Assembly: GCF_000374065.1 (NCBI RefSeq) | Contig: NZ_KB893265.1 | Coordinates: forward strand, 170 to 64,169 | Source of the DNA: Spirosoma luteum DSM 19990 | GTDB lineage: Bacteria > Bacteroidota > Bacteroidia > Cytophagales > Spirosomataceae | Direction: 5' to 3' | Length of the DNA: 64,000 nt | Part shown: piece after piece, positions 1 to 64,000 of the stretch | Position numbering within the stretch: the stretch's first letter is position 1 | Layout: every line of letters begins with the position of its first letter | Program-made: the position numbers and the translations under genes | The notes under the pieces: model-generated | Told to the model about the DNA's origin: nothing | Seen by the model: only the letters and a program-made list of their open reading frames with translations | Databases searched by the model: none

Positions 1-332
1 AAGTACGTTGCCGGGAATTAATTCGTCAGACTTGCGATACACTGGATGTTCAGATTTTAAAGGGTGTTGTGAGTAAAGATCATATTCACCTTCACGTAAG
101 TTATCCGCCCAAGTTGAGTATCAGTGACATGTTGAAACGGTTGAAGGGCCGCAGTGCTAAAGTCTTACTGGAAGAGTATTCAGAACTTAAGAAGCGGTAT
201 TGGGGCGGCCATTTATGGGGTATCGGATACGGTGTTTGGAGTACAGGTAACATAACTGATGAGATGATTCAGCAATATTTAGACCATCATAAAGAGGGCC
301 CTAACAGTGACCAGAATTTCATTCTGGAATAA
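1..332 (+). CDS. tnpA: IS200/IS605-family transposase TnpA, 3' part (start lies before the window)
   Basis: Y1 HUH single-strand transposase that cuts and joins the ends of an IS200/IS605 element. The open frame runs from base 3 without a start codon in the expected place and reads through residues LIRQTCDTLDVQILKGVVSKDH, so the gene begins upstream of the window; the GTG at 69 is an internal valine codon, not the start. The visible part holds the HUH pair in KDHIHLH, the typical RLKGRSAK stretch, the KKRYWGGHLW motif and the C-terminal helix with the candidate nucleophile tyrosine in MIQQYLDHH. Length after the HUH motif matches the family, so the 3' end is intact. The palindromic DNA downstream fits the element's right end. 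Family assignment is very secure; whether the element is active cannot be told without its left end. Confidence 0.93.
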   Translation, partial: VRCRELIRQTCDTLDVQILKGVVSKDHIHLHVSYPPKLSISDMLKRLKGRSAKVLLEEYSELKKRYWGGHLWGIGYGVWSTGNITDEMIQQYLDHHKEGPNSDQNFILE

Positions 333-430
333 GAATACACTTGAGTGTAGGGTTTCAATAGGCTTCAGCCTACCCCTCAACGGGCTTTAGCCATCTTGTC
401 AACCTATGGGTTTTTAACCCATAGTATTTG
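333..430. mobile_element. right end of the IS200/IS605 element
   Basis: Directly after the transposase stop lie two short hairpins: TAGGCT (359-364) with AGCCTA (367-372), and CTATGGGTT (404-412) with AACCCATAG (416-424), a perfect 9-bp stem with a 3-base loop. Such subterminal imperfect palindromes at the ends are what TnpA of this family recognises. The exact cleavage site is not determined; the end at about 430 is an estimate. Confidence 0.65.
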
Positions 431-466
431 AGTTGTCAACTCGCCAACTCACTAACTGAAGGCTGC

Positions 467-1120
467 CTATTTTCCCCAATCGGCCGGGTTTTCCCGCCAG
501 GAGGCCAGGGATTGCATGGCACTGGCCGAAATATAATTGAGTGACTGCGCTTCGGTCAACAGCGTTTCGTAGTTGCTCAGGCAGGCCAGGGGTACGTTTT
601 TGGCCGCAAAATTGGCATCGGCCACGGGAAAGCCGTACGTGAAGATAGCCGCCATGCCAATCACTTCGGCACCAGATGCCCGCAACGCATCCACCACTTT
701 GAGTGAACTGCCGCCCGTTGAAATCAAGTCTTCAATGACTACTACCTTTTGTGGGCCAAGTGGGCCGCTCTCGGGCAGATGCCCTTCAATCTGTTTCCCC
801 ATGCCGTGGGCCTTGGGTTCGGGCCGGACGTAGCAGTAGGGGAGACCCAGGGCATCGGCCACCAGGGCACCCTGCGGAATTCCCGCCGTAGCGACTCCAG
901 CGATAACCTCAACCCCCGGAAACTGAAATTGAATCAGTTCGGCCAGGGCGTTTTTAATAAAACTGCGTACGTTGGGATACGCCAGGGTGACCCGGTTATC
1001 GCAGTAGATGGGCGACTTCCAGCCCGAACTCCAGATAAAAGGCTCTTCTGGCCGGAGTTGAACCGCTTTTACGGCTAGTAAATGCTGAGCTACTGCCTGT
1101 TGAATAGTTGTTGCGTCCAC
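467..1120 (-). CDS. pyrE: orotate phosphoribosyltransferase
   Basis: Cytosolic enzyme of pyrimidine synthesis that joins orotate and PRPP to give orotidine 5'-phosphate. The 217-residue protein has the usual length. The N-terminal part contains GWKSPIYCDNR, residues 71-83 carry the AGVATAGIPQGAL stretch, and the PRPP-binding loop is at about 126-138 (VVVIEDLISTGGSS). It is the last gene of a minus-strand series and follows the CNNM/CorC-like gene by 19 bases, so it is probably cotranscribed with it. Downstream on the same strand lies the IS200 right end. Confidence 0.96.
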   Translation of the reverse strand: MDATTIQQAVAQHLLAVKAVQLRPEEPFIWSSGWKSPIYCDNRVTLAYPNVRSFIKNALAELIQFQFPGVEVIAGVATAGIPQGALVADALGLPYCYVRPEPKAHGMGKQIEGHLPESGPLGPQKVVVIEDLISTGGSSLKVVDALRASGAEVIGMAAIFTYGFPVADANFAAKNVPLACLSNYETLLTEAQSLNYISASAMQSLASWRENPADWGK

Positions 1121-1139
1121 AGAAATTCAGGTTATATGC

Positions 1140-2441
1140 TTAGTCTTTTTCGGGGTTGAGCTGGACTTTTACCGTGTCGATGCGCGTACCGTCCATGGAA
1201 ACAACCGTAAACGTAAAAGGAGATACGTCAACGACTTCGCCCACTTTTGGTACATCCTCGTGCATGGCCAGAATCAGCCCGCCCAGGGTATCGTAGCGGG
1301 CCGATGTCCGACTGCCTTCGGGTATTTGCCAGCCGTATGTTTTGTTCAGGTCGTCAATCTCGTGGCGGGCACTCAGCAACCAGGTGTTTTCGTCGATTTG
1401 CTGTTCGGTCCAGTCTTCGTTGGTATCGTACTCATCCTGGATCTCCCCAAAAATCTGCTCGACCATATCTTCCACGCTCACAATACCGGCCGTTCCGCCA
1501 AACTCATCGACAACCAGAGCCAGGCTTTTACGTTCGGCCAGAAACCGCAGAAACAGGTCCTGAGCGGGCATCGTTTGGGGAATGGTAATAATAGGCGTAA
1601 TGATTTCCTCGACGGTAGCCGGTTTCCGGAACAGGGCCAGGGCATGACAGTATCCGATTACGTTGTCAATGGTATCGCGGTAGACTAAGATTTTGGAGTG
1701 CCCGCTGTCCTGAAAAGCCTGCCGTAATTCTTCCACCGAATCCTCCACATCAATGGCCGTAATGTCGGTACGGGGAACCAAGCAGTCACGCACCCGCACA
1801 TCCCGAAACTCAATGGCATTGTTGAAAATCTGCGTGTCTACTTCGACATCTTTCTCAGTATCGGCTTTCTGATTTAGTTGCTGGAGGTAGTGGTTTAGAT
1901 CTGTCAGGCCAAAAACGGGCCGGATTTCCGGATTCTTTTTGCCCAATACGTACCGGATAAAAAAACGGGATGTACCTACCAGGAGCCGGACAACAGGCGC
2001 AATTGCTTTATAAATAACCCAGATTGGGATGGCCAGTGCTTCCAGAAACCGGTCCGGGTGAATAAGGGCCAGACTTTTGGGGACGTAGTCGGCCAGGGGC
2101 AGAAAAATCAGGGTCAGAATGAGGGTTTCAATGGAAATGACGACGAATTCATTCGCAGCCCAGTCGGGCGGAAGCAGGGCAAGCAGTAGTGGATTCAGCC
2201 CCATTACACCCAGCACGGTATACAGCACCAGAAAGAGTGTGTTGCCCGTAAGGGTGGTGCCCACGAAGAGAATGGGGTTTTTCAGGAATCCAGACACCAG
2301 TTTCTCCCCAAGCGGCCCCTGCTTGCTATGGAGTTCAAAATAAAGCCGGTTAACAGACACATAAGCCATCTCGACCGCCGAGAAAAAACCGGCCAGCACA
2401 AGGGCAATCAAAGCACCAAACAAAAGGACGTAGGATTCCAA
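1140..2441 (-). CDS. CNNM/CorC-type membrane protein (DUF21 + CBS pair + CorC_HlyC)
   Basis: Hemolysin-C/CorC-like inner-membrane protein of 433 residues; relatives act in magnesium or cobalt homeostasis, and in gliding Bacteroidota one member is named GldE. An N-terminal DUF21 region with several membrane segments (start MESYVLLFGALIALVLAG, then the typical FFSAVEMAYVSVNR) covers about residues 1-180. A CBS pair follows at about 205-325, with VPRTDITAIDV and the VDEFGGTAGIVS signature, and a CorC_HlyC domain at about 345-425 (RYDTLGGLIL). A second, separate relative is encoded at 24680-25969. The gene follows the small membrane gene after a long inverted repeat that occupies its whole leader. 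Which substrate it handles, or whether it is the gliding protein, cannot be decided from sequence alone. Confidence 0.88.
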   Translation of the reverse strand: MESYVLLFGALIALVLAGFFSAVEMAYVSVNRLYFELHSKQGPLGEKLVSGFLKNPILFVGTTLTGNTLFLVLYTVLGVMGLNPLLLALLPPDWAANEFVVISIETLILTLIFLPLADYVPKSLALIHPDRFLEALAIPIWVIYKAIAPVVRLLVGTSRFFIRYVLGKKNPEIRPVFGLTDLNHYLQQLNQKADTEKDVEVDTQIFNNAIEFRDVRVRDCLVPRTDITAIDVEDSVEELRQAFQDSGHSKILVYRDTIDNVIGYCHALALFRKPATVEEIITPIITIPQTMPAQDLFLRFLAERKSLALVVDEFGGTAGIVSVEDMVEQIFGEIQDEYDTNEDWTEQQIDENTWLLSARHEIDDLNKTYGWQIPEGSRTSARYDTLGGLILAMHEDVPKVGEVVDVSPFTFTVVSMDGTRIDTVKVQLNPEKD

Positions 2442-2447
2442 ACAGGT

Positions 2448-2544
2448 TTATGGTTTGTCGTTTATAATTCACGGTTTGAAGTCTACGGCTGGCTGACGCA
2501 TAAATTCATAATGCGTCAGCCAGCCGTAGACTTCAAACCGTGAA
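2448..2544. repeat. perfect 34-bp inverted repeat in the leader of the CNNM/CorC-like gene
   Basis: Arms 2468-2501 and 2511-2544 are perfectly complementary over 34 bases with a 9-base spacer. The right arm abuts the stop of the small membrane gene; the left flank (2445-2466) carries AT-rich words of the GGTTTATGG type up to the start codon at 2441. The tip contains CTGACGCAT. No T-run follows on the minus strand, so it does not look like a simple intrinsic terminator. Related words recur at 19453-19555 and 35470-35521. Confidence 0.9.
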
Positions 2545-2769
2545 CTATTTCTTCTTCTTTCTTCTCTCTACCGGTTGCTTAGCCGTGGGTGATATGGCTT
2601 TTTCCTGCTCGATGCGTTTAGTACGAACGTACTGGAACGCCAGCAAAAAGCCCAGAAACAGCATCAACAGCCAGTAACTATCACCAAAGGTAGTACGCTG
2701 GTACTCGGCTATCCAGATGACTAGAAAGCCAGCGGCAAGCGCCAGCAGTATTATTTCACGGAGTTTCAT
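2545..2769 (-). CDS. small membrane protein of unknown function
   Basis: A 74-residue protein with two hydrophobic stretches (about 6-20 and 30-47) and a very basic end (RRKKKK), consistent with two membrane helices and a cytoplasmic tail. It lies downstream of ccmF and upstream of the CNNM/CorC-like gene on the same strand. I do not recognise a family. Its position suggests cotranscription with the cytochrome c maturation genes, but the inverted repeats on both sides may separate the transcripts. Confidence 0.6.
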   Translation of the reverse strand: MKLREIILLALAAGFLVIWIAEYQRTTFGDSYWLLMLFLGFLLAFQYVRTKRIEQEKAISPTAKQPVERRKKKK

Positions 2770-2772
2770 ACG

Positions 2773-2857
2773 TCAGTTAAGGAGTCAGTCAATCAGTTGG
2801 TCAGCCGATGAATTGGTCAATCGGGATTAACTAACCGACGGATTAACTGGCTAACTG
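2773..2857. repeat. degenerate inverted repeat between ccmF and the small membrane gene
   Basis: The segment starts with CAGTTAAGGAGTCAG and ends with ATTAACTGGCTAACTG; the two halves are built from variants of CAGTTA/TAACTG and TTGGTCA/TGACCAA words and can pair imperfectly around 2806-2816. It is the leader of the 74-residue gene and slightly overlaps the ccmF stop. Built like the other leader repeats in this window but strongly decayed. Confidence 0.45.
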
Positions 2858-5509
2858 CTTCCCTTTTTTTCCTTCCCGGTAGCGCCGTACAGTAGCAATA
2901 AGAAAGCCAATGACAACCACGATTGTGCCAATCCACAGGATGTTGATAAGCGGTTTTTCGAACGCTTTCATCACGATATAATCGCGCTGGGTCCGGTTCA
3001 CGGCGAAGGTGAACTTACCCGTTTGCGGGTCAATTTCGTTGAGTTGAATGCGTACGCCCAGCTCGTCACTCATTTCGGCCGGGTGGGCCACCATACGATT
3101 TTTAATGACGAAAGCCGGGTTAAGCACATGCTCACCGTTCTTGTCGAGCACCCGTACTACCGCCCGAACGGCTGCGTCGTTGGGGCCTACGTCAATGCCG
3201 TCTACCTTATCGGTTCGTACTACATTGTCCAGAATGGCTACGTAATCGTTCAGGAAAAATGTGTCTTTAACGGCAACCGAGAATGTTTCGGTTTTCTCCC
3301 ATTTACTCTCCTCCATCGGATCGGGAGCCGTGGCTATATACGTATAAATGTCCCGCCCGATGGTATGGCGGCTATCCGGCGACAGAATCACACCCATGCG
3401 GGGATTAACCTGAATACGGGGGTACAGCGTGAAAATCTGACCACTTGGCTCGCGGTATTCAACGGCGTAGTGGACGTTTTCGGGATACAACGCCAGCGTA
3501 TCGCCTTTTTTGTGGTAAAGTTTACCGTTCTGCTCAATATCGCGCTGGGCAATACCATGGAAGTCGCCCTCAATCGGCATCACATCCTGACGCGGCACAT
3601 AGCCTGGCACATCGCGCACTTCCACCCACTGCCCCCGGTACGTGACCTGGTACTGATCCATACGCTCCTGCTGGTTGAGCCACAGCAGCACATTCTCCTT
3701 ATTCTCTTTATTACCGTTCTTGGTGAAGTCATCCGAATTGGAAATCATCAGGCCGCTGTTGTTCATGGAAATGATGCGCGAGTAGCCGGACGAATACAGA
3801 ATACCAATTAGCATGAGCGCCAGACCCAGGTGCGCAATAGCTCCCCCCGACATACGGTAGTTTCCCTGGATAATGCCCAGTAAAATGGTGCCGTTGGTTG
3901 TGAGTGCAAAAACCGACGCAACCAGCAAGGCCATGTAAACCGGGTTCTTGACGGAGCCAAACGTAATCAGACCCGCGCTGATGAGCAGCGTCAGGATGGC
4001 GGGCGTAATCAGGGCATCCCACTTTTTGTTTTCCAGCTTTCGCCACCACATAAACTGGCCGATGCCGGTGAGCAGCGCGATGACCACGAAAAACCAGATC
4101 TGGAATTTTGAGTAGTGCGCTGCCTGGTCGGCGGGCAGCGCCATGTTGGATACTTTGCCAAACGCTTCCAGAATCTTGTTGTAAACCGGTATGGAGGTGG
4201 TGGCGATAACCTGAAAAGCAGCCAGACAAACAACTATGGCACCAATAAAAAGCCAGAACTCTTTGGTATAAACAGAAGCTTCCTGCTCGTCGCTGGGAAT
4301 CGTTTTCCATTTGACAGTAGCCAGTACTATAGCCAGGACCACAAACACCAGCAGATAAACCAGCAACTGGCCGGATAACCCTAAGTCCGTAAAGGAGTGT
4401 ACCGACGCGTTGCCCAGAATACCGCTCCGGGTCAGGAATGTAGCGTACAGAATCAGTAGAAACGTGCTGATAGTTAAGATAATAGCCGATTTAAGGCCCG
4501 TTGAACTACGTTTGGCAATCAGCATGGTGTGTAGCGCGGCTACCATAACCAGCCAGGGAACGTACACCGCATTCTCGACGGGGTCCCAGTTCCAGTAGCC
4601 GCCAAAGTTGAGCGTTTCGTAGGCCCAGTAGCCACCCATCATGATACCGATTCCCAGAATCATGGCACCGAATAAGGTCCAGGGTAGTGCAGGGCGAATC
4701 CATTCGAGGGGCTGATTGCGCCAAAGGCCGGCGACGCAGTAGGCAAAAGGCACCATCGTCAGAGCAAATCCGAGAAACAGCGTAGGCGGGTGAATCACCA
4801 TCCAGTAATTCTGCAATAAGGGATTCAGCCCGTTTCCGTCTTTAGGGATAAAATTCGGGTCAGAGGCAAAGATGGGTGCTTCGGGCATCGCATTCCGCAA
4901 CAGCAGGAAGGGCGAAGAACCCAGTTTGAACGTCTCGCCAAAGACGACACCCAGAATCATGGAAGCCAGAAACGCCTGCACCAGGGCGAAGATGGTCATA
5001 ACGGGAGCTTCCCATTTCGAGCCGCTACTCTGCATCAAAATGGCACCCAACACGGCATTCCAGAATAGCCAGAGCAGGAACGAACCTTCCTGACTTTCCC
5101 AGAAACAGGCAATCATGTACTGAACCGGTAAGGCCAGCGACGAGTGACTCCAGGCGTAATGGTACTCGAAATAGTGGTTGAAAATGATATAGAACAGACA
5201 CGACGCTACCCCAACAACAGCCGCTCCGTGCAGGTAAAAGGACCAGCGGGCCAGCGTCCGCCAATCGTCTTTGCTTTCGGTCAGTGATGCCTGGTTAACC
5301 TTGTTGGGCGGAGTTTTACGTTTGGCTGTTTTACCATTAAAAGTTGATTCTCCGGCATAGGCCAGCTGCAATTCTTCTACGGGCTTGGCCTGCGTGCTTT
5401 TTCCCTTTCCCAGGGCCGACAGAAAGTAGGCAACCGTTGCGACGAGTGCCGTAACGAAGGAAAGAATAACAAAAAAATGGCCGAGTTGACCAACTGTGGT
5501 ATGTATCAT
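2843..5509 (-). CDS. ccmF: cytochrome c haem lyase subunit CcmF
   Basis: Polytopic inner-membrane protein that, in system I, moves haem from CcmE to apocytochrome c. The 888 residues exceed the classical 650 because of a linker (about 33-80) and a long periplasmic region near 600-840. The haem-binding WWD domain is at about 292-318 (GGYWNWDPVENAVYVPW), with candidate haem-ligand histidines in YHYAWSHSS near 116-122 and in VIHPPTLFLGF near 239-249. The gene starts inside the stop of the toxin gene (ATGA at 5506-5509), which indicates translational coupling. No ccmH or ccmG is seen in the window. Identification is very secure. Confidence 0.95.
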   Translation of the reverse strand: MIHTTVGQLGHFFVILSFVTALVATVAYFLSALGKGKSTQAKPVEELQLAYAGESTFNGKTAKRKTPPNKVNQASLTESKDDWRTLARWSFYLHGAAVVGVASCLFYIIFNHYFEYHYAWSHSSLALPVQYMIACFWESQEGSFLLWLFWNAVLGAILMQSSGSKWEAPVMTIFALVQAFLASMILGVVFGETFKLGSSPFLLLRNAMPEAPIFASDPNFIPKDGNGLNPLLQNYWMVIHPPTLFLGFALTMVPFAYCVAGLWRNQPLEWIRPALPWTLFGAMILGIGIMMGGYWAYETLNFGGYWNWDPVENAVYVPWLVMVAALHTMLIAKRSSTGLKSAIILTISTFLLILYATFLTRSGILGNASVHSFTDLGLSGQLLVYLLVFVVLAIVLATVKWKTIPSDEQEASVYTKEFWLFIGAIVVCLAAFQVIATTSIPVYNKILEAFGKVSNMALPADQAAHYSKFQIWFFVVIALLTGIGQFMWWRKLENKKWDALITPAILTLLISAGLITFGSVKNPVYMALLVASVFALTTNGTILLGIIQGNYRMSGGAIAHLGLALMLIGILYSSGYSRIISMNNSGLMISNSDDFTKNGNKENKENVLLWLNQQERMDQYQVTYRGQWVEVRDVPGYVPRQDVMPIEGDFHGIAQRDIEQNGKLYHKKGDTLALYPENVHYAVEYREPSGQIFTLYPRIQVNPRMGVILSPDSRHTIGRDIYTYIATAPDPMEESKWEKTETFSVAVKDTFFLNDYVAILDNVVRTDKVDGIDVGPNDAAVRAVVRVLDKNGEHVLNPAFVIKNRMVAHPAEMSDELGVRIQLNEIDPQTGKFTFAVNRTQRDYIVMKAFEKPLINILWIGTIVVVIGFLIATVRRYREGKKGKQLAS

Positions 5510-5772
5510 TGACTAACTATTCTATCGTATTCTGAGTGATGACCGATCCAAAACCAATATAATTCCGTCTCCTCACGTATTGCCAGTACTCGAAAATGGT
5601 CACCAACTCGTGCTGACCACAAACTGTCTTTTCCGCTAATTTCTTTAAAGTGCAGTGATGGATGGAATAAATCTGCCTTGAGCAGTTTAAAATTCTTGTC
5701 AGCTAGTTCCTGAATGTTGGTTGGTAATAAATAATACCGTTTCCAAAATTTATCAGTTGTCCGGTGATTCAT
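5506..5772 (-). CDS. RelE/ParE-superfamily toxin inside the ccm operon
   Basis: An 88-residue protein of the ParE/RelE-like toxin fold. It carries the familiar pattern FWKRYYLLP, then LHFKEISGKDSLWSARVG, HFRVLAI and the C-terminal WFWIGHHSEYDRI, as in the cytotoxic partners of short acidic antitoxins found widely in cyanobacteria and Bacteroidota. Members usually act on mRNA or gyrase; which one applies here is unknown. It overlaps the antitoxin stop by four bases (5769-5772) and its own stop overlaps the ccmF start (5506-5509). Toxin family call is secure, activity is inference. Confidence 0.85.
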   Translation of the reverse strand: MNHRTTDKFWKRYYLLPTNIQELADKNFKLLKADLFHPSLHFKEISGKDSLWSARVGDHFRVLAIREETELYWFWIGHHSEYDRIVSQ

Positions 5773-5966
5773 AAAGGTCTTGTCCGACCTAAACGAATTT
5801 CTTCCTTAGCTTCATTGATTAACTTATCCAGGCGACCTGCTTTTGCATCATCCTCCATCTGCTTATCCCAACGCTCATTGAAAAACTCATGGAGACGAGT
5901 TACTAATCCGTCTAACTCATTTGGTGGCAACTCTTTTGCCGCTTGCTCAATTTCCTGTAGGCTCAT
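5769..5966 (-). CDS. antitoxin partner of the RelE/ParE toxin
   Basis: A 65-residue, mostly helical, charged protein with the pattern WDKQMEDDAKAGRLDKL and the C-terminal GRTRPL, which I recognise from small antitoxins coded just before ParE/RelE-like toxins of the WFWIG-H-EYDR type. The helical N-terminus (EIEQAAKELPPNELDGLV) would make contacts or dimers, the C-terminal tail would wrap the toxin. The start overlaps the ccmE stop (ATGA at 5963-5966) and its stop overlaps the toxin start (5769-5772). No DNA-binding domain is visible, so autoregulation may be weak or absent and expression may follow the ccm promoter. Confidence 0.82.
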   Translation of the reverse strand: MSLQEIEQAAKELPPNELDGLVTRLHEFFNERWDKQMEDDAKAGRLDKLINEAKEEIRLGRTRPL

Positions 5967-6403
5967 AACTTTGCGGTTTTTGCCGTGTGCTCGGTTGTTT
6001 CCAGCTTGCCATCCTGGTACTTAGATGGGCACTTGAGCAGAATTTTGTTGCACTGAAAATGGTCACCTTCCATAGCGCCAATCACCACAATCTGCTCCGA
6101 ACGTTCAAAATCCTGCGGCTTGGGACTGTTATACACTACTTTCTGCGCCCGGTTATCGTTGTCGATCAGCGTAAACTCGAAGTGGTTTGGGTCAATGGCC
6201 GGATTATACAGCATGTCGGCTATTTTTCCCTGCGCGTCTTTGTTCACCTTCCCAACGACGTGAATCATTTTGTCGTCGCCATTCTGCGCCATTTGCTGGG
6301 CTTTCGTAAAGGTCGTGTACACACTGGCATCACCCGCCGTACTGGCAATGACGCCAATAGCAACGGCGATAACGATAATACCGATTATATGAGAGAGTTT
6401 CAT
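5963..6403 (-). CDS. ccmE: cytochrome c maturation haem chaperone CcmE, CxxxY type
   Basis: Membrane-anchored periplasmic chaperone that holds haem covalently and passes it to CcmF. The 146 residues give one N-terminal membrane helix (about 4-21) and an OB-fold domain with HVVGKV and FTLIDND stretches. The haem-attachment site is KCPSKY at 124-129: a cysteine stands where E. coli CcmE has the histidine of HxxxY. CxxxY forms are known from archaea and some bacteria. His115 and Cys118 lie just before it. The gene follows ccmD by 87 bases and is coupled to the antitoxin gene by a four-base overlap. Confidence 0.93.
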   Translation of the reverse strand: MKLSHIIGIIVIAVAIGVIASTAGDASVYTTFTKAQQMAQNGDDKMIHVVGKVNKDAQGKIADMLYNPAIDPNHFEFTLIDNDNRAQKVVYNSPKPQDFERSEQIVVIGAMEGDHFQCNKILLKCPSKYQDGKLETTEHTAKTAKL

Positions 6404-6440
6404 GTTGGTAATTTTAGGGGTTTATAGGTTTAGGTAGTTG

Positions 6441-6504
6441 GTTTACGGTATGGAGTCGCCTTCTGCATCAGGCCACCGAAAATCGGGTACCTAAAACCGT
6501 AAAC
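6441..6504. repeat. short inverted repeat in the ccmE leader
   Basis: GTTTACGGT (6441-6449) pairs with ACCGTAAAC (6496-6504). The region 6404-6490 between ccmD and ccmE otherwise holds AT-rich words such as GGTTTATAGGTTTAGG. Same vocabulary as the longer leader repeats elsewhere in the window, but with short arms. Confidence 0.5.
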
Positions 6505-6751
6505 TATTTTCGCTTTTCTTCTCATTGACTTCTTTTTCCAACTTGCCAATCTGACGGTCAAGTCGGATCAGATAAACGACGATGCCTGCGAAAATCGCTG
6601 CGATAACGGCTACGACCACCCATATCTTGCCATCGGCCCGAAGCTGGTCAGCCATTTCAACGCCACTGGTTACTGGTTGCTGCGCCATTACCTGTTGACT
6701 CAACAGAAGGAGAGCCAGCAGGGACGATTTGAAAAAGGGAGTTCGTTGCAT
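6491..6751 (-). CDS. ccmD: CcmD-family protein
   Basis: An 86-residue protein with a signal-like hydrophobic N-terminus (about 9-23, ending at VMAQQ) and one membrane helix at about 44-62, followed by a charged coil (RLDRQIGKLEKEVNEKK). This layout and its place between ccmC and ccmE match Bacteroidota CcmD-like proteins, which help release haem-loaded CcmE from the CcmABC complex. The extra N-terminal hydrophobic part is longer than in proteobacterial CcmD. The last codons overlap a short inverted repeat (6441-6449 with 6496-6504). Confidence 0.82.
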   Translation of the reverse strand: MQRTPFFKSSLLALLLLSQQVMAQQPVTSGVEMADQLRADGKIWVVVAVIAAIFAGIVVYLIRLDRQIGKLEKEVNEKKSENSLRF

Positions 6752-6818
6752 TGGAAACGTAAATAGCTAAAAAAGTAACGTAAAAATAGCGGGAATCATT
6801 CCGGGAAACGGATGGACT

Positions 6819-7478
6819 TTACTCATCCATCGCGACTTTCACCCGACGCAGTCTAACCCGTAACTGCGTAATCCAGACACCAATGAGCGTAAGGCCAATA
6901 ACGCCCGGATACAGCACCATGCGTAAGTTGTTGTCCATATCGTACTTGCCGAATGCCGGGTTGCCCCCGTTGCCCGGGTGCAGGGAATCGGTCATGCGGG
7001 GAAGAATGAATATGAGCGGAATGAAGACCGCAAAGACGAAAATATTGTAAACCGCTGATATGCGGGCGCGTCGCTGCTCATCGTCAAATGAGCCGCGCAG
7101 AATAAGGTAGGCCATGTACATGAGCATTCCCACGGCGACACTGTTCAGCTTGGGGTCGTTGGGCCACGGGTCACCCCAGGTGAAATTGGCCCAGATTGCC
7201 CCCGTCAGGCATCCCAGCACACCAAACAGAATAGCCGTGTTGGCAAATTCAACCGCTATCAGATCATCATCCATCCGGCCCTTACGCAGGTAGCGAACGG
7301 AGTAGATAACCGACGTAACCAGCAGGATAATCATGGCAAACCAGAGCGGCACGTGAAATGACACATTGCGGATACTCTCGTTCAAAATCGGCTGGCGCGG
7401 TACAGGCCCCAGTAAGCCCCAGAAAATAACATACGTCATAATGACGACCGCAAGGACTTTCCACCAGATATTTTTCAT
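6819..7478 (-). CDS. ccmC: haem exporter CcmC
   Basis: Inner-membrane haem-handling protein that loads haem onto CcmE. The start at 7478 gives MKNIWWKVLAV and a 219-residue protein; an in-frame upstream extension would run into the inverted repeat and is unlikely. Six membrane segments are seen. The WWD-type tryptophan-rich loop is WANFTWGDPWPNDP at about residues 122-135, and His-containing NVSFHVPLWFAMI (about 40-52) and SLHPGNG near 178 provide candidate haem ligands. It follows ccmB with a perfect 41-bp inverted repeat between them. Confidence 0.92.
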   Translation of the reverse strand: MKNIWWKVLAVVIMTYVIFWGLLGPVPRQPILNESIRNVSFHVPLWFAMIILLVTSVIYSVRYLRKGRMDDDLIAVEFANTAILFGVLGCLTGAIWANFTWGDPWPNDPKLNSVAVGMLMYMAYLILRGSFDDEQRRARISAVYNIFVFAVFIPLIFILPRMTDSLHPGNGGNPAFGKYDMDNNLRMVLYPGVIGLTLIGVWITQLRVRLRRVKVAMDE

Positions 7479-7479
7479 C

Positions 7480-7574
7480 AGTTTGATGTTCGTTGTTTGA
7501 TGTTTGTAGTTGGCTGTCGCAGGAGTAGCTGACGCGACAGCCAACTACAAACATCAAACAACGAACATCAAACT
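7480..7574. repeat. perfect 41-bp inverted repeat between ccmB and ccmC
   Basis: Arms 7480-7520 and 7534-7574 are complementary over all 41 bases with a 13-base spacer that includes GCTGAC. On the minus strand the second arm ends one base before the ccmC ATG and consists of repeated words ACAAACATC and AACATCAAAC. This would fold into a very stable stem at the ccmC ribosome-binding region. It has no terminal T-run. Confidence 0.92.
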
Positions 7575-7581
7575 AAGTGTT

Positions 7582-8256
7582 TCAACTCCGCCATAAAAAC
7601 GGAAATAATAACAGGGACAGTACCAATACAATAACATCAATAGCCAGTACAGTTCCAACTTCTTTCCAGCTAACACTCCGGTCGAGACCGTCGAGCGCAT
7701 TCTTCGATATCTTTAACAACTCCAGCAATAGTGGCAGTATGGTTGGAAAACTCAGTACGGCCATCAGCGTCGATGGGTTTTCAGCCTTGCTGGCAATCCC
7801 GGAAACCAGGGTCAGCGAAACCGAGAAACCTATGGCACCCAGCACTAACGCTACCAGATACAAAGGCACATCTTTAACCGGATTACCCAATACAAACGCG
7901 TAAACGCCGAAACCCAGAAAAGCCAGAGCCAGCATCAGAACGGTATTGTACAGAATTTTCGACAGGACAATCTGCTGCGGGCTGGCCAGGGTGTAGTAGT
8001 ACAACTGCCGCCCGGCACGCTCCTGAACGAAGCTCTTGGCAATGGCATTAATGGCCGTAAACAACAGGATAATCCAGAAAAGCGCATTCCAGACGATGGG
8101 GGTCAACTGGCCACGCCGGGCGCTGAAACTCAGGTAACAAACAAATACCGCGCTCACAATGTACAGCAGCATACCGTTGAGGGCGTAGCGCTGCCGCCAC
8201 TCCAGCAGGAATTCTTTCCGCATCAATGCGCCCATCTGCCGTACCGATTCTGTCAT
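7582..8256 (-). CDS. ccmB: haem exporter membrane subunit CcmB
   Basis: Membrane subunit of the CcmAB transporter that powers release of holo-CcmE. With the ATG at 8256 it is 224 residues. It starts cytoplasmic (LMRKEFLLEWRQRYALNGM, the usual CcmB beginning) and has about six membrane segments, with FVQERAGRQLYYYTLASP after the second. An upstream TTG at 8277 was rejected because it lies inside the -7 box. First gene of the minus-strand ccm series; the ATPase ccmA is not in the window. Confidence 0.93.
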   Translation of the reverse strand: MTESVRQMGALMRKEFLLEWRQRYALNGMLLYIVSAVFVCYLSFSARRGQLTPIVWNALFWIILLFTAINAIAKSFVQERAGRQLYYYTLASPQQIVLSKILYNTVLMLALAFLGFGVYAFVLGNPVKDVPLYLVALVLGAIGFSVSLTLVSGIASKAENPSTLMAVLSFPTILPLLLELLKISKNALDGLDRSVSWKEVGTVLAIDVIVLVLSLLLFPFLWRS

Positions 8257-8274
8257 GTTATTTTCCTGCTGCTG

Positions 8275-8282
8275 CAAATTTA
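8275..8282 (-). promoter_or_regulatory. -7 box of the ccm operon promoter
   Basis: On the minus strand the sequence TAAATTTG matches the Bacteroidota -7 consensus TANNTTTG, with a T-rich TTTTTCG about 18 bases upstream. Transcription would begin only a few bases before the ccmB ATG at 8256, giving a very short leader. Confidence 0.6.
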
Positions 8283-8309
8283 CGGTGCGCTGCCGACGCG
8301 AAAAAGAAA

Positions 8310-8317
8310 TAGTTTTG
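8310..8317 (+). promoter_or_regulatory. -7 box of the TSUP exporter promoter
   Basis: TAGTTTTG matches TANNTTTG and lies 17 bases before the ATG at 8334. It is back to back with the ccm promoter at 8275-8282, so both transcripts arise within 60 bases. No clear TTTG at -33. Confidence 0.5.
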
Positions 8318-8333
8318 TGTTCTGATACGCTTC

Positions 8334-9098
8334 ATGGACTACCATTCTGTTTTTATTCTCTGCGGATTTTCCTTCCTGGCGGGTTTTATCGATGCCATTA
8401 TTGGCGGGGGGGGATTGATTCAAACACCAGCTATTCTGTTCACCCTGCCGCAATACCCCGTTCCGACCCTTATCGGAACCACCAAAATTCCGTCGCTGGG
8501 CGGCAGTTTGATGGGTGCCTTTCAGTACAGCCGGCGCGTGGCGGTAGTAGGGAAGTTCATTGGCCCTATGATGGCCATTGCCTTTGTAGCCTCCTGGCTG
8601 GGTGCCTGGACGCTGACACGGATACCTAATAGCTTTATGAAGCCATTCGCACTGGTCATTCTAATTACTGTGTTCATCTATACACTCACCCAAAAACGAT
8701 TCGGACAGGCAACGGAACGAATTGTAACGGCACAACAGCAGCGGGTGCGTATGTGGCTGATGGGGGCTTTGATTGGTTTCTACGACGGCTTCTTCGGGCC
8801 GGGAACGGGAAGTTTTCTGGTGCTGGGTTTTATCAGCCTGATTGGCTTCGACTTCCTGAAAGCAAGTGCCCACGCCAAACTGGTCAATGCCGCTACGAAT
8901 CTATCCTGCACGCTGTTTTTTGCCAACAAGGGTTATATACTGTATGCGGTTGCTTTTCCAATGGCAATGGCCAATCTGTCGGGGGCGTTTTTGGGAGCGC
9001 GGCTGGCTATTCTGAAAGGCAACAGCTTTATCCGGGTCTTTTTTCTGCTCGTTATTGCCGCTACTATTCTGCGGTTTGCCTGGGATTTACTCAAATAA
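8334..9098 (+). CDS. TSUP-family (TauE/SafE) membrane transporter
   Basis: A 254-residue inner-membrane protein with about eight helices. Members export or import sulfur-containing or organic anions. The family pattern is plain: GFIDAIIGGGGLIQTPAIL (about 17-35), GTTKIPSLGGSLMGA, and in the second half GFYDGFFGPGTGSFLVLGF, the repeated half-motif. It is divergent from the ccm operon and upstream of feoA. A link to cytochrome or iron metabolism is possible only by position. The substrate cannot be read from sequence. Confidence 0.85.
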   Translation: MDYHSVFILCGFSFLAGFIDAIIGGGGLIQTPAILFTLPQYPVPTLIGTTKIPSLGGSLMGAFQYSRRVAVVGKFIGPMMAIAFVASWLGAWTLTRIPNSFMKPFALVILITVFIYTLTQKRFGQATERIVTAQQQRVRMWLMGALIGFYDGFFGPGTGSFLVLGFISLIGFDFLKASAHAKLVNAATNLSCTLFFANKGYILYAVAFPMAMANLSGAFLGARLAILKGNSFIRVFFLLVIAATILRFAWDLLK

Positions 9099-9308
9099 CG
9101 GGTAATGAATCACTGGTTTTCGGAACTATCGACCAGGAGCACCCCGCTCAGGATACCTAACGGGGCGGAAGTATGATTGGGTTTGCTACCTAAGGGCCCA
9201 ATAGTCAGGGTCATTGCAGGCGTATACGAATGTTCCCGGCTGATGAATAGGAACAGAATGGGTAAAGACCAGGCCATACCAGAAGGCTGATATTTTTGCG
9301 AATCGTTC

Positions 9309-9339
9309 TTGCATAGAAAAACTTTCCGTTGTAATCTTG
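9309..9339 (+). promoter_or_regulatory. candidate feoAB promoter
   Basis: TTG at 9309-9311 and TAATCTTG at 9332-9339 are 20 bases apart and fit the Bacteroidota pattern with one change in the -7 box (C for T). They lie about 55 bases before feoA. The rest of the 296-base gap after the TSUP gene (9099-9300) shows no gene, and I see no clear Fur-box. Confidence 0.4.
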
Positions 9340-9394
9340 CGTTAATTAAATTGAATCTAAATAAAAACAGCCGCGTAAAACCGGCACCAGGGCC

Positions 9395-9622
9395 ATGAGC
9401 AAACGGAGCGTAGCTGACCTGAAAATTGGAGAACGAGCCACCATACAGTCGTTCAACAATCAGTTGATGTCGTTAAAATTGCTCGAAATGGGCTGCTTGC
9501 CCGGTGCCGAAGTATGTCTACACAGTAAGGCCCCACTCGGCGACCCCATTTGCCTGAAAGTAGGTGGCTACTGTCTGGCCATGCGCAAGTCCGAAGCGTC
9601 TACCATGCTTATCGAAAATTAA
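9395..9622 (+). CDS. feoA: ferrous iron transport protein A
   Basis: Small cytoplasmic SH3-like protein (75 residues) that assists FeoB in Fe(II) uptake. It shows the standard FeoA pattern: LKIGERATI, then LKLLEMGCLPGAEVCL, GDPICLKVGGYCLAMRKSEA. The gene ends 65 bases before feoB with a hairpin in the gap, so both are expected on one transcript. Confidence 0.92.
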   Translation: MSKRSVADLKIGERATIQSFNNQLMSLKLLEMGCLPGAEVCLHSKAPLGDPICLKVGGYCLAMRKSEASTMLIEN

Positions 9623-9671
9623 GAGTACAGTGTTAAGAACGAAGAATAGCTATTCTTAACGCTGCACTCTT
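9621..9671 (+). repeat. hairpin between feoA and feoB
   Basis: Arm 9621-9639 pairs with 9653-9671 over 19 bases with two mismatches. The right arm continues into CACTCTTCACTCTTAA just before the feoB start. It could attenuate or set the FeoA:FeoB ratio; no T-run follows. Confidence 0.6.
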
Positions 9672-9687
9672 CACTCTTAATGTCGAG

Positions 9688-11808
9688 TTGAAGTCCCCCA
9701 TCATTGCCCTTATCGGCAACCCGAACGCCGGTAAATCATCGCTGTTCAATCAACTGACCGGCCTGCGTCAGAAAACGGGTAACTTTCCCGGTGTCACGGT
9801 AGATAAGAAATCCGGTACATGGCCCCTCGATACCCATACGTCTGCTACCGTTGTTGACCTTCCCGGCGTTTATTCCATTTACCCCAAGTCGCTGGATGAG
9901 CAGGTCGTAACCGATATTCTGGCCAATCCCGCCCACCCCGACTACCCTACTGTTGCCATCGTTGTTGTTGATGCCTCCAATCTGCATCGGAACCTGCTCC
10001 TGTTTACGCAGGTCGCTGATTTGGGCGTGCCTGCGGTGCTGGCATTAAACATGCTCGACGTAGCTCATAAACAGGGAAAAGAGGTCAATGCCGTACGACT
10101 GGCTATGCGGTTGGGTATCCCCATCGTTCGTATCAACGCCCGAACCGGCGAGGGACTGGATAAGCTCAAACAAGCTGTACTGGGGCAAATGAACGAGCCG
10201 GTATTACCGACTGGTCTGTTTTTTGACCCCGCCGATGGGGCTGCCGAACTGATTACGGAAACAAGAAAAGACTACGCCCTCAATAGTAACTATCTCGCTT
10301 TACAATACCTGATTCAGCACGACGGTTTCTCCTTCCTGAACCATTCCCAGCGTGTTGGGCTTGATACCCTCATTGACCGGCACGGATTTAGCGAACAGAC
10401 CTTTCAGGCCGACGAAACCATTACCCGTTACAAACGCATTGCTCCCATCGTGGCGGAGGCCGTTACGGAACAACATGCCGCCGACGCGCCAACCTGGAGC
10501 CAGCGACTGGATCGTTTTCTGCTCCATCCGGTATGGGGATATGCTATTTTTACCTTTGTGCTGCTGTTAATTTTTCAGGCCATTTTTGCCTGGGCACAAC
10601 CGTTTATGGACGGCATCGACACGGGCGTAGCCTGGCTCAATGGACAGTTGAAAGCAAGCCTGCCTGCCGGACCACTCACGGATTTGCTAACCGATGGGGT
10701 GATGGCTGGTATTGGGGGCGTGCTGGTATTTATCCCGCAGATCGCTTTTTTGTTTTTGCTGATAGCCCTGCTCGAAGAGTCGGGGTATATGGCACGGGTG
10801 ATGGTGATTATGGACCGGATCATGCGGAAGTTCGGCCTGAACGGCCGGAGCGTCGTACCCCTTATTTCGGGCGTAGCCTGCGCGGTACCGGCCATCATGG
10901 CTACCCGGAGCATTGGCACCCGGCGCGACCGGCTCATCACGATTCTGGTAACGCCCCTCATGAGCTGTGCGGCCCGGTTACCGATCTACACCATCTTGAT
11001 TGCGCTGGTCGTGCCAGACCGCCGTATTCTCGGATTATTCAATTTACAAGGACTGGCCCTGATGAGCTTGTACCTGCTGGGTTTAGTCAGTGCGGTAGCG
11101 TCGGCGGCCGTATTGAAGCTTTTTCTCCGTACCAAGGAGACCAGTTTTTTCATCATGGAACTGCCCACCTTCAAACTACCCCGCTGGAACCACGTTGCCC
11201 TGACGGTGTGGGAGAGTGTGCGTTCGTTTGTCTGGGAAGCGGGCCGGGTTATTCTGGCCATCTCCATTGTCCTTTGGGTACTGGCGAGCTACGGCCCCGG
11301 CGATTCGATAGAACGGGCAGAGACTCGTGCGCGTGAACAAAGTATCACCCTTACGGGCGATGCCCTCCAGAACCGTATCGCTTCCGAACGACTCGAAGCC
11401 TCGTATGCCGGTCAGTTTGGTCATTTTATCGAACCCGCCATCCGACCGCTGGGGTACGACTGGAAAATTGGCATTGCCCTGCTCAGCTCGTTCGCGGCCC
11501 GCGAAGTATTCGTCGGAACAATGTCAACCATATACAGCATTGGTGGGGGAGACGGAGAAGATGATGGCGGTGTTACCATTCGTGAACGGCTCCGGCAGGA
11601 GCGAAACCCGGCCACTGGCGGGCCGATGTACACCCCAGCGCTGGCCTGGTCATTGCTGGTCTTTTACGTGTTCGCTATGATGTGCATGAGTACCCTTGCC
11701 GCTACGCAGCGCGAAACAAAGAGCTGGAAGTGGCCCGCCGTCCAGTTAGGGTATATGATGGCGCTGGCCTACCTCGCGGCTTTTGCCACGTACCAACTGA
11801 TGAAATAA
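9688..11808 (+). CDS. feoB: ferrous iron transport GTPase FeoB
   Basis: Main Fe(II) uptake permease, 706 residues. The N-terminal G domain has G1 GNPNAGKSS (about 10-18), G3 DLPGVYS and G4 NMLD; a helical GDI-like domain follows; the membrane part carries the two Gate motifs, seen as GYMARVMVIMD and PLISGVACAVPAIMATR, and later PLMSCAARLPIY. No in-frame ATG exists near the beginning of the G domain; the frame opens with TTG at 9688. An out-of-frame ATG at 9680 reads ATG TCG AGT TGA and its stop overlaps the TTG, which may couple initiation. A strong terminator follows at 11822-11880. Confidence 0.95.
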   Translation: MKSPIIALIGNPNAGKSSLFNQLTGLRQKTGNFPGVTVDKKSGTWPLDTHTSATVVDLPGVYSIYPKSLDEQVVTDILANPAHPDYPTVAIVVVDASNLHRNLLLFTQVADLGVPAVLALNMLDVAHKQGKEVNAVRLAMRLGIPIVRINARTGEGLDKLKQAVLGQMNEPVLPTGLFFDPADGAAELITETRKDYALNSNYLALQYLIQHDGFSFLNHSQRVGLDTLIDRHGFSEQTFQADETITRYKRIAPIVAEAVTEQHAADAPTWSQRLDRFLLHPVWGYAIFTFVLLLIFQAIFAWAQPFMDGIDTGVAWLNGQLKASLPAGPLTDLLTDGVMAGIGGVLVFIPQIAFLFLLIALLEESGYMARVMVIMDRIMRKFGLNGRSVVPLISGVACAVPAIMATRSIGTRRDRLITILVTPLMSCAARLPIYTILIALVVPDRRILGLFNLQGLALMSLYLLGLVSAVASAAVLKLFLRTKETSFFIMELPTFKLPRWNHVALTVWESVRSFVWEAGRVILAISIVLWVLASYGPGDSIERAETRAREQSITLTGDALQNRIASERLEASYAGQFGHFIEPAIRPLGYDWKIGIALLSSFAAREVFVGTMSTIYSIGGGDGEDDGGVTIRERLRQERNPATGGPMYTPALAWSLLVFYVFAMMCMSTLAATQRETKSWKWPAVQLGYMMALAYLAAFATYQLMK

Positions 11809-11821
11809 AGAGAGAACAATG

Positions 11822-11880
11822 GAAAAAACGCTGGACGAGGGAAGTTTTACAACAGAACTTCCCTCGTCCAGCGTTTTTTC
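11822..11880 (+). terminator. bidirectional intrinsic terminator after feoB
   Basis: Arms 11822-11846 and 11856-11880 pair perfectly over 25 bases including A6 on one side and T6 on the other, loop 11847-11855. It would work for feoB and, from the other side, for the 53-residue gene. Confidence 0.9.
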
Positions 11881-11887
11881 TTTTTGT

Positions 11888-12049
11888 TTACCACAACAAA
11901 CCCTGCGATACCAGCGGGTAAACATGGTAGATAATATACACCAGCAAAGCGGCTGCCAGGCTGCCTAAAGCGGTTGTATAATCGAAGCTAAACCGACTGC
12001 TGCGCGAAGGGTTTTCAGGCTGCCAGTCTCGATGGGTTCCGTATTTCAT
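11888..12049 (-). CDS. 53-residue single-helix membrane protein, unknown function
   Basis: The frame from ATG 12049 to TAA 11888 codes for MKYGTHRDWQPENPSRSS, a short polar start, then one hydrophobic segment (about 27-44, LGSLAAALLVYIIYHVY) and a short tail. It fills the space between the nnr gene and the feoB terminator, and the terminator serves its 3' end well. A perfect 10-bp palindrome stands just before its start. No family recognised; the composition looks like a real small membrane protein rather than noise. Confidence 0.5.
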   Translation of the reverse strand: MKYGTHRDWQPENPSRSSRFSFDYTTALGSLAAALLVYIIYHVYPLVSQGLLW

Positions 12050-12052
12050 GGT

Positions 12053-12079
12053 GTGTCGATATGAGCTTTATATCGACAC
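12053..12079 (-). promoter_or_regulatory. palindrome before the 53-residue gene
   Basis: GTGTCGATAT (12053-12062) pairs with ATATCGACAC (12070-12079), 7-base spacer, three bases from the start codon. Could be an operator or an mRNA hairpin over the initiation site. Confidence 0.45.
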
Positions 12080-12102
12080 AAATTTCGGCAACCGTCAGCT
12101 GG

Positions 12103-12128
12103 AAAAACAGGGGAGAAACCCCAGTTTT
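12103..12128 (-). terminator. intrinsic terminator of the nnr gene
   Basis: On the minus strand AAAAC-GGGG pairs with CCCC-GTTTT around a TTTCT loop with one mismatch, followed by a T-run. It lies about 70 bases after the stop at 12196. Confidence 0.6.
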
Positions 12129-12195
12129 CGTTGCTGCGTAGAAATACGTTATCCCGTCAAAATCAATGGAGTGAAACAGAAAGCTACACCCGGTT

Positions 12196-13713
12196 TTACT
12201 CCCATCGAAGGGCTTCGATGATGTCCGAGGCAATCATGCCGGTTTGACCGCGTTGTTCGGCTACCCGATCCCCCGCCAGCCCGTGTGCGAACACGCCCAG
12301 CACGGCTGCTTCAATGGGGTCATAGCCCTGGGCTAGCAGGGCCGTAAGTACACCGGTTAGTACATCACCCGTTCCGCCCGTGCTCAGACCCGGATTGCCC
12401 GTTGAGTTGAAATGAACGTCGCCACCAGGCGTCGCAACGGCGGTGTGCGCTCCTTTTAGTACAACGACGACTTTATAGGTCTGGGCAAACTGCCGCAGCA
12501 TATCCAGTTTCTGATAGTCGTTGTCCCACTTCTTGGTCAGTCGCTCAAACTCTTTGGGGTGCGGAGTCAAAATGCTGTCAGGAGGTAGTTTCTTCAGCAA
12601 GTCCCGGTTTTCGGCCAGTAAGTTCAGCGCGTCGGCATCAATAACGATTGGTTTTTTCAGCCCTTTCAGCAGTTGCTTCAGCATGGCCAGTGTTTCGGGT
12701 GCTTTGCCAATGCCGGGGCCAATACCCACGGTAGCGTAACTGGCCGGGTCAGGACTTTCCACTTTCTCCGTACCCTTTTCCGGGTTGCCGGTTAGCACGT
12801 GCTGATGACTATCGGGTAGGCACATGGCTTCCGGCACCGCTGTTTGCAGGATAGGGTACCCACACTGGGGAACCTGCACCGTCAGCAATCCCACCCCCGA
12901 CCGTAGGCAGGCTCTGGCGGCCAGCACAGCGGCCCCTATTTTACCGTAGCTACCCACCAATAGCAACGCATGGCCAAACGTTCCTTTGTTGGCGTAACGG
13001 TTTCTTTTCTTGAGTAGCAGCCGGGCATCCTGCGCCTGCGTAAAATAATAAGGAGTAGGCGCCTTGTCGATAAACCGTTTGTTCAGGCGGATGTCAACAA
13101 ACTGCCAGTCACCTACATAGCGCCCATTATCCGGAAGCATGAAGGCCAGTTTGGGCAACTGGAAGGTAACCGTATAATCGGGCTCGATAATGACATCGTT
13201 CGGTGCATTGGGCTTATCCGTGTACAACCCACTGGCAATATCGACTGAAACAACCGTGGCTGGTGAGCGGTTTATCTGCTCGATTACCTGTTGAACGATG
13301 CCATCCGCCGGGCGCGACAAACCCGAACCCAGAATAGCATCGATGACTACCTCGTTATGGCGAAGAGCCGGAATATCCTGTCCTGATTCGATATACCGGA
13401 TCGTTTCGGTGATGAGCTTAAGCCGCCGGTGGTTGTGCATGAAGTCATCGGATTCGCGGGGGGCATAGCGCACGACGCATATCTCAATAGCGTACTCCCG
13501 CTCCAGCAGCAGGCGGGCAATGGCCAGTCCATCCCCCCCGTTGTTGCCCAGTCCGCAAAAAACTTTGATAGGAGTCGTAATGGGAAAGCGCTCTGCCAGC
13601 CAGTCTACAAACGTAAGGGCTGCCCGCTCCATTAAATTGATGGGTGCGATAGGTTCTTTTTCGATGGTTGCCTGATCAAGGGCACGTATCTGATCAACGT
13701 CAAGTATTTTCAT
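12196..13713 (-). CDS. nnr: bifunctional NAD(P)HX epimerase / ADP-dependent NAD(P)HX dehydratase
   Basis: Cytosolic repair enzyme that restores NADH and NADPH from their hydrated, dead-end forms. The 505 residues hold an N-terminal YjeF epimerase domain (about 1-215, GLGNNGGDGLAIARLLLE, VDIASGL) and a C-terminal ribokinase-like dehydratase domain (about 225-500) with IDADALNLL, LTPHPKEFERL and the catalytic NPGLSTGGTGDVLTG near 450. Full length for the fused form. It stands alone, divergent from rplS, with its own terminator. Confidence 0.95.
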   Translation of the reverse strand: MKILDVDQIRALDQATIEKEPIAPINLMERAALTFVDWLAERFPITTPIKVFCGLGNNGGDGLAIARLLLEREYAIEICVVRYAPRESDDFMHNHRRLKLITETIRYIESGQDIPALRHNEVVIDAILGSGLSRPADGIVQQVIEQINRSPATVVSVDIASGLYTDKPNAPNDVIIEPDYTVTFQLPKLAFMLPDNGRYVGDWQFVDIRLNKRFIDKAPTPYYFTQAQDARLLLKKRNRYANKGTFGHALLLVGSYGKIGAAVLAARACLRSGVGLLTVQVPQCGYPILQTAVPEAMCLPDSHQHVLTGNPEKGTEKVESPDPASYATVGIGPGIGKAPETLAMLKQLLKGLKKPIVIDADALNLLAENRDLLKKLPPDSILTPHPKEFERLTKKWDNDYQKLDMLRQFAQTYKVVVVLKGAHTAVATPGGDVHFNSTGNPGLSTGGTGDVLTGVLTALLAQGYDPIEAAVLGVFAHGLAGDRVAEQRGQTGMIASDIIEALRWE

Positions 13714-13777
13714 AGGCCTGGTGGCAGGTTAAGCGAGGTAATTTTACAAAAGTATTTTCTTGCGCCGAGAAATTTAC

Positions 13778-13785
13778 TATCTTTG
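13778..13785 (+). promoter_or_regulatory. -7 box of the rplS promoter
   Basis: TATCTTTG matches TANNTTTG. A T-rich stretch (TTTTCTTG, about 13755-13762) precedes it at a short distance. The 5' leader to the ATG at 13829 is about 37 bases. Confidence 0.65.
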
Positions 13786-13828
13786 CGGCTCATTTCGCAA
13801 ATAGTTATCTGGCGATTTATATACGGTC

Positions 13829-14209
13829 ATGAGCGAGTTAATAAAATTAGTAGAGGCAGACAACGCGCAGCGTCGCACAGAGTTGCCCACATTCCGGGCG
13901 GGTGATACGGTGAACGTTCACGTCAAAATCCGCGAAGGAAACAAAGAGCGTATCCAGGTCTTCACGGGCACGGTTATTCAGCGCCGGAACCCAAGCAGCG
14001 GTGGTGAAACGTTCACTGTTCGCAAAATATCGAATGGCATTGGTGTCGAGCGTATCTTCCCACTGCTGTCGCCCAATGTGGATAAAGTTGAGGTAGTTCG
14101 TATGGGCAAAGTCCGTCGGGCCCGTCTGTTTTACTTGCGTGGTCGTCAGGGCAAGGCTGCTCGTGTTAAAGAGCGCAAGCCAAAAGCGAAGGCAGTAGCA
14201 GCAGCGTAG
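13829..14209 (+). CDS. rplS: 50S ribosomal protein L19
   Basis: Large-subunit ribosomal protein at the interface to the 30S subunit. The 126 residues contain the L19 core: [31 protein letters not shown] and [32 protein letters not shown]. The Lys/Ala-rich tail ([13 protein letters not shown]) is a common variable extension. A terminator follows and separates it from dapF. Confidence 0.97.
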
Positions 14210-14232
14210 TTTCCTGCCTGCCGGAAAAAAAT

Positions 14233-14265
14233 AAAAGCTACCCACGAGGGTGGCTTTTTTTATTA
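14233..14265 (+). terminator. intrinsic terminator between rplS and dapF
   Basis: AAAAGCTACCC (14233-14243) pairs with GGGTGGCTTTT (14248-14258), one G-U pair, ACGA loop, then a run of T up to 14260. It ends seven bases before the dapF start, so dapF either depends on readthrough or has a promoter inside rplS. Confidence 0.8.
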
Positions 14266-14271
14266 GACTGT

Positions 14272-15054
14272 ATGGACTTTTTCAAATATCAGGGTACAGG
14301 AAACGATTTTGTCATGATTGATGATCGAAGCGGAGCGTTCCCCGTCGATAATCAAACACTCATTGCCAAAATCTGTCATCGTCGGTTTGGTATCGGCGCT
14401 GACGGACTCATTCTGCTCCAGAACGATGACGGCTATGATTTTCGGATGGTGTACTTCAATGCCGACGGCGCAGAGGGCAGCATGTGTGGTAATGGCGGAC
14501 GGTGTATAGTCCGGTTTGCCCATGACCTGGGGTTATTCACCGACAAAACCCGATTCCGGGCCGTTGACGGCGAACATCTGGCCGAAGTGCGCGGGGATGA
14601 AATCTTTCTAAAAATGAGCGACGTATCGGGTATCGAAGACCGACGTGGCGTAACGTTTCTGCATACCGGCTCTCCGCACGTTGTTCAGTTTGTTATTGAT
14701 TTAGACGATGCCGATGTGGTGAATGTAGTGGCTGATGGCCGAGCGCTCAGGTATGACAGTCGGTTTGCGCCCGGTGGTACGAACGTTAATTACGTGCAGG
14801 TAGTTGATAGAAACACGCTGTATGTCAGAACGTACGAGCGGGGTGTGGAAGATGAAACCTACTCCTGTGGTACCGGTGTAACGGCGGTTGCGCTGGCGGC
14901 CCATGCCCGGCATACTATGGCTGGCCCGATTGCGATTAAAACCCTGGGGGGTAATCTGCGGGTGTCTTTTAATCCATTGCCAAACGGTGCTTTCGATAGC
15001 ATCTACCTGATTGGACCGGCTCAGCGGGTTTTTGCCGGTGAAATAGCTGTTTAG
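14272..15054 (+). CDS. dapF: diaminopimelate epimerase
   Basis: Cytosolic enzyme converting LL- to meso-diaminopimelate for lysine and peptidoglycan synthesis. 260 residues, normal length. Both catalytic cysteines are present: Cys72 in GSMCGNGGRC and Cys199 in YSCGTG. The N-terminal FFKYQGTGNDFVMID signature is intact. Its start is immediately after the rplS terminator; the bestrophin gene follows after 64 bases. Confidence 0.97.
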   Translation: MDFFKYQGTGNDFVMIDDRSGAFPVDNQTLIAKICHRRFGIGADGLILLQNDDGYDFRMVYFNADGAEGSMCGNGGRCIVRFAHDLGLFTDKTRFRAVDGEHLAEVRGDEIFLKMSDVSGIEDRRGVTFLHTGSPHVVQFVIDLDDADVVNVVADGRALRYDSRFAPGGTNVNYVQVVDRNTLYVRTYERGVEDETYSCGTGVTAVALAAHARHTMAGPIAIKTLGGNLRVSFNPLPNGAFDSIYLIGPAQRVFAGEIAV

Positions 15055-15118
15055 CCGCATGTCTATACTAAATAGTGCCTGCGGGCAGCCAAGTAATTGT
15101 TGAATCCACTATAATGTT

Positions 15119-16051
15119 ATGATTGTTTACAAAAAGAAGGACTGGTTCTCGTCTATCTGGCATTTTCATACCGGCCCCACGGCGCAGCGGTTGGTCCGTC
15201 GACTGATTATCGTTCTTATCTACGTACTGGTCGTTACGGTGGTTGAGCTGAATTATGTAGACCTGCGGCTGAAAGACACACCTGCCTCCTTTTTGGGGGC
15301 TATGGGGATTTTGTTGAGCTTACTCCTTATTTTTCGCACCAATACCGCTTATGACCGCTTCTATGAAGGCCGTCGTACCTGGGGTGTTCTGGTGAATAAC
15401 TGCCGAAATCTGGCTATTTATTACAACGCCGTTTTCCCGGCGGACGATGTTGAAAACCGACTCTTTTTTGCCCGAGCGATTGCCAATTTTCCTTTTGCCC
15501 TGCGCAACCATCTGCGCGATGTGAAGACGATGGACGACCTGGAAGAAACGGAGGGAATTGCTGAAATGCAAAGTCTTGAAGAGTTTGACCATAAGCCTGC
15601 CGGGGTGTCGAGCCAGCTTAGAATGCGTACCGAAACTCTCCATAGAAATGGTTACCTGTCTAACTCGCAGCACATCAACATGAATGGGTATCTGACATCC
15701 CTGATGGACGTTTGTGGTGTCTGCGAACGGATCAAAAGCACACCAATTCCGTTTTCGTACCAGTTATTCATCCGGCTGTTTATTTTGCTTTACGTGGCTG
15801 TGTTGCCCTTCACCATTATTGATGTGTACGGCTATCTGACCATCCCCGCCGTGGTAGTAACATCGTATATTCTGGTTGGGCTGGAAATGATTGGCGAGGA
15901 GATTGAAGAACCATTCGGGCTCGAACGAAACGATTTGCCACTCAGTCAGCTATCGCAGTTGATCCGGGTCAACGTGCACGATATCTTGCAAATTTCCCTG
16001 CCACACGTCGAAAAGCAAGCTGCCAAGCCGGGTTTCACGGTCGTCAGTTAG
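15119..16051 (+). CDS. bestrophin-family anion channel (UPF0187)
   Basis: A 310-residue membrane protein of the bestrophin/YneE family, pentameric anion channels. The family pattern is clear: the start KKDWFSSIWHFHTG, the selectivity region LLLIFRTNTAYDRFYEGRRTWG at about 66-87, PIPFSYQLFIRLFILLYVAVLPF near 204-226, and GEEIEEPFGLERNDLPL near 257-273. Its stop overlaps the convergent rhodanese gene by four bases (16048-16051). Confidence 0.92.
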   Translation: MIVYKKKDWFSSIWHFHTGPTAQRLVRRLIIVLIYVLVVTVVELNYVDLRLKDTPASFLGAMGILLSLLLIFRTNTAYDRFYEGRRTWGVLVNNCRNLAIYYNAVFPADDVENRLFFARAIANFPFALRNHLRDVKTMDDLEETEGIAEMQSLEEFDHKPAGVSSQLRMRTETLHRNGYLSNSQHINMNGYLTSLMDVCGVCERIKSTPIPFSYQLFIRLFILLYVAVLPFTIIDVYGYLTIPAVVVTSYILVGLEMIGEEIEEPFGLERNDLPLSQLSQLIRVNVHDILQISLPHVEKQAAKPGFTVVS

Positions 16052-16356
16052 TCCACCGCTTCCACCAGGCCGCCGTGCAGGTGGTAAATAGTCTTGTCCT
16101 GCAACGCTGGCTGGCGCAGAAAATCTTTGGCGGCTACCCGACTCCGAACGCCGTTGGTGCAGATCACAATCAGCGTCTGGTAGGGGAGAAGTTCAGCGTT
16201 GCGGGCGCGTATATCGGGCAGGGGTATGTTTACCCCCCCCAGGTTAAACTCGTCAAATTCCCACTCATCGCGCACATCTACCACGGCGGTGTCGGGCTGC
16301 TGGCGTAATCGCGCTACATCGGGTAATGCTATATCGATATAAGAGTTTTTAGGCAT
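16048..16356 (-). CDS. single-domain rhodanese-like protein
   Basis: A 102-residue rhodanese domain, a sulfur-carrying or phosphatase-like fold. The active loop is CTNGVRS with the candidate nucleophile Cys66; the CH2A-like VVDVRDEWEFDEFNLGGVNIP is typical. ATG at 16356 is preferred; a TTG at 16371 would add five residues. Convergent with and overlapping the bestrophin 3' end. Substrate unknown. Confidence 0.88.
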   Translation of the reverse strand: MPKNSYIDIALPDVARLRQQPDTAVVDVRDEWEFDEFNLGGVNIPLPDIRARNAELLPYQTLIVICTNGVRSRVAAKDFLRQPALQDKTIYHLHGGLVEAVD

Positions 16357-16397
16357 ATACAACGCTAACAACCGTGGGACATAGCCTGTTCAATGGC

Positions 16398-16754
16398 TCA
16401 ACGTTTGGTAATTTCGAGTACCTCCAATTCACCCACCTGAGATTTTTTGCCCCAGCCGCACTCCAGCGTGGTCTGCTGCCCGGTGTTCACAAACCGAATC
16501 GTAATCGCACGTCCGTTGCTGGTAGGTTGGCGGGGTATATCTGTCAGTGCTTTTTGGAGCAGCGGTAGTGTAGCTGGTGTTGGCCGGTAGAGCAGGCTAT
16601 CAGATAACAACTGAATATGTTCGGCACAGCCATCGTAAGCCAGACCATTTTCATAAATAAGGGCGGCCTCCGTTCGTACCGGGCCCTCGTTTTGGGTCGA
16701 TTCCTGCTGGCAACCCGGCAGAATGAGTAGGGAAAAAAACAACAGAAAGCGCAT
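16398..16754 (-). CDS. small lipoprotein of unknown function
   Basis: A 118-residue protein with a short hydrophobic start and a lipobox ILPGC (Cys15), so an exported lipoprotein. Two later cysteines (in AYDGCAEH and LECGWG) may form a disulfide. I do not recognise a family. It lies upstream of the rhodanese on the same strand with a 41-base gap, and divergent from htpG. Confidence 0.75.
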   Translation of the reverse strand: MRFLLFFSLLILPGCQQESTQNEGPVRTEAALIYENGLAYDGCAEHIQLLSDSLLYRPTPATLPLLQKALTDIPRQPTSNGRAITIRFVNTGQQTTLECGWGKKSQVGELEVLEITKR

Positions 16755-16901
16755 AGTAAAAGGTATCTTAGGTTACGATCCGAAAACAGTACGAAAGGTT
16801 GTAAAGAAAAGCAGCCTGTCAATCTGTCAGAGAAAGATGCACTGGAACAGGATTTGACGGGTTCGTTCCAAACAAATTACCAAAACCTTACTGATTCAGC
16901 A

Positions 16902-18737
16902 ATGACAACCGAAACACCTCAGACGGAAAAGGGACAAATCTCAATTCATACCGAGAATATTTTCCCGATTATAAAAAAATTCCTCTACTCCGACCACGAG
17001 ATATTCCTGCGTGAGTTAGTGTCCAACGCCGTTGATGCTACCCAAAAGTTACGTCAGTTAGCGTCATTTGGTGAATTTGGGCACGAACTGGGCGAATTGA
17101 AAGTAACCATTTCACTGGACGAGGAAGCTAAGACGATTACCGTTTCGGACAATGGGATTGGTATGACCGCCGACGAAGTGAAGAAGTATATCAACCAGAT
17201 TGCTTTTTCCGGGGCTTCGGACTTTCTGGAAAAATACAAAGACAAAACGGACGACAAAGGGCAGATTATCGGTCATTTTGGCCTGGGTTTCTACTCGGCC
17301 TTTATGGTGGCCTCCACTGTTGAGATCGTTACCAAATCATACCGCGAGGCCAGTGAGTCGGTTCGCTGGGTGTGCGATGGCTCAACTGAGTTTGAGCTGA
17401 CCACTGCCGAACGTTCGGAGCGGGGTACGGACATCATCCTGCACATTGCGCCCGATTCCGAGGAGTTTCTGAATAAAGACCGTATTCAGCATATCCTGGA
17501 TAAATACGCCCGGTTCCTGCCGACGACGGTTGAATTCGACGGGAAGGTGGTGAACAATACTACGCCCATATGGACGAAGTCACCATCCGAACTGACCGAC
17601 GAAGACTACAAGACGTTTTACCGGGAACTGTACCCAATGAGCGAGGAGCCGCTGTTCTGGATTCACCTCAATGTCGACTATCCGTTCAACCTGACCGGGA
17701 TTCTGTATTTCCCCCGCATTAAAAACGAACTGCGGTTTCAGCGCGAGAAAATCCAGTTATACAGCCGTCAGGTGTTCATCACTGATGAGGTGAAGGACGT
17801 AGTACCCGACTTCCTGATGATGCTGCACGGCGTAATCGACTCGCCCGATATTCCGCTCAACGTGTCGCGGAGTTTCCTGCAGGCCGACTCGAACGTGAAG
17901 AAAATAAACGGGTACATCACCCGTAAAGTAGCCGATAAACTCAACGACCTGTTCAACGCCGACCGTAAAGCGTTTGAGGAGAAGTTTGACGACATCGGCC
18001 TATTTATCAAATACGGTATTCTGAGCGACGATAAATTCTGGGAGAAGGCTAAAAACTTCGTGCTGCTCAAAAATACAGCGGGCGAGTATGCTACCCTGGA
18101 TGAGTACCGCGAGAAAGTTCAGGCTAACCAGACCGACAAGAATGAAACGGTGGTGATGCTGTACACCAGCGACCGCAAACAGCAGGATGCCTACGTGGAA
18201 TCGGCCGTTCGGCGCGGGTACGATGTGTTGCTGATGGACAATGTTATCGATGCTCACTTCATCAATGCCCTGGAGCAGAAGCTGGAGAAAGTACATTTCC
18301 AGCGCGTCGATGCCGATACCCTCGACAAAATCATTGACAAGGGGCTGAACAACGAGAGTGTTCTGTCGGAAGATGACAAAACCAAACTGAAAGAAGTGTT
18401 CGATCAGGTACTGGACAACAAAATGCTAAACGTCAGCATCGAAGCCCAGCCTACGGACGAACTGCCCGTTACCATTACCCAGCCGGAGTTTATGCGCCGG
18501 ATGAAAGATATGTCGGCTCTGTCGGGCGAACAGTCGATGTACGGTAATTTCCCGATGATGCACAATGTAGTGGTGAACGCTAACCACCCACTGATTGGTC
18601 GTATCCTGGCCGAAACGGACGGTGATGCCCAGAAGGCTATGGTAAAACAGGTGTATGACCTGGCTCTATTGTCGCAGAATATGCTGACGGGAGCTGACCT
18701 GACCGCCTTTGTGCGCCGGACGGTAGCGCAGTTGTAG
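16902..18737 (+). CDS. htpG: molecular chaperone HtpG (Hsp90)
   Basis: Cytosolic ATP-driven chaperone. The start at 16902 (MTTETPQTEKGQISIHTENI) gives 611 residues, the normal bacterial size; an upstream in-frame ATG at 16854 would add a non-conserved extension. The GHKL ATPase motifs are complete: ELVSNAVDA, DNGIGM, GHFGLGFYSAF. The middle domain carries the catalytic-arginine loop in SRSFLQADSNVKKI. A hairpin terminator follows. Confidence 0.96.
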   Translation: MTTETPQTEKGQISIHTENIFPIIKKFLYSDHEIFLRELVSNAVDATQKLRQLASFGEFGHELGELKVTISLDEEAKTITVSDNGIGMTADEVKKYINQIAFSGASDFLEKYKDKTDDKGQIIGHFGLGFYSAFMVASTVEIVTKSYREASESVRWVCDGSTEFELTTAERSERGTDIILHIAPDSEEFLNKDRIQHILDKYARFLPTTVEFDGKVVNNTTPIWTKSPSELTDEDYKTFYRELYPMSEEPLFWIHLNVDYPFNLTGILYFPRIKNELRFQREKIQLYSRQVFITDEVKDVVPDFLMMLHGVIDSPDIPLNVSRSFLQADSNVKKINGYITRKVADKLNDLFNADRKAFEEKFDDIGLFIKYGILSDDKFWEKAKNFVLLKNTAGEYATLDEYREKVQANQTDKNETVVMLYTSDRKQQDAYVESAVRRGYDVLLMDNVIDAHFINALEQKLEKVHFQRVDADTLDKIIDKGLNNESVLSEDDKTKLKEVFDQVLDNKMLNVSIEAQPTDELPVTITQPEFMRRMKDMSALSGEQSMYGNFPMMHNVVVNANHPLIGRILAETDGDAQKAMVKQVYDLALLSQNMLTGADLTAFVRRTVAQL

Positions 18738-18768
18738 CGGTAGGGAATGTATAGTAGTACCTTACAGA

Positions 18769-18818
18769 GGCTTCCCGGATGATGAAATCAATCATGATCC
18801 GGGAAGCCGCTCTTTTTA
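18769..18818 (+). terminator. intrinsic terminator of htpG
   Basis: GGCTTCCCGGAT (18769-18780) pairs perfectly with ATCCGGGAAGCC (18797-18808), followed by GCTCTTTTT. It also lies at the 3' end of the convergent DUF4126 gene. Confidence 0.85.
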
Positions 18819-19448
18819 CGAACGGCCGTTGTTGCTGCGGGGTATCTGAGTAATAGGGCTACCAGCCTGTTTTGGTGCCCGGCTGAACCATATTTTTCGT
18901 TTGGCCGCCAGTTGACTCATGATAAACAACAAGAGAAGACCGATAACGACGGCCGTAATCAGTGGCAGCAAAATACTGAAAATGGACAGCACGATAGACG
19001 CGATGTTTTCACCGGAGGCTACCACGGGGTTAGCAAGTCCACCCGTAGTGGCGGAGGAGCCGAGTCGGAGCAGGCTGGTACCCGCCTGAACGATTCCCGC
19101 CGAACTTCCGCCCAGTATCAAACCCAGACCCCAGTGCAACACCGGGTTATCGATGTGCAGGAAAGACGTACTGAGTATCGTACCGGCAATGATGGAGGTT
19201 GGCGTAGCGATAGTATCGAGAACGTTATCGAGCCAGGGAATGTAGTAAGCCCCAACTTCTGCAACGGTAGCTACCAGAAGTCCAAACAGGGCGGGCCAGG
19301 TACCCAGCCATTCGAAACCAGCCATCGTACCGATGAAGCCAAATTTTGTGGCAGCACTGGCAATGAGCAACGGCACAAAGATGCGAAATCCGCAACAGGC
19401 AGCTAATCCAACGCCAATGCAGGCGCTCATGATCCATTCGAGAGACAT
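18816..19448 (-). CDS. DUF4126 membrane protein
   Basis: A 210-residue polytopic membrane protein with the DUF4126 pattern: ACIGVGLAACCGFRIFVPLL at the start, then LDNVLDTIATPTSIIAGTI near 74-92 and GGSSAGIVQAGTSLLR. Five to six helices, basic C-terminal tail. The role of the family is unknown. An imperfect inverted repeat occupies the leader (19453-19555). Confidence 0.85.
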   Translation of the reverse strand: MSLEWIMSACIGVGLAACCGFRIFVPLLIASAATKFGFIGTMAGFEWLGTWPALFGLLVATVAEVGAYYIPWLDNVLDTIATPTSIIAGTILSTSFLHIDNPVLHWGLGLILGGSSAGIVQAGTSLLRLGSSATTGGLANPVVASGENIASIVLSIFSILLPLITAVVIGLLLLFIMSQLAAKRKIWFSRAPKQAGSPITQIPRSNNGRS

Positions 19449-19452
19449 AGTA

Positions 19453-19555
19453 GTTTACAGTTTTTGGTTTATGGTTGCAGTTCATCGCTGGGACTGACGC
19501 AAGTTGGCTTTTGGTGCGTCAGTAAACCATAAACTTTAAACCCGAAACTGTAAAC
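19453..19555. repeat. imperfect inverted repeat before the DUF4126 gene
   Basis: Outer arms GTTTACAGTTT (19453-19463) and AAACTGTAAAC (19545-19555); inner arms ACTGACGCA (19493-19501) and TGCGTCAGT (19515-19523); between them both halves carry GGTTTATGGTT / AACCATAAAC words. The tip has the same TGACGCA word as the repeats at 2468-2544 and 35470-35521. Confidence 0.8.
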
Positions 19556-19563
19556 CGAACACC

Positions 19564-21057
19564 TTAGTTAAAAAATTGTGCATTAAAGTTCATTAGGAAG
19601 GCTTCGTCGGTGGCGCGGGTCAGGGCGGTGTACAGCCAGCGCACAAACTCATCGTTCACCTGTCCGTCGGGCAAAAAACCTTGGTCGACGAACACGGCAC
19701 TCCACTGGCCACCCTGCGCCTTATGGCAGGTGAGAGCATAGGCAAACTTGACCTGCAGCGCGTTTAAGTACGGGTCGCGCTTGATAGCTTCGGAACGCTC
19801 TTTCTTGCTCTTGATGTAGAAATAATCCTTCATCACACTCTCATACAGGGCTTTGTACTGGTCGGCAGCCAGCGAGGGGACGGACGTATGCAGGGTATCG
19901 AGCATAATTTTAGCGTCGAAATCAGGCTGATCTTCATAGTCTACCAACCGCAGGGTGACGGTAGCAAACCGGAAGCCGTGCATTTCTTCTTTATTACGGA
20001 TTTTTTGTACCTCCACAAACTCGCCATTGGCCAGAAAACCCGCTGGTGATTCTTCGTCCAGAATGGTATAATTATTCCGGGCAATCATCAGCATATCGCC
20101 CGCGTCGAGTTCTTCTTCACACTGGTCAATCATCCGCCGGACAAACTGATTGTACTGAACCGCCGTTTTATTGGACCGGCAGATAATGGCCGTATTCTCC
20201 CGGCCATACTTATCATACGCATACCGGATGCCATCCTCCAGTTTGGTCAGCGGCATTTTGTAGATGTCATTGAACGACCGGACGTTGAGTTGAATAGCTG
20301 GTGCATCGGCTGAAGCAGCCGTGGACTTATCGCTCAGCAGCGCATCGAATCCAACGGCTTTGGGCGTGGGTGATGTGTCGTTGTCCAGCAGCATCCTGAG
20401 GCCGGTGGCGTTGTACAGAATGCCGGACTCTTCATCCTGCCTCATTACTTCGGTCAGTTCCTGCTCGTACACTGTCATGTCGAACGCACTGGCCAGGAAA
20501 CCCCGGTCCAGGGCGGGGCTCAACTCCCGGCCAACGGGGGGTAACTGAGCCGTGTCGCCCACGAGCATCAGCTTATTGCCGGGGTTCTCGAAAACGAAAT
20601 CAACCAGGTCGGTTAGTAATCCTTTGCCCCCAAAATCCGCTTCGTCTGAAATCATGGAAGCCTCGTCCACAATGAAGAGGGTGTCCTCGTGATAGTTTTT
20701 CTGCCGTTGAAACGCCAGCGTTCCCGACCCCGGATCGGATACCTGCCGGTATATTTTCCGGTGGATTGTCTGGGCTGATTTTTTGGCGTAGCTGGTCATC
20801 ACTTTAGCCGCCCGGCCAGTAGGTGCCAGCAGGACGGATTTATACCCAAATCGGGGTAATACCTTAATCAGTGTGCCAACGAGTGTTGTTTTGCCGGTAC
20901 CGGCGTAGCCCCGTAGCAGGAAGCAGTCCCGGTAGTGTTCAAAATCTTCGTGAGTGATGAAGGTACCAATCTGTTCAAAGAATTGTAACTGGCCGGGGGT
21001 GGGTTTAAAGGGGAAACGTTTAGCCAGCAATTGGGCGGCTGTTTGGGTTTCGTTCAT
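19564..21057 (-). CDS. RecD-like superfamily 1 DNA helicase
   Basis: A 497-residue ATP-dependent helicase of the RecD/Dda-like type, probably a 5'-3' helicase for recombination or repair. Motifs: TPGQLQFFE near 20, Walker A GYAGTGKTT at 50-58, Walker B LFIVDEASM, VGDTAQLPPVG, and the C-terminal UvrD_C_2 part with LTCHKAQGGQW and LYTALTRA. No recB or recC nearby, so it is a stand-alone helicase and not part of RecBCD. Confidence 0.9.
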   Translation of the reverse strand: MNETQTAAQLLAKRFPFKPTPGQLQFFEQIGTFITHEDFEHYRDCFLLRGYAGTGKTTLVGTLIKVLPRFGYKSVLLAPTGRAAKVMTSYAKKSAQTIHRKIYRQVSDPGSGTLAFQRQKNYHEDTLFIVDEASMISDEADFGGKGLLTDLVDFVFENPGNKLMLVGDTAQLPPVGRELSPALDRGFLASAFDMTVYEQELTEVMRQDEESGILYNATGLRMLLDNDTSPTPKAVGFDALLSDKSTAASADAPAIQLNVRSFNDIYKMPLTKLEDGIRYAYDKYGRENTAIICRSNKTAVQYNQFVRRMIDQCEEELDAGDMLMIARNNYTILDEESPAGFLANGEFVEVQKIRNKEEMHGFRFATVTLRLVDYEDQPDFDAKIMLDTLHTSVPSLAADQYKALYESVMKDYFYIKSKKERSEAIKRDPYLNALQVKFAYALTCHKAQGGQWSAVFVDQGFLPDGQVNDEFVRWLYTALTRATDEAFLMNFNAQFFN

Positions 21058-21216
21058 GGGTCTAAGTTACAAAAAAAGGCAGAAAGGAAAAAGTAGGAAC
21101 ACCCCCCTGAAGCGCGGGAAAAGGCGATTTTTGAGTTTTTTTTACCCTTTGCGATCTTTCCCTTTCACCCTTTCCTCTTTTTTAGTATTTTCACCCACAA
21201 CTAAATCCTTCCGGCA

Positions 21217-21654
21217 ATGAATATCCGACATATACTCCAGGGCAAAAAGATCAATGCGCTGTTTTCCGTTTCCTCCGACGAAACCGTACTGAATGCCCTC
21301 CGGCTCATGGCCGACAAAAACATCGGGGCTGTACTGGTTATCGACGGAGGAGTGCTCACGGGAATTTTCTCGGAGCGGGATTACGCCCGGAAAGTGATCC
21401 TGAAAGACCGCCACTCCGATGGTACGCTCATCGCCGACGTTATGACGGCCAATGTAATTACTATCGAGCCTGATCAACGTATTGAGGAATGTATGCAGAT
21501 TATGTCGGACAAACATATACGGCACCTGCCCGTTATGGATCAGGGAGAATTGATCGGTATCATCTCGATTAATGACGTGGTATCGGCTATCATTGTCGAC
21601 CAGAAAACCCGGATTGATTCACTCGAAAGCTACATTTCAGGAAGCCCGTATTAA
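21217..21654 (+). CDS. CBS-domain-pair protein
   Basis: A 145-residue protein made of two CBS domains (about 7-65 and 75-135; SERDYARKVILK and HIRHLPVMDQGELIGIISIND). Such free-standing pairs bind adenosine nucleotides and regulate partners; no partner is obvious here. The leader (21058-21216) holds a pyrimidine-rich stretch with TACCCTTTG, a possible -7 box with one extra base. Confidence 0.88.
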   Translation: MNIRHILQGKKINALFSVSSDETVLNALRLMADKNIGAVLVIDGGVLTGIFSERDYARKVILKDRHSDGTLIADVMTANVITIEPDQRIEECMQIMSDKHIRHLPVMDQGELIGIISINDVVSAIIVDQKTRIDSLESYISGSPY

Positions 21655-21759
21655 AGGATGAATTATAACTGATGAATGAGTCGATGGAGTGATCGTAGAT
21701 TCATAGCCTAAACGACCCGTGTAAGTCAATTCATCACGTATAATTTATCATTCAGTTCC

Positions 21760-21767
21760 TACCTTTG
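21760..21767 (+). promoter_or_regulatory. -7 box of the first NUDIX gene
   Basis: TACCTTTG matches TANNTTTG, 22 bases before the ATG at 21790. The stretch 21655-21755 before it contains ATGAATT/AATTCAT-type words that can pair loosely. Confidence 0.6.
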
Positions 21768-21789
21768 CGTCCCCAAATTAGTATTGACC

Positions 21790-22293
21790 ATGACGCAGGT
21801 AATGGATGTAGATAAGCCCCGTGAGGAGGTGCTGAAATTATATGGTAACCGGCTTCGGCTCCGGGTGTGTGGATTGTACCGGGAAGGTAACCGTTTGCTG
21901 ATGGTCAAACACCGGGGTATCGGGCCAACCGATACGTTCTGGTGCCCACCGGGTGGTGGTCCGCAATTCAATGAAACGGCTCCCAGTGCCCTGATCCGGG
22001 AATTTATGGAAGAAACCGGCCTGGAAGTGGCAATTGGTGATATGCTGTTCGTTAACGAGTTTATACAACCTCCCCTTCATGCCATGGAGCTATTCTTCCA
22101 CGTCCGGGCAACGGGCGGCTCGTTGAGGCTCGGTTTCGACCCTGAAATGAGTGCGGATGGACAGATTATAGACGAGGTGCGGTTGATGAGTTTTGACGAA
22201 ATAAAGGCTTACTCACCCACCGAGGTCCACGCCCTGTTTCAGTATTGCCAGTCGATGGATGATGTGTTCCGGCTCCGTGGCTATTTGCTATAA
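21790..22293 (+). CDS. NUDIX hydrolase
   Basis: A 167-residue NUDIX protein hydrolysing a nucleoside diphosphate derivative. The Nudix box is complete: GGPQFNE, seven residues, then REFMEETGL. A TTG two codons upstream (21784) is possible, but ATG 21790 is the better start. The C-terminal part (HALFQYCQSMDDVFRLRGYL) is not diagnostic; substrate unknown. Confidence 0.88.
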   Translation: MTQVMDVDKPREEVLKLYGNRLRLRVCGLYREGNRLLMVKHRGIGPTDTFWCPPGGGPQFNETAPSALIREFMEETGLEVAIGDMLFVNEFIQPPLHAMELFFHVRATGGSLRLGFDPEMSADGQIIDEVRLMSFDEIKAYSPTEVHALFQYCQSMDDVFRLRGYLL

Positions 22294-22375
22294 GGATGCA
22301 TCGGCTAAGGCTACCTCTTTTTAACACTCTCTTAAACGATACATGTAATTCTTTACTTTTTAAGTCTGCCCATTT

Positions 22376-23266
22376 GTGCCAACCACTGTGACCCTTGCTC
22401 CCAAGACAACCATACGTACTTTCTCGTTCGACCCGGAAAAAACCGCGCAGTCGGTTTTATGCCTGGAAGTAGGACAGGACCGGTTTCAGTTACTGGTGCG
22501 GGATAAACGTGGACAGGCTTCGTGCCTTGAAGACTACCGATTTTCATCGCTATCGACCGAGCAGTCCTTGTCGGGCGTTCTGCCCGACGTGTTTCGCAAC
22601 CATGAGATATTATTGGCAGGACCCTGGCAGGAAGTTCGTATTGGTATCAATTCGGCCTCATTCACGTTAATACCCGAACCGCTTTTTCGTAAAGAATATG
22701 CGGCCAGTTATCTGGCCCTGATGCGTGGAAGTATTTTGCCCACCCGTGAGTTTGCCCAGGTGTACGCGCACAAAGCAGATAACTTTTTGTCCGTTTTTAA
22801 CCTGGAGCATGCCCTGTTCGATTATTTTTCGGAAATGTATGCGCTCCAGCCGCTTGTCTTTGTTCACCAGACCAGCGCTCTTATCCAGGCTACAGCCGAT
22901 CTGGATCGCCGGTCGCTGACGGCTGATAGTGTTTATCTCTATTTTGAGGATGAATTCGTTACAATGCTGTGTTGGAAAGAACATCAGTTGCGCTACTGCA
23001 ATCGGTTCGGTTATAAAAATGTGCAGGATTTAGCGTACTATATCCTTTATGTGCTAGATGAACAAAGCCTGGCTGCCGCTGCCGTTCCCATTTCTTTGTT
23101 TGGTGAAATAACCCCGTTTTCGGAAGCCTATTCTGAATTAAGCCGTTTTCTGCCCAACCTGTCATTTGGCCCGGTGCCTGCTGGTTTAACGTTGGCACCG
23201 GAATTCAGCGACCTGCCCGATCACCGGTATTTGAGTTTGTACGGATTGGGGCTAATGAGTGAATGA
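22376..23266 (+). CDS. DUF3822 family protein
   Basis: A 296-residue protein that begins with GTG at 22376 (no ATG is available near the conserved beginning). It matches the DUF3822 family typical of Bacteroidota, where it lies upstream of coaD as here. The central region contains LVFVHQTSALIQATAD and YLYFEDEFVTMLCWKEHQLRYCNRFGYKN, a beta-rich pattern reminiscent of actin-like folds, which is inference. Function unknown. It ends 67 bases before coaD, with an inverted repeat between. Confidence 0.8.
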   Translation: MPTTVTLAPKTTIRTFSFDPEKTAQSVLCLEVGQDRFQLLVRDKRGQASCLEDYRFSSLSTEQSLSGVLPDVFRNHEILLAGPWQEVRIGINSASFTLIPEPLFRKEYAASYLALMRGSILPTREFAQVYAHKADNFLSVFNLEHALFDYFSEMYALQPLVFVHQTSALIQATADLDRRSLTADSVYLYFEDEFVTMLCWKEHQLRYCNRFGYKNVQDLAYYILYVLDEQSLAAAAVPISLFGEITPFSEAYSELSRFLPNLSFGPVPAGLTLAPEFSDLPDHRYLSLYGLGLMSE

Positions 23267-23330
23267 GTGAAAGAGCGACTAGCTGGCGTACCCTATTCGC
23301 TCTTTCACTCATTTGCTCTTTCACTCATTT
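23262..23330. repeat. inverted repeat plus 16-bp tandem repeat before coaD
   Basis: Arm 23262-23278 pairs with 23297-23313 over 17 bases. The right side is a perfect tandem pair of GCTCTTTCACTCATTT at 23299-23314 and 23315-23330, ending three bases before the coaD ATG. The left arm overlaps the DUF3822 stop. The same word GCTCTTTCACTCATT occurs at 30771-30785 before fumC. Confidence 0.88.
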
Positions 23331-23333
23331 ATT

Positions 23334-23810
23334 ATGAAAAGAATTGCTTTGTTTCCCGGCTCGTTTGATCCCTTTACGAAAGGGCATGAAGACATCGTAC
23401 TGCGGGGCCTGCGGTTGTTTGATGAAGTCGTGATCGGCATTGGGCGAAATACCCGTAAAGAGCGGTATTTCCCGCTGGAGCAGATGACGCAGTTGATTCA
23501 AAGTGCTTTTCGCCATCAATCGGCCGTTCGCATTATTACCTACGAAGATTTAACGGCTAATGTAGCGCGGGCAATCAACGCGAAGTTTATTCTTCGGGGG
23601 CTGCGCAACACCACCGATTTTGAATATGAGAATGGCATCTCGCAGGTTAACCGGTACATCTACGAAGATTTAGACACCGTGTTTTTGATTACCTCCCCCC
23701 AACTGGCCCCCATCAGTTCCAGTATTATTCGTGACCTGCATCGCTATGGGCAACAGGTAGACGAGTTCCTGCCCTATACATTACAGGAACCCGTGAGTCG
23801 GGCAAAGTGA
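23334..23810 (+). CDS. coaD: phosphopantetheine adenylyltransferase
   Basis: Penultimate enzyme of coenzyme A synthesis, 158 residues with the start MKRIALFPGSFDPFTKGHED. The nucleotidyltransferase motifs TKGH and ISSSIIRD are present, as is RGLRNTTDFEYE. Clear full-length gene. Confidence 0.97.
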   Translation: MKRIALFPGSFDPFTKGHEDIVLRGLRLFDEVVIGIGRNTRKERYFPLEQMTQLIQSAFRHQSAVRIITYEDLTANVARAINAKFILRGLRNTTDFEYENGISQVNRYIYEDLDTVFLITSPQLAPISSSIIRDLHRYGQQVDEFLPYTLQEPVSRAK

Positions 23811-23849
23811 AAACGATAGAATAGTGTCGGCTAAACGGCGGGATACTGT

Positions 23850-24560
23850 CTAGCTCCTGACAACCATTGCCTGTAGTTGATCAATGACGTACCGAATTGA
23901 ACTGAATGAATTGGTTAGGGCCAGTTTTGTTTCCCGCCGGTTAAACCAGCTTAGTTTCTCAATATCTTCGTCAAGCTGGGGAGCCATACGGCTCTCGTCC
24001 AGTACGCCCATCTGATACCATTTGGTCCGTTTTAAAATCCGGTTACCGTTGAGGGTGTACGTATGCCAGGTAGTACAGATTCGCTGATGGACGGATACTT
24101 TAACGCCGGTCTCCTCCCGAACTTCGCGGGCGGCTCCCATTCTGGAGGATTCGCCGGGGTCTAATTTTCCTTTCGGTAAATCCCAGACGCCCCGCCGGAA
24201 CATCAGCAGCATTTTATCGCCTTTAAGCACTACACCACCAGCCGCTTTAATGACTTTAAATGGTTTTTTGATGGCTTCTTCGCAGGCTTCTTTGTCCAGG
24301 CAGCCCAGGGTTACGGAAAGCATGTAACTGGCATCGGCTTTTTGAAGCAGCGCCAGTAATTTGCTGACGGTAGTAGGAGTCGCGTTCAGGACCAGCAGGT
24401 GACCATGGAGCACATCGTCCCGGAGCAACTCCAAACGGGCATCTACCACTTCGTCGTACTCCGTAACCGGCGGGCCACCTTCCAAGGCAGGATCCGTTAA
24501 TTGAGCAGCGGCTCTCGGACCTACGAGCCGGATGGGGCGGTCATTTACAAAAACAATCAT
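23850..24560 (-). CDS. NUDIX hydrolase with N-terminal extension
   Basis: A 236-residue protein whose C-terminal half (from about 115) is a NUDIX domain with a complete box GKLDPGE...REVREETGV. The N-terminal 110 residues (MIVFVNDRPIRLVGP...) are a separate domain I cannot name; the whole architecture is common in Bacteroidota. ATG at 24560 is preferred; a longer frame to 24617 begins without support. Convergent with coaD and divergent from the CNNM/CorC-like gene. Confidence 0.87.
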   Translation of the reverse strand: MIVFVNDRPIRLVGPRAAAQLTDPALEGGPPVTEYDEVVDARLELLRDDVLHGHLLVLNATPTTVSKLLALLQKADASYMLSVTLGCLDKEACEEAIKKPFKVIKAAGGVVLKGDKMLLMFRRGVWDLPKGKLDPGESSRMGAAREVREETGVKVSVHQRICTTWHTYTLNGNRILKRTKWYQMGVLDESRMAPQLDEDIEKLSWFNRRETKLALTNSFSSIRYVIDQLQAMVVRS

Positions 24561-24625
24561 CAGAACAATAAGCAGTTCAAACCGTAAAAGTAATGAAACT
24601 GCTACTCTGTCGCACACAAGAATCG

Positions 24626-24656
24626 GTTGGAAAGCAGTTCAGTTTCTATATTTTTG
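24626..24656 (+). promoter_or_regulatory. promoter of the second CNNM/CorC-like gene
   Basis: TTG at 24626-24628 and TATTTTTG at 24649-24656 with 20 bases between fit the Bacteroidota consensus. Because this box lies inside a longer open frame starting at 24593, it argues for the later GTG start at 24680. Confidence 0.6.
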
Positions 24657-24679
24657 CAACAGGCCAACTTTCTCCCTTT

Positions 24680-25969
24680 GTGGAACTACTCATTATTTTA
24701 CTGCTGACGATTTTGAATGGGGTGTTCTCAATGTCAGAAATTGCCTTAGTCTCCTCCCGCAAGTCGAAGTTAGAAACAGCCGCCCGGAATGGTGATCGTC
24801 GGGCACAGGTGGCTCTCGACCTGTCTAATTCACCCAATCGGTTTCTATCGACGGTGCAGATCGGTATTACGCTGATTGGTATTTTGCTGGGTATTTTTTC
24901 GGGCGATAAACTCACCACGGATGTGCAGGCGTTTGTTGCCCAAATAGAAATCATACGGCCATATGCTCATTCCGTAGCGGTGGTACTGGTGTTGCTGCTG
25001 CTTACGTACATGTCGCTCGTGTTTGGTGAGTTGGTGCCCAAACGCATTGGGCTATCCAATCCCGAAGGGATTTCCAAAACGATGGCTGCGCCGATGATTT
25101 TTCTCTCCAAGGTAACCTCGCCGTTTATTGCACTGCTTACCCTTTCCAGTGATTTGTTGCTCAAGCTGTTGAATATCAAGCCTAATGCCAGTTCGGTTAC
25201 AGAAGAGGAGATCAAAAGCCTTATTCAGGAGGGGACCTCGGGCGGAGCTATTGAAGAGATTGAACAGGAGATTGTTCAGAACGTCTTTCAGCTCGGCGAC
25301 CGAAAGATTACCTCTCTGATGACCAACCGGCAGGAGATTATCTACCTCGATCTGGAGGATGAAACGGCCGAGAATAAAGCGAAGGTGTTGGACTACAAAC
25401 ACTCCGTTTATCCGCTTTGCAACGGAGGGGTAGATGAAGTTGTTGGCCTGATTTATACAAAAGATTTTCTGGGGCGTGACTTCGATGTGGAGTTAACGCG
25501 CCTGCAGGATATGAAGCGTGATGTTCTGTTTATTCCCGAAAACAACCGGGCCTATCAGGTGCTGGAGCGGTTTCGGGAACGGCGGCAGTACGTCGGTATG
25601 ATTGTAGACGAGTACGGCGGGGTGCTGGGCATTATCACCATCAACGATATTCTGGATGTACTGGTGGGTGACATTAATGACGATACCCACTCCGATTACG
25701 AGATTCGGGAGCGCGAAGACGGTAGTTTTCTGATCGATGCCCAACTGCCCTTCGAGGATTTTTTGTCTTATTTCTCCATCACGATCAACGCTGCCACGAA
25801 GCGCGAATTAACTGGTTTCGACACCCTCGGCGGTTTTGCCCTCCATATCCTGAAAGACATACCTCAAACCGGCGAAACCTTCATCTGGCATGCTTACCAG
25901 TTCGAAATTATCGACATGGATAAAAGCCGGATCGACAAGATTATGGTGACGAAATTAACCGAAGAATAA
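24680..25969 (+). CDS. CNNM/CorC-type membrane protein (second copy)
   Basis: A 429-residue DUF21-CBS-CorC_HlyC protein, a paralogue of the product of 1140-2441 but of the SSRKSKLE type: MSEIALVSSRKSKLETAARNG after the first helix, LGIFSGDKL, FGELVPKRIGLSNPE, then the CBS pair with VDEYGGVLGIITINDIL and the CorC domain with ELTGFDTLGGFAL. The start is taken as GTG 24680 (VELLIILLLTILNGVFS), because the promoter box lies in the codons upstream. Probably involved in metal-ion homeostasis. Confidence 0.88.
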   Translation: MELLIILLLTILNGVFSMSEIALVSSRKSKLETAARNGDRRAQVALDLSNSPNRFLSTVQIGITLIGILLGIFSGDKLTTDVQAFVAQIEIIRPYAHSVAVVLVLLLLTYMSLVFGELVPKRIGLSNPEGISKTMAAPMIFLSKVTSPFIALLTLSSDLLLKLLNIKPNASSVTEEEIKSLIQEGTSGGAIEEIEQEIVQNVFQLGDRKITSLMTNRQEIIYLDLEDETAENKAKVLDYKHSVYPLCNGGVDEVVGLIYTKDFLGRDFDVELTRLQDMKRDVLFIPENNRAYQVLERFRERRQYVGMIVDEYGGVLGIITINDILDVLVGDINDDTHSDYEIREREDGSFLIDAQLPFEDFLSYFSITINAATKRELTGFDTLGGFALHILKDIPQTGETFIWHAYQFEIIDMDKSRIDKIMVTKLTEE

Positions 25970-26033
25970 GCCTGTCGCCAAACAGCCATACCTGTTTACT
26001 GGTTATAGTGGAGCACTAAACACAACGACAGCC

Positions 26034-26366
26034 ATGCGCTACCTCATGCCCGACCCCAGCGAAACGACCGGCGGTGATACCCATAGCCGATCTGTCGAAA
26101 CGGTTCCAACCGGTATGGAAACAGACCCTCATGCTGATGAGGAAGTGATTAGCCAGCAAAATGACGGAGAATATCCTGAACCGGTGCAGCCGACGGGGGA
26201 ATCCGTTAAGATAGCACCCGATGATCTGGCCGATTCCATTGCCTACGCGCTGGATGGTAGTGGCCCTGGCCCAACGAATGCCACACCTGCGGTGTCGGGT
26301 CACTCAGTTACTGCGGAAGGAATGACCAGTTCAGGGCTTGAAGGGGAGGAAAGAGCAGTGGATTAG
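26034..26366 (+). CDS. acidic hypothetical protein
   Basis: A 110-residue acidic, Gly/Pro/Thr-rich, apparently disordered protein without hydrophobic segments. No family recognised. It fits the space between the CNNM/CorC-like gene (65 bases) and the convergent ABC exporter (16 bases). The opposite strand is also open over much of it, so it may be a chance frame; base composition and position make it plausible. Confidence 0.45.
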   Translation: MRYLMPDPSETTGGDTHSRSVETVPTGMETDPHADEEVISQQNDGEYPEPVQPTGESVKIAPDDLADSIAYALDGSGPGPTNATPAVSGHSVTAEGMTSSGLEGEERAVD

Positions 26367-26382
26367 CGCGCTGTAAAAGAAA

Positions 26383-28206
26383 CTATACCACTTCTTTATA
26401 TTGCATCCGGTACAGATTGGCGTAAAACCCTTCGTGCTGGAGTAGCTCCTCGTGGCTGCCCTGCTCCACAATGCGCCCCTTATCGACCACAATAATGTTG
26501 TTCGCTTTCTGAATGGTCGATAACCGGTGGGCAATCACGATAGCGGTACGTCCTTTCATCAGTTTACCAATGGCATCCTGAATCATCTCCTCCGTTTCGG
26601 TATCGACGGACGACGTGGCTTCGTCGAGCACGATGATTTTAGGGTTCTGTACCATGGCCCGTACGAACGAAATCAATTGCCGCTGCCCCACCGACAGGGT
26701 AGAGCCGCGCTCCATGACGTTGTACTCGTACCCGCCCGGCAGGCGTTCGATGAATTCGTGAACCCCAACCAGTTTGGCTGCTTCCACGATTTGCTCCCGC
26801 GTGATTCCCTTATCGCCGAGGGTAATGTTGTTTTCTATGGTATCGGAAAATAGAAACACATCCTGTAACACAACGCCAATATTCCGGCGCAGATGACCCA
26901 GTTCGTAGTCATGAACATCGACATCATCAATCCAGATATCGCCTTTATTGATGTCGTAGAAACGGCTTAGCAGGTTGATGATGGATGATTTGCCCGCACC
27001 GGTAGCCCCCACAAACGCGATGGTTTCGCCCGCATTGGCCCGGAACGAAATGTCGCGTAATACCCAGTCTTCATTGTTGTAGGCAAACCAGACATCCTTG
27101 AATTCTACCTTTCCCTGAATAGTTTCGGGGGCGAGCTGGCCATCGTTGCGTGTGAACTCATCACTGTCCAGCAATTTCAGAATCCGGTCGGTACTGACGA
27201 TGCCCATTTGCAGGGTGTTGAACCGATCGGCCAGCATTCGGATAGGCCGAAAAAACAGGTTGATAAACATCACAAAGGCGGTGACTGTACCAAACGTAAC
27301 ATCGGAATGAATAATCCGGGTCGATCCGTACCAGACAACCATCCCTACTGCCACCGCCGAAATAATATCGGCCACCGGGTAATAAATAGAGTAGTAAAGG
27401 ATAGACCGGATGTTGGCCGCCCGGTGTTCGTCATTGATGCCCCGAAACTTTTCGGCCTCTATTTTTTCGCTGCCGAAAATCTGAACGATGTTCATCCCCG
27501 TGATATGCTCCTGCACGAACGAATTGAGGTTGGCAACGGCCGTGCGCACATTGTTGAACGATTTCTTGATTTTCTCCTTGAAAACGTAGGTACTGAACAG
27601 CATGAGCGGAATGGTCGACAGGCTGATAGCCGCCAGTCGCCAGTCGGTGTAGAACATGACCCCGATAATAAGAACCAGTTGCAGGATGTCGCCCGCAATG
27701 GCCGCCATTCCCTGACTAAATACATCGGCCAGCGTTTCAACGTCCGATATAGCGCGGGTAACCAGTCGGCCAATGGGGGTATTGTCGAAAAACTTGAGCC
27801 GGAGAAGCAGTATTTTCTGGTACAACTGCACCCGAATGTCGCGGATAACGAATTGCCCCAGCCAGCCCGACAGGTAGGTGTTCAGAAACTGAACGACGGC
27901 CTGAACAATCAGTACGGCAATCATCAGTACCAGCATCAGCGTTAGCTGCTCGTAATTACCCATCGCAATGACATTATCGATGGTGTACCGAATCATCAGC
28001 GGTGCCAGGGGGGCTAAACAGGCCGAGACCAGAATGGTACCAACCAGCAGGTAAAAACGAGTTTGATAGGGCTTCACAAACGTGTAGAGACGTCGCAAAA
28101 TAGCCCAGTCAAAAATTTGTCCGGTGGCAGGCACTCCGGCCGATGCATCGACGGCCGGCTTTCCGACTGCGGCCGACGGGTCGGCTTTTTTCTGATCTTG
28201 GCTCAC
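26383..28206 (-). CDS. MsbA/MDR-like ABC exporter (fused TMD-NBD)
   Basis: A 607-residue half-transporter: six membrane helices (about 35-335) and an ABC ATPase domain. Walker A GATGAGKSS is near 398-406, the signature is LSVGQ near 498 (usual LSGGQ), Walker B IIVLDEATSS near 522-531, and the switch histidine is in IAHRLST. It would form a homodimer exporting lipids or drugs. The N-terminal 30 residues are polar and variable. Divergent from the DUF2264 gene. Confidence 0.93.
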   Translation of the reverse strand: MSQDQKKADPSAAVGKPAVDASAGVPATGQIFDWAILRRLYTFVKPYQTRFYLLVGTILVSACLAPLAPLMIRYTIDNVIAMGNYEQLTLMLVLMIAVLIVQAVVQFLNTYLSGWLGQFVIRDIRVQLYQKILLLRLKFFDNTPIGRLVTRAISDVETLADVFSQGMAAIAGDILQLVLIIGVMFYTDWRLAAISLSTIPLMLFSTYVFKEKIKKSFNNVRTAVANLNSFVQEHITGMNIVQIFGSEKIEAEKFRGINDEHRAANIRSILYYSIYYPVADIISAVAVGMVVWYGSTRIIHSDVTFGTVTAFVMFINLFFRPIRMLADRFNTLQMGIVSTDRILKLLDSDEFTRNDGQLAPETIQGKVEFKDVWFAYNNEDWVLRDISFRANAGETIAFVGATGAGKSSIINLLSRFYDINKGDIWIDDVDVHDYELGHLRRNIGVVLQDVFLFSDTIENNITLGDKGITREQIVEAAKLVGVHEFIERLPGGYEYNVMERGSTLSVGQRQLISFVRAMVQNPKIIVLDEATSSVDTETEEMIQDAIGKLMKGRTAIVIAHRLSTIQKANNIIVVDKGRIVEQGSHEELLQHEGFYANLYRMQYKEVV

Positions 28207-28361
28207 TGGTAAACGGAAGGGGCAAGTGTTGGATTGGTAACAGTGTTTTTGCCCTGAACGGTTCAGCTAACCGGCACTTGTGTCGCGATTGCTATCGTAT
28301 TTATCAGTAAAATTCAGGGGTAGTCGCTTTCTTCAAAAGTACCTGCATAACCATTGATTCT

Positions 28362-29621
28362 ATGAAACGACGGACCTTTGCCCGGCTTGCGGCTACCTTA
28401 CCCATTGGTTTGCATACTGTTGGCGGGGCGATAGACTACAACAAAGCTTCACCTGGCGTGGTCAATGCAACCGGAAAGGAAGACCGGGCATACTGGGTGC
28501 AAACACTACTGAAAGTGGCCGATCCGGTGTTATCGGCCCTGGCAAAAAATCAGTTAAAAGCTACGATGCCCGTTGAGTCGGCACCGGGGCAGCAGCCTGG
28601 GCGATTGGTTGTATCGCATCTGGAAGCCCTCGGTCGCACGATGGCAGGCCTTGCGCCCTGGCTGGAATTAAATGCCGATGATGATGTACATGAAGGCAGT
28701 TTACGGCAGCGCTACCTCGACCTGTCCCGGCAGGCCATTGCCAATGGGGTAAATCCTAAAGCGCCCGATTACTTAAACTTTACCAGAGGTGGTCAGCCGC
28801 TGGTCGATGCGGCATTTCTGGCGCACGGTCTTCTTCGTTCCCCCAAGCTCTGGCATGCGCTAAGTACCGTTGAGCAGACCAGCGTAATCAATGCGTTTCA
28901 GGCCAGTCGGGCTATCAAGCCCGGTTATAATAACTGGCTTTTATTCAGCGCCATGGTGGAAGCGGCTTTGCTGAAATACGCCGGCTCCGGCGATGAGTTG
29001 CGGATGGATTACGCCATTCGCCAGCATCAGGCCTGGTATAAGGGGGATGGCGCTTACGGCGACGGACCCGATTTTCACTGGGACTATTATAATAGTTACG
29101 TCATTCAGCCCATGCTGCTCGATGTCGTGAAAACGCTGGATGAGGCCGGTAAAGCCGAAAAAGGATTGTACGAAACGCTGCTGGCTCGTGCGCAGCGGTA
29201 TGCCATGATACAAGAGCGGTTCATTGGTCCCGATGGGTCTTTTTCGGCTTTCGGACGCTCACTAGCCTACCGATGTGGGGCGTTTCAATTACTGGCTCAG
29301 ATTGCCCTGCAACAGCAATTACCCCCGGAATTACCGGCTGGACAGGTACGCTCCGCCCTGACTGCCGTTATTCACCGGACAATGGATGTTCCCGGTACGT
29401 TCGACGCTAAAGGATGGCTGCAAATTGGCCTGTGCGGACACCAGCCTTCTATTGGCGAGACATACATATCAACGGGTAGTCTATATTTGTGCTCGGTCGC
29501 ATTTCTGCCATTGGGTCTGCCGGTATCAGCCCCGTTCTGGGCAGAACCGGAAGCCGACTGGACAGCTAAAAAAATCTGGTCGGGGCAGGATGTGAAAACC
29601 GACCATGCGCTGAAAGGGTAG
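28362..29621 (+). CDS. DUF2264 domain protein
   Basis: A 419-residue protein with a short hydrophobic/basic leader (MKRRTFARLAATLPIGL, RR-containing and possibly a Tat-like signal) and an (alpha/alpha)-barrel-like domain seen as DUF2264: YLNFTRGGQPLVDAAFLAHGLLR, NNWLLFSAMVEAALL, YGDGPDFHWDYYNSYVIQPML, FSAFGRSLAYRCGAFQLL. Relatives are found in polysaccharide-degrading loci and may be glycan lyases or hydrolases; that is inference. It stands alone. The 155-base gap upstream shows no clear signal. Confidence 0.82.
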   Translation: MKRRTFARLAATLPIGLHTVGGAIDYNKASPGVVNATGKEDRAYWVQTLLKVADPVLSALAKNQLKATMPVESAPGQQPGRLVVSHLEALGRTMAGLAPWLELNADDDVHEGSLRQRYLDLSRQAIANGVNPKAPDYLNFTRGGQPLVDAAFLAHGLLRSPKLWHALSTVEQTSVINAFQASRAIKPGYNNWLLFSAMVEAALLKYAGSGDELRMDYAIRQHQAWYKGDGAYGDGPDFHWDYYNSYVIQPMLLDVVKTLDEAGKAEKGLYETLLARAQRYAMIQERFIGPDGSFSAFGRSLAYRCGAFQLLAQIALQQQLPPELPAGQVRSALTAVIHRTMDVPGTFDAKGWLQIGLCGHQPSIGETYISTGSLYLCSVAFLPLGLPVSAPFWAEPEADWTAKKIWSGQDVKTDHALKG

Positions 29622-29644
29622 GGGTGTTTTTAATGAAAGCAGGC

Positions 29645-30094
29645 TTATTTCAACCGGGGATCGAATGGATGCGGCTCAACGCTAATCAGTTTCAGCGTGG
29701 TATGTTCGGGATGAAGCGGATTGAGCAGGTAATTAAACTCGGTGGGTGAGTGGGCTGACGGAACGCGCATGATCCAGCATTTTCCTTCCTGAATCCACTG
29801 TTGAGTTAAATCGGCTAAAGCTGGTAGGTAGGGAAGTTCACGCCAAGAAACAGGCAGCATGTCCGATTCGACTATATTGATTGTTGCGGTTGCTGGTATG
29901 CCCATGGTAACCAGAACGAGTCCGGTAGGTGTTTTTTGCCAGTGGCTCAACACTTCCAGCATGGCTAAGGATACCACTTCGGAAGTATATAAAATCTGAG
30001 TTCCTTCCCTATGCCAGCGACCCGCTTCGTATAAGCCGCCTAGCCCACGTAAGTCAGTGGCATAGGCTATTTTAGCTATTCGGTAGAGATTCAT
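29645..30094 (-). CDS. RES-domain toxin
   Basis: A 149-residue RES-family protein, NAD(+)-degrading or ADP-ribosylating toxins of type II toxin-antitoxin pairs. The typical pattern GGLYEAGRWHREGTQILYTSE...LAMLEVLSHW carries the conserved Arg26, Tyr36, Glu47 and His51 region. Paired with the upstream Xre-like antitoxin gene on the same strand (gap 84 bases). Confidence 0.9.
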   Translation of the reverse strand: MNLYRIAKIAYATDLRGLGGLYEAGRWHREGTQILYTSEVVSLAMLEVLSHWQKTPTGLVLVTMGIPATATINIVESDMLPVSWRELPYLPALADLTQQWIQEGKCWIMRVPSAHSPTEFNYLLNPLHPEHTTLKLISVEPHPFDPRLK

Positions 30095-30178
30095 GAAGCA
30101 AAAGTATTGTCGACTACCCCGTCTGATTCTACCGACAAAAAGTATAAAAGTGGCGTAACTATTAATGTGTCGTAAATA

Positions 30179-30619
30179 CTATAGATAAATACCGTGCAGA
30201 ATCGCGTTTAAAACACGCATTATCTGTTTGCGACCCAGAATCGTATCCAGCAAGTCAATAGGACGCTGATGCTGCAACGATACAATTTGTGCACTGAGCC
30301 ATTCCTGAAAATCCTGCTGATTTTCAAATACCTCTATACCTTTCTCGTACACTTCTGACAGCGCAATCACTTTCTCTGTCTCGTCTCTGGTCAGCTTCTC
30401 TCTAGCCCGGATACGCCGTTGGTACGTACTTTCAGAAATTGCCAGAATTTGGCTCATTACTTTATTGGTAAAACCAAATTTAGTCTGAAGGTGTATGAGC
30501 GGCTCTATTGGCAGACCTGATTCGACAACAGCCATTAAGTCCAGTTCATGGCGCACAGGATGCCTTATCAATGATTCGCCACCCAAAGCATTGGCAATTT
30601 GACCTATTGATACCTGCAT
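30179..30619 (-). CDS. Xre/MbcA/ParS-like antitoxin of the RES pair
   Basis: A 146-residue antitoxin with an N-terminal helix-turn-helix-like part (FTNKVMSQILAISESTYQRRIRAREKL, about 50-75) and the C-terminal DUF2384 toxin-binding region (about 90-146, IDLLDTILGRKQIMRVLNAILHGIYL). It should neutralise the RES toxin and repress its own promoter; a palindrome right at the start region supports this. Confidence 0.9.
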   Translation of the reverse strand: MQVSIGQIANALGGESLIRHPVRHELDLMAVVESGLPIEPLIHLQTKFGFTNKVMSQILAISESTYQRRIRAREKLTRDETEKVIALSEVYEKGIEVFENQQDFQEWLSAQIVSLQHQRPIDLLDTILGRKQIMRVLNAILHGIYL

Positions 30620-30623
30620 GGTA

Positions 30624-30649
30624 ATTTGATAGTTTAAATACTGTCAAAT
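30624..30649 (-). promoter_or_regulatory. probable operator of the RES-Xre pair
   Basis: ATTTGATAGT (30624-30633) faces ACTGTCAAAT (30640-30649), one mismatch, six-base spacer. It lies between the -7 box (30663-30670) and the start codon at 30619, where a bound repressor would block transcription. Confidence 0.6.
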
Positions 30650-30662
30650 GATAACAACCTGA

Positions 30663-30670
30663 CAAAGATA
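30663..30670 (-). promoter_or_regulatory. -7 box of the RES-Xre promoter
   Basis: On the minus strand TATCTTTG, an exact TANNTTTG match, 44 bases before the antitoxin ATG. Back to back with the fumC promoter. Confidence 0.6.
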
Positions 30671-30678
30671 ACAATTCC

Positions 30679-30710
30679 TTGCAACCCTGTTCGACTGTGC
30701 TTTACCTTTG
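30679..30710 (+). promoter_or_regulatory. fumC promoter
   Basis: TTG at 30679-30681 and TACCTTTG at 30703-30710 with 21 bases between. The leader to the ATG at 30805 is nearly 90 bases and is occupied by an inverted repeat. Confidence 0.65.
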
Positions 30711-30718
30711 CGGCTCTA

Positions 30719-30801
30719 GAGAGTGAAAGAGCAAATGAGTGAAGGAGTGGTTATCCACTAGGCCACATTCGCTCTTTCACTCATTCACCCTTTCGCTCTT
30801 T
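30719..30801. repeat. imperfect inverted repeat in the fumC leader
   Basis: The left side (30719-30750) is made of AGTGAAAGAGC and ATGAGTGAAGGAG words, the right side (30762-30800) of their complements, including GCTCTTTCACTCATT (30771-30785) and a further TTTCGCTCTTT up to four bases before the start codon. It shares its words with the repeat before coaD. Confidence 0.75.
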
Positions 30802-30804
30802 AAA

Positions 30805-32205
30805 ATGGAATACCGTATCGAAAAAGACACCATGGGCCAGGTTCAGGTACCGGCCAATGTGTATTGGGGAGCCCAGACTCAACGCTCCATCGAAAACTTC
30901 AAGATTGCTCAGGACATCAATAAAATGCCCCGAGAGATTATCCGGGCATTTGCCTATCTTAAAAAAGCAGCTGCGCTGACCAACCTCGACGCGGGCGTGT
31001 TGGCACAGGAGAAAAGTGATCTCATCGGCCAGGCCTGCGACGAAATTCTGGCCGGAAAACTCGACGACCAGTTTCCGCTGGTGGTCTGGCAAACGGGTTC
31101 GGGTACGCAGTCGAACATGAACGTCAATGAGGTAGTGGCTTACCGGGGCCATGTGCTCCAGGGCGGTCAGTTGACCGACGAGAAGAAATTCCTGCACCCC
31201 AACGACGATGTGAACAAGTCGCAGTCGAGCAACGATACGTTTCCAACGGCCATGCACATTGCGGCCTATAAAATCCTGCTGGACGTAACGATTCCGGGCA
31301 TTACCAAACTACGCGATACGCTGGCGGCCAAGTCGAAGCAGTTCATGCACGTCGTCAAAATTGGGCGAACGCACTTCATGGATGCTACGCCCCTGACGGT
31401 CGGGCAGGAGTTTTCGGGCTACGTTTCGCAACTGGACCACGGCCTGCGGGCTATCAATAATTCACTGGCGCACCTGAGCGAACTGGCCCTGGGTGGTACC
31501 GCGGTAGGGACGGGCATCAATACCCCCCCCAATTATTCGGAGAGCGTAGCCAAACACATTGCTACCGTAACGGGTCTGCCATTCATTACCGCCGAGAACA
31601 AGTTTGAAGCCCTGGCCGCCCACGATGCCATTGTAGAAGCCCACGGTGCGCTGAAAACAGTAGCCGCCAGTCTGATGAAGATTGGGAATGACATCCGGAT
31701 GCTGTCGAGTGGCCCCCGCGCAGGCATTGGCGAACTACACATTCCGGATAACGAGCCTGGTTCCTCCATCATGCCGGGCAAAGTGAACCCCACCCAGTGC
31801 GAGGCCATGACCATGGTAGCCGCACAGGTGATGGGCAACGACGTAGCCATCAACATTGGGGGCATGAGCGGTCATTTTGAGCTGAACGTGTTCAAGCCGG
31901 TCATGATTTTCAACTTCCTGCACTCGGCTCGCCTGATTGGTGATGTGTGTGTGTCGTTCAACGACAAGTGCGCGGAAGGCATCGAACCCATCGAAGCCAA
32001 TATCAAAAAGCATGTGGATTCGTCGCTGATGCTGGTAACGGCTCTTAACACTAAAATCGGGTACTATAAAGCCGCCGAAATTGCCCAGACCGCCCACAAA
32101 AACGGCTCTACACTGAAAGAAACGGCCCTGAAGCTCGGCTACCTGACCGAAGAAGAATTCAATGAATGGGTAAAGCCCGAAGATATGGTGGGTGAGATAA
32201 AGTAA
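30805..32205 (+). CDS. fumC: class II fumarate hydratase
   Basis: TCA-cycle enzyme, fumarate to malate, homotetramer in the cytosol. The start [16 protein letters not shown] gives 466 residues, the usual length; an upstream ATG at 30739 lies in the repeat. Signature [15 protein letters not shown] at about 315-329 and substrate-site stretches [28 protein letters not shown] and [10 protein letters not shown] are all present. A strong terminator follows. Confidence 0.97.
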
Positions 32206-32234
32206 AGCCAACAACTGTTACTGTCAGTAGTGAG

Positions 32235-32275
32235 AGAAGGCCCTTTGCATTCGGTGCAAAGGGCCTTCTTTTTTT
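32235..32275 (+). terminator. intrinsic terminator of fumC
   Basis: AGAAGGCCCTTTGCA (32235-32249) pairs perfectly with 32255-32269 around TTCGG, followed by a T-run to 32275. The remainder of the gap to marR (32276-32470) is AT-rich and shows no gene. Confidence 0.92.
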
Positions 32276-32474
32276 CTTGGCGCTGGTTTTTATAAAGCAT
32301 TCGTGGTTAAAATTCTATTAAAAAAGGATAACCGTTATTGACCGGAATCAACTAAAAACTCTCCGGATGGGCACAAATTGCTATTGTACTATTTCAATAA
32401 GTAGATTTTCTTGTATTAAATAAAGTCAGCCTGCCCAGCTTGACAGGAAGGGATGTTTTACGCTGAATTTTATG

Positions 32475-32519
32475 TCGTTTAAACGAAATTTGTTTAAACG
32501 AATATTGGTTTTACCTTTG
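32475..32519 (+). promoter_or_regulatory. marR operon promoter with two palindromic operators
   Basis: TTTG at 32489-32492 and TACCTTTG at 32512-32519 (19-base spacer) form a textbook Bacteroidota promoter. Two palindromes overlap the -33 box: TCGTTTAAACGA at 32475-32486 and TGTTTAAACGA at 32491-32501, i.e. GTTTAAACGAA repeated with a 15-base period. They are good candidates for MarR binding and autoregulation. Confidence 0.7.
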
Positions 32520-32534
32520 CTGTGCGATAAAAAC

Positions 32535-32966
32535 ATGGAACAGCCACTCATTAATGAATATCATCGGTTAATTAAAAATATCCATCGGACGGATGGGTAT
32601 ATCTTTAACTATTTTGGACAAAAGCTAGCCCCGTTCGATTTGTCGGTGCAGCAGTACATACTGTTGCGTCGCCTGTCCGAAGCGTATCCGGGTAGCCTTA
32701 CTGCCGGAGAGTTGAAGGAGAAAATGACCGATGTGAACTCCGACATAACCCGACTGACCGACCGACTGGTAGCCAAGAATCTACTGGTCCGGGAAGTAGA
32801 CCCGCAGAATCGTCGGAAGGTCAATCTGAGGTTAACAGAAGAGTCCTATACGTTCGTAGAAAGGGTATCGGTTGATTTCAAAAACTTTGAATCCATTGTC
32901 AGTCACCTGACGGACGATGAAGTAAGCACCTTGAATACACTCCTTGAAAAAATCATAAATCAGTGA
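32535..32966 (+). CDS. MarR-family transcriptional regulator
   Basis: A 143-residue winged-helix repressor. ATG at 32535 is chosen, since the promoter -7 box lies inside the longer frame from 32472. The DNA-binding region is LTAGELKEKMTDVNSDITRLTDRLVAKNLLVREVDPQNRRKVNLRLT (about 47-95), with the wing at DPQNRRK. It heads a tolC-emrA-emrB operon and overlaps the next reading frame, so it probably senses a compound exported by that pump. Confidence 0.92.
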   Translation: MEQPLINEYHRLIKNIHRTDGYIFNYFGQKLAPFDLSVQQYILLRRLSEAYPGSLTAGELKEKMTDVNSDITRLTDRLVAKNLLVREVDPQNRRKVNLRLTEESYTFVERVSVDFKNFESIVSHLTDDEVSTLNTLLEKIINQ

Positions 32967-32968
32967 AC

Positions 32969-34315
32969 ATGAAAAAGTATGTGATAGGAGCCAGTGTTTG
33001 GCTGTTAAGCCTGGGATTGGGGCTGGCGCAGTCCGTTCCGACTCAGCCCGGACTGGCCACCCTGCCGCTGAACCAGGCCATTCAACTGGCTTTACAGAAT
33101 AATAAGGGAATTAAACTGGCCGACTCCCGCACGCAGGCCGCTGAATCGCGTTTGCAGGAAACAAAAGACCGGAGCCTGCCGCAGGCCAATGCGTCGCTGG
33201 CTTACTCGCGTTATAGCCTGACAGGGCCGTTTTCGATGGGGCAGGGTAGTGATGGAAAAGCACTCCTCTCAATTCCGGCGGGGGCGTTTAACGCCACCAT
33301 CGGAGGGGCTACCATTAGTAAAGAGGTATTCGGTGGTTTTGCCGAAAAGTCGGCGGAGTTATCAGCTGATTTACTGGCTAAGGCAACTCAACTGGACGCC
33401 CAACGGAACCGGTCGGAGTTGATCTACACCGTTACCGACGCGTATTATAACATTGTTAAGTTGCTTCGCTCAACCCGCGTTATTGACCAGAGCATCAGTC
33501 AGTTCGACGAAAAAGAACGGGAAGCGCAGAACTTGCTGAAAGAAGGGGTTGTGACCTCGAATGAAGTACTGAAGATTCAGTTGCAGAAAAATAACCTGAG
33601 ACTGAGTCGGCTTCAGGTCGAGAAAGCTCGTCAGACAGCCCTGTACAACTTCAGCTTGCTGGTTGGTCTTCCCGATGGGCAGGAAGTGATGGTTGATACC
33701 GTGCTGGCAAATCCCGTTGCCGTTGCCGAACCCCTGAGCAGCTTCATGACGCAGGCCATTCAGGGGCGTCCCGAAGTGCGGGCGAATGCCCTGCGCGAAC
33801 AATCGGCGGTGGCAATGTTGCGAAATACTAAAAGTGTGATGTATCCCCACTTGGGGGTGTCGCTGGGCTACAATTACATCAATCCATCCGCCCGGCTTAT
33901 TCCCGAAGCTAATTCGTTCGTGAGTGCCTGGAGTCTGGGTGCCGGATTGTCCTATAATATCGGCTCGCTTTACAACCTGAAAGGAAAGTTGCACAGTGCC
34001 CAGAACGCCATTGACCAGGCAAACTTACAGGGGCAGCAGCAAACGGACCAGATTCGGAGTGAAGTGGTAACGGCCTATAACAATTATCAACTGGCACTGG
34101 AGCAGCAAAATGTAATTGGCACCGCTGTGGGGCAGGCACAGGAAAACTACCGCCTGACGGAATCCCGCTTCCGGAATGGCCTGGTTGGCTCAACCGATTT
34201 ACTGGAAGCCAACAGCTTTCTGTTACAGGCGCAACTCAATGCAATTAACGCAACTGTCGATGCGCAACTGGCCTATCAGCGCCTGTTGAAAGCGACGGGA
34301 AATAACCTCAATTAA
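32969..34315 (+). CDS. TolC-family outer membrane efflux protein
   Basis: Outer-membrane channel of the tripartite pump. Signal peptide at 1-20 (KKYVIGASVWLLSLGLGLAQ), then two OEP repeats (about 30-230 and 250-445) with NQAIQLALQNN near the start and the C-terminal LAYQRLLKATGN. The start could also be GTG 32963, which overlaps the marR stop; ATG 32969 is only two codons later. Confidence 0.92.
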   Translation: MKKYVIGASVWLLSLGLGLAQSVPTQPGLATLPLNQAIQLALQNNKGIKLADSRTQAAESRLQETKDRSLPQANASLAYSRYSLTGPFSMGQGSDGKALLSIPAGAFNATIGGATISKEVFGGFAEKSAELSADLLAKATQLDAQRNRSELIYTVTDAYYNIVKLLRSTRVIDQSISQFDEKEREAQNLLKEGVVTSNEVLKIQLQKNNLRLSRLQVEKARQTALYNFSLLVGLPDGQEVMVDTVLANPVAVAEPLSSFMTQAIQGRPEVRANALREQSAVAMLRNTKSVMYPHLGVSLGYNYINPSARLIPEANSFVSAWSLGAGLSYNIGSLYNLKGKLHSAQNAIDQANLQGQQQTDQIRSEVVTAYNNYQLALEQQNVIGTAVGQAQENYRLTESRFRNGLVGSTDLLEANSFLLQAQLNAINATVDAQLAYQRLLKATGNNLN

Positions 34316-34342
34316 TTTTCGAGAACGAGTACACTCATAATC

Positions 34343-35452
34343 ATGGATAAGAAAACAGTAATTCGGGTAGGGGGCGTCATTGTGCTGGCTGTTGCGCTCT
34401 TTTTTGGCTACAGTGAGTTTCGTTACCTGCAACGGCACGAAACTACCGACGATGCGCAGATTGATGGCGATGTGAACCCGGTGATTCCAAAAGCGGGTGG
34501 GTACGTGAAAGAGATTCGCTTTAAAGACAATCAGTTCGTGAAGGCGGGTGATACCCTGGTAGTGCTGGATGATGCGGATTACCGCATTCGGGTAGCGCAG
34601 GCCGAAGCCGCTTTGCAAAGTGCGATGGCCGCTGCCGGGGTGTCCCGGTCGCAGGTGAACGTAGCCGCGGCCACCATTCAAAGTTCACAGGCCAGTGTGC
34701 AAACGGCTCGTAACCAAGTGGCAACGGCGCAGGCAAATGTAGCGGCCGCTCAAGCCCGGGCCCGCAAAGCCACGCAGGATTTTGAGCGATACGGTCGATT
34801 ACTGGCCGAGAAAACCGTTCCTCAGCAACAGTTCGACGCCGTACAGGCTGAGCGCGATGCCGCTCAGGCGCAGCTACAGGCGGCCCAGGCCCAGTTGCAA
34901 ACGGCGCAGTCGCAGGTGAGTGCCGCCGGTACGCAAACGGGCGTGACCAGTTCCCAACGCCGGGCCACAGAAGGGCAGATTTCCGTAGCGCAGGCTGCCA
35001 TCAAACAGCGTCAGGCCGACCTGGACATGGCCGAACTGCAACTGTCCTACACCGTAGTGAAGGCGCCCATTTCGGGGGTGGTTTCCAAGCGGGCCGTGCA
35101 GATAGGTCAACTGGTTCAGCCGGGTCAGGCCCTTTGCTCGGTGGTGAGTAATTCAACCCTGTGGGTGACGGCAAACTTCAAAGAAACGCAGTTGCAACAG
35201 ATGCAGCCCGGCCAGACGGTCGCTGTGGACGTGGACGCATTCGAAGACGAGAAACTGGTTGGACACGTGGGTTCATTTGCCGGAGCTACGGGGGCAAAAT
35301 TCACCCTGCTGCCCCCCGATAACGCCACGGGTAACTACGTGAAAGTAGTGCAACGAATTCCGGTCCGGATTGACCTGGACAAAAATAGCCCCCTCTACGC
35401 CAAGCTTCGCCCCGGTATGAGTGCGACGGTAGCGGTGGATTTACAGAAATAA
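34343..35452 (+). CDS. HlyD/EmrA-type membrane fusion protein
   Basis: Periplasmic adaptor, 369 residues, one N-terminal membrane helix (about 7-24). The lipoyl-like half-motif TTDDAQIDGDVNPVIPKAGG leads into a long Ala/Gln-rich coiled-coil hairpin (about 85-235) and a barrel domain with SYTVVKAPISGVVSKR and WVTANFKETQLQQM. Typical EmrA. Its gene lies between tolC and emrB. Confidence 0.92.
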   Translation: MDKKTVIRVGGVIVLAVALFFGYSEFRYLQRHETTDDAQIDGDVNPVIPKAGGYVKEIRFKDNQFVKAGDTLVVLDDADYRIRVAQAEAALQSAMAAAGVSRSQVNVAAATIQSSQASVQTARNQVATAQANVAAAQARARKATQDFERYGRLLAEKTVPQQQFDAVQAERDAAQAQLQAAQAQLQTAQSQVSAAGTQTGVTSSQRRATEGQISVAQAAIKQRQADLDMAELQLSYTVVKAPISGVVSKRAVQIGQLVQPGQALCSVVSNSTLWVTANFKETQLQQMQPGQTVAVDVDAFEDEKLVGHVGSFAGATGAKFTLLPPDNATGNYVKVVQRIPVRIDLDKNSPLYAKLRPGMSATVAVDLQK

Positions 35453-35469
35453 GAAGGTTTACGGTTTGT

Positions 35470-35521
35470 CGTTTATGGCTGGCTGACGCATTTGTTGCTG
35501 ACGAGTAGCCAGCCATAAACG
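35470..35521. repeat. inverted repeat before emrB
   Basis: Arm 35470-35484 pairs with 35507-35521 over 15 bases. The loop begins GACGCATTTG and contains a second CTGACGA. The left flank GGTTTACGGTTTGTCG resembles that at 2445-2465, and GGCTGGCTGACGCAT is shared with 2487-2501. Confidence 0.82.
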
Positions 35522-35548
35522 ATAAATCAATTACCTAAAATCAACACT

Positions 35549-37108
35549 ATGAAGAAGTTAGGTTTTGATAAATGGGTCGTTGTAATTACCGTGACAACGG
35601 CTGCCCTGCTGCAAACCATCGACTCGTCCATCGTGAACGTGACGCTGAACCAGATGATGGGAAATCTGGGGGCATCGCTGGGCGATATCAGCTGGGTCGT
35701 AACGGGATACGCAGCCGCCAGTGCTGTGATGATTACGATGTCGGGCTGGCTGACGGCTAAGCTGGGCCGTCGGAATTACTTTGCGGCATCCATCATCCTG
35801 TTCACCATCGCGTCGATATTCTGCGGTACTTCCACCAACGTGTGGGAACTGGTGTTTTTCCGGGTAGTACAGGGTATTGGTGGGGGCGGGTTGTTGACCA
35901 CCGCCCAGTCCATTCTGATTCAGACGTTCCCGAAAGAAGACCTGGGTATTGCCAATGCTATTTTCGGGATGGGCGTAATTATCGGGCCTTCCATCGGCCC
36001 TACACTTGGTGGGTACATCACCGATAATCTGTCATGGAACTGGGTATTTTATATCAATATTCCCTTCGGTATTCTGGCTACGTTCCTGACGTATACATAC
36101 ATCAAGGAGCCTGCCGAAAAGGTAATGGCGGGTAAGATGGACTGGCTCGCGCTTATACTCCTGATCATGGGTATTGGCGGGTTGCAAATCATTCTGGAGA
36201 AAGGGCACGAGGAGGACTGGTTCGATTCAACGTTCATCATCGGTATGTCTATCGCGGCTGTTGTTGGTCTGATTGGTTTCATCTGGCGACAACTGGCTGT
36301 CAAAATGCCCATTCTGGATTTGCGCTTACTGAAGCAGCGCCGGTTTTCGGTGGGTACGCTGTTCAATTTCATCCTGGGCTTCGGGCTGTTTGCGTCGGTC
36401 TTTATCATCCCGGTTTTCTGTCAGACCATTCTGGGCTTTACGGCCAGCCAGACGGGGTTGCTGCTGATGCCCGGTTCCCTGGCTACGGGTATGATGATGC
36501 CCATTGTTGGCGGTTTGCTCAGTAAGAATTACATATCGCCCATCTGGTATGCCGCCATCGGCTTTCTGATGTTCTTCGGCTTCTGTTTCGATTTGTCGGC
36601 CATTAGTCTCGTGGCCGGGCCGGACTATTTCTTCTGGCCGCTTATTATTCGGGGCATTGGTATGGGATTGATTTTTATCCCATTGACAACCATTACGTTA
36701 TCGGATCTAAAAACCATCGAGATTCCGCAGGGTTCGGCCCTTACCAATATGATTCGTCAGCTGGGCGGTACGTTTGGAACGGCCATAATGACGACGTACA
36801 TCTCCACTCGTACTATGTTTCATGCTTCGCGGCTGGGCGATAACGTCTCGCTATATAACCCGCTCTCGGCCGAACGTATCCGGCAGTACACCAGTCTGTT
36901 TTTGTCGAAAGGGGATGCTCTCGTGACAGCGACCAGCAAGGCGTATAGCGTGCTGCACGGGGCCGTTATCAAACAGGCGCTGGTGATGACCTATGCCGAT
37001 GCGTTCCTGATAATTGGCGCATTCTTCCTCATCTGCGTGCCGCTGCTGTTGCTATTTATCGGTAAGAAAATTGAAGCCCCGGCCCACACCGAAATGGTGA
37101 TGGAGTAA
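35549..37108 (+). CDS. DHA2-family MFS exporter, EmrB/QacA type
   Basis: A 519-residue drug:proton antiporter with about 14 membrane helices. Signatures: DSSIVNVTLNQMMGNLG in helix 1, SWLTAKLGRRNYF after helix 2, and motif C near GMGVIIGPSIGPTLGGYI. With the tolC and emrA genes it completes a tripartite pump controlled by the MarR regulator. A terminator follows. Confidence 0.94.
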   Translation: MKKLGFDKWVVVITVTTAALLQTIDSSIVNVTLNQMMGNLGASLGDISWVVTGYAAASAVMITMSGWLTAKLGRRNYFAASIILFTIASIFCGTSTNVWELVFFRVVQGIGGGGLLTTAQSILIQTFPKEDLGIANAIFGMGVIIGPSIGPTLGGYITDNLSWNWVFYINIPFGILATFLTYTYIKEPAEKVMAGKMDWLALILLIMGIGGLQIILEKGHEEDWFDSTFIIGMSIAAVVGLIGFIWRQLAVKMPILDLRLLKQRRFSVGTLFNFILGFGLFASVFIIPVFCQTILGFTASQTGLLLMPGSLATGMMMPIVGGLLSKNYISPIWYAAIGFLMFFGFCFDLSAISLVAGPDYFFWPLIIRGIGMGLIFIPLTTITLSDLKTIEIPQGSALTNMIRQLGGTFGTAIMTTYISTRTMFHASRLGDNVSLYNPLSAERIRQYTSLFLSKGDALVTATSKAYSVLHGAVIKQALVMTYADAFLIIGAFFLICVPLLLLFIGKKIEAPAHTEMVME

Positions 37109-37138
37109 GCTGGTTATCAACCTCTTTTGTCTGTTATT

Positions 37139-37177
37139 AAAGTGTCGGGAGAAAGCTTCCGACACTTTTTTGTTTTT
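37139..37177 (+). terminator. intrinsic terminator of the efflux operon
   Basis: AAAGTGTCGG (37139-37148) pairs with CCGACACTTT (37159-37168), then a T-rich tail to 37177. Confidence 0.88.
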
Positions 37178-37257
37178 GAGGCCAAATCAGGATGGACTTA
37201 GGTAAGCCACGAATAAACCTATCCCACCCTGTGTATTGTTATTCGTGAGTCAAGGTG

Positions 37258-38019
37258 TCAAGCAGTTTTGGCTTCAAGGGTAGGCAACCTGTTTGTCGGC
37301 TCGCTGGGCTTAAATCGGTATAGAAACGGAGCTTTGTGAGGGGTGCCCGCCCGGCGTTCGGAAAGACGCTCCAACTGCCCTGACGCCATTACTTTCTTGT
37401 AAAAATTACGTCCGTCCAACGAAAGTCCCAGGATGGTTTCGTGCAGACGTTGTAGTTCCGGAATCGTAAAGGTGTCGGGCAATAAGTGATTCAGAGGCTG
37501 GTCGTTGAAGTCTTTTCGCAGCGACAGTAGTGCAACGGCAATGATGTGGTTATGGTCAAAAAGTAGGGCTGGTACGTCGTCCAGACTCCACCAGGCGCAT
37601 ACTTCCGTCAGGAAATCGGGCGTCGGTATTACTTTCGAATGTTCCACCAGCGCGTAATAGCCCAGGGATATGGTCCGTTCCGACCACTTGGCACCGTCGA
37701 CGGGCAGGTTAATTTTTCGCCAGGTAGCTTCCTGATCGTAGCGAACGGCTTCGCCAAAGACATGAAACTGCTGGAGGTAAAGCGCATCCAGACCCGTTCG
37801 TTCCTGCATGATGCGCTGGGCTGCTACATCGACCGATTCGGCTTTCCGAATGAAGCCGCCCGGCAGGCTCCACGCATCCGTTCCTTTCCATCGCAGCAAC
37901 AGAACCTTTAGCTGATTCTGGTGGAAGCCGAAGATAACCCCATCAATGGACAGGTAATGGATGCACTGATCGAATACTTCCTGGTAGTACCGAACAGCCG
38001 GATCATTATACTCAGTCAT
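37258..38019 (-). CDS. Nudix-fold transcriptional regulator (NrtR/AraR type)
   Basis: A 253-residue protein with an N-terminal Nudix-fold domain (about 20-150) and a C-terminal winged helix (about 165-230). The Nudix box is damaged: GGFIRKAE is kept, but the REUXEEXGU part reads RIMQERTGL, so two metal-binding glutamates are missing. This is typical of NrtR- and AraR-like regulators that bind an effector without cleaving it. It faces the esterase/transporter locus across 158 bases and is its likely regulator. A 13-bp tandem duplication (38009-38034) lies at its start codon. Confidence 0.85.
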   Translation of the reverse strand: MTEYNDPAVRYYQEVFDQCIHYLSIDGVIFGFHQNQLKVLLLRWKGTDAWSLPGGFIRKAESVDVAAQRIMQERTGLDALYLQQFHVFGEAVRYDQEATWRKINLPVDGAKWSERTISLGYYALVEHSKVIPTPDFLTEVCAWWSLDDVPALLFDHNHIIAVALLSLRKDFNDQPLNHLLPDTFTIPELQRLHETILGLSLDGRNFYKKVMASGQLERLSERRAGTPHKAPFLYRFKPSEPTNRLPTLEAKTA

Positions 38020-38084
38020 AATACTCAGTCATAAAATGTTACAATAAAATCATGAGCGATGATGCAGGTAAAGTTGCCTTTGCG

Positions 38085-38092
38085 TACTTTTG
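38085..38092 (+). promoter_or_regulatory. -7 box in front of the esterase locus
   Basis: TACTTTTG matches TANNTTTG, 85 bases before the first esterase gene, in the shared intergenic region with the Nudix-type regulator. No clear -33 box. Confidence 0.5.
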
Positions 38093-38177
38093 ACGTAAAG
38101 ATACCTCAATTTGGTTTCTATACCCGAATCGTGTAGGTAGATTATCCTGCGCTTTCACTAAAAGGAACGCTGAACTC

Positions 38178-39056
38178 ATGCATTTTTTTCGTCTATTTCT
38201 TGGTTGTAATCTGCTCGCGTTGTCACTATCGGCGGCTATGGGTGCCAGTGTTGACACGCTGGCTATTCCGAGTGCCGCCATGAATCGGTCAATGCGCGCG
38301 GCAATTGTACTGCCGGCCACATACGCAAAAGCTAAAACGAATTACCCTGTTCTGTATTTGCTGCACGGGGGTGGGGGTACCTTCAGCGACTGGCTGAAAC
38401 AAACACCCGATCGGATGCTGGTGCATAAACTGGCCGATCAGTACAACCTCATCATTGTCATGCCCGAGGGCGAACGGCTGGGAGGGTATCTGGACAGCCC
38501 ATTGCAGAAAGATAACCAGTTTGAAACCTACATTGCCAAAGAGGTCATTGACAAAATAGATAATACGTATCGCACCATCCGCGACCGCAAAGGGCGGCTT
38601 ATTACGGGTTTGAGCATGGGTGGTCATGGAGCCTTATACCTGGCTACGCGCCACCCGGAGTTATACTGTGCTGCGGGCAGCATGAGTGGCGCCCTGGATT
38701 TGAATTCGGCCAACTGGCGCATTACGCCCGAGTTTGCCAAACAGATTGAACCCGGCTTTACCCGGATTCTGGGGCCGATGGGGTCAACTCCCGACTATTA
38801 CGCGGCCAACTCCGTTGTGTACATGACCGAGAAAATGAAGGCAAACGATGTGAAATTAATCATCGACTGTGGTGTAGACGATTTTCTGATCGAGCCCAAC
38901 CGGGAGGTGCATCGTCGGTTGGTGTACAATAAAACGCCCCATGACTACACCGAACGGCCCGGTGGTCACACCTGGGACTACTGGGAGAATTCCCTGCCGA
39001 ATCATATGCTGTTCTTTTCCAATGTGCTGAAAGCCAACGGTACAATTGCTCAATAA
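38178..39056 (+). CDS. secreted alpha/beta-hydrolase esterase (putative esterase family), copy 1
   Basis: A 292-residue protein with a signal peptide (about 1-23, ending at AMGAS) and an esterase-D/feruloyl-esterase-like fold. LYLLHGGGG forms the oxyanion region, GLSMGGHG carries the nucleophile serine (about 148), ELYC...GVDDFLIE the acid, and GGHTWDYW the histidine near 273. Followed three bases later by a close paralogue. The exact ester is unknown. Confidence 0.9.
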   Translation: MHFFRLFLGCNLLALSLSAAMGASVDTLAIPSAAMNRSMRAAIVLPATYAKAKTNYPVLYLLHGGGGTFSDWLKQTPDRMLVHKLADQYNLIIVMPEGERLGGYLDSPLQKDNQFETYIAKEVIDKIDNTYRTIRDRKGRLITGLSMGGHGALYLATRHPELYCAAGSMSGALDLNSANWRITPEFAKQIEPGFTRILGPMGSTPDYYAANSVVYMTEKMKANDVKLIIDCGVDDFLIEPNREVHRRLVYNKTPHDYTERPGGHTWDYWENSLPNHMLFFSNVLKANGTIAQ

Positions 39057-39059
39057 CTC

Positions 39060-39941
39060 ATGCTGAAACTTACTGCCAAAACCCTGTCTTTTGTTCTTGG
39101 CTGCCTGTTATCACTTCAGGTGCTGGCGGCTAAAGTCGATACGCTGGATATCCCCAGCGCCAGTATGAACCGGACGCTGCGGACGGCTGTGGTACTGCCG
39201 GAGCGGTACAGTTCTGCCACCCAGCCTTTTCCGGTGCTCTACCTGCTCCACGGGGGCTCCGGCAATTTTCGGGACTGGCTCACCAAAACGCCCGACAAAA
39301 TGCTGCTGCACCGCATGGCCGATCAGTATAACGTTATCATTGTGACGCCCGATGGCGACCCGACCAGCTATTATTTCGACAGTCCCCAGGTTAAAGCCAG
39401 CCAGTTTGAAACCTTCATTTCGCGCGAACTCATCGACAAAATTGACAACGCATACCGCACCGTTCGGGAGAAAAAAGGGCGCATCATTGCGGGCCTGAGC
39501 ATGGGTGGGCACGGGGCTATGTTTATTGCCAGTCGCCATCCCGACCTGTACTCGGTAGTTGGAAGCATGAGTGGGGTCATGAACATCAACACCGCCACCT
39601 GGAAAGTCCCTGCCGACTTTGCTAAATCACGTTCGGAGAATTTTGCCAAACTGCTGGGCCCTGCCGCTCCCGGCAATGCGCCCTATCCGGGATACACGCT
39701 GGTCACGCTGGCCGATAAACTCAAAGCCAACGGCCTGCCGCTTATTTTCGATATTGGTGTAGATGACTTCCTGATTGAAGGGAACCGGGATTTGCACCGC
39801 CAACTGGTGGAGAATAAAACCCCGCACGACTATACCGAACGGCCCGGTGCCCACACCTGGGACTACTGGCAAAATTCTTTACCGTACCAGATGCTGTTTT
39901 TTAGCAAAATCCTGAAAGCAAACGGTGTAACTATTCCTTAA
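39060..39941 (+). CDS. secreted alpha/beta-hydrolase esterase, copy 2
   Basis: A 293-residue paralogue of the preceding protein, similar along its whole length: signal peptide (about 1-23), LYLLHGGSGNFRDWL, GLSMGGHGA nucleophile elbow, IGVDDFLIEGN and GAHTWDYWQN. The tandem arrangement and shared ends (TPHDYTERPG) show a local duplication. All catalytic residues are kept in both copies, which suggests different substrates or dosage. Confidence 0.9.
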   Translation: MLKLTAKTLSFVLGCLLSLQVLAAKVDTLDIPSASMNRTLRTAVVLPERYSSATQPFPVLYLLHGGSGNFRDWLTKTPDKMLLHRMADQYNVIIVTPDGDPTSYYFDSPQVKASQFETFISRELIDKIDNAYRTVREKKGRIIAGLSMGGHGAMFIASRHPDLYSVVGSMSGVMNINTATWKVPADFAKSRSENFAKLLGPAAPGNAPYPGYTLVTLADKLKANGLPLIFDIGVDDFLIEGNRDLHRQLVENKTPHDYTERPGAHTWDYWQNSLPYQMLFFSKILKANGVTIP

Positions 39942-39945
39942 GTCT

Positions 39946-41553
39946 ATGAAAAACGTGACATTAGTAGTAGGCCTCGCAGTCATTGGATTGACGGGCTTTA
40001 TGGCCTTGATCCCCGTTAGCGACGAGCCGACGGTGGTTACCGTAACCGGTGGGCAAATTGCGGGTACCGTCAGTAAAGACGGTGGTGTGCGGAGTTTTAA
40101 AGGTATTCCGTTTGCGGCTCCGCCCGTTGGCGACTTACGCTGGAAAGCACCACAGCCGGTCAAACCCTGGACCGGCGTTCGGAAAGGCGATCAGTTCGGG
40201 CCAAGTCCCATGCAGGGCGCACCTGCTCCGTTTGGGCCGTGGAGTGCTGAATACCTGATTCCGAAAGAACAAATCAGTGAAGACTGCCTGTACCTGAATG
40301 TGTGGACGAAGTCAAGCCAGACTGGAGCCAAATTACCGCAGGAACGCCTGCCGCAGGAACGCCTGCCGGTACTTGTCTGGATATATGGGGGTGGTTTCAA
40401 CAGCGGGGGAAGTGGTGTGCCGCTTTACGATGGCGAAGCCACGGCAAAAAAAGGCGTCGTGTTTGTCAGTGCGAACTACCGTGTAGGGCCGTTCGGCTTT
40501 CTGGCACTCCCGGAACTGACGAAGGAATCGGGCCACAACGCATCGGGGAATTATGGCCTGATGGACCAGATAGCCGCTCTGCAGTGGGTGAAGCAGAATA
40601 TTGCGCAGTTTGGGGGTGACCCCAACAACGTTACCATTGCCGGCCAGTCGGCGGGTTCAATGGCCGTGAACTGCCTGGTGGCGTCACCCCTGGCTAAAAA
40701 CCTGTTCAACAAAGCCATTGCCGAAAGCGGAGCCGGTTTTGCCCGTCCGTACCCGACTTTACAGCAGGCGGAGGAAGCGGGCCTGAAAACCATGCAGTCG
40801 ATAGGGGCCTCATCGCTGGCGGATTTACGCGCCCTGCCCGCCGACGAAATCCTGAAGAAAGGGCAGGGGGGTCGTGGTCCCATCATTGACGGTTACGTGC
40901 TGCCGCAGTCCATCGCAGCTATTTTTGCGGCCGATAAACAGAACGACGTGGCGTTGCTGACCGGCTGGAACGAAGATGAAGGCATGGCGTTTGGCCCGGC
41001 GAAAAAGGCGGACGAGTACCGCAAACAGCTGGAGCAACAGTACGGGACCGACGCGCCGGATTTTCTGAAACATTACCCCGGCACGACGGATGCTGAAGCA
41101 GCCCGGTCGCAGCTAAACCTGTCGCGGGACATGATATTTGGGGCGCAAAACTACGCCTGGGCCAACGTCCAGAGTAAGCAGGGCAAGCCGGTGTACGTGT
41201 ACCGCTTCACCCGAAAGCTACCCGCCACCGGCGAGTACGCCCGCTACGGGGCATTCCACACGGGCGAGGTGGCCTACGCTTACGACAACCTTGCCTTTGT
41301 CGACCGCAATCTCCGCCCACTGGAACCGAAAGATGCCGAACTGGCTAAAACCATGTCAACGTACTGGGTCAATTTCATGAAAACCGGTAGCCCCAATGGC
41401 AATGGGTTACCCAAATGGCCCGCCTATTCCACCAAAAATAAACAGATAATGCTATTGGGCGACAACGTTCAGGCTAAACCCCTTCCCGATGCCGCTTCGC
41501 TGGATTTTCTGTATGGGCAGATGAGCAAAAACCAACCCGCCCGAACCAATTAA
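39946..41553 (+). CDS. type-B carboxylesterase, copy 1
   Basis: A 535-residue member of the carboxylesterase family with an N-terminal hydrophobic anchor or signal (about 4-22). FKGIPFAAPPVGDLRWK, EDCLYLNVWT, the nucleophile GQSAGS near 225-230 in the FGGDPNNVTI context, the acid in NEDEG and the histidine in AFHTGEVAYAY are all present. Residues 130-141 contain a duplicated QERLP unit from a 15-bp tandem repeat (40336-40365). Starts five bases after the esterase pair. Confidence 0.9.
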   Translation: MKNVTLVVGLAVIGLTGFMALIPVSDEPTVVTVTGGQIAGTVSKDGGVRSFKGIPFAAPPVGDLRWKAPQPVKPWTGVRKGDQFGPSPMQGAPAPFGPWSAEYLIPKEQISEDCLYLNVWTKSSQTGAKLPQERLPQERLPVLVWIYGGGFNSGGSGVPLYDGEATAKKGVVFVSANYRVGPFGFLALPELTKESGHNASGNYGLMDQIAALQWVKQNIAQFGGDPNNVTIAGQSAGSMAVNCLVASPLAKNLFNKAIAESGAGFARPYPTLQQAEEAGLKTMQSIGASSLADLRALPADEILKKGQGGRGPIIDGYVLPQSIAAIFAADKQNDVALLTGWNEDEGMAFGPAKKADEYRKQLEQQYGTDAPDFLKHYPGTTDAEAARSQLNLSRDMIFGAQNYAWANVQSKQGKPVYVYRFTRKLPATGEYARYGAFHTGEVAYAYDNLAFVDRNLRPLEPKDAELAKTMSTYWVNFMKTGSPNGNGLPKWPAYSTKNKQIMLLGDNVQAKPLPDAASLDFLYGQMSKNQPARTN

Positions 41554-41587
41554 GCAGCGGGTCAATGAAGATAGTAGATTGTTATTT

Positions 41588-41680
41588 GTCATGCTGACGA
41601 AGGAAGCATCTTCGCCGGGCTGCCGGAGCGGGAACAGCAAAATTTCCAATTACCAAAGATGCTTCCTTCGTCAGCATGAC
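41588..41680. repeat. perfect 25-bp inverted repeat between the carboxylesterase genes
   Basis: Arm 41588-41612 pairs perfectly with 41656-41680, spacer 43 bases. The arm reads GTCATGCTGACGAAGG and onward. I recall very similar palindromes scattered in Hymenobacter and Spirosoma genomes, so this is probably a dispersed repeat unit; that is memory, not a search. Confidence 0.85.
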
Positions 41681-41753
41681 AGAAATATCTCATAAAGGAA
41701 GTGTAAGAAATTGATAGTCAATTAATTTAAACTTAAAGACTAATTCCAATTCA

Positions 41754-43382
41754 ATGAAAACCAACTCGTTATTACTGGCACTAACCATGCTGACGCTACC
41801 GCTGGTGGCACCCGCCCAAACGACCAAAACGGCATCATCGCCCATTATGGCGGGTAAAGATATTGCGGTTGTTCCGACGGAGTCCGGCAAGGTGCGCGGG
41901 TACATCCATAATGGCACCTACACCTTCAAGGGCATTCCCTACGCCAAAGCCGACCGGTTCATGGCACCCACCAAACCGGATTCCTGGACAAACGTACGGA
42001 GTTCAATGACCTATGGCCCGGTGTGTCCCATGGACGTAACCACCTCGACCAATGATGAGATTGAGTTCCCCTTTCATCACGACTGGGGCTATACCAACGA
42101 AAACTGCCTGAGCCTGAATGTCTGGACGCCACAGCTGACGGCGGCTAAAAAAAGGCCCGTTATGGTATGGTTGCACGGGGGCGGCTTCACGGCGGGTTCA
42201 TCGGTAGAACTGCCGTCGTATGATGGCGAAAACCTGACCAAAAAAGGCGATGTGGTGGTCGTGACGGTAAACCACCGCCTGAACATCCTGGGCTTTCTGG
42301 ATCTGGGTGCCTATGGCGATAAGTACAAAAACTCGCCAAACGCGGGCCTGATGGACCTGGTGGCTTCCCTGCAATGGGTGAAGCAGAACATTGCACAGTT
42401 CGGGGGTGATCCCGATAACGTTACCATCTTCGGGCAGTCGGGTGGGGGTGGCAAAGTGACCAGCCTGATGAATGCGCCATCGGCCAAAGGGCTGTTTCAG
42501 AAAGCTATTGTGCAGAGTGGAAGTTACATAACCAGTTTTACGGAAAGCGAACTGGCCCGGAAAGTAAGTGCGGCCCTGCTGGAAGAATTGCACCTACAAC
42601 CCAATCAGGTAGATTCGCTACAGAAAATCTCGTACGAGCGGTTGAACGCGGCTGGTAAAAAGGCGATTCGCAAAGTGGGTGAGAGTCTGAAAGGCGAAGG
42701 ACGGCCCGCATTTGGTTTGGGTTGGGGACCTATTCTCGACGGTAACTTCCTGCCCAACCAGCCCAAAGAGACTGCCGCACTGGCGCTGTCGAAAGATATT
42801 CCCCTGCTGGTAGGTTCGACCAAAACGGAGTTTGGCCCGTTCAACCCGGCTAACCGCCCGGCAGATATGGAAGCGGCAAAGGCTGCGCTGGAAAAGCGGT
42901 ACGGGGATAAAACCCCTGCTTATCTGGCCGCCGTTAAAAAAGCCTATCCCGAAACGACGCAACCCGCCGACTACGTGAATGTGGATATCAACTTCCGGGA
43001 GAACACGATCCGGCAGGCCAACCAAAAGTCAGGCGTTGCGGGAGCCGCGCCCGTTTATGCATACGAGTTTACCTGGGCCTCGCCCGTCAACGACGGCATA
43101 TACAAGTCGATGCACTGCATGGAAATTCCATTTGTATTCGATAACATCAGCCGGTGTGAAGAAATGACGGGGGGCGGCAAAGAGGCCCAGGCCCTTGCCG
43201 ACAAGATGAGCCGGGCCTGGATTGCATTTGCCCAGACCGGTAACCCAAACGTTAAAGGTCTTCCTGCCTGGCCGCAGTACACCGCCGACAACGGTGCCAC
43301 CATGATTTTTGACAACGTGAGCCAGGTGAAAAACCACCACGACAAAGAGCTGATTGAAGTAGCAACGGGTAAACCATTATAA
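41754..43382 (+). CDS. type-B carboxylesterase, copy 2
   Basis: A 542-residue secreted carboxylesterase with a signal peptide (about 1-21, ending at APAQT). It has FKGIPYAKADRF, ENCLSLNVWTP, HGGGFTAGS, the nucleophile elbow GQSGGGG in FGGDPDNVTI, and HCMEIPFVFDN with the catalytic histidine. More distant from copy 1 than the small esterases are from each other. Confidence 0.9.
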   Translation: MKTNSLLLALTMLTLPLVAPAQTTKTASSPIMAGKDIAVVPTESGKVRGYIHNGTYTFKGIPYAKADRFMAPTKPDSWTNVRSSMTYGPVCPMDVTTSTNDEIEFPFHHDWGYTNENCLSLNVWTPQLTAAKKRPVMVWLHGGGFTAGSSVELPSYDGENLTKKGDVVVVTVNHRLNILGFLDLGAYGDKYKNSPNAGLMDLVASLQWVKQNIAQFGGDPDNVTIFGQSGGGGKVTSLMNAPSAKGLFQKAIVQSGSYITSFTESELARKVSAALLEELHLQPNQVDSLQKISYERLNAAGKKAIRKVGESLKGEGRPAFGLGWGPILDGNFLPNQPKETAALALSKDIPLLVGSTKTEFGPFNPANRPADMEAAKAALEKRYGDKTPAYLAAVKKAYPETTQPADYVNVDINFRENTIRQANQKSGVAGAAPVYAYEFTWASPVNDGIYKSMHCMEIPFVFDNISRCEEMTGGGKEAQALADKMSRAWIAFAQTGNPNVKGLPAWPQYTADNGATMIFDNVSQVKNHHDKELIEVATGKPL

Positions 43383-43392
43383 GGGACGTGAC

Positions 43393-43431
43393 TGTGGTTT
43401 GTCGTCGCCGAATCGGTAATGACAAACCACA
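43393..43431. repeat. short inverted repeat before the CitMHS gene
   Basis: TGTGGTTTGTC (43393-43403) pairs with GACAAACCACA (43421-43431). It is the leader of the CitMHS transporter gene and uses the GGTTTGTC word found in other leader repeats. Confidence 0.65.
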
Positions 43432-43474
43432 AATGCGTTTGGTTGAGTAACCATCAGTAATTACCCAACACAGT

Positions 43475-44770
43475 ATGCTCTCTTTTTTCGGTTTTGCCAC
43501 AATTGCCCTCTTTCTTGTCCTGATTATCACCAAACGTCTTTCCGTGATTACAGCACTGGTACTGGTGCCTTTGGTGATGGGCTTGCTGGCCGGCTTTAAT
43601 CCGAAAGAACTGGGTGAAATGATTTTAACGGGCATTAAACAGGTGGCTCCCACGGGGATTCTGCTGATGTTTGCCGTGCTGTATTTTGCGACCATGCTCG
43701 ATGCGGGCCTGTTCGACCCCGTGGTGTCGGCCATCATCCGCTACGTAAAAGGCGACCCGCTGAAGGTGATCATGGGAACAGCACTGCTAACGATGATTGT
43801 CCACCTGGATGGGGATGGCACGGCTACGTTTATGATTGTGATGTCGGCGTTTCTGCCCATTTACCGCCAACTGAAAATCAATAAATTAATGCTGCCCGGC
43901 ATTGTGGCGCTCAGTGTGGGGCCGTTGCACCTGGTGCCCTGGTCGGGTACGTCGGCGCGGGCTATCTCGACGCTGAAAACGGATGCTACCCAACTTTTTA
44001 ATCCCAATATTCCGGCCATTATTGCGGGGGTTATCTGGGTGCTGTTTGTTGCCTATTGGTTTGGGTTGAAAGAACGAAAACGATTAGGCATTGCCGAGTT
44101 GCAGTACGTCCACCACGAAAACCTGACCGACGAGCAACGACTGTTTCGTCGGCCCAGGCTGTTCTGGGTCAATGCCGTACTGACCGTGGGGCTGATTGTC
44201 ACACTGATGAAAGGCTGGGTACCGGCTCCGGCTCTGTTTATGGTGGCTGCCGCCGTGGTACTCCTCCTGAATTACCCCAAACTGGCCGACCAGCAAAAGG
44301 TGTTGCGCAATCACGGCAACAATATCTTCATGGTGTCGAGTATGATTTTTGCCGCGGGCGTTTTTTCGGGTATCCTGACCGGCTCCAAAATGATTGAAGC
44401 AATGGCAACGTCCGTTATCTCGCTGATTCCGCAACAGCACGCGGGCTTGTTACCCACGTTGACAGCTATTACCAGTATGCCCGCGAGTTTACTGTTCACG
44501 CCCGATGCCTATTATTTTGGTGTGGTACCCATCCTGAGTCAGACGGCCACGCAGTTTGGCATTGACCCGCTGGAGATTGGGCGGGCGGCTTTGCTGGGGC
44601 AGATGACGGTCGGTTTCCCCGTTAGCCCGCTCACGGCGTCGACCTTTCTGCTGGTGGGGCTGGCCGAAGTAGATTTGGGTGATCACCAGAAATTTATCCT
44701 CAAATGGGCGTTCGGTACCACGCTGGTCATGACGCTGGCCGCCCTGCTAACGGGTTCCATCCATCTATGA
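43475..44770 (+). CDS. CitMHS-family organic acid transporter
   Basis: A 431-residue inner-membrane protein of about 12 helices, like citrate-metal:proton symporters. Family stretches: VPLVMGLLAGFNPKELGEMI, MLDAGLFDPVV, VHLDGDGTATFMI, PLHLVPWSGTSARA near 150 and FPVSPLTASTFLLVGLAEVDLGDHQ near 395-415. It shares the ATGA overlap (44767-44770) with the AtuA-like gene, so the transported acid is probably the substrate of that pathway. Citrate itself is not proven. Confidence 0.88.
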   Translation: MLSFFGFATIALFLVLIITKRLSVITALVLVPLVMGLLAGFNPKELGEMILTGIKQVAPTGILLMFAVLYFATMLDAGLFDPVVSAIIRYVKGDPLKVIMGTALLTMIVHLDGDGTATFMIVMSAFLPIYRQLKINKLMLPGIVALSVGPLHLVPWSGTSARAISTLKTDATQLFNPNIPAIIAGVIWVLFVAYWFGLKERKRLGIAELQYVHHENLTDEQRLFRRPRLFWVNAVLTVGLIVTLMKGWVPAPALFMVAAAVVLLLNYPKLADQQKVLRNHGNNIFMVSSMIFAAGVFSGILTGSKMIEAMATSVISLIPQQHAGLLPTLTAITSMPASLLFTPDAYYFGVVPILSQTATQFGIDPLEIGRAALLGQMTVGFPVSPLTASTFLLVGLAEVDLGDHQKFILKWAFGTTLVMTLAALLTGSIHL

Positions 44771-46104
44771 ACGAACGTATTCGTATTGGCTGTGGCGCGG
44801 GCTTCTCCGGCGACCGGCTCGAACCAGCCCTTGTTTTACTCCAGCAGGCTAATCTGGATTATCTGGTCCTGGAATGTCTGGCCGAACGAACCATCGCCCT
44901 CGCGCAGAAGCGCAAAAGACAGAATCCACCCCTGGGGTATGACCCGCTGCTGGAACGTCGAATCGAGTTGTTATTGCCCGACCTGATCGCCCGAAACGTC
45001 CGGCTGATCACGAATATGGGAGCGGCCAATCCGCTGGCTGCGGCTGAGAAAATCTGCGGGATTGCCCGGCGACTGAATCTGTCGATTACCGTAGCTGCCA
45101 TCACAGGTGACGATGTATTTCATCTGCTTTCGGGCGATGAAAAAGCCCTTGAAACGGGTCAGCCGCTTACGGCTTCGGGGCCACTGGTTTCGGCCAATGC
45201 CTACCTGGGTGCCGATGCCATTCTGCCCGCTTTGGCCACGAAAGCCAACATCATTATCACCGGCCGCGTGGCCGATCCTTCGCTGTTTTTGACGCCACTG
45301 ATGCACGAATTTGGCTGGTTACCGGACAATGCCGACCAGATGGGGCAGGGTACCGTTATCGGGCATTTGCTGGAGTGCGCCGGTCAGCTGACGGGTGGAT
45401 ACTTTGCCGACCCCGGTATGGATGTACCCGGCCGAAAAAACGTGCCCGACCTGGCGCATTTAGGTCATCCCTTTGCTGATATTCTTCCCGACGGAACCGC
45501 TACGTTCGGTAAAGTAGCCGGTACAGGCGGACTGCTGACTTTGGCCACGGCAAAAGAGCAACTGCTGTACGAAGTGATGGACCCCAGCCGCTACCTTACG
45601 CCCGATGTGGTGGCCGATTTCACCCAGGTTCGGCTGGAGGAAGTCGGGCCAAATCAGGTGCGGGTGTCGGGTGGACGGGGACAGGCTGCTCCCGGTACCC
45701 TGAAAGTGAGCGTAGGGTACGATGCGGGTTTTGTGGGAGAGGGCGAAATTTCCTACGCCGGGTCGAAGGCAGTGGGCCGGGCGCAACTGGCGGGGGCTAT
45801 CATTCAGGAGCGGCTTCGGGACCGTTTTCCTGATTTACGCGTCGATTACATCGGCAGTACATCCGTCCACCGGACTAGCTTTGGGGAGTATCCCGACCCC
45901 TACGAAATCCGGTTGCGGGTGGCCGGTAAAGCCAGTACAGCCAGCATGGCGGCTTTGGTAGGTGAAGAAGTCGAAGCGCTCTATACCAACGGCCCGGCGG
46001 GGGGCGGAGGTGCCCGTAAGTACGTTCACGAACTGGTCGGCATCGTCTCCACGCTCATGGACCGCCGTACCATCACCCCGCAACTAACCCTGTTTCAGTC
46101 ATGA
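44767..46104 (+). CDS. AtuA-like protein, N-terminal part (DUF1446)
   Basis: A 445-residue protein of the DUF1446/AtuA family, linked in Pseudomonas to acyclic terpene (citronellol) breakdown. IRIGCGAGFSGDRLEPA, DYLVLECLAERTIALA, NMGAANPLAAAEK, GRVADPSLFLTPLMHEFGW and RVSGGRGQAAPGTLKVSVGY mark it. It stops where the second domain of fused relatives begins; that domain is coded by the next, overlapping gene. Start ATG 44767 overlaps the transporter stop. The reaction is not known. Confidence 0.85.
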   Translation: MNERIRIGCGAGFSGDRLEPALVLLQQANLDYLVLECLAERTIALAQKRKRQNPPLGYDPLLERRIELLLPDLIARNVRLITNMGAANPLAAAEKICGIARRLNLSITVAAITGDDVFHLLSGDEKALETGQPLTASGPLVSANAYLGADAILPALATKANIIITGRVADPSLFLTPLMHEFGWLPDNADQMGQGTVIGHLLECAGQLTGGYFADPGMDVPGRKNVPDLAHLGHPFADILPDGTATFGKVAGTGGLLTLATAKEQLLYEVMDPSRYLTPDVVADFTQVRLEEVGPNQVRVSGGRGQAAPGTLKVSVGYDAGFVGEGEISYAGSKAVGRAQLAGAIIQERLRDRFPDLRVDYIGSTSVHRTSFGEYPDPYEIRLRVAGKASTASMAALVGEEVEALYTNGPAGGGGARKYVHELVGIVSTLMDRRTITPQLTLFQS

Positions 46105-46412
46105 CCGTCAAACTCTACGATCTGGCCCACAGCAGGGCAGGCGACAAAGGCAACACGCTTACGTTGTCGCTAATTCCCTACAACGCCGATGATTACGAAC
46201 TCCTGCGCGTCCGCGTGACCGCCGAAGCCGTCAGGCATCACCTTCGGGATATTGTGGCGGGGGAAGTGACCCGGTATGAGTTACCCAACCTGCCCGCGCT
46301 TCAATTCGTGTGCCAGCAGGCCCTGACCGGTGGTGTGACTACCTCCCTGACTATGGACACCCACGGCAAAAGTTTAAGCTACGCCTTACTGGAGATGAAA
46401 ATTGAGCGGTAG
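46101..46412 (+). CDS. AtuA-like C-terminal domain as separate protein
   Basis: A 103-residue protein matching the ferredoxin-fold C-terminal domain of fused AtuA-like proteins: LYDLAHSRAGDKGNTLTLSL, RYELPNLPALQFVCQQALTGG. It overlaps the larger gene by four bases (ATGA, 46101-46104), as expected for two subunits of one enzyme. Confidence 0.82.
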   Translation: MTVKLYDLAHSRAGDKGNTLTLSLIPYNADDYELLRVRVTAEAVRHHLRDIVAGEVTRYELPNLPALQFVCQQALTGGVTTSLTMDTHGKSLSYALLEMKIER

Positions 46413-46469
46413 AGGGGACTGGGGATGCTCTTTCCGGGTAAGTGCATGATTGCTTAATCGTACCGGCAC

Positions 46470-46477
46470 TATCTTTG
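46470..46477 (+). promoter_or_regulatory. -7 box of the mrr gene
   Basis: TATCTTTG matches TANNTTTG; TTG at 46450-46452 is 17 bases upstream. Only about 19 bases to the ATG at 46497, so a short leader. Confidence 0.6.
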
Positions 46478-46496
46478 CACACCTAAAATCATACCT

Positions 46497-47417
46497 ATGC
46501 CTGTTCCCGATTTCCAGTCCATTATGTTGCCATTTCTTAAATTCAGCAGTGATGGGAACGAACATACAACGCGCGAAGCCGTAGAATGTCTAGCTAATGA
46601 GTTTGGACTCTCCGAATCAGAACGGGAAGAATTATTGCCGTCGGGAACCCAGCGGATATTCGAAAACCGTGTTGCATGGACAAAAACCCATTTGCTTAAA
46701 GCAGGTCTAATCGAATCACCACGGCGTTCTTACTTCATATTAACCGGGCGAGGGAGAGGTGTCCTGGAAGAAAAACCGCCTAAAATTAACATAGCATTTC
46801 TGCGTCATTTCCCGGAGTACGTTGAGTTTCAATCACCGAAGCGTGACGAGAATGGACCGCAGCAGGCAAATCGACCGACTGACGACGTATCAACTCAAAC
46901 CCCTGAAGAAACGCTGGATAGCACTTACCAGAGCATTCGTAAAACGCTTTCTCAGGACCTTCTGGCTAAAATTGTCTCCCAGTCCCCCGCTTTTTTTGAA
47001 AAGCTGGTTGTTGAGTTACTCGTTAAAATGGGGTACGGTGGGTCAATCAAAGATGCGGGCAAAGCCATTGGCAAAAGTGGCGATGAAGGCATTGACGGAA
47101 CCATAAAGGAAGATAAACTCGGACTGGATGTAATCTATATCCAGGCTAAAAAGTGGGCACCCGGAAACGTAGTCGGTCGCCCGGAGTTGCATAAATTCGT
47201 TGGCGCACTGGCAGGGCAGGGGGCTAAGAAAGGCGTTTTTATTACCACCTCCAGTTTCACAAAAGAAGCCAGAGACTACGCGCCCCGCAACGAAACCAAG
47301 ATTGTGCTCATTGATGGGGAAGAACTAACCCAACTCATGATTGATTATAACCTCGGTGTAACCGTTCAGCAGACGTACGAAATCAAACGGATGGATAACG
47401 ACTACTTCGACGAATGA
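46497..47417 (+). CDS. mrr: Mrr-type restriction endonuclease
   Basis: A 306-residue protein with an N-terminal winged-helix Mrr_N domain (about 10-95, LLPSGTQRIFENRVAWTKTHLLKAGLIESPRRSYF) and a PD-(D/E)xK nuclease domain (about 155-290). The catalytic residues are visible: GDEGIDG at 196-202 and QAKKW near 216-220, then FVGALAGQGAKKGVFITTSSFT. Mrr enzymes cut methylated DNA; no methyltransferase is next to it. It has its own promoter and the FtsZ-like gene follows after 32 bases, so they are probably cotranscribed. Confidence 0.93.
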   Translation: MPVPDFQSIMLPFLKFSSDGNEHTTREAVECLANEFGLSESEREELLPSGTQRIFENRVAWTKTHLLKAGLIESPRRSYFILTGRGRGVLEEKPPKINIAFLRHFPEYVEFQSPKRDENGPQQANRPTDDVSTQTPEETLDSTYQSIRKTLSQDLLAKIVSQSPAFFEKLVVELLVKMGYGGSIKDAGKAIGKSGDEGIDGTIKEDKLGLDVIYIQAKKWAPGNVVGRPELHKFVGALAGQGAKKGVFITTSSFTKEARDYAPRNETKIVLIDGEELTQLMIDYNLGVTVQQTYEIKRMDNDYFDE

Positions 47418-47449
47418 AACCAAAACACTTCTGACAAACAATCTGTGCC

Positions 47450-48322
47450 ATGTACGACGACGAAGAAGTGCCGACGCTGACCATCATTGGTGTGGGTGAG
47501 ATGGGGGTGGCCGTGGTTAATCAACTTCTCAGGAAACCAGTCTACAGTGCCAGCTTACTCATCTGCCATGGTAGTGCCGATGTGCTGCGGGCTTCTTCGG
47601 CACCCAATAAGGTCCTGTTTGAAACGAACCGGCCCGATAATGAAGCAAAGTGGCATCTGACGGACGCGCTCAGCGATCTGACACTACCCGGCAAGTTGGC
47701 CATCATCCTATCCGATCTTGGTAGTCCTGATGATTACCGGCAGGCGGCTCTACTCGTCCAGGTTCTCAAAGAGCAGGGAAAGTGGACAGTGTCTACGGTT
47801 GGCCTGTACCCGGATCCTGATTCTGAGCAACAGCAATGGGTTGAGCGCCGGATACTTGACCTGCAACAGCAGGCCGATAGTGTCTGGATATGTACCCAGG
47901 ACCAGGAAGCCTATCGTCAGCGTGTGGAACACATGACCCGTGCGGTGAGTATTCTGGCCAGTTTCTGTGAATCAAGCATTGACTCGGCCGACTTTCCGGA
48001 CGTTATAAGAATAATTGCGAAAGCCCGTATGGCGGTGGCTGTAGCGACCGCAAAAGGAGATAACCGGGCTACCGACATTGTTACTATGGTAATTAATCAG
48101 GTGCAGACGCAAACAATGGGCGGGCCCGTTATTGACCGAATCCTGCTGATTGCGAGTACCGGTAAAGAAAAGCCGCTGTTGCTGCGCGAACAGATGGCAA
48201 TCTCAAACGGCATTAGTGACTTCATTGGCAGAGAGGTGAAGCTTTTTAAATTTGGTGCCATAACGGATGTCACACTGGGCGAACGGATCAATGTCGCTCT
48301 TTTGATAGGAATGCCTTTTTAG
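47450..48322 (+). CDS. divergent FtsZ-fold protein lacking the GTP-binding signature
   Basis: A 290-residue protein that aligns by eye with FtsZ from end to end. T1 loop region IIGVGEMGVAVVNQL (12-26) corresponds to VIGVGGGGGNAV. The place of the tubulin signature GGGTGTG holds SDLGSPDDY (88-96), so the GTP-binding loop is lost. Then LLVQVLKEQGKWTVSTVGLYPDP parallels VAEVAKDLGILTVAVVTKPF. T7-like loop SADFPDV (179-185) keeps both aspartates of DFADV, and GDNRATDIVT (203-212) matches GENRAxEAA. The end (GAITDVTLGERINVALLIG) fits the C-terminal domain. No C-terminal tail for FtsA binding is seen. Fold call moderately secure; function unknown. Confidence 0.78.
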   Translation: MYDDEEVPTLTIIGVGEMGVAVVNQLLRKPVYSASLLICHGSADVLRASSAPNKVLFETNRPDNEAKWHLTDALSDLTLPGKLAIILSDLGSPDDYRQAALLVQVLKEQGKWTVSTVGLYPDPDSEQQQWVERRILDLQQQADSVWICTQDQEAYRQRVEHMTRAVSILASFCESSIDSADFPDVIRIIAKARMAVAVATAKGDNRATDIVTMVINQVQTQTMGGPVIDRILLIASTGKEKPLLLREQMAISNGISDFIGREVKLFKFGAITDVTLGERINVALLIGMPF

Positions 48323-48439
48323 AAAGAAATCGCTGGCAAAGACGCCGGGTAAAAGTCCTGGTAGCGGGCGAAAATCAATTTGCCGGGTTTTATTTACAAC
48401 GGTTTCCCATACATTCGGGTCTTACAGAAAACGATACGG

Positions 48440-49516
48440 ATGATGAAGCGCATGTTACTGGGTGCCTGCCTGCTTGGACTATTATTCAGTTGTGATCTGG
48501 AGAAACAAAAGCTCCACGGTTACGATGAAGTGGCCTTTCCCGAAACGGTTGAGACCATGGGCGCCATCAATTCCATCGATGATGATTATAATTCCAATCT
48601 GCAAACCGTAGGTGCGGTATCGGCCCTGACCTTCTCCTCAAAACGGGGTGGTAGACGTGATTTTGACTTCGTGCGGGAATCGCTCAATTATTCGTATGAC
48701 CTGCGCTCCGGTCTGTTTTCGTTCGACTATACTCCCTACGGTGGCCTGGATGTAGTGCAGGAGCTGGCTCCTGTTGGCTGGGCCGCCAGCATCGCCAATT
48801 CCAGTGCCAATGAATTGGGGCCGTATATCCAGTCGTATGACCGGGATTTAATCAAGGACGGGTTCAACCGGCACTATGGTGAATACCTGATGTTGTTTGC
48901 TTCCGACCGGACCGGTAACCTGGACATATACTTAACGCACAACTACCGCAAAAACCCAACGGGCGCATCGGCCATTCCGGGCAGCACAACGGCCATTACC
49001 AGCAAAACGTTTTCGGACCCGGTGCCGGTTGCGTGCCTGAACTCGCCCGCCGACGATGGCTATCCCACCTTCGACAGAAACTTTAAGTCGCTGTACTTTA
49101 CCTCGAACCGGGGTGGCTCATTCGATGTGTTTAAGGCAACCCTGCCCGCCATTACGCCAACGGAGTGGCAGAATCAGTTGCCAGCTCTAGCCGATGTCGC
49201 CATCGAGCGCGTAGCTGAACTATCGTCATCAGCCGATGATAAATGTCCGTTCATTTTGGGTAACCGATTAGTCTTTACCTCCAACCGGCCCGGTGGTTAT
49301 GGGGGTTACGATTTGTACTACAGCCAGTGGGATGGCAGTCGCTGGTCGGCACCGATCAATTTTGGCCCTGCCATCAATACCGCCAGCGATGAATACCGAC
49401 CCATACTGACCGGCATAGAATCGTACACGAACCAGCTGATGATTTTTTCCTCAAACCGGCCCGGTGGCAAAGGTGGGTTCGACCTGTACCGGGTTGGGGT
49501 GCCGAAGATGAATTAG
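48440..49516 (+). CDS. lipoprotein with PD40/WD40-like beta-propeller repeats
   Basis: A 358-residue exported lipoprotein. Signal with lipobox LLFSC; ATG 48440 or the next ATG 48443. The mature part has at least four repeats of the SNRPGG..DLY type: FASDRTGNLDIY, YFTSNRGGSFDVF, FTSNRPGGYGGYDLYY and FSSNRPGGKGGFDLYR, as in PD40 (TolB-like) propellers of Bacteroidota, often coupled to OmpA-like proteins. No OmpA domain here. Role unknown, likely cell envelope. Confidence 0.85.
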   Translation: MMKRMLLGACLLGLLFSCDLEKQKLHGYDEVAFPETVETMGAINSIDDDYNSNLQTVGAVSALTFSSKRGGRRDFDFVRESLNYSYDLRSGLFSFDYTPYGGLDVVQELAPVGWAASIANSSANELGPYIQSYDRDLIKDGFNRHYGEYLMLFASDRTGNLDIYLTHNYRKNPTGASAIPGSTTAITSKTFSDPVPVACLNSPADDGYPTFDRNFKSLYFTSNRGGSFDVFKATLPAITPTEWQNQLPALADVAIERVAELSSSADDKCPFILGNRLVFTSNRPGGYGGYDLYYSQWDGSRWSAPINFGPAINTASDEYRPILTGIESYTNQLMIFSSNRPGGKGGFDLYRVGVPKMN

Positions 49517-49564
49517 GACCAGTCGTTGTCTGTACGCACGTTCATACGTGCCAGCCGTCTTCGT

Positions 49565-50473
49565 TCATTGCCAGCTGGGTTTCTGCTCCGAAATCAGGTC
49601 TTTGACGGTTGTCCATTTCATACCTGCGTAACGATTGTTGTCGGTGGTGTTTACCGTTGCCCGTTCGTCCATCATATTTCTCATGTACTGCATTCCTTGC
49701 CAGGCCGGATACAGGTCAGTTTTTGCCGGTGCCATTAGTCTGGCTATTTTTATCAGTACACCCAGTAATCCAAGTCCTCCTGTTCGGAGCATACGAAATC
49801 TTTTCCCGGACAATTCACTCATCACGTCTCTGATTTTCCGCGGGCTTATTCGGTCACCAGCAATCCGCAGATAACGGGGTGTGGATGCATCAAGGGCTAC
49901 ATTTGCCGTAAACATAGCGGTGTCGGCTACCGTAGTGAACCCTATTTTATGGTCCGCATTACCCCAATAAAGTACCAGGTTCTTTTTGAAAAGGATCATC
50001 GGGATTTCATTGGTCAGCATATCCATGAATGCCCCGTTAAAAATGGTTGTGGCTGCAATGGGTGCCTTATTCAGGTAGGTATGAAAATCCCTTCTTAAAT
50101 CCAGGTTGCGATTTTCTCCGTCGGTGAATTTTGTAAAGTCCAATGAATAATCGGACGGGATAAACCGGGGTACTCCGGCTAAAACAGCGCCGTTCAGCAG
50201 TACTTTCTGGGCCTCAATAACCACATCGTGTAAACCTGCCAGTGCCGACACTACACAGGTCGCACCGGTGCACGCAGTGGCTATTGCCTGTTCGCTGGTC
50301 ATGTCCACCGCTGCGACTTCTGCCCCGATTTGCTCAAGATGACTTACTATTTCAGCGTCGCTGGTTGAGCGAACTAAAACCCGAACCTGGGCCCCTTTAT
50401 CCAGTAAAACCCTTACTATTTTACCGCCAAGATTACCGGTTCCACCGGCTACAACTATAAGTTGGTTACTCAT
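49565..50473 (-). CDS. NmrA-like NAD(P)-binding protein
   Basis: A 302-residue SDR-type protein with the Rossmann glycine motif VAGGTGNLGGKIV at about 7-19 and the NmrA-like pattern KVLLNGAVLAGVPRFIPSDYSLDFTKF. It may be an isoflavone-reductase-like enzyme or redox sensor. ATG at 50473 is chosen (MSNQLIVVAGG); the frame continues to 50503 without support. Convergent with the PD40 lipoprotein gene. Confidence 0.86.
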   Translation of the reverse strand: MSNQLIVVAGGTGNLGGKIVRVLLDKGAQVRVLVRSTSDAEIVSHLEQIGAEVAAVDMTSEQAIATACTGATCVVSALAGLHDVVIEAQKVLLNGAVLAGVPRFIPSDYSLDFTKFTDGENRNLDLRRDFHTYLNKAPIAATTIFNGAFMDMLTNEIPMILFKKNLVLYWGNADHKIGFTTVADTAMFTANVALDASTPRYLRIAGDRISPRKIRDVMSELSGKRFRMLRTGGLGLLGVLIKIARLMAPAKTDLYPAWQGMQYMRNMMDERATVNTTDNNRYAGMKWTTVKDLISEQKPSWQ

Positions 50474-50645
50474 GTAGTTTATTAATGATTGTGCCAGCGT
50501 CAACGGCTATACTACGGACAATTGCTATTAACCCGACTGGTAAGCAAATTGATTCGCAGGGAAAAGCAGTTGACACGGTGAGCGAAAAAGAAAATGACCG
50601 GCAAAAGCGAAATCCAGGATTCTCTGCTTCGGTAAGAATTAGCCA

Positions 50646-51899
50646 TCAGCGTTCCACCAGCCGCATGAGCCAGGCGGTGAGCAGTCCGCCGTACGTGCCC
50701 AGCACATGACTCAGCACGGCCAGCAACACGCCCACCGGAGCCAGGGCGGGATGAAAAATAGAGGCTACGGCCGGTGCCGTGGATACCCCGCCGATGTTGG
50801 CCTGACTGCCCACGGCCACAAAAAAGTAGGGAGCGTGGATGATGCGGGCCGTAACCAGCATGACCAGTACGTGAATCAGCATCCAGATAACCGCCACCAG
50901 AAACAGGCCGGGGTTACCACCCAGGTTGGAGAGGTCGAGTCGCATCCCGATGGTCATAATCAGGAAGTAAACGAAGAGGGTAGCCAGGTCAGTGGTGCCG
51001 AGCTTTTCAAGTTTGCGCAAGCGGGTGAAGGATAATGCAATGCCCAGCGTGGTAGAGAGCATCACTACCCACAAAAAGTTAGACGTGAACGGGGCCAGTC
51101 CGTATTCGGCCAGCGCGGTTTTGTAGGGTTGCAGTTGGGACGAAATTACGTAGGCCAGCCCATGAGCAACGGCCCCTCCACCAAAGCCGAGGGCCAGAAT
51201 GGTGCTCAAATCCAGCAGATTGGCCGGGCGGTCGGGGGTTTGTTTATACTGCAGAATGCGTTGTTTGACTTCTTCGATGGACGTAGTGTCGGCCCGGAGC
51301 CAGTGGTCTATTTTTTCTTTGTGCGCTGCTCCCCAAATCAGGCAGGCCGTCCAGCTGGTGGAAACCACCGCATCAACCACCAGCACAACGGCAAATAGGG
51401 CTTCGCTACAGCCGTAAATTTCTTTCAGGGCCAACTGACTGCTGCTGCCACCTATCCAACTCCCCGAAATGGTGACCAGCCCTTTCCAGTACTCACCCGC
51501 AATGGCCTGCTCCCGGAAGCCGGGAATCAGGGCCATCACGATGAAAAAGGCAATGGGTGCCCCGATTATTATCCCCACTGTGCCGGACAAAAAGGTGATG
51601 AGTGCTTTGCTGCCCAGCCGGGCAATGGACCGTAAATCGGCGGTGGACGTGAGCAGCACCAGAGCCGCTGGCAGCAGATACGTAGTCGACACATTGTACA
51701 AACTGGACTGCGCGCCCGAAATGATACCCAGGCTGTTCAGCGTAGCCGGGAAAATGTAGCACAGCAGCAGGGATGGTATGTAGGTGTACAGCCGTTGCCA
51801 GAAGGGACGTTCGGACTGCGATGTAGTGAAAATAAGGGTCAGCACAACCAAAAACAGGCCAAGCGTGATGGCATCGTTGGTGATAAGAGGCTCACTCAT
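50646..51899 (-). CDS. DUF819 family membrane protein
   Basis: A 417-residue polytopic protein (about 10 helices) of the DUF819/YjcL family, distant relatives of sodium/anion symporters. Marks: PSLLLCYIFPATLNSLGII, ITFLSGTVGIIIGAPIAFF, GLVTISGSWIGGSSSQLALKE near 139-160, and GSQANIGGVSTAPAVASIFHPALAPVGVLLAVLSHVLGTYGG near the end. Start ATG 51899 (MSEPLITNDAITLG); earlier ATGs add an unrelated stretch. Substrate unknown. Confidence 0.87.
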   Translation of the reverse strand: MSEPLITNDAITLGLFLVVLTLIFTTSQSERPFWQRLYTYIPSLLLCYIFPATLNSLGIISGAQSSLYNVSTTYLLPAALVLLTSTADLRSIARLGSKALITFLSGTVGIIIGAPIAFFIVMALIPGFREQAIAGEYWKGLVTISGSWIGGSSSQLALKEIYGCSEALFAVVLVVDAVVSTSWTACLIWGAAHKEKIDHWLRADTTSIEEVKQRILQYKQTPDRPANLLDLSTILALGFGGGAVAHGLAYVISSQLQPYKTALAEYGLAPFTSNFLWVVMLSTTLGIALSFTRLRKLEKLGTTDLATLFVYFLIMTIGMRLDLSNLGGNPGLFLVAVIWMLIHVLVMLVTARIIHAPYFFVAVGSQANIGGVSTAPAVASIFHPALAPVGVLLAVLSHVLGTYGGLLTAWLMRLVER

Positions 51900-52085
51900 G
51901 GGGTACGTGTCAGGAGAAGGTCGGATGGGTGTTTCTTCATGCCGTAAGCCGGGTAAGTCTGGCCACGAATATAAGGGTATAGCCGATACGACCCTCTGCA
52001 AAAATGAGGTACCCCAACCTTACCAGATTATTAAAACGGAGCAACGGTTTCGAGACCTAAGGGAAGGGGGAGGGTAAAGCCCGAT

Positions 52086-54848
52086 TTAGCGGGGCCGCTG
52101 TCTGCGACGATGGAACCACCAGGCTCCCGCCAAACCTGACACTACGCCAAACCCACCCACCCATTTATCCAGAGGAAGTTGCGTTTCGATGGGTTCAGCA
52201 TTGCCGACGAGCAACAAACCTGCCCAACGGTTGGGTAATTGATCGGATTGGTCAGCGTCGGCGAGGTAAGCTAGCTTAGCCTGCTGTAAGGCCACATCTT
52301 TGGGTAGGCCTTCTGATAGACTGGTGTAAAAGAGTTCGGTGAGGTCATAGGTTGCCCGATTTTCCACGTTCCAGAGCGTGGTCAGTACGCTCGGAACGCC
52401 TAAGGAGGCAAAGCCCCGCGCCAGACTAAATACGCCTTCGCCCCGCTGATTGGCCCCAATGCCCGTTTTGCAGGCCGAAAGCCCTACCAGTTCGGCAGGC
52501 AACTGCCCGGTGGTCGTTAGTTCGGACAGGCGCAGGGTAGAGTCAGCGAAGAACAGCGTGGGTTCCCGGTCGGTGCTGTCGGCATCGGCATGGGTGAACA
52601 ATTGGATGATTCGGTACTGCCCCGCCTGTTCGCCAAACGCCCGCCGGGTGGCCCCATTGCCCGTCAGCAATGCCGGAGCTGAGAACTTACTGCTAATCCG
52701 GATCAATACCTCGTCTGACCCCGCCAGCGGCACCTGTCCCAGCCTAGCCGAAAATCCCACCGGCGCAATACCCAGAAACGTACCCGACTGCCCGAACCAG
52801 CCCGGTTTACGACCCGTATCGGTTGGTTCTTTGAACAGTTGGTTCAGTGAATAAGCGTAACTGAAGGCGTACTGATTCACCAGAAATTCGGGTTTAGTGG
52901 CTGAGGTGCTAAGGGCTTCGAAAGGGAGCAGTACCCCATCCGGCGAAATAATAACCCGGCCGGCCGGTAAGCGCAGCGGAGCCAGCAAGGAACGGTAAAG
53001 CTGGTTGGAAACCGTGAGGTAGTGTGTAAACTGCCGGTTGAGCGCGTCGGGGTTGGCGTTGAAGGCTAACAGTTCGGCGGCTGGCCTGGTGTAGTAGGCA
53101 GCGGGCAGGCGCAGGAGCTTGTTTCCGGAGGGCGTAACACTCAGCGCGTAAAGGGTGCTGTCGCCTATAAAATAGGTGAGGAGGGAAGCGCTGCGTTTAA
53201 TAAGATGCTCTCTAACCTGGCTTAGTGAAATAGTTTGGTTATCGTACTTGTAGCGGTAGTAGGCAGGGTTGGTTTGTTCGAGGTTTTTTACAAAGGCTTC
53301 CTGTTGTTCCTGAGCCGTTCGCAGGCCATCGAGCGCGTTGGCGTAAGTGGACGTATTGGGTTTTTCGGTGGCTACTTTGGTCTGCCAGTCGGCTACGCGC
53401 TGGCGGAGTTGCTGTTCCTGTGCGAGTTGAGCCGGGGCAAGTTGCCGACTGGCACCCAGTTCATTGAGTTTGTCGTTGAGCAGTACCGCGCGGCTTTTCT
53501 CCATAAAGTGGAAGGCCGCCGGGGCATCGTTGAGCCGGAATGCCGTTTCGATGGCCTGTTCGTAGAGCCGGTGGGTTTTGCTGCGCCAAAATAGTTTGGA
53601 CTGCTGCCCCGTATGTTCCCAGCGCATGAAGTCAATCATGGTATCGGCCAGAGCGTAGGTTTTAAGTGCGTTTTTGAGCCGGACGGTGTCATTATGAGTG
53701 GCTTTGGCCCAATCGAGCCAGGTATCAGCTTTATCCTGAATAATCAGGAGCAGATAATCTTTCTGGTAAATGCTCCGTATTGTCTGAGCCGGAGGGAGAC
53801 CAACAAGGGTAGTTGGCCTGCTGCCGGGAAACATGGTGGCAATCCCCTGCTGGTAGAGGCTCAGGGCCTTTTTGTAATTACCCAGGCGTGAATGCGTCCG
53901 GCCGAGGTAGTTGTACAGATTGACTTTGCTGTATGCACTCTTGTCGACCTCAAGCCCTTTCTGATAGTAGGTTACTGCCAGCTGGTAATTTTTTTGCTTG
54001 TAGTAATGATAGCCAATGGTGTTCAGAAAATCGGACAGATTTTGATGCTGATTTTTTTCGGCTAGCCGATAGGCTACATTGAGTTCTTTTAGTGCGTTGT
54101 CGGGCTGACCGAGTGCGTATAGGATTGTACCCAGAAGCCGGTGTTGACTGGCCAGGGAGAACCATTCGTTGGGGTAATGCCGGAGTATTCGAATGGCTTT
54201 CTCCAGTTCGATTTTTGCTTCCCGGTGGCGGCCCATTTCGTTGAGTACCTGCCCTTTCTGCTCCCATATTTTGGCTGAAGCTATTGAGTCGCCTATGGAT
54301 AAGGACAGCGTACCGCCCATGTCGGCGTGTGTGAGGGCTTTTTCAATTTCTCCGGTAACGAAGTAGGCATATATCAGATACAGGTGGCAGTTGGCCACGT
54401 ATTTTTCGGCTTTTTTGGTCGTTTTGCCGAGGGTAACGCCCTGTTTCAGATGCCCGATGGCTTCCGTGTTTTGCTCATTGCTGTTGTAATAAATCCCAAT
54501 TCGACAGTGCGTTCTAACCAGGTCAATTGCTCTGAGTGCGGGTGTTAACTGTTGATACAGGGGTAGCACCTGTTTTGCCGTGCCAATGGCCGCTGGGAAA
54601 TCATTTTGGTAAAATTGAGCCAGACTCAACTGCAGCAACGCATCGACATACACCGAATCTGCTTTAGGATAACACCTCTGCCAGCCCGTCACCCATTTTT
54701 GCAACGCAGACTCCTGATTGGCTATCGTGTCCAGAGCCGAAATTTTTTGTAGCCTTGCCTGCCATGCCGGTTTAGGCTGGCATTGTGCCCTTAGGGGCAT
54801 CGTGCCAGCGCAATATAACAGGCATAGCAAAGCAAGGAAGCGTAGCAT
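52086..54848 (-). CDS. TPR-CHAT caspase-like protease
   Basis: A 920-residue exported protein: signal peptide (about 1-21), seven or more TPR-type helix pairs (about 70-345 and around 425-460), a coiled region (470-530), and a C-terminal CHAT domain (about 600-885). The catalytic dyad is present: His753 in QLFTHADAD and Cys793 in GLSACKTGIG. A hydrophobic stretch near 897-912 and a basic tail (HRRRQRPR) suggest membrane anchorage with the CHAT domain outside the cytoplasm. Last gene of the sigma/anti-sigma/S8/CHAT operon, 18 bases after the protease gene. CHAT proteins of this kind are proteases switched on by partners; the substrate here is unknown. Confidence 0.92.
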   Translation of the reverse strand: MLRFLALLCLLYCAGTMPLRAQCQPKPAWQARLQKISALDTIANQESALQKWVTGWQRCYPKADSVYVDALLQLSLAQFYQNDFPAAIGTAKQVLPLYQQLTPALRAIDLVRTHCRIGIYYNSNEQNTEAIGHLKQGVTLGKTTKKAEKYVANCHLYLIYAYFVTGEIEKALTHADMGGTLSLSIGDSIASAKIWEQKGQVLNEMGRHREAKIELEKAIRILRHYPNEWFSLASQHRLLGTILYALGQPDNALKELNVAYRLAEKNQHQNLSDFLNTIGYHYYKQKNYQLAVTYYQKGLEVDKSAYSKVNLYNYLGRTHSRLGNYKKALSLYQQGIATMFPGSRPTTLVGLPPAQTIRSIYQKDYLLLIIQDKADTWLDWAKATHNDTVRLKNALKTYALADTMIDFMRWEHTGQQSKLFWRSKTHRLYEQAIETAFRLNDAPAAFHFMEKSRAVLLNDKLNELGASRQLAPAQLAQEQQLRQRVADWQTKVATEKPNTSTYANALDGLRTAQEQQEAFVKNLEQTNPAYYRYKYDNQTISLSQVREHLIKRSASLLTYFIGDSTLYALSVTPSGNKLLRLPAAYYTRPAAELLAFNANPDALNRQFTHYLTVSNQLYRSLLAPLRLPAGRVIISPDGVLLPFEALSTSATKPEFLVNQYAFSYAYSLNQLFKEPTDTGRKPGWFGQSGTFLGIAPVGFSARLGQVPLAGSDEVLIRISSKFSAPALLTGNGATRRAFGEQAGQYRIIQLFTHADADSTDREPTLFFADSTLRLSELTTTGQLPAELVGLSACKTGIGANQRGEGVFSLARGFASLGVPSVLTTLWNVENRATYDLTELFYTSLSEGLPKDVALQQAKLAYLADADQSDQLPNRWAGLLLVGNAEPIETQLPLDKWVGGFGVVSGLAGAWWFHRRRQRPR

Positions 54849-54866
54849 ACGCGTACGGTGAGTAGC

Positions 54867-56645
54867 TTATTCGTAGCAAATGAGCCGGTTGTCGGCAATC
54901 TCGTTATTCGAAAACATTTCTCCTCTGAATGTCAGGTCATCGAGTATTCGCTGCCGGTTGGCCGTAGCATTATCCTTCAGGTAATCAGCGAGTTTGGCCG
55001 AGAAAAAGGCGGCTGCAAACGAGGTCGTATTCAGGCCGGAATTTGCGTTCTTGAAAACTTTCGTAAGCGGCTCTACTACGCCCACGCTCACAAACGACTT
55101 GCCGTAGTTATTTACCGTTTTGTAAACCGGGGTAACTGTAAATTTTTTTGGAGATTTGAACAGACTAAAAACTATACCCAGTAACGTCCCGATTAATACC
55201 CAGATCGACGTTGGGCTTTTCGGTTGCAGGGCAACGTCCTTATCAGGGGACTTCCGAACGGTAGTTACCGTAATTACCGACAGCTCAGGGTCACCCGCAA
55301 AACAGGCTGGAAACAAATTCCAGACCTCCCGGGTACTGGTGTTGGCCGAAGGATCAAAGCGAGGGGGTGGGGCTGTTACATTCATTTTCAATTCCCGGCG
55401 ACTGGTTTCGTCATCGGTAATCTTACGGTTTCCGGCGGCTGCAACGGTCCAGATACCGGCTTTGTGCAGTGCCCTGAATTTAGCGTACAGCAGTTTATAG
55501 GCATCGTAGTGAAACTGACCGGCAAGGCTCAAATTGACCACCCGAACCTTGAAGTTATCTCCATGGCAGGCCAGCACATAGTTCAGGCCGCACAGTAAAT
55601 CGTAGAGGGTTCCCTGCCCGCCGTGGTTGAAAATCTTTACCGGTAAAACAGCGGCTGTACTTTTCTGATTGATAATAGCCGATATCGTTGTCCCATGTCG
55701 ACCGCGCACTTCCTCCCCGTTAGTTATCAGGTGGTCATCGTAGGGGCTGTTTAGGATTTTCTCATTCGACAATACGGATAATCGGGTGAGCGTTGAAATA
55801 TTCCTGTAAGCCCTATCGGCCACCGGGTCTGAATCCTGGCTGGCCCGCAGGTAGTTGGTTACCGGGCTGTATCCATTCTTGTTGAGAACGTTTGTTGATT
55901 CCGCACCCACTTGAGCCAGTTTAAAGGATTTCATCCGGGAGGGCTGGCTGCTGTCAGGGTATTGGTTGGTCGTAGTACCATCGTCATGGTTGAATTGCGT
56001 CTTTATTCCCGTATCCAGCACCGCTACGATGGGGTTAGTAGAGTCCCCCACTGTTCCTTGTGGCGGGTGAATAGTAAAATCGCTGTCTTCAACGAAAAAA
56101 CCATCGGGTAGCGGGATATCCTCCGCAGCCTCAACCGTAACAATAGGCGGGCCGGGCCTGTTGTTGGGCGGGTCCTGTACGATCAGGTTTTCAATTTGCC
56201 CACCTGCAGCAATCCTACTCTTGTCGTCCACAAATGTGCCAAACGGTTTGTTGGACTCACCTAATAACGTATTGATCGGCTGCCACTCGATGAGTACCGT
56301 ATTCGTCGGCATCCCGTACTCATCGTCGGGGTTAGGGTATTCGCAGACGCGCACTACCCGCACCGGCAGCGAAATGGGGGTGCTGCTGCCAACGGGTATG
56401 AAATCAAGAGTTGTCTGGTTATTTGGAGTCAATAATTCCGACGAAATACTCAGCCCTGTACGTACAATCAGAATTTTCTGATACGGAACGGCTATCAACT
56501 TCTTGAAGCCCGGAATCAACGCAATAGGGGAGTAAATGCCCAGCGTTGCTTTTATCTCATCCAATTTTTTAAACTGTTTATCATCGGATTCGCTGCCCTG
56601 GTGGGGAGTTGAATAAGGGTCTTTAGGGTTAGGTGTGGGTTTCAT
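54867..56645 (-). CDS. subtilisin-family (S8) serine protease
   Basis: A 592-residue protein with the S8 catalytic set: Asp211 in AVLDTGI, His317 in GRHGTT, oxyanion Asn406 in AAAGN and Ser542 in NTTSFAA. No signal peptide at the N-terminus; residues 1-200 form a Pro-rich start and a beta-rich, unassigned region. A hydrophobic segment at about 479-496 lies inside the catalytic domain between the Asn and Ser motifs, followed by the basic KSPKKF. The motif around Ser deviates from the usual GTSMA. Third gene of the ECF operon. Confidence 0.9.
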   Translation of the reverse strand: MKPTPNPKDPYSTPHQGSESDDKQFKKLDEIKATLGIYSPIALIPGFKKLIAVPYQKILIVRTGLSISSELLTPNNQTTLDFIPVGSSTPISLPVRVVRVCEYPNPDDEYGMPTNTVLIEWQPINTLLGESNKPFGTFVDDKSRIAAGGQIENLIVQDPPNNRPGPPIVTVEAAEDIPLPDGFFVEDSDFTIHPPQGTVGDSTNPIVAVLDTGIKTQFNHDDGTTTNQYPDSSQPSRMKSFKLAQVGAESTNVLNKNGYSPVTNYLRASQDSDPVADRAYRNISTLTRLSVLSNEKILNSPYDDHLITNGEEVRGRHGTTISAIINQKSTAAVLPVKIFNHGGQGTLYDLLCGLNYVLACHGDNFKVRVVNLSLAGQFHYDAYKLLYAKFRALHKAGIWTVAAAGNRKITDDETSRRELKMNVTAPPPRFDPSANTSTREVWNLFPACFAGDPELSVITVTTVRKSPDKDVALQPKSPTSIWVLIGTLLGIVFSLFKSPKKFTVTPVYKTVNNYGKSFVSVGVVEPLTKVFKNANSGLNTTSFAAAFFSAKLADYLKDNATANRQRILDDLTFRGEMFSNNEIADNRLICYE

Positions 56646-56668
56646 ACATGTAGTCTGATTAGGTAAAT

Positions 56669-57385
56669 TTATAAGTCGTCAATCAATTCTTTTGCCGCTT
56701 TTTTGCCATCCAGATTCTGCTCAATGACCGTCTGTAACATTTTTTTGGCCGTGGATTCATCGTCCGGCGCGTTGCGTTTCAGGCGGGCAATGGCCTCATA
56801 AAACGGGCCGGGGTTGGCCTGTAGGCCGGTGCGCTGGCTTAGGTTGTGAAACTGCTCAATGGCTTTGTCGTAATTGCCCTGCCGCAGGGAAACAAGCCCG
56901 GCTAGTTTTAGTACGTCCGTATTGTCAGATTGCCGTTTCTGTAAACCGGCAATCAGGGTTTCGGCCTGGGCAAACTGGCCGGTGTTGTAGGCTTGCCGCG
57001 CCAGTTGGAGCGTGTCGGGCTGGCTGCTCATCGTTACCGGGAGCGTGGTCAGGTTTTCCCGTATATAGCGGTCAGCTACTTCCCGTGCAGATGGTTGCGG
57101 GCTAAACAAAAAGAAGCCCAGTAGTAGCAGTACACAGGCGGCAGCCACCCAGGCCATTGGTACCCATACGGGTTGACGCACCTTAATCTGCCGCTCCCGA
57201 ATGGCAGCCCACTCGGCTCTGCGCCCGGCCTGCGCCTGCAGACGGGCCGTTTGGCGAGCCTGTACGTAAAAGGCTACGGCTTCCGCCAGTTCAGTATCCA
57301 TACTGATCTGCTGCTCAAACCGCGCCTTTTCCGGCTCGGTCAGCTGCCCGGCGAAGTAATTATCTATGGTGTTAAGATCGTTCAT
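56669..57385 (-). CDS. membrane anti-sigma-like protein with TPR region
   Basis: A 238-residue protein: an N-terminal cytoplasmic helical part (DNYFAGQLTEPEKARFEQQI, 1-70, similar to anti-sigma domains of Bacteroidota), one membrane helix at about 76-95, and a periplasmic part with TPR-like repeats (about 125-200, AQAETLIAGLQ, NYDKAIEQFHNL). The start overlaps the sigma gene stop by four bases. It would hold the sigma factor at the membrane until a signal comes; this is inference from layout. Confidence 0.82.
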   Translation of the reverse strand: MNDLNTIDNYFAGQLTEPEKARFEQQISMDTELAEAVAFYVQARQTARLQAQAGRRAEWAAIRERQIKVRQPVWVPMAWVAAACVLLLLGFFLFSPQPSAREVADRYIRENLTTLPVTMSSQPDTLQLARQAYNTGQFAQAETLIAGLQKRQSDNTDVLKLAGLVSLRQGNYDKAIEQFHNLSQRTGLQANPGPFYEAIARLKRNAPDDESTAKKMLQTVIEQNLDGKKAAKELIDDL

Positions 57386-57975
57386 TTTTTTGTTGAGGTA
57401 TAAGATTCCCGCAATTTCTCCAGGCAACGCAATCGGCTGGTTTTAGCAACCGAAGCCGTGTTGTACTTCATCTGCTGGGCAATTTCATCGTCGGTGTACC
57501 CTTCGCCCCAGGCCAGCAGCATCTGTCGGCATTTGTCGCCGATGGCCTCCAGGTGCTGATGTAGCTGTTCGATATCACTTTGTATGATAAGCTGCTGCAC
57601 CACCGTGCGTGCCGGATCGGGTAGTTGCAGGAGCGTGTCGTCAATAGAAACGGCATTGTGGACCTGCTCCCGGTTAGTCGTTTTTTTTCGGATCAGGTCA
57701 ACACACTTGTTACTAAATATTTGATAGAGATACGTTTCCAGCTTGGATTGGCCCTTAAACCGCCCGGTAGTAATATGGTCGATACCGGCCAGAATGGTAT
57801 CGTCGTAGGCCGAAACGCAGTCTTCTTCCGGTAGCCGGTGTTTGCGGGTGCCTTCCCGAATAAAGTAGAGGTATTGTTCGTAAAGCCGGTTTTCGACGCT
57901 GTGGCGGGTGGAGCCTCCAGTCTGTATGCCTGCAATAATCTCGGCATCGGATAAGTGTCTGGCAAATAGGCTCAT
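57382..57975 (-). CDS. ECF-type RNA polymerase sigma factor
   Basis: A 197-residue sigma factor with region 2 (about 25-95; YLYFIREGTRKHRLPEEDCVSAYDD, then SKLETYLYQIFSNKCVDLIRKK) and region 4 (about 125-190; QMLLAWGEGYTDDEIAQQMKYNTASVAKTSRLRCLEKLRE, a clear helix-turn-helix). ATG 57975 is used; a longer frame to 58167 has a non-conserved start. TACCTTTC near the start could be a degenerate -7 box and an autoregulated promoter. It heads the sigma, anti-sigma, S8, CHAT operon. Confidence 0.92.
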   Translation of the reverse strand: MSLFARHLSDAEIIAGIQTGGSTRHSVENRLYEQYLYFIREGTRKHRLPEEDCVSAYDDTILAGIDHITTGRFKGQSKLETYLYQIFSNKCVDLIRKKTTNREQVHNAVSIDDTLLQLPDPARTVVQQLIIQSDIEQLHQHLEAIGDKCRQMLLAWGEGYTDDEIAQQMKYNTASVAKTSRLRCLEKLRESYTSTKK

Positions 57976-58320
57976 ATGTGTTGGGTTGATACTAGAAAGG
58001 TACAGTAAAAACCGATTTCTCAAAAAAAAACGGGCTGATTGTTTACCAACCGGCTTCAAGCCGCGACTAATGGGCAGGCTTATCCGTTCAGAATGGCGCA
58101 TCAGGGCATTTATAGAAACGTAAAGAGGCTGAACGGTGAACCGGTGCATCAAGAATCCCCGCTTCAAACCACATTCTTACGAAACCAATTCGATTACATC
58201 TACGGCTGGTCAGTAGACGAAACACGTTTTGCATCGCCACAGCATGCCGTTTCAAGACTTTTTTAGTGCAGTTAAATCAAACCGGCCACATGGCTCCCAC
58301 ACAATCAAACCTCTAGTACC
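57976..58320. other. 345-base divergent intergenic region without a gene
   Basis: It separates the sigma factor operon from the collagen-like lipoprotein gene. On the minus strand TACTGTACCTTTC (about 57990-58010) could be the sigma operon promoter. On the plus strand ACGTTTTG near 58229 is a weak -7 candidate. Open frames here are short and unconvincing. Confidence 0.4.
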
Positions 58321-58854
58321 ATGTTTCACACCAAAATTGCCCAAATCATCCGTCCGCTGTTATTGGCGTTGACCATCATGTCATTTTTTGCCGCCTGCAA
58401 ACCCGGCGACCCCGGTCCGGCGGGTGAAACCGGTCCCGCAGGCCCGGCAGGAGCAACTGGTCCTGCCGGGCCTGCGGGGAGTGCTAATGTAACGCAGATA
58501 ACGTATGGCTCCCGAACCCATACAGGAAGCAGTATTGACTACACGATGTCTGGTGTTTCAGCGGCTATGGCCAGCCAGGCTGCCATCTTTGTGTACCTGA
58601 GTAACAGTGCGGCATCATGGTATCCCATTCCCGGCATTTTTAACGGAACCAATGAATACAGAAATTATATAATTCCTGCTGCCAGTTCGACAGTTCGGGT
58701 GATTCGGGTATCGGGTGGCCCTGGTGGAACCGACACCTTCGCGGCTACCCGCATTGTTCTGATACCAGCTTCCGCAGTAGTGACAGGCCGTAAAGGCGCC
58801 ATTGACTACACCGATTATGAGGCCGTTAAAAAAGCCTACAACCTGCCTGACTGA
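58321..58854 (+). CDS. lipoprotein with collagen-like repeats
   Basis: A 177-residue exported lipoprotein: signal with FFAAC (Cys26), followed directly by eight Gly-X-Y triplets (about 29-53, GDPGPAGETGPAGPAG and on), then a beta-rich globular domain that ends with a YEAVKKAYNLP motif. Collagen-like lipoproteins of this short form are frequent in Cytophagales and seem to be surface proteins. Function unknown. Confidence 0.85.
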   Translation: MFHTKIAQIIRPLLLALTIMSFFAACKPGDPGPAGETGPAGPAGATGPAGPAGSANVTQITYGSRTHTGSSIDYTMSGVSAAMASQAAIFVYLSNSAASWYPIPGIFNGTNEYRNYIIPAASSTVRVIRVSGGPGGTDTFAATRIVLIPASAVVTGRKGAIDYTDYEAVKKAYNLPD

Positions 58855-59167
58855 CCTTAATCAACGGGTAATTACACCCAATGTATAGTTCAGTCAGCGA
58901 CCGGGGCTGGTTCGTTACCCGGTTCACGGCAATAACCGAAGCGTTATTTTCTACAATCAGTTTCGGGCGAGGCAGCTGTTACGAATCGGTAACTGGCTAC
59001 ACGCCTGGCGACACAGGCCGGGATTTGTGGTGTACAACGAGTGGGAGATTAATATAAAAAATAATTCCCCTTCCTGTTTCCGTCCCCATCCCAGGCTACG
59101 ACTAACCAGCAACGGCCCGCAAGCCAACAGTTATTTTTCTATCCACACTATAAACCTTCCTCTTTTT
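58855..59167. other. 313-base region without a supported gene
   Basis: I see no promoter of good quality, no repeat and no convincing reading frame. A frame continuous with the next gene begins at 59027 but its extension is not protein-like. Confidence 0.4.
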
Positions 59168-59527
59168 ATGAAAACGTCCCTGATTACTCTATTTGCCCTT
59201 TCGTCCGGGCTGGCTCTGGGGCAGATTCCTGCTACCAATCCGCTCCTAACCCATGCCCAAATCACGGCTCGCACCGGGCAATACCACAGCCGGGTCAGGC
59301 AGCCCACTCCGCCCCCCATTGGGTTTTGGGTAGTCGAAGAAAACGTCGGGAGACCGGCTATTATCCACTTTTACGCCGACAATCGGCAGGTAATCCGGAC
59401 TGATACGCTGCGCCAGAAACACCTGAATCTGAAAAGGCGCGTTGTCGTGGGTCGGTTGAACAGGCAACTAAATTCCCTGTTCGATGCCCAGCCTGTTCCT
59501 GCTTCGGTTGCCGGCCTTCGCCCCTGA
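59168..59527 (+). CDS. small secreted protein of unknown function
   Basis: A 119-residue protein with a clear signal peptide (about 1-18, MKTSLITLFALSSGLALGQ). Mature part holds PPIGFWVVEENVGRPAIIHFYADNRQVI, a beta-rich pattern shared by a family of small secreted Cytophagales proteins. The start at 59168 is chosen since the signal peptide begins there. Confidence 0.72.
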   Translation: MKTSLITLFALSSGLALGQIPATNPLLTHAQITARTGQYHSRVRQPTPPPIGFWVVEENVGRPAIIHFYADNRQVIRTDTLRQKHLNLKRRVVVGRLNRQLNSLFDAQPVPASVAGLRP

Positions 59528-59628
59528 ATCGTTTACGGGTTGCTTTGTCTACCTGCTTTTTAATCGCTTTGCCGTACTGGTTCAAGTACACATTTATCAA
59601 ATCTATTCACAACTAAAACAGTAGTAAC

Positions 59629-60102
59629 ATGAAAACCAATTGGTCTTTTTTACCCGCTTGCGCGCTGGCCGCGCTGACTACCTGCCTGTTGTTGGGCTCG
59701 TCTCCGACCTCCACAGCGCAAACCTACAGTGGTCAACTGAAGCTGACAGAGGCACCTACCCAACTCGAAGCCGTTGTGTATCCATTATCGAGTCGCCCCG
59801 CCACCATTAGAGTCAATTTCAATAATCCAACGGGCGGTGCGGTACAGCTCACGATTCGGGATGAGCAGGGGAAAGTCTGGTACGAAGAGTCTGAGTCGAT
59901 AGCCCTGTATCGCCGGAATTTTGACCTGTCCGGCATGCCGATTGGCAAGTACACCGTTGAACTCGGTAAAAAAAATGAGCATCTTGTCCGGACATTCGCT
60001 ATCAATCCACCAGCAATGAGCTGGATTACGATAAACACCCCATCCGAACAGGACATTCCCAATGGAGCGAATCCTAGAGGGAAACGCCTAACGAGTAATT
60101 AG
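59629..60102 (+). CDS. secreted protein with C-terminal beta-sandwich-like domain
   Basis: A 157-residue protein with a signal peptide (about 1-30, ending at STAQT). The region RPATIRVNFNNPTGGAVQLTIRDEQGKVWYEESES followed by FDLSGMPIGKYTVELGKKNEH looks like the secretion-tail or DUF3244-like beta-sandwich of Bacteroidota, but here it is nearly the whole protein. Function unknown. Terminator follows. Confidence 0.75.
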   Translation: MKTNWSFLPACALAALTTCLLLGSSPTSTAQTYSGQLKLTEAPTQLEAVVYPLSSRPATIRVNFNNPTGGAVQLTIRDEQGKVWYEESESIALYRRNFDLSGMPIGKYTVELGKKNEHLVRTFAINPPAMSWITINTPSEQDIPNGANPRGKRLTSN

Positions 60103-60140
60103 AGAGTGCGTTCCCTGGCATCAGGAAACAAAGATGTATG

Positions 60141-60198
60141 TTACCCGTACCTGCTTGGCTGCCCATAAGGCCAATCCGGTACGGGTAATTACTTTTTT
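60141..60198 (+). terminator. intrinsic terminator after the secreted protein gene
   Basis: TTACCCGTACC (60141-60151) pairs perfectly with GGTACGGGTAA (60178-60188), an inner TTGGC/GCCAA stem adds to it, and ATTACTTTTTT follows. Confidence 0.75.
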
Positions 60199-60232
60199 GC
60201 GTAGTTTGAGGGGAATTTCAACCTACAGATTC

Positions 60233-62026
60233 ATGAATCGACTTCTCCTGCATCTTCTTAATGCGTTCTTGCTTACCAACGTATATGCCCAACCGAGCGT
60301 CGGCCCGGCGAGCGTCGGCCCGGCAAGCGTCGGTCCTGCCCTGAAGTTTTCTGTCTCTTTTCCCGCATCGCAGAGTAAAGAGCCGCTGGATGGCCGGGTG
60401 TTGCTTATCCTGGCCAAAACCGACAAAACAGAACCCCGGCAGCAGGTGAGCGACGCGGTGGAAACGGCTCAGGTGTTTGGGCTGGATGTAAACGCACTAA
60501 AACCCGGTCAGGCGGCTGTGGTGGACGCTGCAATGCGCGGCCCGAGCGAGTATGGCTACCCAAAAGAGGGCCTGCGCGACATTGCCCCCGGTGAGTATTA
60601 CGTACAGGCCGTTCTCCACAAATACGAAACATGTCAGGTCAAAAACGGTCCCAACGGAACCCGGCGCACCGTAAAATTGCCGATGGATAGGGGAGAGGGG
60701 CAAAACTGGCGCACGGCTCCCGGCAACCTGTACAGCAAACCACAGAAAATTTCGCTGAAAGCGGGCGATAAGCAGTCGGTTGCGGTGGTTTTAGACCAGG
60801 CGAATCCGGCAATCCCGGCCCCGAAAGACACGAAGTTTATCAAGCACGTAAAAATTCAGAGCCAGAAATTGACCGAGTTCTGGGGCAGGCCGATGTTTAT
60901 TGGGGCCAACGTGCTTATTCCGGCCGGGTTTGCTGAACACCCCGAAGCCAAATACCCACTCGCGATTTTTCACGGCCACTTCCCCGCCGATTTCTCGGGT
61001 TTTAGCGAGACACCCCCGCCTGCCAACATGGATACGACTGATTACATTGCTCGGTTCAACCTGTGCGGCTATAAAAAAATCGTGGCGCAGGAAGCGTATG
61101 ATTTCTATCAGAAATGGACTAGCAAAGACTTTCCCCGGATGCTGATTGTGGAAATTCAGCACGCTAACCCGTACTACGACGATTCCTACGCCGTGAATTC
61201 CGAAAACATCGGACCCTACGGCGATGCCATCATGTACGAACTCCTGCCCGAAATTGAAAAGCAGTTTAGGGGTATCGGGTAGGGGTGGGCGCGGTTCACG
61301 TACGGCGGCAGCACGGGTGGCTGGGAGGCCCTGGCCGCGCAGGTATTCTACCCCGACGAGTTTAACGGCTGCTTTGCCGCCTGCCCTGACCCCATCGCGT
61401 TTGATGCCTACACCGTGTTTAATCTCTACAAAGACAAAAACGCTTACTACGAAGAAGGCCCGTTCCGGCAGACACCCCGCCCCGCTCACCGCAACAATCT
61501 GGGGCAGATTCAGTCGACACTCGAACAAACCAACCATCGCGAACTGGCCCTCGGTACGCACTCCCGCTCCGGCGACCAGTTCGACATCTGGGAAGCGGTC
61601 TACTCGCCCGCCGGACCGGATGGGTACCCCAAACGCATCTGGGACAAAAAGACCGGCGTCATTGACAAATCCGTGGCTGACTACTGGCGCGAACACTTCG
61701 ATCTGATGCACATCCTGAAACGCGACTGGAAAACCCTGGGGCCCAAAGTAACCGGCAAAATCCATATCTACTGTGGCGACATGGACAACTACTACCTCAA
61801 CAATGCGGTGTACCTGATGGAGGATTTTCTGAAAAATGTCAAGAATCCGGTTGCCAACAGCGAGGTAGCCTACGGCGACCGTTTTGAGCACTGCTGGAAC
61901 GGCGATCCCAACGTACCTAACTACATCAGCCGACTGCGCTACAATACGATGTACATCGACAAAATGCTGAAACGCATGGACGAGAGCCACCCGGCGGGGG
62001 CCGATTTGACGAGCTGGAAGTACTGA
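60233..62026 (+). pseudogene. secreted esterase-like gene interrupted by an in-frame TAG
   Basis: Reading in one frame from ATG 60233 (signal peptide MNRLLLHLLNAFLLTNVYAQ) the protein runs to a TAG at 61280-61282 and then continues without frameshift to 62026 as one alpha/beta-hydrolase-like enzyme of about 597 codons. The nucleophile-like motif YGGSTGGWEAL comes right after the stop, so the shorter product (350 residues) lacks the active site. Codon quality is similar on both sides. One base change (for example GAG or CAG to TAG) explains it. A 15-bp triple repeat (60296-60340) codes for VGPAS units near the start. Either a recent pseudogene, readthrough, or a sequencing error. Confidence 0.8.
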
Positions 62027-62153
62027 AAAGACAGGTCGGCAGTCTGTTGAACCTCACTCCCGGGATTGGTGTTCTGACAAAAACAGCCCGTACTTACCGT
62101 ACTGTCGGCTAATTAATTATAACACGGTCAGGGGATGGAGGAGAAGCCCACTG

Positions 62154-62534
62154 GTGCCCGATTTAGTGACTATTCGCATGAAACTACCGCAAACCCTGAA
62201 CGGGAACCGCGTACTAAAACGGCTGGATTTCGAGCTGTTACAGACTAAATACAAGACCCACCGCCGGTTACAGGTGTTTGCCAACAAGGGTACAGTCTGT
62301 GTGCGTTGTGGCGTTGAAGGAGTCCATCTGCTGTCGTCGGTCAATCCGAGTGGCGGCCATCACGTTGACCTGTACACGGCCAATTTCGTGCTGATGACCG
62401 TTGACCACATCCTGCCCAAATCCAGGGGGGGAGCCAATGAACTGGCCAACTACCAGCCCATGTGCCAGCACTGCAACGGCCGCAAAGGCAATACGCTGGA
62501 GACCATTGCCAGTAAACAGGACGACCGTCCCTGA
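62154..62534 (+). CDS. HNH endonuclease
   Basis: A 126-residue HNH-type nuclease with a zinc-binding pair CVRCG near 45-49, the catalytic VDHILPKSRGG near 83-93 and MCQHCNGRKGN near 103-113. The start is GTG 62154, preceded at a good distance by GGAGGAG; ATG 62178 is an alternative eight residues shorter. Stand-alone HNH proteins of this kind are common; the role may be restriction, repair or mobile DNA. Confidence 0.86.
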   Translation: MPDLVTIRMKLPQTLNGNRVLKRLDFELLQTKYKTHRRLQVFANKGTVCVRCGVEGVHLLSSVNPSGGHHVDLYTANFVLMTVDHILPKSRGGANELANYQPMCQHCNGRKGNTLETIASKQDDRP

Positions 62535-62584
62535 TACCGGACCAAGTCAACTACCACTGGTCATGTATAAACCTGCGCGGTAGT

Positions 62585-63469
62585 CTACTTTCCATACACT
62601 TCGCCCCGGGCGGCTTTCAGGGTGTTCTGCATCAGCGAGCAGATGGTCATCAGGCCCACACCGCCGGGAACGGGGGTGATGAAACTGGTTTTGGGGGCTA
62701 CTTCATCAAATTTTACGTCGCCTTTGAGGGCGAAGCCACTTTTTTTGCTGGCATCAGGCACCCGCTCCAGCCCGACATCAATCACTACGGCCCCATCCTT
62801 TACCATGTCGGCAGTAACGAATTCGGGCTTACCGAGGGCGGCTACCAGGATATCGGCCGACCGGCAAATTTCGGCCAGGTTCCGGGTACGGCTGTGGGTG
62901 AGGGTAACGGTACAGTTGCCGGGGTAAGTGTTACGCTGCATCAGAATGGACATTGGCAACCCTACAATCTGGCTCCTGCCCACCACCACGCAGTGTTTGC
63001 CGGCTGTTTTGATGTCATACCGTTTTATCATTTCCAGCACGCCCTGTGGCGTAGCCGAAACGTAAGCGGGTAGCCCTTTGGCCATGCGACCAATGTTTAT
63101 GGGGTGAAAACCATCCACATCTTTGGCGGGGTCGATGGTTTCCATGATGCGGTCGGGGTTGATGTGAGCGGGGAGGGGGAGCTGCACAATTAACCCGTCC
63201 ATATCCGGGTTTTCGTTTACCGCCCGCACGTTGTCCAGCAGTTCTTCTTCCGAGACGGAGGGGTCCAGCCGGATGAGGGTGGAGTGCATGCCTACCTCTT
63301 CGCAGTTTTTCATTTTGGACGCTACGTAGGTTTCCGAAGCGCCATTGCTGCCTACCAGAATAGCCACAAGATGTGGGATTTTGCCGCCCTGTTCGCGAAT
63401 TTGGGCGACTTCAGCCGCTATTTCCTGTTTTATTTGTGCCGAAAGAAATTTACCGTCAAGGAGTTGCAT
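62585..63469 (-). CDS. folD: methylenetetrahydrofolate dehydrogenase / methenyltetrahydrofolate cyclohydrolase
   Basis: Bifunctional cytosolic folate enzyme, 294 residues. Catalytic-lysine region [11 protein letters not shown] near 49-59, VQLPLPAHI, the NAD(P) loop [14 protein letters not shown] and the C-terminal [16 protein letters not shown] are all present. Standard length. It follows the DUF4385 gene on the same strand with about 106 bases between. Confidence 0.97.
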
Positions 63470-63575
63470 GTCTTTTGTGTACTTGGAGAAATCCTTGCGG
63501 CTGATTTTTCAACCGCAACCTATACAGAGGAAACCGCAACGGCGGCCCGGCGCAAAGTTCGCAAAGATTGTAGAA

Positions 63576-64000
63576 CTAGCCGTACTTTTCCTGCCACTCC
63601 TTTCGTAGTTTTTTGTAGTCCGCATCTTCCCGGGCTTCCAGGTATTTACCGTAGAATATGCGGGCCGATTCGGCTTTTACGGGGTCTTCTTCACGGGGAA
63701 GCTGATCGCGGCCATGGGCGCCCGACCGGCCTTTCTGATCGTTGGGAACGGGACCGTCGTATTTCTGGCCGGTTTTATGATTCGCGTACCGCCGTGCCCG
63801 GGTGTAGCCCATCTGCAGAAACTTCCGGGCCATGTCCATGCCGATGAAGTCATGACTGGCTTTATAATCCAGGAACAACCGGTAAATTTTTTCAGACGAT
63901 TCGCGGGCTATATCGGGCGTTTTAAATCGCCAGTAGGGGAGAATTTCGTCCTTATAGGGCTGTACTAACAACACGCCCTGCTCCCCCTTGCCAACCCGGT
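63576..64000 (-). CDS. DUF4385 family protein, start outside the window
   Basis: The frame continues to the window edge without a start: RVGKGEQGVLLVQPYKDEILPYWRFKTPDIARES, which matches DUF4385 proteins, then GMDMARKFLQMGYTRARRYANHKTG. The GTG at 63974 is internal. DUF4385 function is unknown; the end of the gene is intact (KEWQEKYG). Confidence 0.85.
   Translation of the reverse strand, partial: RVGKGEQGVLLVQPYKDEILPYWRFKTPDIARESSEKIYRLFLDYKASHDFIGMDMARKFLQMGYTRARRYANHKTGQKYDGPVPNDQKGRSGAHGRDQLPREEDPVKAESARIFYGKYLEAREDADYKKLRKEWQEKYG

Follow-up and report, generated by a model that had tools for sequence, protein, structure and literature searches.

A gene located directly downstream of mrr in Spirosoma luteum DSM 19990 was initially annotated as encoding a divergent FtsZ-like protein without the GTP loop, possibly a regulator of cell division forming a defence or arrest module with the Mrr restriction endonuclease. 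The locus raises the question of whether this product (hereafter pseudo-FtsZ) is a true homologue of FtsZ, whether it is functionally linked to Mrr, and what an FtsZ deprived of its nucleotide loops might do beside an ordinary one. The window, i.e. the whole stretch of 64,000 nt that was analyzed, originates from a genome of 6.6 Mb in 68 contigs (G000), which belongs to a genus sample of 36 Spirosoma genomes. The features of the window considered here are listed below.

47450..48322, + strand: pseudo-FtsZ gene, encoding a tail-less FtsZ homologue without nucleotide loops (290 aa, ATG start; NCBIfam, alignment, AlphaFold model and Foldseek)
47711..47737, + strand: SDLGSPDDY, residues 88-96, at the place of the FtsZ T4 box AGMGGGTGT (coordinates computed from residue numbers)
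47984..48004, + strand: T7-like loop SADFPDV (residues 179-185), whose D181 and D184 are shared by all eight clade members (coordinates computed from residue numbers)
46497..47417, + strand: mrr, encoding Mrr_N and Mrr_cat domains and matching a type IV methyl-directed enzyme model; a mere neighbour, not considered to belong to a conserved system (Pfam, PADLOC)
46470..46477, + strand: TAnnTTTG element TATCTTTG, 27 nt 5' of mrr, with a counterpart in S. spitsbergense; probably the promoter from which mrr and the pseudo-FtsZ gene are transcribed
30805..32205, + strand: fumC, 15 kb upstream of the pseudo-FtsZ gene (presumed label)

Homology of pseudo-FtsZ to FtsZ

ORF 47450-48322 encodes a genuine homologue of FtsZ, with a likeness to it that goes beyond chance. 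It matched the NCBIfam model TIGR00065 (ftsZ) over residues 6-285 with E = 8e-6 and a score of 25.4 bits, the model cut-off being far higher (295.2 bits). With pseudo-FtsZ as the query, FtsZ was matched in all 36 Spirosoma genomes (E from 1.8e-23 to 4.1e-12, 26-31% identity), and the best phmmer match in the PDB was also FtsZ (E = 0.0015). Nothing in Pfam exceeded the cut-offs, and Tubulin (PF00091) was absent even from the three weak matches obtained. Since PF00091 does not match pseudo-FtsZ, surveys gathering FtsZ relatives by means of this model, such as that of PMC9871819, are expected to miss it.

An AlphaFold2 model of pseudo-FtsZ, built with five natural sequences, reached a pLDDT of 78.3 and a pTM of 0.81 (the pLDDT of the five models ranged from 78.3 to 48.4). 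In a Foldseek comparison of this model with the PDB, all 50 matches listed were FtsZ (best E 2.6e-11, TM about 0.57-0.72). When the relative from S. terrae was placed first in the same sequence set, the model had a pLDDT of 80.1 and a pTM of 0.77, and FtsZ again accounted for all 50 matches listed, with E from 4.4e-19 and TM up to 0.82. The predicted fold is that of FtsZ and no different one; together with the extent of the NCBIfam match, this bears out the alignment with FtsZ along the whole length that had been reported initially. A Rossmann or NAD-binding protein was also considered and rejected: the Pfam matches of this kind were weak and under the cut-off, and the structure matches listed were to FtsZ only.

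The motifs noted at first were all located in the protein. GGGTGTG is absent and SDLGSPDD, which replaces it, starts at residue 88, while SADFPDV and GDNRA start at residues 179 and 203, respectively. The losses extend further than had been recognized, as the T3 and T6 regions are deleted and the C-terminal linker and tail are missing. A normal FtsZ with GGGTGTG (L001; G000:C1:566984) is encoded in the same genome.

Distribution and residue retention

Short tail-less relatives were identified in five of the 36 Spirosoma genomes and in three of nine genomes of a sister genus (g22). The proteins of this clade of eight (286-304 aa) are all encoded by intact frames, end with the FtsZ core without a linker or conserved C-terminal peptide, and are accompanied in every one of their genomes by a full-length normal FtsZ. 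When placed in a tree with 29 FtsZs, these proteins constitute one side of a branch with support of 100/100; in a wider tree including long-branched paralogues their support is just 86/63. Among 390 sampled genomes of the order, 308 of which gave a match at E<=1e-30, two matches were found only in S. luteum and S. lacussanchae (G009), so no equally close second copy was seen outside the family in that sample.

Tail-less FtsZ paralogues of any kind were found in 16 of 222 genomes of the family, i.e. in the eight above, six of genus g33 and one each of g17 and g28, and they differ in their losses. L111, L114 and L115 retain GGGTGSG and NTDLxDV, L119 has lost the box and kept SIDFQDL, and L116 and L117 carry GLGDGTVAG at the box and DSDIQEL at T7. 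The reverse state, with the GTP box kept (GGGTGSG) and T7 altered (LPLADM), is represented by L121, and nearly so by L120 (GLGGVIGTG, T7 D..D absent). All tail-less paralogues may have a single origin, which has support of 72/94 in the wider tree, with long branches meeting.

Several further FtsZ-like sequences were observed. A second copy in S. terrae (G033; L158 1297-2091) has 264 aa and is more eroded, and a 138-aa piece in G006 (L037 9034-9450) comprises the FtsZ C-terminal domain only; read by eye from unaligned sequence, both appear to be without the second T7 aspartate. In G032, an FtsZ match runs across two frames (G032:C1:6340514-6341418; 393 and 124 aa), possibly because of a sequencing error. 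In a sample of 296 genomes, at least two FtsZ matches were present in 18 besides that of S. luteum, and seven of these 18 were inspected. In family f36 of the same phylum, FtsZ-like proteins of about 390-410 aa occur as a second or third copy (L188, L189, L181, L185 and L186; genomes G612, G623, G688, G684 and G598); they have an altered GTP box, e.g. GMGKGSSRTL or GMGNGSSMLL, and N or S for the first T7 Asp. A truncated FtsZ paralogue of 235 aa in the same class (L187; G681:C24) has its GTP box missing (GYGGETATL).

Residues of the clade were compared using the numbering of L001. In all eight proteins, deletions remove T3 residues 67-71 and the conserved stretch from T6 to H7 (residues 171-180), D188 is lost, and no residue of T4 (106-115) is retained in more than one of them. 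The G-box is lost throughout the clade. The T1 glycines G23, G25 and G28 and both T7 aspartates, D211 and D214, are kept in eight of eight, as are G235, R238, R262, L264, E279, K299 and D305. The T7 asparagine N209 (N208 in Staphylococcus aureus FtsZ) is kept in one protein and lost in seven.

Retention was counted for the columns with at least 90% conservation among the 29 FtsZs, with close pairs counted once, which left five lineages. We drew the limits of the regions according to motifs and to the contact regions given in PMC8936486. FtsZ-conserved columns were retained at 43% of 33 on the bottom face (T7/H8, H10 and S9) and at 17% of 65 on the top face (nucleotide loops), compared with 23% of 84 in the rest of the N-terminal domain and 28% of 50 in the rest of the C-terminal domain. 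The difference between bottom and top was equalled in 4 of 20000 permutations, and the excess of the bottom over the rest of the C-terminal domain in 433 of 20000. The excess of the N-terminal remainder over the top was equalled in 1948 of 20000, so erosion of the top face does not clearly exceed that of the remainder of its domain.

The mrr gene and the genomic neighbourhood

The distance between the mrr stop codon and the ATG of the pseudo-FtsZ gene was recomputed as 32 nt, in agreement with the gap given originally. A TAnnTTTG motif, which we take to be the Bacteroidota -7 consensus, is located 27 nt before mrr in S. luteum and in its sister species S. spitsbergense (G030), and none occurs within 150 nt before the pseudo-FtsZ gene in either. 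Because the motif precedes mrr only, cotranscription of the two genes, as presumed earlier, is likely in both species. It is likely a local arrangement of these two, silent on function.

The proposed defence or arrest module, in which Mrr would cut modified DNA and its partner would stop division, draws on this layout and on the match of the mrr product to the PADLOC type IV methyl-directed enzyme model (8.4e-91); the PADLOC search gave no match for pseudo-FtsZ. At a match threshold of E<=1e-20, mrr is carried by eight of the 36 Spirosoma genomes, and the two genes are adjacent in only two of these, which are likewise two of the eight pseudo-FtsZ genomes. They are the sister species S. luteum and S. 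spitsbergense, which share a single inherited locus (46283-48318 of the window at 82% identity, with further blocks to 53759). In S. terrae the two genes lie on separate contigs. In G023 the next gene after mrr, at a distance of 327 nt, is homologous (61.7% over 358 aa) to the window gene situated 3' of pseudo-FtsZ, and no FtsZ-like remnant was found in between. The pair is thus not kept across independent lineages. As a conserved module it is already largely refuted, as a conserved pair it is rejected, and we consider a joint role of the two proteins in defence or arrest extremely unlikely.

Three of the five Spirosoma copies of the pseudo-FtsZ gene sit at fumC rather than at mrr, either 70 nt after it (S. 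terrae) or with one gene intervening (S. sordidisoli and S. lacussanchae). Downstream of fumC, the window and S. terrae have an identical run of MarR, TolC and HlyD genes, and in G017 mrr adjoins the transporter gene of this run (92% over 471 aa). The labels fumC, MarR, TolC, HlyD, transporter and PD40-like are presumed ones, given from reading the sequences. These layouts indicate that fumC, mrr and the pseudo-FtsZ gene are parts of a single neighbourhood undergoing rearrangement. In the sister genus pseudo-FtsZ has neighbours other than those in Spirosoma, and a conserved operon partner was rejected, as comparison by eye of the neighbours of all eight genes revealed none common to all.

A plasmid or phage gene was considered and rejected as well. 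A tblastn search gave no match in 72,556 plasmid records, none of 124 pattern stretches in viral contigs encoded a relative, and no PHROGs family was matched; these searches have limited sensitivity for distant relatives. In G031, mrr is split into segments encoding residues 1-254 (C1:2453733-2454500) and 250-306 (2469790-2469960), about 15 kb apart, which looks as if an element had inserted.

A possible FtsZ cap

In FtsZ of S. aureus, as described in PMC8936486, the water that attacks the GTP of the next subunit is held there by the T7 aspartates D210 and D213, and the side chain of the T7 asparagine N208 touches this subunit; a new monomer is proposed to be added through its GTP-bound top surface. 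In pseudo-FtsZ, as judged from the alignment and the predicted model, the FtsZ core and the T7 aspartates are kept, and T3, T4, T6 and the tail are gone. We propose, with a probability of roughly 40%, that this tail-less FtsZ paralogue has become one-sided, docks via its T7 face on FtsZ-GTP, caps it and inhibits division. Such a protein would neither bind GTP nor be extended on its own top side. Its T7 face would dock on ordinary FtsZ at the top face, which bears GTP, either of free monomers or of the filament end exposing that face, and would block further addition there, sequestering FtsZ-GTP and capping that end. It may also supply the aspartates triggering GTP hydrolysis by FtsZ. The outcome would be a sequestering cap, i.e. 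a negative regulator of division.

Binding or capping of FtsZ, already suggested in the initial annotation, may reasonably be supposed given the homology, the loss of the G-box and the T7 aspartates kept in all eight proteins. Several observations count against the mechanism. Loss of the T7 asparagine would weaken or change the contact with the next subunit, and T7 is altered in L116/L117, L120, L121, the 264-aa S. terrae copy and the G006 fragment. Stronger proof of constraint on the bottom face was sought in the substitutions within close pairs and was not significant (bottom 18/138, top 33/164, rest 95/534; p = 0.08); this too weighs against capping, as does the finding that the top face is no more clearly eroded than the domain it belongs to.

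The FtsZ fold may instead serve only as a scaffold, either for another partner or for lateral binding to FtsZ, and the retained aspartates might be used for folding or ion binding. This is a possible explanation, though short of probable: the patchy distribution (5/36 and 3/9 genomes), the frequent loss of the T7 asparagine and the clade-specific invariants away from T7, e.g. S49, R193 and R246, all suit it, but the preferential retention of the T7 face and of both aspartates in eight of eight does not. Stacking of pseudo-FtsZs on each other into nucleotide-independent filaments would agree with the kept fold; however, the top face, which would receive the next T7 loop, is eroded, and we regard GTP-free assembly as very unlikely.

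A decaying duplicate with no present role would also account for the patchy presence, the 138-aa piece in G006 and the eroded copy in S. terrae. For three close pairs, dN/dS calculated by NG86 was 0.128/0.704, 0.049/0.233 and 0.116/0.532 (0.18-0.22), and YN00 gave about 0.28, which indicates that the pseudo-FtsZ genes are under purifying selection. The neighbouring mrr of the first pair (0.057/0.660) has a ratio about half as high, so pseudo-FtsZ is constrained about half as tightly, a point in favour of decay. Against it stand the low ratios themselves and the intact frames in all eight genomes, and decay appears improbable. The capping mechanism could be extended to half-site FtsZs in Spirosoma and its relatives, which would have discarded their own GTP site and kept the T7 face, and would cap the real FtsZ and activate its GTPase in trans; together with the reverse-type paralogues, it looks as if two one-sided kinds were meant for opposite filament ends. 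We find such a generalization rather doubtful.

Compared with ordinary FtsZ (TIGR00065 and the host's own copy L001), pseudo-FtsZ has the same fold, core length, T7 D..D and T1 glycines, but lacks the GTP box, T3, the T6 region, the linker and the tail. Extra FtsZ paralogues without a linker or C-terminal peptide, beside one full-length FtsZ, are similarly described for Agrobacterium in PMC13170164. FtsZl1 and FtsZl2 are FtsZ-superfamily proteins which, like pseudo-FtsZ, coexist with a normal FtsZ (PMC2875224). As presented there, FtsZl1 keeps the nucleotide core, and no likeness to known C-terminal domains was found in it; pseudo-FtsZ is the reverse, as it can be aligned with FtsZ in T7 and the C-terminal domain and has lost the nucleotide loops. 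By analogy, pseudo-FtsZ may be likened to ARC3, an FtsZ chimera that inhibits FtsZ assembly in chloroplasts (PMC5855766), both being FtsZ-derived and proposed inhibitors of the assembly of real FtsZ. Pseudo-FtsZ differs in having no added domain, ARC3 being a chimera from plants that carries a MORN domain. A C-terminal MORN domain gave no Pfam match in pseudo-FtsZ, which has no room for one.

MciZ is not known to be an FtsZ homologue. It resembles pseudo-FtsZ in the proposed capping of filaments, but according to PMC8936486 its site on FtsZ is the bottom (T7) interface, whereas pseudo-FtsZ would bind the top.

Pseudo-FtsZ is real and its proposed mechanism testable; its role may be to cap division filaments or to inhibit them. 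As a natural protein with only the activating half of the FtsZ site, it could serve as a probe of T7 docking (hydrolysis trigger, blocked end, treadmilling), and it could correspond, in bacteria, to FtsZ-derived inhibitors like ARC3. In a literature search covering mainly open-access papers, none was found that joins Spirosoma, FtsZ and cell division, and none that, judged by title and opening lines, describes the pseudo-FtsZ family. MinC_C was not found in the S. luteum genome by a search that was positive in six of 14 control genomes, Bacteroides being negative among the 14. The same genome contains a tubulin-like ORF of 496 aa (L038 2635-4125, contig C6) with a GGTG box and a weak match to PF00091 (E = 0.0175), which presumably resembles FtsZl1.
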